Below, piece by piece: positions 1-20,468 of a DNA stretch of 20,468 nucleotides (its first letter is position 1; the number at the start of each line of letters is the position of its first letter). The translations under genes and the position numbers were made by a program. The notes under the pieces are model-generated. The model made no database searches, was not told where the DNA came from, and saw only the letters and a program-made list of their open reading frames with translations. This DNA is from a virus, in the IMG/VR virus record IMGVR_UViG_3300032229_000203, positions 1 through 20,468 of that record. One strand, written 5' to 3'.

Positions 1-149
1 CCTACAAAGTAACTTTTGTATGGACACGATCGATCGAAGTCGAATGCGATTCCGAAGATCAAGCGAATCAACTCGGTGAACTATGGCTATCCGAAGCCGT
101 ACCGCAGATCGCTCACGACACCGAATGGGATAGTGAGATCGTTAACTAA
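1..149 (+). CDS. C-terminal end of an unknown protein (cut by window edge)
   Basis: An open frame beginning at base 3 runs to a TAA at 147-149 and encodes the last 48 residues of a protein whose start lies left of the window. The visible part is acidic, with segments such as VECDSEDQANQLGELW and a DTEWDSEIVN end, and looks like a small alpha/beta domain. No family is recognised. It is followed by an imperfect inverted repeat that starts at its stop codon and, 80 bases on, by a strong terminator, so it ends a rightward transcription unit separate from the integrase unit. The coding call rests on the stop-free frame and on codon use similar to the integrase gene; the function is unknown. Confidence 0.55.
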   Translation, partial: YKVTFVWTRSIEVECDSEDQANQLGELWLSEAVPQIAHDTEWDSEIVN

Positions 150-183
150 CTCTCAGCCCTGATCTGGGGCGATCTCAGAGTTA
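147..183 (+). repeat. Imperfect inverted repeat at the end of the upstream gene
   Basis: TAACTCT at 147-153 pairs with AGAGTTA at 177-183, and an inner GCCC at 156-159 pairs with GGGC at 167-170. The left arm includes the TAA stop of the preceding gene. No T-tract follows, so it is not a classical terminator; it could protect an mRNA end or be a protein-binding site. It carries the GTTACT-type sequence seen again upstream of the integrase. Confidence 0.3.
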
Positions 184-229
184 CTTCAAGCGCACATAAG
201 CAGATTCCCTAAGCCCATAGTCACTATTC

Positions 230-265
230 GCCCCTAGCCCCTGATCGGGCTAGGGGCTATTTTTT
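230..265 (+). terminator. Strong rho-independent terminator
   Basis: A perfect 11-bp stem pairs GCCCCTAGCCC (230-240) with GGGCTAGGGGC (247-257) across a six-base CTGATC loop. It is followed by TA and six T residues (260-265). It closes the transcription unit left of the integrase and insulates the integrase promoter, whose -35 hexamer begins inside the T-tract. Confidence 0.85.
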
Positions 266-292
266 GCATTCGAAGTTACTGGCGAGTAACAT
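264..292 (+). promoter_or_regulatory. Candidate integrase promoter
   Basis: TTGCAT (264-269) and TAACAT (287-292) are separated by 17 bases, the standard spacing of a vegetative bacterial promoter. Three or more positions of each hexamer agree with TTGACA and TATAAT. A start near 299 would give a short leader carrying the AGGGGGAG ribosome site at 311-318. The -10 hexamer spans the junction of the two tandem palindromes, as expected if a protein bound there blocks RNA polymerase. Prediction by eye only. Confidence 0.4.
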
Positions 293-306
293 TACTCATC
301 AGTAAC
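275..306 (+). promoter_or_regulatory. Two abutting 16-bp palindromes, probable operator of the integrase gene
   Basis: Bases 275-290 read GTTACT-GGCG-AGTAAC, a perfect palindrome with a 4-base spacer. Bases 291-306 read ATTACT-CATC-AGTAAC, the same design with one outer mismatch. The two sites touch, so their centres are 16 bases apart. They overlap the candidate -10 hexamer and end 15 bases before the chosen integrase start. The geometry suits a dimeric repressor or an excisionase or integrase arm-site protein. Which protein binds cannot be told; no obvious repressor gene lies in the window. Confidence 0.55.
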
Positions 307-321
307 ATGAAGGGGGAGATC

Positions 322-1584
322 ATGGCTTATGTCGTAAAGCGTGGAGATAGGTTTACAGGCTATTACCGAAAGGGCGGTAAACGCCTCTCAGCAGGTACAT
401 GGGGCTCGGAGATCGATGCCATGTATCACGCCTCAAAAGCAGAGGCATCGGGTGTCAGCGAGCCTTCTAGGGCTGTATTTACCCTATCGACCTACATCGA
501 TTCATGGCTTCCCACCGCCGATCTCATGCCGATCACTCGCAAGGGCTACCGATCGATTCTCGATCGCTATGTCCTGCCGACTCTTGGAGATCGCAAAGTA
601 ACTTCGATCGACACCCGTACGATTCAAAAGTTACTTCAAGAACTCAGGGGTCAGGGGATAGGTTCAGCCACCCTCAATCAGATCAAGGCATCACTAGGGT
701 CTGCCCTGTCTCAGTTAGTCGATACAGGAGAATTGACTCAGAACCCTACTCATGGGATTCGTATTAAGGCGAAGTATTCCGACATCTCAAATGTCGTAGA
801 GCCCGAAGAGTTTAAGGCGATCATTCAGCACCTACCGACCGAAGGGGCTCAGTTATTCGCCCGATTCTTGGTCGCTAGTGGGTGCAGATTCGGGGAAGCC
901 ACCGAGATCAGGGTCAAGGACATCAACCTAAAGACAGGGGAAGTCTATGTCCAAAGGCGAGTCAGCGATCTAGGGTCAAGCCATACCAGCAGGTTTCTGA
1001 TCGTAGAAGCCACAAAGTCGGGTCATAAGCGAAGCCTTATGTTAAGCAAAGCCCTACTACAAGAGATTCAGGGTTATGTCATAGCAAAAGCCCTATCAAA
1101 AGATGACCTACTGTTCCCAAGAACGATCATCTTGCCAGCAGGTAAACTAAAGGCTTCTCGTGGAGAAATGTCTAAGCGACCATTCGCCCAAGACGGAAAA
1201 CTGTTCCAGCATGGAACTCTGTACGCCTATACACATGGGCGTTGCCGATGTGAGGCTTGTCGAGAGTCGGTGCGAAAGCACAGGCAAAAGACAAAGCCAT
1301 ACCAAAAGCAACAGAGATTCATCGACCATACGAGTCACCTACCACGAGATGTATGGAGAACTACATGGAACAAGGCAATAGCCAAGTCAGGCATCGGTTG
1401 GAGTCCTAGAACCCATGATCTCAGACACGCTAACGCTACCCAACTTCTAAAAAGTGGGGTAGATGTGCATGAGGTCAAGGAACGCTTGGGGCATCAGTCG
1501 ATAAAGACGACAGAGCGATACTTACATCGCCTTCGTCACAACCAGTCAAAGGCATCAGAAAGTGTCAATGACTTTTTGGAGTGA
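322..1584 (+). CDS. int: Tyrosine-family site-specific integrase
   Basis: Phage integrase that would join phage and host DNA at att sites by way of a 3'-phosphotyrosine intermediate. The 420 residues hold an N-terminal arm-type DNA-binding region (1-50), a core-binding helical domain (about 52-150) and a catalytic domain with all expected residues: R189 in SGCRFGEA, K232 in the beta hairpin, H365-x2-R368 in HDLRH, H391 in LGHQS and the nucleophile Y400 in TTERY. Between the first Arg box and the His-Arg box lies an extra segment (about 270-345) with H297GT, C308, C310 and C313, resembling a short Cys/His zinc-binding motif. The ATG at 322 is preferred to that at 307 because AGGGGGAG at 311-318 precedes it, whereas 307 has no ribosome site and directly abuts the operator palindromes. 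The stop nearly touches the next gene. Confidence 0.95.
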   Translation: MAYVVKRGDRFTGYYRKGGKRLSAGTWGSEIDAMYHASKAEASGVSEPSRAVFTLSTYIDSWLPTADLMPITRKGYRSILDRYVLPTLGDRKVTSIDTRTIQKLLQELRGQGIGSATLNQIKASLGSALSQLVDTGELTQNPTHGIRIKAKYSDISNVVEPEEFKAIIQHLPTEGAQLFARFLVASGCRFGEATEIRVKDINLKTGEVYVQRRVSDLGSSHTSRFLIVEATKSGHKRSLMLSKALLQEIQGYVIAKALSKDDLLFPRTIILPAGKLKASRGEMSKRPFAQDGKLFQHGTLYAYTHGRCRCEACRESVRKHRQKTKPYQKQQRFIDHTSHLPRDVWRTTWNKAIAKSGIGWSPRTHDLRHANATQLLKSGVDVHEVKERLGHQSIKTTERYLHRLRHNQSKASESVNDFLE

Positions 1585-1586
1585 TG

Positions 1587-2168
1587 ATGAAACTAACAAA
1601 AAGAGGCAAGATCGTATTCGGATCGTTGTTCACAATGATCTTCGTAGGTAGTGGGATAGTGGTATTGCCACCAGCCCTCAGCCCTACGAAAGCCGAAGCA
1701 CAGATCGTGCAAAAGCAATACCAAGAGAGAGCCCTAGCCAAGTACGAGAACGCAGACAAACTGACCAAGACAGAGTTAGTCGATCTGCTTCACGCAGTTG
1801 GGTTCAAGGGAGAAGCCTTACGCCATGCGTGGGCAATCGTCATGAAAGAATCTCGTGGCAACCCTCTCTCCCATAATGGCAACCGAGATACAGGAGACAA
1901 CTCATTTGGGCTGTTTCAGATCAACATGGTTGACTCATTAGGGCAAGATCGTAGGGAAAAGTTCAGTTTGGAGTACAACGCCCAACTGTTGAACCCTGTG
2001 GTGAATGCCAAGATCGCTTATCACATGAGCAATCAAGGCGAGAACTGGAAGTCATGGAAAGGTGTCAACAACCCAGTAGTAAAGGGTTGGTTGAAGCAGT
2101 TCCCTGAAGCCCAAGCAAAAGCAATAGCAAAAGCGAAAGCCAAAGCAATAGGACAAGCAACAGAGTAA
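1587..2168 (+). CDS. Exported lysozyme-like (SLT-type) transglycosylase
   Basis: Predicted peptidoglycan-cleaving enzyme of 193 residues. A positively charged start (MKLTKRGK) and a hydrophobic segment (about 9-30) followed by AEAQ suggest Sec export with cleavage or membrane anchoring. The lysozyme-fold domain shows the catalytic Glu, E88 in MKESRGNP, and the substrate-groove segment DNSFGLFQIN (104-113), typical of soluble lytic transglycosylase relatives. The C-terminus is a basic Ala-Lys repeat (about 175-190). The TGA of the integrase ends at 1584; GGAG at 1578-1581 lies 5 bases before ATG 1587, which I chose over GTG 1581 and ATG 1584. Tight linkage to int suggests co-transcription and perhaps expression in the lysogen; a role as endolysin with a signal-arrest type export is the alternative. 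No holin is visible nearby. Confidence 0.8.
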   Translation: MKLTKRGKIVFGSLFTMIFVGSGIVVLPPALSPTKAEAQIVQKQYQERALAKYENADKLTKTELVDLLHAVGFKGEALRHAWAIVMKESRGNPLSHNGNRDTGDNSFGLFQINMVDSLGQDRREKFSLEYNAQLLNPVVNAKIAYHMSNQGENWKSWKGVNNPVVKGWLKQFPEAQAKAIAKAKAKAIGQATE

Positions 2169-2180
2169 GCAATAGGAGAA

Positions 2181-2207
2181 GCCCCGTCAGAAATGGCGGG
2201 GCTATCT
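2181..2207 (+). terminator. Probable terminator after the transglycosylase gene
   Basis: GCCCCGTC (2181-2188) pairs with GGCGGGGC (2195-2202), with one G-T wobble, around an AGAAAT loop. The following TATCTT is a weak T-tract. It lies 13 bases after the stop and is preceded by the same stop-linked word that precedes the terminator at 2822. Confidence 0.6.
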
Positions 2208-2210
2208 TCG

Positions 2211-2248
2211 AAGTAACTCTACCTGGCAGCCAGGTGAGTTAGTTACTT
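2211..2248 (+). repeat. Nested inverted repeat sharing arms with the integrase operator
   Basis: AAGTAACT (2211-2218) pairs with AGTTACTT (2241-2248), and inside it ACCTGG (2221-2226) pairs with CCAGGT (2230-2235) around CAG. A shifted pairing TAACT/AGTTA (2214-2218 and 2237-2241) gives a nearly continuous 12-bp stem with one bulge. No T-tract follows. It sits just before the ribosome site of the next gene, so it may be an operator or an mRNA hairpin. The AGTAAC/GTTACT arms match the palindromes at 275-306. Confidence 0.45.
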
Positions 2249-2265
2249 AGTCAAAGGGGAGCAAG

Positions 2266-2700
2266 ATGGCAGCAGGTTATCCAGTTCCACATCAGAAGCA
2301 TGAGCAGATGATGAATGTCAGTAAAGCAAAGCCATACCAGAAGCCACACCAGAAGCAACCGCAGTTCCCAAAGCCACACCAGAAAGGCAAGAAGTGGGTT
2401 CAGGACGAGTTGCCCTTCAACGATAAACCTTGGCGTGAGAGATCCCTTACTGATACTGAAGTAGAAGAACTCTTTTGGCGCAAATTAGTTCAGTTGGGTT
2501 GGAGATGGCAGACCTACGGAGAGAACCCAAAGAGCAGGAACATCGTGTTGCCTTGCCCTTACTGCAATCTAGTAATCGATAGCCATACCATCATCACAGA
2601 TTCAAATGCCAAGAGAATGCAAGACAAGTATTATTGTGATCAAGTATTAAAGAGGCACAAGGGGCTTGAATGCAAAGCCATACCAGAAGATGAAAACTAA
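2266..2700 (+). CDS. Unknown protein with PHQK repeats and a Cys-rich C-terminal half
   Basis: A 144-residue protein with no recognised family. Residues 1-43 are basic and repetitive, with PHQK or PYQK at 8-11, 23-26, 27-30 and 37-40. The C-terminal half contains C97-x2-C100, C124, H131 and C136, a spacing that could bind one zinc ion. The segment between (about 50-90) is rich in Trp and charged residues and probably helical. GGGGAG at 2256-2261 precedes the ATG by four bases. The stop TAA shares its last A with the ATG of the next small zinc-ribbon gene, so the two are likely co-translated and may work together. The repeat-encoding DNA carries several copies of a word also found in the integrase gene and in the terminator at 2822. 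Confidence 0.75.
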   Translation: MAAGYPVPHQKHEQMMNVSKAKPYQKPHQKQPQFPKPHQKGKKWVQDELPFNDKPWRERSLTDTEVEELFWRKLVQLGWRWQTYGENPKSRNIVLPCPYCNLVIDSHTIITDSNAKRMQDKYYCDQVLKRHKGLECKAIPEDEN

Positions 2701-2813
2701 TGGAGTCTAGAAAACCTAAAGGGTATTGCGATAGATGTGGTAGTTGGGCAATAGATAGGTTGCCTGTAAGTTTTATGGGCGAAGAAGAGTTGTGGTGCAA
2801 AGACTGTAGATAA
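2700..2813 (+). CDS. 37-residue zinc-ribbon microprotein
   Basis: ATG at 2700 overlaps the previous stop as TAATG and opens a 37-codon frame ending at TAA 2811-2813. The protein has two clean Cys pairs, C10-x2-C13 (YCDRC) and C33-x2-C36 (CKDC), spaced 19 residues apart, the classic arrangement of a one-zinc ribbon. Such phage microproteins often bind nucleic acid or a host protein, but nothing in the sequence says which. The start-stop coupling, the conserved Cys pairs and the terminator nine bases after the stop all support a real gene despite its size. Confidence 0.7.
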   Translation: MESRKPKGYCDRCGSWAIDRLPVSFMGEEELWCKDCR

Positions 2814-2821
2814 GCAATAGC

Positions 2822-2849
2822 AAAAGCCCTACCAGAAGGCAGGGCTTTT
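2822..2849. terminator. Bidirectional rho-independent terminator between convergent units
   Basis: AAAAGCCCT (2822-2830) pairs with AGGGCTTTT (2841-2849) around a ten-base loop. The A-run on one side and T-run on the other (with a further TTTTATT at 2852-2858) let it stop transcription in both directions. It lies 8 bases after the rightward microprotein stop and 15 bases past the end of the leftward nrdJ gene. Confidence 0.75.
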
Positions 2850-2864
2850 ACTTTTATTGCTAGA

Positions 2865-4889
2865 TTATTTAGGTTGATTGTCTGTAATTAGTTTCACTTC
2901 GCAAGCATCAGTTGTGCAGTAAGCCTCACCAATAGCATCAGCAGCCATACCAGCATAAACACCAGAGAAATCAATCGGAAAGAGTTTCATAACTCCATCG
3001 TTCTCGTAATCTTCAGCAGTAATCTGTGTGTAAGGCATCTGAGGATAGACATGGTTACCACTAGGCAAGAATGAGACAGTCTTCAGTTGACCATCGTACA
3101 TATGCAAAGCCGTACCAATAGCCGAGGCTTCCTTCTCTGGATCAAATGAGATCGTTACAGAGACAGAGTTATCTGACCAGTAGCGTTGAGCAGTAGCAGC
3201 AAGTGCCATCTTCTCGTAGATACTTACATCCTTCTCACTTCGCTTAGCCTCTGACTTGATAGGGAAGAAGACAACCGAAGTCGTATCAGGAGACTCACTT
3301 GCTGGTTCTACTCTGTAGTTAGCAAGTTTGAATAGTGGAAGCATTGGATCGTTGTTTGCAAAACGAATTGCACGATTGAAGTACTGACCACCTACAGTCC
3401 AGTGAACTCCTGGAGATTCTCCAGCCAAGATACTTACTGTTCCTGATGGCTTGACTGTTGTCATCTTGATTGACTCACGAATACCTAGCCACTCTGAGTA
3501 GTTTGTATCGTATGACTTGATGATCTTGTAGCCTTCATCCATCCACTGACGCAGGACAGGAAGTCCCTTGTTGTCTGCAAAGTTTGCAACACCTGATACA
3601 GATGTACCGATGCGACGGTTACGCTGCATGATGGCGTTGGTCTCTTCCCAGTGAGTTGGAAGCAGAGTCACAGTCTTTGCATACAGGTATGCAAACTTCA
3701 ATGTGCGCTTGAAATCATCAAGGTCTGTGTGGCGGTTCAAGTAAGTCTCAACCAAAGTACAGCACTCGTATGACTCTAGTGACTGCTCAGCACATGGGTT
3801 GTACCCTGCAATACGCCAGTCCTTGTTGTTGATTGGATCTGCAAGGCGACCATACTGCTTGGAGATGTCCATCCAGATAACTCCTGGCTCACCATTACGG
3901 GCGATGCCTTCGATGATGTTATCGAGGTTATCTCCTACATTGACTGCCACTGAGTTGTTTGACATCCAGCCATGAGTCATACGCTCTGGATACTTCTCGT
4001 AGTTCTTCAGGTTCAAGAACTCTTCATCGTCGATGCGACCGATCAATAGTTCTGCAGAGCGACGGACGTTTCCAGATACAACACATACACCGATCATGTT
4101 GCCGATGTCTGCGATGTCACGACGAGTTACCTTCTGACCAGCACGATCCTTAAATAGTTCAGTGATGTACTGGTGCAGTTTGATTAGCGGGTCTGCTCCT
4201 GCTGCGGTTCCACCGAAGGTCTTGATTGGTTCGCCTGCTGGACGGATCGCTTCGTAATTAAATACTGGAGTCTTCGTATCTGGCTTGAGGTAGGCATTGA
4301 TGAGGGCGGCTGTGGATTCAACCCAGCCTTCTCTGGTGTCTGGGATGTCATAGGTAGTCTCTCCTTGTGGTGCGTAAATAACAAACTCTTTGTCAGCGCC
4401 CTTGTCATCAAAGCCAACACCAACTCCTAGCATTGATGCTTCCATCAAGAATGCAAAGGGCTTTGCTGGGTCTGTCTTGACCATCGATCCAGTTGAAACG
4501 AAGGCGCAGTTCTGTAATGCTGCTGAGTTGCGTTGCTCATTGACAAGTGGCGTACCCATAACCCAAAGACCTCGTCCAGGTGGAGTCCACTTCAAGTTCC
4601 ATAAGCGATCGAATGCTTCTTTGGCTGAGGCTGCTGCCTTAGCATCTGACCATGGCAAGCGGTTCGTCTTGGCGTGATCCTTTTGAAGTGAGTACATGCC
4701 GTTGATGACTCGTTCACATACATCAACCCAAGTCTCCTTCGTACCATCTGCCTTCAGGCGAGAATAGGTACGCAAGAAAGTAATTTCTCCAACCGAATTT
4801 CCCGCTGCATCTTGATAACCAAAGGGTGCCTTCTTGGATCGATACGGACCAACGAAGTCTTCAGTTAGTTTGAAAGATAATGCAGTCAT
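2865..4889 (-). CDS. nrdJ: Adenosylcobalamin-dependent (class II) ribonucleoside-triphosphate reductase
   Basis: Reduces ribonucleotides to deoxyribonucleotides for phage DNA synthesis, using adenosylcobalamin to make a thiyl radical. The 674 residues match the monomeric Lactobacillus-type RTPR pattern: C128 in QNCAF, N364-P-C366-A-E368 in the NPCAE active loop, C377 eleven residues later (the usual spacing of the active-site pair), KPSGTVS at 480-486, and a C-terminal C658-x4-C663 pair that re-reduces the active site. Usual length is about 740, so this is slightly short but complete. ATG 4889 is preferred to the in-frame start at 4967, because the extra 26 residues do not resemble the family and an AGGG sequence lies just before 4889. 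It is the last gene of the leftward block, with a 171-base leader and a terminator behind it. Cobalamin would come from the host or environment. Confidence 0.95.
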   Translation of the reverse strand: MTALSFKLTEDFVGPYRSKKAPFGYQDAAGNSVGEITFLRTYSRLKADGTKETWVDVCERVINGMYSLQKDHAKTNRLPWSDAKAAASAKEAFDRLWNLKWTPPGRGLWVMGTPLVNEQRNSAALQNCAFVSTGSMVKTDPAKPFAFLMEASMLGVGVGFDDKGADKEFVIYAPQGETTYDIPDTREGWVESTAALINAYLKPDTKTPVFNYEAIRPAGEPIKTFGGTAAGADPLIKLHQYITELFKDRAGQKVTRRDIADIGNMIGVCVVSGNVRRSAELLIGRIDDEEFLNLKNYEKYPERMTHGWMSNNSVAVNVGDNLDNIIEGIARNGEPGVIWMDISKQYGRLADPINNKDWRIAGYNPCAEQSLESYECCTLVETYLNRHTDLDDFKRTLKFAYLYAKTVTLLPTHWEETNAIMQRNRRIGTSVSGVANFADNKGLPVLRQWMDEGYKIIKSYDTNYSEWLGIRESIKMTTVKPSGTVSILAGESPGVHWTVGGQYFNRAIRFANNDPMLPLFKLANYRVEPASESPDTTSVVFFPIKSEAKRSEKDVSIYEKMALAATAQRYWSDNSVSVTISFDPEKEASAIGTALHMYDGQLKTVSFLPSGNHVYPQMPYTQITAEDYENDGVMKLFPIDFSGVYAGMAADAIGEAYCTTDACEVKLITDNQPK

Positions 4890-5060
4890 AACCCCTACCA
4901 TTTCTATAAAAGTGTAAATACCCCTCAGTGGGTTGCTTAGTATTGCGTGTGGGAACCTATCATGCATCTGCTAACTTTGCGAAGTACTTATCGCAAAAGG
5001 AAATGGTCAACTACGGGTGAGATATGAATTACACCCTGTTAACTACTGTTATCAGATAAG
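4890..5060 (-). promoter_or_regulatory. Structured leader region of nrdJ
   Basis: This is the longest non-coding gap of the leftward block. On the transcribed strand it can form at least three hairpins: GGGTG/CACCC with arms at 5015-5019 and 5032-5036, TTTGCGA/TCGCAAA at 4976-4982 and 4991-4997, and ACCC/GGGT near 4921-4933. The minus strand also has a TTGACC hexamer near 5004-5009, but no good -10 hexamer at the right distance. It probably carries the nrdJ promoter or an mRNA regulatory element; which one cannot be decided from the sequence alone. Confidence 0.35.
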
Positions 5061-6566
5061 TTATTCTTCTATTGCTTCAGAGATAATCTTTGTAACGGTC
5101 TCTTCACGAATAGGGTTGGGGAACTCTTTGAGAGCCTGAGCACGATCTCCAAAGATTGCAGAGAGCACTCCACCAGAGGATTGTCGGCTGGCTGTGATCT
5201 GAATGAATTCCTTGTTCTGATCCATCTCGTTGACATTGCCCACTAACTTCAGCAAGCGATCGATCTCTTGCGAAAGATTTGGATCTGCGTATCCGCCATT
5301 CATTTCCTCAGCAAATCGCATAAAAGCAACTCTTTGCCCCTGCATTTCGATAATTGCAGTAAGTAACGCCTTCAGTTGCTCCTTAGTCTTTACCTCTACT
5401 GGAAGATTAAATGCACAAGTATTTTGCGGCTTGAACGCTGGACAGTTAGATGCAACAAAGCAGGTATCGCATTGGCGAAGAGAACTCTGCTGTGTTTTAA
5501 TGACGGGTACATCCATCAAAACATCGTTGCCCTCATCATCTGTATCGACGATAGTCTTCATCTTGAACCCGAAGACAGGCAAGTTTTGCATCTCTTCAGG
5601 GGCTCTTTCTACTGATCCACTGCGCTCCACTTTCCTCCCTTCTGCTCCACTGTTATCAGATGTGGATAGATCTAATCCCATCAACCCCGTCATGAACTCA
5701 TCGCTATTATCAGATAAGTTCTGCTCTTTACCGCCTTCGATAATGTGGAAGTTAGGTGATTTCTTGTCCATGTGTTCCTCTAGTTTCTTGTATGACCAGA
5801 CAGCAACTCTAGTTGCTTCAAGGGTACCATCTTTAACAAACTCCAAATAGTCTAGGCCAGCCTTGTCTACGATGCTCTTGTATCGAGGACGGGCTTGGTC
5901 TTTCATCTTCTTCGGATAACGAACCAGACGAGCACCATCCCAGATGATTGTCTCGCCTCTTCTCATGGGCGATAGCCATGACAATGTGCTGGCGGTGGCA
6001 AATGGTATGGATCTTAGGTTGTCTGGCTTGGCACATCCAAGGGCGTGATAGGTCACCTTGAACTGGTTGGAGTAGGTCCGTGTGAGAGCGGCCAAGTTAG
6101 TTACTGACTCGATCTCGTCATGCGGTATAGCCACATTGTGGAAGTTGCGTGACATCTCTGCCAACTTGCTCTGTCCATACTCTTGATGCCAGATCACCCA
6201 TAGTTTAGGGTCGTTACTGAAAAAGGAACGCTGTTGTTCTATCCATTCAAGGCCGAGTATTTGTGAGTCGAACTCTAAGAAACCTTCAGCACGATCTGCG
6301 TTGTTGACTAGGAACTCTTGGTAGTCAGCGGCTAGGTCAAGTAACTCTTGGCGGGACAGGCCAGCCTTGTCAGCCTGTGATGCCCCTGACTCGATGTAGA
6401 CCTTGGTCTCTGCGTCAAAGTGCTCGCTTATAAGCCATACCTTGGTCTTGGGCAGACCACGCTTACGAAGACCCCAAAAGTTGAGTCCCATCGACTCAAC
6501 ATTCATGCCTTCTAGCAGGGTGCGGTTGGAACCAACCTCAACACCTGAGAAGATAAGTTTAGTCAT
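5061..6566 (-). CDS. Two-domain protein: possible TGT-like barrel plus four-Cys domain
   Basis: A 501-residue protein that I cannot assign firmly. Residues 1-260 have landmarks reminiscent of tRNA-guanine transglycosylase and DpdA-type TIM barrels: LIFSGVEVGSN near the start, an ESGAS segment (59-63) where DSGAF is usual, FDSQILG (99-105), VIWHQEYG (124-131), IPHDEI (147-152), a HALG box (174-177) and ATASTLSWL (190-198) where an SxDSTSW-like box would fall. Both positions usually held by Asp are changed (Glu and Ser or Ala). Residues 283-360 are a polar linker. Residues 366-384 hold C366-x2-C369-x5-C375-x8-C384, a likely zinc site, followed by a helical region (390-445). The gene overlaps the HAD-fold gene upstream by 8 bases. 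If the barrel call is right, DNA or RNA base exchange is possible; a catalytically altered relative is equally likely. Confidence 0.5.
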   Translation of the reverse strand: MTKLIFSGVEVGSNRTLLEGMNVESMGLNFWGLRKRGLPKTKVWLISEHFDAETKVYIESGASQADKAGLSRQELLDLAADYQEFLVNNADRAEGFLEFDSQILGLEWIEQQRSFFSNDPKLWVIWHQEYGQSKLAEMSRNFHNVAIPHDEIESVTNLAALTRTYSNQFKVTYHALGCAKPDNLRSIPFATASTLSWLSPMRRGETIIWDGARLVRYPKKMKDQARPRYKSIVDKAGLDYLEFVKDGTLEATRVAVWSYKKLEEHMDKKSPNFHIIEGGKEQNLSDNSDEFMTGLMGLDLSTSDNSGAEGRKVERSGSVERAPEEMQNLPVFGFKMKTIVDTDDEGNDVLMDVPVIKTQQSSLRQCDTCFVASNCPAFKPQNTCAFNLPVEVKTKEQLKALLTAIIEMQGQRVAFMRFAEEMNGGYADPNLSQEIDRLLKLVGNVNEMDQNKEFIQITASRQSSGGVLSAIFGDRAQALKEFPNPIREETVTKIISEAIEE

Positions 6567-7047
6567 CCCAGAACTCTAGTTCTTTGGGGTTAGCAGCATC
6601 TTTAGACTTAGCAACGTTGACTCGGTTGATGGAGTTTTCTATCTCAGACCACTGGCGAACCTTCTTCGGAGCATCAGGGCGACGCTCTACAGCAAGGAAC
6701 CCTGGATTCATAAACATAATTGCAGGGATACCCTGCTCTTCAAATACCCATGCACACATCAATGGGTCTGAATCTACATACATCTCAATAGGGGCACGAG
6801 AACGGCTCATAACAAACTGGCGCTTCTTTAGATCCTCGCCCTCAAGGTGGAAAGAGTAATCGATCAAGTCATCGTAGTTAATGATTCCGTGGGAGTGAAG
6901 CCAGTGCTCTGCATCATCTTTCTTGCGAGAGGTTCTAATCGCTACACGGTTGTTGATGTTGAGGGCGTAGTAGAGCATGACTCCTGCTCTGATTGGATCG
7001 CCTGAATCAGAACTGAGTACGCCGTCGAGGGATAGCATTACATTCAT
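6559..7047 (-). CDS. HAD-fold protein with the nucleophile replaced
   Basis: A 162-residue protein with a haloacid dehalogenase-like layout. Motif I reads MLSLDGVL (4-11): the acid/base D8 is present, but the first Asp of the usual DxDG is S6. A motif II-like RTS follows at 38-40, and YVDSDP (90-95) fits the acidic motif IV. Classic HAD phosphatases need the first Asp as the nucleophile, so this protein is probably not an ordinary phosphatase; it may bind a phosphate ligand or use other chemistry. GGAG sits five bases before the ATG. The stop overlaps the start of the next gene (5061-6566) by 8 bases, which suggests the two products are made together and may act together. Confidence 0.6.
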   Translation of the reverse strand: MNVMLSLDGVLSSDSGDPIRAGVMLYYALNINNRVAIRTSRKKDDAEHWLHSHGIINYDDLIDYSFHLEGEDLKKRQFVMSRSRAPIEMYVDSDPLMCAWVFEEQGIPAIMFMNPGFLAVERRPDAPKKVRQWSEIENSINRVNVAKSKDAANPKELEFWDD

Positions 7048-7074
7048 TTATACTCCAAATAGTTGTTAGAACTT

Positions 7075-8013
7075 TTACTGCGGTGTCTTGTACGTTGCTG
7101 CTCTCCTGATTAGTGTCTGTGTATCTGGTAGATCAATTCCGTAAGTCTCTTCTGCCTGCTTGTTCTTGTACTCTCTCCAGTAATCGTGCATCTGACGAAG
7201 CGCTGGTACTGTTCCGTACTTCTTACCAGCCTGCCAGCGGTAGTTGTACACATCTGCGTATCCAGCACCGCTAGGACTGAAAGCATAGCGACGACTGTGA
7301 TGGATGTCCTCAAATAACATAGAGCCATGCATCAGTAATTGTTGTACTTTGAACTCTGCGTTGCGACGTGCTGCATCATTCTGAGCACCTCGTAGATCTG
7401 CTAACGCTTGTGAGTAACGCATAACGACATCAGATGCGCTCTGTAGATCACGTTGTGCAGCCTTCTCACCTACTGGATTGATAGGTGCTGATCGTTTCTC
7501 TGGGAAGACTGTCCAGTCGTTATGGGTTAAGTCGTAGGCAGCGTAAGGATTGATAGTACGAATGTCTGTAGCGCCAGGATTGACGTAGAAAGTTACTTCA
7601 AATCCATTCCAGTCTTTTGTATCTGGCTGTAGTTGCTCACGGAAGTCTTCGTTAAGCATCTTGCTGATCTCTGTATCACCAAGTCCGTTGTACTCTGGGT
7701 GAGCCTTACGGAACTGGATATAATCAACGCCGATTAAGACATCTAAGTCTCCTGGCTCACGAGCAGCAGACCACTGGTAAGAGACTGCAGAACCTGCAAG
7801 CCATACGTGTGCCCATAAATCAGGATGACGATAAGTCTCGTTAAGGAAACCAAATAACTCTTGAAGAAGCCCATTACGAACCCAGCCCTTGAGCATTGTT
7901 CCAGAGAACAACTCAGGATCTAGAGTGTCTTCAGGTTGGGAAAAGTACGATGTCGGTAGAGCCTGTATGGATACAGGTCCAACATAGCGGTCTAATCCAT
8001 CAGGGCGATTCAT
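7075..8013 (-). CDS. Nucleotidyltransferase-fold protein
   Basis: A 312-residue protein with the signature of the Pol-beta-like nucleotidyltransferase superfamily: G74-S75 in LAGSAVSYQW, then PGDLDVLIG with D89 and D91 as metal ligands, and a third candidate carboxylate E139 in FEVTFYVNP at the end of a later strand. Members move a nucleotide onto protein, nucleic acid or a small molecule (tRNA CCA enzymes, antitoxin or toxin transferases, kanamycin transferases). The C-terminal half (190-312) is helical and contains a Tyr- and Gly-rich segment; it should supply specificity, but I do not recognise it. It lies between a 91-residue unknown gene (17-base gap) and the HAD-fold gene. Substrate unknown. 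Confidence 0.65.
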   Translation of the reverse strand: MNRPDGLDRYVGPVSIQALPTSYFSQPEDTLDPELFSGTMLKGWVRNGLLQELFGFLNETYRHPDLWAHVWLAGSAVSYQWSAAREPGDLDVLIGVDYIQFRKAHPEYNGLGDTEISKMLNEDFREQLQPDTKDWNGFEVTFYVNPGATDIRTINPYAAYDLTHNDWTVFPEKRSAPINPVGEKAAQRDLQSASDVVMRYSQALADLRGAQNDAARRNAEFKVQQLLMHGSMLFEDIHHSRRYAFSPSGAGYADVYNYRWQAGKKYGTVPALRQMHDYWREYKNKQAEETYGIDLPDTQTLIRRAATYKTPQ

Positions 8014-8030
8014 ACCCTTAGTTTAGGTGG

Positions 8031-8306
8031 TTATTCTGCTTGGCGGTTTGCTAAAGCCTCAGCAATGCGTACTTTTGCAACTTCTTCTGCTGTTGGTGGC
8101 ATTAACTTAGCAAGGACAGCCTTAGAGACACGGTCAGCAAGTAGTTGTGACTCAATGTCACCAACTAACTCCTTGCAGCATCCAAAGATGTCGTAGGTAG
8201 TTGCTTGTCGTGCGACTGTATCGCTGGCAGGAAACACATGTGTAGACAGTGTTCCATCCTCATTGATAACTACGCTGAAACCTGCTTGTATCTTATCTTG
8301 TTCCAT
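8031..8306 (-). CDS. Unknown 91-residue protein
   Basis: Start ATG 8306 overlaps the upstream stop as TGATG, with AGGA eight bases ahead; the longer frame to 8363 would run 55 bases into the neighbour and lacks a ribosome site. The product has a beta-like N-terminus (AGFSVVINEDGTLSTHVFP) and a helical C-terminal half with a CC pair at 43-44. No family recognised. It is translationally coupled to the Cys-rich protein before it. Confidence 0.65.
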   Translation of the reverse strand: MEQDKIQAGFSVVINEDGTLSTHVFPASDTVARQATTYDIFGCCKELVGDIESQLLADRVSKAVLAKLMPPTAEEVAKVRIAEALANRQAE

Positions 8307-8854
8307 CAGTTCATTCCTAACAGTTTTTGTTTGCGCTCTGCAACTCCGATTGCTACTGGACAAAAATCACAAAGGTAAGTCTTTTGACCTGGAGTGTCTT
8401 TGTACTTACCCATACCTTCTTTGATGCGGTCTTTCTCTGTCTTTGGGATGAGCATAAGATCGCTCTTGTGCCAATCTGAACATCCATCTTTTGGCTTATT
8501 GTGTTGCTTGTAGCACTTCATTGCATCTTCCATGAAGGTAGAACGAGAGTCATAGAAAGTTTCATCGATTGCTGCAAGTCCTGCTGATCCACCGCCCTTG
8601 ATCTGGCTGATGATCTCTCGCTTTGACTCGTTGTGTGCCCATGCACGAAGTGGCAAAACAAATAACTTGCCCTTGTGTGGCTCTCCTGAGGGAAATACAT
8701 GTGCCTCACATGCAACAGCAAGGAGGTGGTCTAACTCTGGCTCACCATCGTAGGGTGGCAATTCATCTAATGTTTGGCAGACAAGACAGTAAAGCAACCG
8801 AAACATCGGTTCTTGGTCTTTAGGTTTTTCACCCAGAATTGGTACGTTACTCAT
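8306..8854 (-). CDS. Unknown Cys-rich protein, possible zinc binder
   Basis: A 182-residue protein with C23-x2-C26 near the start and C162-x2-C165 near the end, plus C49, H52, C114 and C125 between them. The two CxxC pairs at opposite ends could form one zinc-ribbon knuckle in the folded protein. ELPPYDGEPELD (31-42) is a second conserved-looking patch. AAGGAG five bases before the ATG is a strong ribosome site, and a candidate promoter lies in the 38-base gap upstream, so this may begin the sub-operon that leads through the nucleotidyltransferase and HAD genes toward nrdJ. Function unknown. Confidence 0.75.
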   Translation of the reverse strand: MSNVPILGEKPKDQEPMFRLLYCLVCQTLDELPPYDGEPELDHLLAVACEAHVFPSGEPHKGKLFVLPLRAWAHNESKREIISQIKGGGSAGLAAIDETFYDSRSTFMEDAMKCYKQHNKPKDGCSDWHKSDLMLIPKTEKDRIKEGMGKYKDTPGQKTYLCDFCPVAIGVAERKQKLLGMN

Positions 8855-8878
8855 TGTGCTCCTTGTAGTAGTCCGATT

Positions 8879-8887
8879 ATCCTAACA
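8879..8887 (-). promoter_or_regulatory. Candidate extended -10 promoter
   Basis: On the minus strand the short gap between genes reads TGTTAGGATAATCGG. TG-n-TAGGAT is an extended -10 element of a kind that can work without a -35 box, and none is seen. It would start an mRNA about 20 bases ahead of the strong ribosome site of the 8306-8854 gene. Weak evidence, by eye. Confidence 0.3.
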
Positions 8888-8892
8888 GATTA

Positions 8893-9075
8893 TTAATCGA
8901 ATTGTTTAGGCTTTTTTGGCGCTTGATACTGCATCTTTTGTTCTTTATTTACTTTTTGAGACTCACCATAAGCACGATTCTTAGATTTTCCGCCTATACG
9001 ACGATCGTTGAATAGATTGTGTGGTTGCCTACGCTCAAACTCACCAGGATCTGGTGCCCCAAGTGCTGTTCGCAC
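8893..9075 (-). CDS. Small basic unknown protein (NDRR motif)
   Basis: A 60-residue, very basic protein starting at GTG 9075, two bases after the previous stop (TAATCGTG). It contains LFNDRRIGGKSKN; the gene at 9792 begins MMFNDRRN, so the two share a FNDRR motif. The C-terminal half is Lys- and Gln-rich, and disorder is likely. Last gene of the small-protein cassette. No ribosome site is clear, which fits translation coupled to the gene before it. Function unknown. Confidence 0.6.
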   Translation of the reverse strand: MRTALGAPDPGEFERRQPHNLFNDRRIGGKSKNRAYGESQKVNKEQKMQYQAPKKPKQFD

Positions 9076-9077
9076 GA

Positions 9078-9266
9078 TTAACGACCAAATCTTCCTATTG
9101 ATGTAGGAATTGGAAGTGGCTTAGTACCCATTGATCCACCTAGTTTTGGTGTAACCATTGGAGCAGGTCGCATACCTGACGATCCTGAGCCAAATGAACC
9201 AATTGTTGAAGGCATTGGAACTGGCTTAGTACCAAATTGTCTAGGTGAGATGTTTCCCATTGACAT
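9078..9266 (-). CDS. 62-residue Gly/Pro-rich protein with an internal repeat
   Basis: The protein holds two copies of a 15-residue unit: GTKPVPMPSTIGSFG (12-26) and GTKPLPIPTSIGRFG (47-61), identical at 10 of 15 places, separated by a Gly-Ser-Met linker. Almost no charged or helical stretch is present, so it is probably extended or part of a larger assembly. It begins two bases after the previous stop. Function unknown; a virion-associated or peptide-binding role is only a guess. Confidence 0.6.
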   Translation of the reverse strand: MSMGNISPRQFGTKPVPMPSTIGSFGSGSSGMRPAPMVTPKLGGSMGTKPLPIPTSIGRFGR

Positions 9267-9268
9267 TA

Positions 9269-9586
9269 TTACATCCGTTCCGTGCTAATAGCACGGCCAC
9301 CTTCTGCGTGTACCCAACCACCACTCTGCTTTTGTTTTGGTTCAGGCTTGTCGTACTTTGCCTTCCACGCCGCATCTCCTGCTGCTCGCATTTTTGACTG
9401 ATTGCTTTCCCATGCATTTCGAGCAAGTGCTTTATCTACTGCTGCTGAACGTGCTTTTCCTTCTGGAGTCGAAGCGCCGTGATGCTTTAAACTTTCAGCC
9501 CATTGATCTGCAGACTGTACAGGGCGTCTAGCAGGAGAGGCTGCTCTATTAGGTACAGAACCAGGATTCTTTTTAAATAGACCCAT
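9269..9586 (-). CDS. Small basic unknown protein
   Basis: A 105-residue protein with a disordered, basic N-terminus (KKNPGSVPNRAASPARRP), a helical middle rich in Ala, Lys and Arg (about 24-78) and a C-terminal GGWVHAEGGRAIS segment. The start ATG comes two bases after the previous stop (TAATCATG), the stop two bases before the next start. No family recognised. Its basic charge would suit nucleic acid or capsid contact. Confidence 0.65.
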   Translation of the reverse strand: MGLFKKNPGSVPNRAASPARRPVQSADQWAESLKHHGASTPEGKARSAAVDKALARNAWESNQSKMRAAGDAAWKAKYDKPEPKQKQSGGWVHAEGGRAISTERM

Positions 9587-9588
9587 GA

Positions 9589-9789
9589 TTACTTACCTGG
9601 GTTTACCTTGTTTGGGTACTCAGATGTTGCAAATCCATAACCATAGAATGGGTGTAGTGACTGACGATTAGCAAGAGTTGCTGATGACTCAGTTCCTACC
9701 TCTGTATCTGGGCGAACTTTACGGTACTTGCCGTCTGTTGCGCCTTCATCTAATCCTGCGTTCATTGAACGTGATGAGTTAACAGTCAT
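9589..9789 (-). CDS. Unknown 66-residue protein
   Basis: ATG 9789 is chosen over 9828 because AAGGAAA lies seven bases before it and the stop of the upstream gene ends two bases before it (TAATCATG). The sequence is polar and Gly/Ser/Asn-rich, ending HPFYGYGFATSEYPNKVNPGK, with aromatic residues only near the C-terminus. No family recognised. Member of the small-protein cassette. Confidence 0.6.
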   Translation of the reverse strand: MTVNSSRSMNAGLDEGATDGKYRKVRPDTEVGTESSATLANRQSLHPFYGYGFATSEYPNKVNPGK

Positions 9790-9791
9790 GA

Positions 9792-10049
9792 TTATTTCCT
9801 TCTTACGTTGTCGTTTTTGGATGTCCATGGGTCGTTTTTATTTGCTGCACCACTATTGTCAACGCGGATTGCTGCATTGTTATAACGTTTTTTACGGGAC
9901 ACAACGTTTATGTTTTTTTCAGTTCTTGGTGATGCTTCATCACGAACTACTTTACGACCTGCTGTGTCTGGCTTGTAACCTTTAGGGGCAAGAGAAGGTC
10001 CTTGAGCAGCCTTAAGAGCCCTTGCGTTACGTCGGTCATTGAACATCAT
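9792..10049 (-). CDS. Small, highly basic unknown protein (NDRR motif)
   Basis: An 85-residue protein opening MMFNDRRNARALKAAQ and very rich in Arg, Lys and Asn throughout, with no hydrophobic core visible; probably disordered. The FNDRR motif recurs in the 60-residue protein at 8893. Its ATG overlaps the preceding TGA (ATGA), and AAAGG lies about nine bases upstream. Function unknown. Confidence 0.6.
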   Translation of the reverse strand: MMFNDRRNARALKAAQGPSLAPKGYKPDTAGRKVVRDEASPRTEKNINVVSRKKRYNNAAIRVDNSGAANKNDPWTSKNDNVRRK

Positions 10050-10246
10050 GCCATCTTACCTTTCACTCGTTGTGCATTGCGTTGTGTGACGCAAGAGAGG
10101 CAGTGACCTCTGTTTGCCATAAATTCTACAGGGTTCATAACTACTCCACAGGTTGGACATGGAGCAGATCCGTTGTAACGGGTTGCGTTCTCAGCGATCT
10201 GTCGAGCCTGTAATTCCATGGATAGCATGCCGTCTCCATCGCTCAT
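10046..10246 (-). CDS. 66-residue zinc-ribbon protein
   Basis: A helical N-terminus (about 8-23) precedes a clean zinc ribbon: C30-x2-C33 (APCPTCG) and C49-x2-C52 (GHCLSC), 15 residues apart, then a basic tail (QRNAQRVKGK). Proteins of this kind usually bind DNA, RNA or a partner protein. Start and stop both overlap neighbours by four bases as ATGA, so it is locked into the cassette. The exact role cannot be told. Confidence 0.7.
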   Translation of the reverse strand: MSDGDGMLSMELQARQIAENATRYNGSAPCPTCGVVMNPVEFMANRGHCLSCVTQRNAQRVKGKMA

Positions 10247-10512
10247 TTTTCTGTTCCTACAGGCATATTGGCTCCAAATCGAAGAGACTCTGTAATTGCA
10301 TCTCCTGGATTAGAGTTAACTCCAGAAAATTGAGAAGAAGAAAGACTTCCTCCAACTAGAGCGGCTTGTCCAGCAACTCTTGCTGCGCCTTTGGCACCTT
10401 TGGCGCCAAAACGAGCCGTTGTCATAGCGCCTCTTGCAGCACCTCTTGCTGCTACACCTGCTGCTCCACGGAGTATTCCTCCAAGTGCTACTGCTGCTAC
10501 TGGAAATGGCAT
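10243..10512 (-). CDS. 89-residue Ala/Gly/Arg-rich protein
   Basis: Residues 3-55 are made almost only of Ala, Gly, Val, Leu and regularly spaced Arg or Lys (for example GAAGVAARGAARGA at 15-28), with several small-x3-small spacings like glycine zippers. This could be an amphipathic or membrane-inserting helix, or a small DNA-condensing protein. Residues 56-89 are polar (SSSQFSGVNSNPGD). It overlaps the next gene by ATGA and the previous stop by TAATG. No homologue recognised. Confidence 0.6.
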   Translation of the reverse strand: MPFPVAAVALGGILRGAAGVAARGAARGAMTTARFGAKGAKGAARVAGQAALVGGSLSSSQFSGVNSNPGDAITESLRFGANMPVGTEK

Positions 10513-10871
10513 TATGTACTCCCCAATGCGTTACGTTCGGCTGCTTGGTATCCAGCGACTCCACCAGAGAACCAAGATATACGAGGTTCAGTATAGTTGC
10601 GATCTACCGTTACTATGTCGTCAATTCCAGGTTGTTGTCTTTCGTATCCATAACGCTCTGGAAATAGTTGAATTTGTGGCAGAGGTGGGCGAACCATAGC
10701 CTGGATATCTGCTCCAGGAATGTTCATCACCATAAGAGCCTGTGAAGTTAGGCGCTCTGCATTAGTTGACCATGGGCCGTTGTATTGATAACGCTTTGCT
10801 ACTTGATCAGGTTTGATCGGTGCACGCCAAGGCTTAGTGTGATCGTAAACTCCATCAAATTTTTGTGTCAT
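10512..10871 (-). CDS. Unknown 119-residue protein
   Basis: A Pro-, Tyr- and Gln-rich protein with a central stretch (ALMVMNIPGADIQAMVRPPLPQIQLFPERYGYER) that looks like an extended interaction arm, and a C-terminal SWFSGGVAGYQAAERNAL helix. Coupled to both neighbours by TAATG-type overlaps. The large unknown gene directly upstream may be its partner. No family recognised. Confidence 0.65.
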   Translation of the reverse strand: MTQKFDGVYDHTKPWRAPIKPDQVAKRYQYNGPWSTNAERLTSQALMVMNIPGADIQAMVRPPLPQIQLFPERYGYERQQPGIDDIVTVDRNYTEPRISWFSGGVAGYQAAERNALGST

Positions 10872-12220
10872 TAAAATAACTCCATCTGAGAGTCTCTGTG
10901 AGAGTTACGTTTTTCTTGCTCTTTAAGTGCAGCACCATGAGCAGCATCTGCTTCTTTTTTGGCTGGATTTGGGTCATCACCTGTCATCACACGAGTGCTT
11001 GCCCAAGATCCTTCGTTTATCATACGTGACGGAACAGTGTATTGAAGATTATGTTCGGATTGAATCCTTTTTGCTGCTTGATGCACAGAATCTTGTAAAA
11101 CAGCGTGTTCAACACTTTCCCCTGTAATTTTCTTGTCTCCTCTTGCAATGTTGCCTTTAGCAGTCATGGTTAAGTCTCCAGAGGCACCGTATGGGGCACC
11201 TGCTGGTTGAGTGTAAGCCATACGACGGTGGTGAAGATCAAGAGGTGTGGGTGCTTCATTTGACAGATGTCCTGTATTAGAGTCACGAAGACCATGGTAA
11301 TCAAACATCAATTGTCCTCCACCAACTTTACCTGTTAATACATCATGAATGTTTGCAGCACGCATATTGTATTCTTGGTGTTCTGGAGTTCCTAAACGTG
11401 GTGCTTCTGCATGAGACATTGAATAACTTGCAAACTTAGGATTAGTGTAAGGATCATTACCTTTTCCTGTTTGTAAAGTTGCATGTGCAGCAGAAATATT
11501 TGTTCGCATTCCACCTTTGGCAATCTCTGTTAAATTTACATCTTTTACTGAATGTTCTACATCTCCACGTATTTTTGGATCAGTCATTGCTGCTACCACT
11601 TGTGGGTGTACTTGAGAAAAAGGAACTGTTTTACCAACTTCTTCTTCACTAATGCGATGTGAACCTTTTATAACTGAATGTACTTTATTTATCATTTCTG
11701 GAGTGTAGGTTACGCTTCCATGGTCGTGAGCATCCATTAAGCCAGCCAAAGATGCTTTTTCATTACCAGGACGGTTTTTGTTGCTTAGTTTAGCGGTTGC
11801 TTCAAAAGCAGTCCGAACAGGAAGATTTGTTCCTTTAACTAACTCATGGATAGGCTCTGAGTTTTGAGAGTAAAAATCAATTCCATGAATAGATTCACCT
11901 TCACGAGGATTTTTTGCAGAATCTCTAAAATGCTGCATATGATTTTGTATAGCATTTTCATGGCTATAGGGTTTATCAACAGCACCTTCATCAAGTGCTC
12001 GTTGAGCACGTTTTGCTTTTTGTCGAACTTCAGGACTTTTGTGATTAACGTGAACAGCAAGTTTTGCAAGTTGTGAACGAGTACTAGAGGTGTGTTTATC
12101 TACCGCTTCAAATGCCAATGTCTTTTCTTCATCAGTTAAATCACTAAGAAATAAAGGACGTTGACCAGATAAAAACTCTGTGGAACGAGTTGATGGCTCT
12201 ATAATTTCTTTTTTAGCCAT
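10871..12220 (-). CDS. Large unknown protein ending in a clamp-binding-like motif
   Basis: The largest protein of the cassette, 449 residues, rich in His, Asn, Lys and Ser. A helical N-terminal part (25-100) is followed by a long mixed region with many His residues and ends in a charged helix. The last five residues are QMELF, very close to the QLxLF motif by which many proteins dock on the DNA polymerase sliding clamp. Parts of its gene, especially about 11400-12180, are visibly more AT-rich than the flanking genes, with codons not favoured by polA or nrdJ, which may mean separate ancestry. It starts one base after the previous stop and overlaps the next gene by one base. I recognise no catalytic motif and no family. 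Confidence 0.75.
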   Translation of the reverse strand: MAKKEIIEPSTRSTEFLSGQRPLFLSDLTDEEKTLAFEAVDKHTSSTRSQLAKLAVHVNHKSPEVRQKAKRAQRALDEGAVDKPYSHENAIQNHMQHFRDSAKNPREGESIHGIDFYSQNSEPIHELVKGTNLPVRTAFEATAKLSNKNRPGNEKASLAGLMDAHDHGSVTYTPEMINKVHSVIKGSHRISEEEVGKTVPFSQVHPQVVAAMTDPKIRGDVEHSVKDVNLTEIAKGGMRTNISAAHATLQTGKGNDPYTNPKFASYSMSHAEAPRLGTPEHQEYNMRAANIHDVLTGKVGGGQLMFDYHGLRDSNTGHLSNEAPTPLDLHHRRMAYTQPAGAPYGASGDLTMTAKGNIARGDKKITGESVEHAVLQDSVHQAAKRIQSEHNLQYTVPSRMINEGSWASTRVMTGDDPNPAKKEADAAHGAALKEQEKRNSHRDSQMELF

Positions 12221-12221
12221 G

Positions 12222-12755
12222 TTAGTTCCACGTTGGTCTCAAGTAGGCAAGCATCGCCTGACGACGTGCATTGATCTCTCCTGGCTGATTAGCCTGTGTA
12301 TTGGCCTTACCATCATTAACGAGGTGAGGAGCAGGAGTAAGATGAGTTTGTGGAGCACTGCGAGGAATCATGTATGACACTGCGCCATCACGATTTACAG
12401 GTATTGCTTTCATCTGACGGGCTATACCCATGTCAGGGTTAAACTCTTCAGGCCAGTAGTACATAGAGGGCTCAATACGCTCACCCTTGTGTACACCACG
12501 TTGATAGGCTTTCTGGTTGACACGAGTCTTGATGCTATCCAGTAAACGGTCATCACGACGTGAGCGGATAGTACCAAGGTAGCCATCTGGGTATTCCGCA
12601 GATGGAACTCTTCCGACACCAATACGGAGTGAATCCATGGTGTCACGGGCTACAGGAGTACCTGCACCACCCTGATTGTTGTATCCAGCAAGACCACCGC
12701 CACCTAGCGATTGCCAGTTCTGCGATGGTGAAAAGTTATTGTATCCGCCAGCCAT
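12222..12755 (-). CDS. Unknown protein with Gly/Asn-rich N-terminus
   Basis: A 177-residue protein. Residues 1-33 are low complexity (GGYNNFSPSQNWQ, then GGGGLAGYNNQGG). The remainder includes a folded-looking portion with IRSRRDDRLLDSIKTRV (63-79) and MYYWPEEFNPDMG (98-110) and ends in a helix with AMLAYLRPTWN. It overlaps the previous stop by one base. The sticky N-terminus resembles assembly proteins, but that is only an impression; no family recognised. Confidence 0.65.
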   Translation of the reverse strand: MAGGYNNFSPSQNWQSLGGGGLAGYNNQGGAGTPVARDTMDSLRIGVGRVPSAEYPDGYLGTIRSRRDDRLLDSIKTRVNQKAYQRGVHKGERIEPSMYYWPEEFNPDMGIARQMKAIPVNRDGAVSYMIPRSAPQTHLTPAPHLVNDGKANTQANQPGEINARRQAMLAYLRPTWN

Positions 12756-13267
12756 TATCGATTCTTTTCTTTTGGCTTTTTCTTAGTGTTAGGAACGTTC
12801 TCGTAAGTCTGGACGTTGTACATAGCGTCCTCCTTACGTTCTTCCATCTTCTTTGTGGCTTCTTTTTTACTTGTGTATACACGAGAGGCATCTAATTGAA
12901 CACCGCTCTGTGGCTTGCTTGGATCTACCCATGAACCAATGTTCACGTTCTTATCCTTGCTACCTAAGCGCACTGTTTCTGCAAATTTTGCTGCATCATT
13001 TGCGCTAATTTTAGGGTCTTTACTTCCTGTATTAACTTTCTTAGTGTTAATACGACGGCCTTTCGCGTCTCGTTCTCCACCAACTGCATAGCCAGTTGCT
13101 GGTTGTTCATCAGTAGTAATTCCAGTACGAACATTCATCGTAAGACCACGATCACTTACTGGCTTGGCATTTGTGCGTGCTGCAAATTCAACCGCACTCA
13201 ACGCAGGGTGAACACCCTCAGGTCGAATGAGTTTTTCAGGTCGAATTGCAGGACGCTTTCTGCTCAC
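12755..13267 (-). CDS. Unknown basic protein with C-terminal alpha/beta segment
   Basis: A 170-residue protein starting at GTG 13267, which overlaps the upstream TGA by four bases (GTGA). Residues 1-110 are polar and basic with little predicted structure. The C-terminal part reads as strand-helix-strand: GSWVDPSKPQSG, LDASRVYTSKKEATKKMEE, AMYNVQTYENV, followed by a Lys-rich tail. The compact end may be a small fold used in other phage proteins, but I cannot name it. Confidence 0.65.
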   Translation of the reverse strand: MSRKRPAIRPEKLIRPEGVHPALSAVEFAARTNAKPVSDRGLTMNVRTGITTDEQPATGYAVGGERDAKGRRINTKKVNTGSKDPKISANDAAKFAETVRLGSKDKNVNIGSWVDPSKPQSGVQLDASRVYTSKKEATKKMEERKEDAMYNVQTYENVPNTKKKPKEKNR

Positions 13268-13506
13268 TGGCTTCTACCTGAACCTTGAGATTGAGGAAGA
13301 GTAGTTGTGGATGCAGTGTCATCCCAACTAAAGGTTGTTCCTCTAGTTTTAGATGAGTACGCCAAAGGTCCACCCTTACCAATTGACTGATTACGCCACG
13401 CAGTTGCCTGCGCTGCACTTCCAGTTGTTGCTTTACTTAATGACAGTGGAGGTGTCATATCTGGTTGTACTGGCTTAAACTGACTCGATGAAATTGAGCC
13501 ACTCAT
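13264..13506 (-). CDS. Small Ser/Thr-rich unknown protein
   Basis: An 80-residue protein, almost a third of it Ser or Thr, with Gln and Gly making up much of the rest; disordered in appearance. SSSQF near the N-terminus also occurs in the 89-residue Ala/Gly-rich protein (10243-10512). It starts one base after the previous stop and overlaps the next start by four. Function unknown. Confidence 0.55.
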   Translation of the reverse strand: MSGSISSSQFKPVQPDMTPPLSLSKATTGSAAQATAWRNQSIGKGGPLAYSSKTRGTTFSWDDTASTTTLPQSQGSGRSQ

Positions 13507-13507
13507 T

Positions 13508-13924
13508 TTAGTAGGTGCTATCTACGCCGCTGTTAAAGTTAGGTGCTTGTCGTCCCATAACTGAAGGAACAATTCGTGCATTTGCCATCGTTGCTCCTGC
13601 TTCGCTATTGATTGGAGCAGGCATCTTTGCAGTGATGCGGTGTTGTGCACCCTTACGCTCAACGTTCTGACGATTTGCTTTGTTCATGATTGTTGGATCG
13701 CCAGCCTGTGTGTTCTTCTTAGGCATTAACTTTCCAGCAAGTGGTGTTGCACTTGGTGCAGCAAAAGCACTTGTTGCGCTACCCATGTATGCTCGTGCGC
13801 CTGTTGCAACGATCTGCTCTGGTGTTGGGTTAGAATTCATTCTCTTACCTACCGATTCATGATGATTTGAAGGTGCGCCCATGCGACGACGCATTGCGTG
13901 ACCCATATCTGTCCAATTGGCCAT
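13508..13924 (-). CDS. Unknown protein, first gene of the small-protein cassette
   Basis: A 138-residue basic protein rich in Ala, Met, Asn and Pro, starting MANWTDMGHAMRRRMGAP. A strong AAGGAG lies five bases before the ATG, unlike the coupled genes that follow, and a 37-base gap separates it from the SpoVS-like gene. This may therefore be where ribosomes first load on the cassette mRNA. No domain recognised; several Pro-Gly turns suggest mostly extended structure. Confidence 0.65.
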   Translation of the reverse strand: MANWTDMGHAMRRRMGAPSNHHESVGKRMNSNPTPEQIVATGARAYMGSATSAFAAPSATPLAGKLMPKKNTQAGDPTIMNKANRQNVERKGAQHRITAKMPAPINSEAGATMANARIVPSVMGRQAPNFNSGVDSTY

Positions 13925-13961
13925 TGTGACTCCTTAGTCTTGTTCCAAGGATACGTCTGTT

Positions 13962-14255
13962 TTAGTTGGCTGTAATAGCAAACACGATGGCGCTGATCTC
14001 ACCGTCACGAGACTCAATAGTGGTAAATCCTGGGATACAGGATAGATCCATACCTCGTGGGGCTACATAGCCTCTAGCAATTGCAATTGCTTTAACTGCC
14101 TGGTTTACCGCTCCTGCACCTACAGCACGAAGTTTTACTTCCTTCTTGTCGTAGATTGCGTGAGCAATTGCTGAGGCAACACTCTGAGGGTTTGAAGAGG
14201 CGCTGACACGTAGGAACGGTTCGTCAGCAGAAATAGGTGAAATTGATTCTGTCAC
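13962..14255 (-). CDS. SpoVS-family protein
   Basis: A 97-residue protein that closely follows Bacillus SpoVS: FLRVSASSNPQSVASAIAHA (14-33), then RAVGAGAVNQAVKAIAIARG (43-62), YVAPRGMDLSCIPGF (63-77) and a final strand ISAIVFAI. SpoVS is a roughly 86-residue protein with an Alba-like fold, needed in Bacillus for late spore development; Alba-type folds commonly bind nucleic acid. GTG 14255 is chosen because AAAGGA lies nine bases upstream; the alternative TTG at 14300 would add 15 residues unlike the family. It follows the RuvC-like gene and precedes the small-protein cassette. In a phage it might coat DNA or RNA, but that is inference. Confidence 0.85.
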   Translation of the reverse strand: MTESISPISADEPFLRVSASSNPQSVASAIAHAIYDKKEVKLRAVGAGAVNQAVKAIAIARGYVAPRGMDLSCIPGFTTIESRDGEISAIVFAITAN

Positions 14256-14309
14256 AGTTATTAGTCCTTTGGTTCGAGTTAGTGTGCCGCTCCTAACCAA
14301 AGGGTAAGG

Positions 14310-14912
14310 CTAAAGTCTTGCTTGGTCTCGGTATTTAGGGTCTTCAATTTGTTTGGCTACTGCCTTCTCGATTTCATCAATCGCAGTTTTTCCAGCAAGC
14401 CTTCCTAGAGCGTAGGCATCTGCAGCATTATCATCATTGAACTCTATGCCCCACCTCTTGTATATTTGCATCAACATCTCTTGCTTTTTGGCGTTTCCTT
14501 TACCTGAGGCGTACTTCTTCAACGTCATTGGCGGAACTTTTAGTGGATAGCGACAGTTCTCATCTTCACCAAAGTAATCATAGATTGCCATCTTGACTAC
14601 CGCAGCCAACTCACCAAGGACTAAGGCTGAGTGACTAGCAAGGACTGATCCTTCCATAGCGATGTCTGTGATTCCGTGGTTCTCAGACACATAGTCAAGG
14701 GTGTCTATCAACCACTGACGAATATCTACAAGCCGTTCAATACCAAAATACGGAGACTTGTATACCCATGTGATGTGTTTTTCTGGTTCTGCAATACTTA
14801 CTGCAGACAAAGCAAACCCCGTTAACGATTGGTCAATACCAATCGCAACGAGGACTTGCTCATCTGTTAAACCGCCATCAAATAATTTTGTTGGCACGGA
14901 GGTTTCTTTCAT
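14310..14912 (-). CDS. RuvC-like Holliday junction resolvase
   Basis: A 200-residue RNase H-fold nuclease expected to cut four-way DNA junctions made during replication and recombination. The acidic residues fall where RuvC has them: D27 in AIGIDQSLTGFAL, E87 in IAMEGSV, and D161 and D165 in NDDNAADAYALG near the C-terminus. K142-K143 in GNAKKQEM fits the substrate-binding helix. The first 18 residues are an extension outside the usual fold. The start overlaps the DUF6378-like gene by 35 bases, the longest overlap in the block. It belongs with the RecA-like and Cas4-like genes upstream. Confidence 0.85.
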   Translation of the reverse strand: MKETSVPTKLFDGGLTDEQVLVAIGIDQSLTGFALSAVSIAEPEKHITWVYKSPYFGIERLVDIRQWLIDTLDYVSENHGITDIAMEGSVLASHSALVLGELAAVVKMAIYDYFGEDENCRYPLKVPPMTLKKYASGKGNAKKQEMLMQIYKRWGIEFNDDNAADAYALGRLAGKTAIDEIEKAVAKQIEDPKYRDQARL

Positions 14913-15174
14913 CTATGACCATCTCAATGGTCCCAAGATAACCTGCCCCGTCCGTCAAGTTATCTCTCTTATGCATGTATGTCTCTCGTGCAATCTTTAC
15001 CCAAGCCATCGCTAGTCCTACTTGTTCTTCAGTAATGTCAATACCGAAAATAACTTCCCAACCCTTTTTAATTCGGTTGAAGTTATCAAGAGGATGATCG
15101 TAAGTATAGTTACGCTCACCAGTGATTAAACTCTGCGCTTCTTCAAGAACAGTTGGCTTATGGGAGTCGGACAT
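14878..15174 (-). CDS. DUF6378-like phage protein
   Basis: A 98-residue all-helical protein with features I associate with the phage family DUF6378: ITGERNYTYDHPLDNF (17-32), GLAMAWVKIARE (53-64), and HKRDNLTDGAGYLG (68-81). The family is common beside phage replication genes and has no proven function; the conserved charged helices recall small nucleotide pyrophosphohydrolases, but this is speculative. ATG 15174 has AGGA five bases upstream and is preferred to an in-frame start at 15207. It overlaps the subtilase end by 17 bases and the resolvase start by 35. Confidence 0.75.
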   Translation of the reverse strand: MSDSHKPTVLEEAQSLITGERNYTYDHPLDNFNRIKKGWEVIFGIDITEEQVGLAMAWVKIARETYMHKRDNLTDGAGYLGTIEMVIDERNLRANKII

Positions 15175-16051
15175 ATTTTCCTGTCTGGAACTCGTTCTTA
15201 GCATCAACAGTTGTAGCCATCAACGCATTAAATGTAGCGTCAAAAGTTTCTTTTCTATTCAGTAACCACCAACCAGCAAAGGCTGCTGTTGCTCCTGATG
15301 TACCTGCTGTAAACCTTAGTGTTCCATCAAGTTGTAGAGCATTCCAACGACCATTCAAAAAGAAGTCAGTCTGTCCTTGTGCGCCGTTACTGTAGCGTGC
15401 AATGTATGGAGACGCATCTTTGTCGTATTCAATTGCACCTCTTCCTGGATTATCTGTAGCACCTACTGAGACAGTGTCTGTCAAACATGCAGGTGCATGT
15501 GTAGCAGTACGATTACCGTTGTTTCCAACAGCAGCAACTACTGGGACGTTTGCTGCTTTAAGGGCTGCAATATTTTCTGCCAATCCTGCTGGAACCTTGC
15601 AGTTTGCAAAGATGGCTCCTTGAGAAATACTGACAACTGCAATGTTGTGCGTAACTCTGTTAGCAACAACCCAGTTAAGAGCGTTGTTGACATCTGATAG
15701 AGAGTAAAACCCTTGATTACCCGCAGGAGTCATTCCAACAATACGAATAGGAATAACTTTTGCTGATGGATTAACACGAAGAACTAACGAAATCATCTGT
15801 GTTCCATGGCTGAAGTTTCTGTCTTTTGTTGCTGGAAGGTCTGCAGCGCCTGTTCCTTCCATCATCTGCTTTCCATTTGGACACTTGTACGAAGACAAAA
15901 TACAAACCTCATAAGAGATGCTGTCCTTGAATAAAGAAGTGTTAGTGCCAGTGTCGATAACAACAACTGCTGGTGGTGTATTTGCCTGTACTGGTACCGC
16001 CGTGGTACCAAGTACCATAATTGATACAAGTAGTGTAAGTAATTTTTTCAT
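15158..16051 (-). CDS. Secreted subtilisin-like serine protease
   Basis: A 297-residue S8-family peptidase. MKKLLTLLVSIMVLGTTAVPVQAN is a Sec signal peptide, probably cut after VQA (residue 23). All catalytic elements are present: D33 in VVIDTG, H82 in SHGTQM, the oxyanion Asn in VGNNGN (176-180) and S252 in GTSGA. Cysteines C50, C57, C151 and C189 could form disulfides outside the cell. No propeptide domain is seen between signal and catalytic core, so maturation may be simple. The start overlaps the 162-residue gene by ATGA and the end overlaps the DUF6378-like gene, so it is truly part of the replication operon. Possible roles are modifying host surface proteins, attacking competitors or processing proteins at lysis; the sequence does not choose between them. 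Confidence 0.9.
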   Translation of the reverse strand: MKKLLTLLVSIMVLGTTAVPVQANTPPAVVVIDTGTNTSLFKDSISYEVCILSSYKCPNGKQMMEGTGAADLPATKDRNFSHGTQMISLVLRVNPSAKVIPIRIVGMTPAGNQGFYSLSDVNNALNWVVANRVTHNIAVVSISQGAIFANCKVPAGLAENIAALKAANVPVVAAVGNNGNRTATHAPACLTDTVSVGATDNPGRGAIEYDKDASPYIARYSNGAQGQTDFFLNGRWNALQLDGTLRFTAGTSGATAAFAGWWLLNRKETFDATFNALMATTVDAKNEFQTGKYVRLP

Positions 16052-16536
16052 GTGTTGAACTTATCCTTTCGTCCCGTTCGTACGTCATTAGTTCGACGAG
16101 TGATCTCTCTGGATACCAGCGCCACATCACGCTCAAAGTTGTTGTACACAACCTCTAACATCTTGCGATACGCATAGGCATTCATATAACGTTCCTCAAC
16201 GTCTATGAAATCTGGATCAGCCATCACCTGAGCCTTCATCATAGTCACTCGTTCACCCTTAACCTTACTGGTGTCTTTCATAATCAGCAACTTTGCCTCA
16301 AGCATGTCTCGGCGCTTTTCAAGCACCTTCTCGTCCACCTGTGATGCGGCTAACTGTCCCGCTACAAAGTTAGACCAGGCTGTCAGGCGTGTAAACAAGG
16401 CGCTAAGTTCATCGCTCTCCAAGAGAGAGATGTCCTTGGGCATGGGTGGCTGCTTATCCTGCTCAGGCCACAGGTTGATGTTCTGCGCCTTCATCTTCTC
16501 AACAGCCTGCTTTGATCCATCACCTAGGTTTAACAT
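16048..16536 (-). CDS. Unknown helical protein of the replication operon
   Basis: A 162-residue, strongly charged protein. After a Pro-rich segment (PEQDKQPPMPKDI, 24-36) it is nearly all helix, with heptad-like stretches at 50-110 and 120-160 that suit a coiled coil or helical bundle. No catalytic motif is seen. Its ATG overlaps the Cas4-like stop as TAATG and its end overlaps the subtilase start as ATGA. The position next to a Cas4-like nuclease suggests a recombination accessory factor, but no family is recognised. Confidence 0.7.
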   Translation of the reverse strand: MLNLGDGSKQAVEKMKAQNINLWPEQDKQPPMPKDISLLESDELSALFTRLTAWSNFVAGQLAASQVDEKVLEKRRDMLEAKLLIMKDTSKVKGERVTMMKAQVMADPDFIDVEERYMNAYAYRKMLEVVYNNFERDVALVSREITRRTNDVRTGRKDKFNT

Positions 16537-17381
16537 TATTCCTCAATCTGGTTGCACTGTTTGCAACCGTCCTCGCTCACGTTACATAGAGGCATTACTC
16601 CAGCCTCAACTGCCTTGATAATCTTCTCTGCTTTGAAGAAGATTCTATCTACAACTTCGTAGTCAGCCTTGATTGTGAACTCTTTGTATGCTTGGTTTGA
16701 CTTTAGTTCGTACAAGAAGACAATCTCTTTAGGCGCTACATCTCCAAACATACGCTTGGCTAACTCTAAGTACATCTGTCCCTGCAACAAGTGACCTCTG
16801 AATGGGCGACGAATGTTCTTCCATGCCTTGTTCAAGTCACCATCTGCGTCGTAGAGAAGGTCAGGTGCTTCAAAGCGTAATGTTCCTTCACCAATAGATT
16901 TGATCTCAATAAGGAAATCATCACCTAGACCTTTGACCCAGCCATCAGTATGTCCTGCAATACGCAACTCTGGATCAAGCATCTTGACCTCGTCGTATCG
17001 CAGTGTGGCGCACTCGCAGTGTTGACACTTGGCAGGTGATAGGCCAGAGGTAATTCCTTTGCAGTTTACACACTTGAAGTCTCCCCAGAGATTGCCCATC
17101 TCATAGACGCGGTTCTGCCACTTCTCATGGATGAAGTGACCCTCATCAAAGATGTTCTGCAGTGTAAGCCCTGGGTTCTTCTCCATCTTCTTACCACCAG
17201 TAAGTAGGTAATAGGAGTAACGATGACAGAAGTCAGCCTTGATCATTTCAGAAGGGTGAAGCACTGTGGTGCTTCGATCTCCTGGTTCTTTCTTCATGAG
17301 GTGACGTTCAATGTGACCAGTAAGACGGCTATCTGTCTTCTTAGTATCTAGATACTTCTGGAGGTCTGTCTTGGAAGGCAT
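16536..17381 (-). CDS. Cas4/RecB-like PD-(D/E)XK exonuclease with Fe-S cysteines
   Basis: A 281-residue nuclease likely to trim DNA ends for recombination. The core motifs are H82 or H85 in EGHFIHEKW, D146 in GHTDGW, E159-x-K161 in LIEIKS and Q200-x3-Y204 in LLQGQMYLEL. Cas4 and AddB proteins hold a 4Fe-4S cluster with one Cys before the core and three at the C-terminus; here C52 (FCHRYSYY) and C266, C273, C276 fit. In addition C104-x2-C107 and C119-x2-C122 form a zinc-ribbon-like insert between the His and Asp motifs. It is coupled by TAATG to WhiB upstream and to the helical protein downstream. No Cas1, Cas2 or CRISPR repeats are in the window, so a CRISPR role is not indicated. Confidence 0.88.
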   Translation of the reverse strand: MPSKTDLQKYLDTKKTDSRLTGHIERHLMKKEPGDRSTTVLHPSEMIKADFCHRYSYYLLTGGKKMEKNPGLTLQNIFDEGHFIHEKWQNRVYEMGNLWGDFKCVNCKGITSGLSPAKCQHCECATLRYDEVKMLDPELRIAGHTDGWVKGLGDDFLIEIKSIGEGTLRFEAPDLLYDADGDLNKAWKNIRRPFRGHLLQGQMYLELAKRMFGDVAPKEIVFLYELKSNQAYKEFTIKADYEVVDRIFFKAEKIIKAVEAGVMPLCNVSEDGCKQCNQIEE

Positions 17382-17722
17382 TAGTAGTCCTTGTCTATGC
17401 TGAAAATAAATTCTTCTAGGGTCTGTATTGTCTTCTTAGTCTTCTTTAATTTTTGCCACTTTCGCATGAGGGCGTTTCTTTCTCGGTGACTGAGTCCTCC
17501 CCAGATTCCATGAGGCTCGTCTCGTCGAACTGCATCCCATAAACACTCTGCTCGTACTGGACAAGGGTTCTTTCCTGTCTCACCGAAACAGAATGCTTTT
17601 GCCCTGTTAGCGATCTCTTTGTACTGCTCTTTGTCACGAGGAGGGTAGAAGATATCTGTGTCTTGACCTGAGCATCTTGCTTGGTATCTCCATGCGTACT
17701 CTGGTTCATCAAAGTCTTCCAT
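17381..17722 (-). CDS. WhiB-family iron-sulfur regulator
   Basis: A 113-residue protein of the actinobacterial WhiB (Wbl) family, which bind a 4Fe-4S cluster and act with the main sigma factor. C17, C45, C54 and C60 are the cluster ligands, CPVRAECL is the family core and GIWGG (72-76) the diagnostic turn, followed by SHRERNALMRKWQKLKKTKK, a basic DNA-contact region. The second and third cysteines are eight residues apart instead of the usual two, because six extra residues (within FGETGKNP) are inserted. It overlaps the PD-(D/E)XK gene by 14 bases and is coupled to the Cas4-like gene by TAATG. Phage WhiB proteins can reprogram host transcription; the target here is unknown. Confidence 0.92.
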   Translation of the reverse strand: MEDFDEPEYAWRYQARCSGQDTDIFYPPRDKEQYKEIANRAKAFCFGETGKNPCPVRAECLWDAVRRDEPHGIWGGLSHRERNALMRKWQKLKKTKKTIQTLEEFIFSIDKDY

Positions 17723-18035
17723 GGTTGTCTAGGGTCTCTCTCATCTCTAGGAAGTCGTCTTCAAGAAGTATCACATAGTTCACTCCATCAAGATGAAGGC
17801 CAAACACTGGCATTCTTCCATCAAGGATTGCTTCGGTAGTTATCTTCTTCAATTCGTCTGATTTAATGGTTTTAGTTTTCTTGCCTGTCCACTTATGTTC
17901 AATCAATAGATCAGTTGAACGTACATCACCTTTGCGAGACCAGAAGGCTCCAGACGCAGCGTTAGTAGACCCACCAACTTTCTTAGCAAGTCTCTTCTCA
18001 TGCTTCTGGGATTGCTTCTGGCCTTCAGTCTTCAA
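17709..18035 (-). CDS. Small PD-(D/E)XK nuclease
   Basis: A 108-residue protein with a basic N-terminus and a compact nuclease core: D37 in SRKGDVRS, D42 in TDLLIEHK, then E46-x-K48, followed by a basic KWTGKKTKTIK and a strand-helix-strand end (MPVFGLHLDGVNYVILLEDDF). The size and order recall archaeal Hjc resolvases and small phage endonucleases. The only possible start is TTG at 18035, since a stop lies four codons upstream; GAGGAAGG about 11 bases before supports it. It overlaps the preceding gene by 11 bases and WhiB by 14. It may be a second junction or nick endonuclease beside the RuvC-like enzyme. Confidence 0.75.
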   Translation of the reverse strand: MKTEGQKQSQKHEKRLAKKVGGSTNAASGAFWSRKGDVRSTDLLIEHKWTGKKTKTIKSDELKKITTEAILDGRMPVFGLHLDGVNYVILLEDDFLEMRETLDNHGRL

Positions 18036-18267
18036 GTTCTATTTTGCCTTCCTCGTAACCTTCGATCAAGCGTGGTACAAGGAAGAACAGTGCTTCTCTC
18101 CAGAAACAAGTACCGCAACCACAGAATGGTTCTCCTGACAAGGTCTCAGGAATTACATCCTCAGTACCATCCCAGACCGCTTCAAAAAGCATGTCGGTGT
18201 AATCCTCTACGCCCTTCTCCAGTACCTGCGCCCACTCTTCGTCATTTACTACAAACTTCTTAGTCAT
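18025..18267 (-). CDS. Small CGC-x2-C protein next to recA
   Basis: An 80-residue acidic protein. ATG 18267 is chosen over 18303 because GGAGG lies seven bases upstream and it overlaps the RecA stop by only eight bases. It contains GEPFCGCGTCFWREALFF, with C49, C51 and C54 close together, and a C-terminal acidic helix. Three close cysteines could bind metal with a fourth ligand from elsewhere. No named family recognised; the tight coupling suggests a role with the RecA-like protein. Confidence 0.7.
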   Translation of the reverse strand: MTKKFVVNDEEWAQVLEKGVEDYTDMLFEAVWDGTEDVIPETLSGEPFCGCGTCFWREALFFLVPRLIEGYEEGKIELED

Positions 18268-19306
18268 CGCTGTCCTCCGCCATTGGTAGATCTGATGTTT
18301 CAAACACTAACTTTTGAATCTGTTCTTTCAGATCCACTTCTTCACGAATACTTGCGATCACTGGATCAATACCTTGCCACTTTCTTTCGCCAAAGTAATA
18401 CCATCCGCCCTTACGCTGAATGATCTCTTTGACAACTGCAAGTGACGCAACTTCTTTTGCAAAGTCATACTCACCAGCAGCACAATCTCCACCTTCTGCA
18501 AAGTAAAAGTCAAAGTATGCAACACGCTGTGGTGGTGCAGTCTTGTTTTTCAATGTGCGAACCTTGATGCGTTGACCTACACGATTCTTATTACCGCTAG
18601 GTCCAACTTCAATCCACTCATCTCTGCGAATCTCGCAACGAGTAAAGAATGCATAGTTCTTTCCTTCACCACCAGGAGTGGTACGAGGGTCTCCATGCAT
18701 CACACCGATCTTCATGCGGTACTGGTTGATTATGAGACCGAGCACTGGACGTTCATCCTCAACCAGACTGCGCTTGATTGCAGAACCAACTACACGAAAG
18801 AACTTGTTGGTTAGGAGTGCTCCCCTTCCAACAGTCATTTCATTCATGTCCTTCTCCATTTCGGGGGCTGGTGAAAGAGCAGGAAGGGAGTCAATAACAA
18901 TGGCGTCTACTGACTTTGATTCTGCGAACTCTATGACGGCTTGGTAAGCCTCTTCCATAATGTTTGTTTCAATAACAATTACTTTGCTGGTGTCCACTCC
19001 GCACATCTCTGCGTACTCTGGAACCCACTGCTCTGCAGCAACCCATACAGTTGTATGATCTTCTTTCAGTGCTTGGTTTGCTGCGATTGTCTTAAGCGCA
19101 ACCGCTGTCTTTCCATGCGACGGTTCGCCAATGAGTTCGTTCCACTGATTACCAGGGAAGCCACCACCGAGAACATAATCAAGAGTGGTAGAGCCACTAG
19201 TAATCCGAGGAATAAGATCAGACCGAATATCAGACGCAATAACCACCACATTATTGCCAAACTTTTTGTTAAGGGTTGCAACAATTTTTCGTGCTTCATC
19301 ATTCAT
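18260..19306 (-). CDS. recA: RecA-like recombinase
   Basis: ATP-driven strand-exchange protein of 348 residues, about the length of bacterial RecA (around 350). Walker A is GEPSHGKT (60-67, RecA usually GPESSGKT), the catalytic Glu is E92 in WVAAEQWVPEYAE, Walker B is DAIVIDS (134-140), and the DNA-binding loop 2 appears as TTPGGEGKNYAFF, where RecA has TTGGNALKFY. The N-terminal oligomerisation helix (1-17) and the ITSGSTTLDYVLGGGFPGNQ segment (35-54) are typical. The acidic tail AEDSDD also resembles RecA. ATGA overlap with the zinc-ribbon gene and GGGAG nine bases before the ATG set the start. It probably supports phage replication and recombination with the nucleases downstream. Confidence 0.92.
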   Translation of the reverse strand: MNDEARKIVATLNKKFGNNVVVIASDIRSDLIPRITSGSTTLDYVLGGGFPGNQWNELIGEPSHGKTAVALKTIAANQALKEDHTTVWVAAEQWVPEYAEMCGVDTSKVIVIETNIMEEAYQAVIEFAESKSVDAIVIDSLPALSPAPEMEKDMNEMTVGRGALLTNKFFRVVGSAIKRSLVEDERPVLGLIINQYRMKIGVMHGDPRTTPGGEGKNYAFFTRCEIRRDEWIEVGPSGNKNRVGQRIKVRTLKNKTAPPQRVAYFDFYFAEGGDCAAGEYDFAKEVASLAVVKEIIQRKGGWYYFGERKWQGIDPVIASIREEVDLKEQIQKLVFETSDLPMAEDSDD

Positions 19307-19701
19307 CCGTCAATTCTCCCAATAATCCCTTGCGGGTTCCAGTTGCTTTGCACATCATTACCGATAGCACCCTTAGCACTACCTTCAACTTTTGCTCCAG
19401 TCAGTGCTCCATAACGACTTCCTGATTGACTAATTGGATAGCCACAGTCATAACAGCGTGGTGCAGCATTCTGAACAGACATGTAATTAGTTCCACCACA
19501 CTCTGGGCATGATGCTGTCTGTGATGCACTCTGTGCTCGTGATGCAGGTTGCTGTGGTTGCACAGGTTGAAACTGAGTCATCGGTTGTTGCGAGGGTGGC
19601 ATAGGGTTATTTACAGGACGAGGTGCTGCAACAGGAACCTGTTGTTGCGGTGCCTGTGGCTGTGCACCTAGTTGCTTTGCCCACCAGTCTGCATTACTCA
19701 C
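19303..19701 (-). CDS. Zinc-ribbon protein with Pro/Gln-rich N-terminus
   Basis: A 132-residue protein. Residues 12-62 are a disordered Pro/Gln-rich segment; C65-x2-C68 (CPECGG) and C83-x2-C86 (CYDCGY) form a zinc ribbon; the tail SQSGSRYGAL and NWNPQGIIGRI (about 90-130) looks conserved. GTG 19701 overlaps the polA TGA by four bases (GTGA) and has GGGGAG seven bases upstream, so it is preferred to the in-frame GTG at 19716. Wedged between polA and recA, it may link replication and recombination proteins, but there is no direct evidence. Confidence 0.78.
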   Translation of the reverse strand: MSNADWWAKQLGAQPQAPQQQVPVAAPRPVNNPMPPSQQPMTQFQPVQPQQPASRAQSASQTASCPECGGTNYMSVQNAAPRCYDCGYPISQSGSRYGALTGAKVEGSAKGAIGNDVQSNWNPQGIIGRIDG

Positions 19702-20468
19702 TTTGCTTCTCCCCACTTGTTTACTATCTTTACATCTGCAATAAGAGGAACTGTAATCTCTGGTAGGTGAATACCTTCCATCGACACACGGATTGCTTCG
19801 GCTGTCTCTTCTGCTAGATCTTCACGAGCAACGGTAACCAATTCATCGTGGATAGTCAAAACGACATTCACATCTGGTTCATCAGTAAAACAAGAATGTG
19901 CTCTAACAATCGCTAATTTCATTAAATCTGCAGCAGATCCTTGAATTACTGTATTAAATGCCTGACGATCTGCTCGTGATTTAAGGCCTCGTTCATTGCT
20001 CTTTAACTCTGGTATGTAGCGACGGCGACCAAAGATAGTTTCTACATAAGGTATAGGAGCCTTGCCAGTTGCTTGACGGATCACCTTAGCCTTGTACTTA
20101 GAGATGTCATGGAACTGTGCCTCAAATCTAGTCAATAGATCCTTGGCATCTGTTACAGAACAACCGATGCTTTGTGCAATCTTCTCTGGACCAACTCCGT
20201 AAGCAATCGATAGAACCAATACCTTTCCAGCCTTGCGATCTACTCCCATGGTGTCACCGATAGTTGTGTAGATATCTCCACCAGTTCTGTAGTTCTCTAC
20301 CATAATTGGGTCACCTGAGAAGGATGCAATGATGCGTGGCTCAATCTGTGAGTAGTTAGCCACAATTAATTTATGTCCAGGTGGAGCAATAAATAGGTTA
20401 CGAATTAGTTTTCCGTACTCACCACTACTAGGGATGTTCTGTAGATTTGGGTCACTACTGGAGAAACG
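19698..20468 (-). CDS. polA: Family A DNA polymerase, C-terminal part, with motif A Asp changed to Asn
   Basis: The last 256 residues of a replicative DNA polymerase I-type enzyme; the start lies beyond the right edge. Visible landmarks: RFSSSDPNLQNIP at the window edge, motif A as VANYSQIEPR, the O-helix of motif B with R, K, L and YG at four-residue spacing (RKAGKVLVLSIAYG), DRQAFNTVIQGSAADLMKL, and motif C as IHDELV. In motif A the metal-binding Asp (E. coli D705) is Asn, codon AAC at 20357-20355. The position matching E. coli F762 is Leu, codon CTA at 20213-20211. The motif C Asp-Glu is intact. No frameshift is seen. It starts the visible leftward operon and is coupled to the zinc-ribbon gene by GTGA. 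Confidence 0.95.
   Translation of the reverse strand, partial: RFSSSDPNLQNIPSSGEYGKLIRNLFIAPPGHKLIVANYSQIEPRIIASFSGDPIMVENYRTGGDIYTTIGDTMGVDRKAGKVLVLSIAYGVGPEKIAQSIGCSVTDAKDLLTRFEAQFHDISKYKAKVIRQATGKAPIPYVETIFGRRRYIPELKSNERGLKSRADRQAFNTVIQGSAADLMKLAIVRAHSCFTDEPDVNVVLTIHDELVTVAREDLAEETAEAIRVSMEGIHLPEITVPLIADVKIVNKWGEAK

Follow-up and report, generated by a model that had tools for sequence, protein, structure and literature searches.

In Family A DNA polymerases, the Asp of motif A (D705 in E. coli DNA polymerase I) and the Asp of motif C bind the pair of metal ions used in nucleotidyl transfer, and human POLG1, the mitochondrial Family A enzyme, has D890 at the motif A position. The D384A form of the polymerase of the Thermus phage Tt72, altered at the D705 position, retained 4 ± 2% activity with unaltered DNA binding (PMC9324360), and POLG1 D890N, used as a dominant negative, depletes mtDNA (PMC4361992). 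A survey of metagenomic viral PolA enzymes kept only sequences with D705 (PMC9069017). Our literature search found no papers on T7 RNA polymerase D537N.

The window analyzed here is an entire virus record of 20,468 bases (IMGVR_UViG_3300032229_000203), and its last gene (19698..20468, minus strand) encodes, in an open-ended frame truncated by the contig end, the last 256 residues of a Family A DNA polymerase. A profile search matched PF00476 (DNA_pol_A) across fragment residues 1-254 at 8.7e-70, and comparison with Taq gave 2e-43 in phmmer. A sequence-only reading of this DNA had reported an AAC (Asn) codon in place of the catalytic Asp of motif A. Translation of the minus strand around codon 38 (...HKLIVANYSQIEPRIIAS...) bore this out, placing the codon at 20355..20357, the site equivalent to E. 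coli Pol I D705. Motif A (20334..20363, minus strand) reads VANYSQIEPR here and VADYSQIEPR in the relatives, and the NYSQIE of the fragment aligned with the motif A DYSQIE of solved Taq enzymes, so that the consensus has Asn where Family A has its catalytic Asp. The same reading was correct that the other signature elements are intact: the translation and the homologue tally showed motif C HDE at residues 207-209 (19842..19850, minus strand) and the O-helix RKAGKVLVLSIAYG at residues 78-91 (20196..20237, minus strand), with its Arg, Lys and Tyr in place. The gene is a Family A polymerase by descent despite the Asn, and the doubt concerns its activity. The frame, also described as open, is so over its visible part; the N-terminal portion, some 411 residues with the exonuclease domain among them, falls past the end of the contig. 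The contig breaks inside polA, with the base at codon 38 only 111 bases from the break.

Two further residues of the fragment are common among its homologues. At 20337-20339 motif A has EPR, compared with ELR in most Family A enzymes, and Pro was present in 237 of 239 distinct viral homologues; judging from these, the Pro is a family trait that marks the phage group and is unrelated to the Asn change. Position 762 of the O-helix (E. coli numbering; 20211-20213) is Leu, as in 236 of the 239, and the residue class at this position is used for sorting viral PolA enzymes.

The homologue tally covered every locus fetched, residue 38 of the query being masked, and 152 of the viral homologues came from scans without selection for Asp. 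At the motif A position all 239 distinct viral homologues and all 80 cellular ones had Asp, leaving the fragment as the sole exception, and all 80 of its nearest IMG/VR relatives (79-98% identical) had Asp, encoded by GAC in 38 and by GAT in 42. Chance variation at a loose site is ruled out by the viral count, and a clade carrying Asn by the lack of Asn in any of the relatives. We also scanned 2.9 million viral contigs (IMG/VR) for the Asn form in three degenerate codings (AAY TAY TCN CAR ATH GAR CC, an AGY serine form and an ELR form). These scans gave 8, 1 and 1 matches, ten in total, all of which were other proteins or short frames and none a polymerase; they may omit the window's own record and very near records, such that a near-identical duplicate could be hidden. 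At eight key positions (the Asp, Tyr, Glu and Arg of motif A, the Lys and Tyr of the O-helix, and the Asp and Glu of motif C) not one substitution occurred among the roughly 1,900 residues observed in the relatives, so that a lone lesion at the active site resembles noise more than family variation. On the alignments, then, Asn is not a lineage trait. The sequence-only reading had left the choice between a consensus error and an unusual or inactive polymerase, and had proposed that close homologues sharing the Asn would mark it as real and selected; the uniform Asp among the relatives instead favors an error or a stray mutation over a selected trait.

Full-length polA in two relatives, L002 and L010, encodes 667 amino acids, with an N-terminal 3'-5' exonuclease domain (PF01612) followed by the polymerase domain. 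Fourteen relative contigs of 20-100 kb had one PF00476 match each, and the ten long relatives among them had no PolB or Pol III alpha, leading us to reject the idea that another polymerase renders PolA dispensable. PolA is therefore probably the replicative enzyme of the phage, and loss of the Asp should be near-lethal. The term replicative had been applied to this gene from the start; we infer it from the relatives. Downstream of polA, a profile match identified a RecA/UvsX-like recombinase gene (18260..19306, minus strand) that is intact and in the same order in the relatives.

Apart from codon 38, the polymerase gene is under strong purifying selection, with dN/dS 0.04-0.06. Fragment and nearest relative (L002) differed at six residues and at 54 bases, of which 46 fell in third positions. 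In this comparison dN/dS was 0.037 (0.032 leaving out codon 38), and other near relatives gave values of up to 0.063. D38N was the only private change of the fragment at a column invariant in all 80 relatives, and 127 columns were fully invariant in the set formed by the window and these relatives. A natural inactive or pseudo-polymerase, whether from a loss shared by a clade or from relaxed selection, was rejected because no relative had Asn and dN/dS was about 0.04. Relative to the GAC of the nearest relatives, the base change is a G>A transition on the coding strand, consistent with the one-base change proposed earlier. This is also the one observation in favor of a hypermutated or decaying copy, through deaminase damage or in a defective prophage, of which hypermutation had likewise been suggested. 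The rest of the window does not fit that suggestion. Across the 5.76 kb that the window has in common with ten relatives, its private changes numbered 29 (7 C>T, 4 G>A, 7 T>C, 4 A>G and 7 transversions), seven of them non-synonymous, and the spectrum was balanced, with C>T and G>A together at 11 and the reverse transitions also at 11. The compared genes of the window were open, co-linear and without stops or frameshifts, and matched the relatives over their full length, with the exception of two small genes near the left end whose matches were shorter or weaker. Given the purifying selection, the open neighboring genes and the lack of a C>T/G>A excess, neither decay nor hypermutation fits, and we consider a copy of this kind scarcely credible. 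Private changes were not significantly clustered toward the contig end either: two fell in the last 114 bases, compared with 0.6 expected.

Several other genes in the window drew our attention. The gene at 15158-16051 (minus strand) encodes a subtilase-family protein with a signal-like N-terminus, here in a phage, and holds four of the seven private non-synonymous changes. A 501-residue protein at 5061-6566 (minus strand) matched PHROG 887, queuine tRNA-ribosyltransferase (1.2e-59), and may act in 7-deazaguanine DNA modification as a DpdA-like enzyme. A tyrosine integrase is encoded at 307-1584 on the plus strand, opposite to most genes, near a B12-dependent ribonucleotide reductase (2865-4967, minus strand); the same order occurs in the 66-kb relative L422, and the phage may be temperate. 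The listed ATG of the reductase probably lies upstream of the true start: in L422 a stop codon interrupts the extension, and the shared frame begins near MTALSFKLTED. A WhiB-like regulator (17381-17722, minus strand) suggests an actinobacterial host, and the cellular genomes searched had no polA closer than about 42% identity.

What has to be explained is a unique Asn codon near the end of a contig, in a gene that is otherwise intact. We think it probable, though far from certain, that the Asn is a consensus or library error. The gene would then be the usual PolA of a freshwater phage group, single and of replicative type, joining a 3'-5' exonuclease to a Family A polymerase. A one-base error would have entered the assembled consensus near the contig end inside polA, for instance through damage or miscalling of a base that few reads carried; the phage itself would encode Asp, and we infer that the reads would not support the Asn codon. 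At an assumed per-base error rate of about 1e-4, chance would place about one lesion of this kind in several hundred sequences of the group, and it is the one that a reader hunting oddities would single out. The position near the contig end supports an error only weakly, because private changes are not significantly denser there. Counting against an error, nothing else in the window points to poor quality, its compared genes being open and co-linear with those of the relatives, and in one consensus a real mutation is indistinguishable from an error. The next most likely explanation, though less probable than not, is that the Asn is real and that a single phage genome or a local subpopulation recently acquired it as a loss-of-function mutation. 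Such an allele would be transient: the polymerase would be nearly inactive, the genome would replicate only with help from co-infecting Asp phages, and selection would remove it. Equivalent substitutions cripple Family A enzymes (Tt72 D384A, PMC9324360; POLG1 D890N, PMC4361992), and the remainder of the gene is undecayed, as expected for a very recent change. A near-lethal allele should, however, be rare and seldom reach a consensus; the IMG/VR scans contained no second Asn copy, and the contigs of the relatives have no second DNA polymerase to carry it.

A real and useful Asn, in a PolA that works or has been repurposed with Asn replacing the motif A Asp, is in our judgment very unlikely. The enzyme might be slow, with altered metal use, or might be kept for its exonuclease or DNA binding as another polymerase did the synthesis. 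The preserved frame, motif C and O-helix would agree with this, and by general chemistry an Asn side chain can still offer one oxygen ligand. Asn-Tyr is a slow deamidation site, making it unlikely that post-translational deamidation of Asn to Asp restores activity. Such enzymes could have been overlooked, as the metagenomic survey screened out sequences without D705 (PMC9069017). Against an adapted enzyme, no relative shares the change, no compensating changes accompany D38N at the invariant columns, the ten long relatives have no other DNA polymerase, and the Ala mutant of the Tt72 phage enzyme is nearly dead (PMC9324360). A real and active Asn enzyme would contradict the view that two-metal catalysis by Family A polymerases needs the carboxylates of both motif A and motif C. 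Returning to the probable error, single residues near the ends of metagenome contigs need a read check before anyone describes a protein as inactive or unusual, and surveys that filter out sequences lacking D705 conceal errors and real exceptions alike.

Among known systems, the closest is the PolA of L002 (IMGVR_UViG_3300044949_000098), which is identical to the fragment at 250/256 residues, with 93% DNA identity and a shared downstream gene order, but has Asp (GAC) in motif A and a full-length gene of 667 residues. Bacterial DNA polymerase I of the Klenow type (E. coli, Taq) aligns across the fragment in palm, fingers, motif A, O-helix and motif C; it differs from the phage group, where the relatives show no 5' nuclease domain, Leu stands at 762 and EPR replaces ELR in motif A family-wide, and the Asn at 705 sets apart this fragment only. 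The Tt72 D384A polymerase is likewise a phage exonuclease-polymerase substituted at the same motif A Asp; unlike the fragment, it is a laboratory mutant with Ala in place of Asn at this site, and it has 4% activity.
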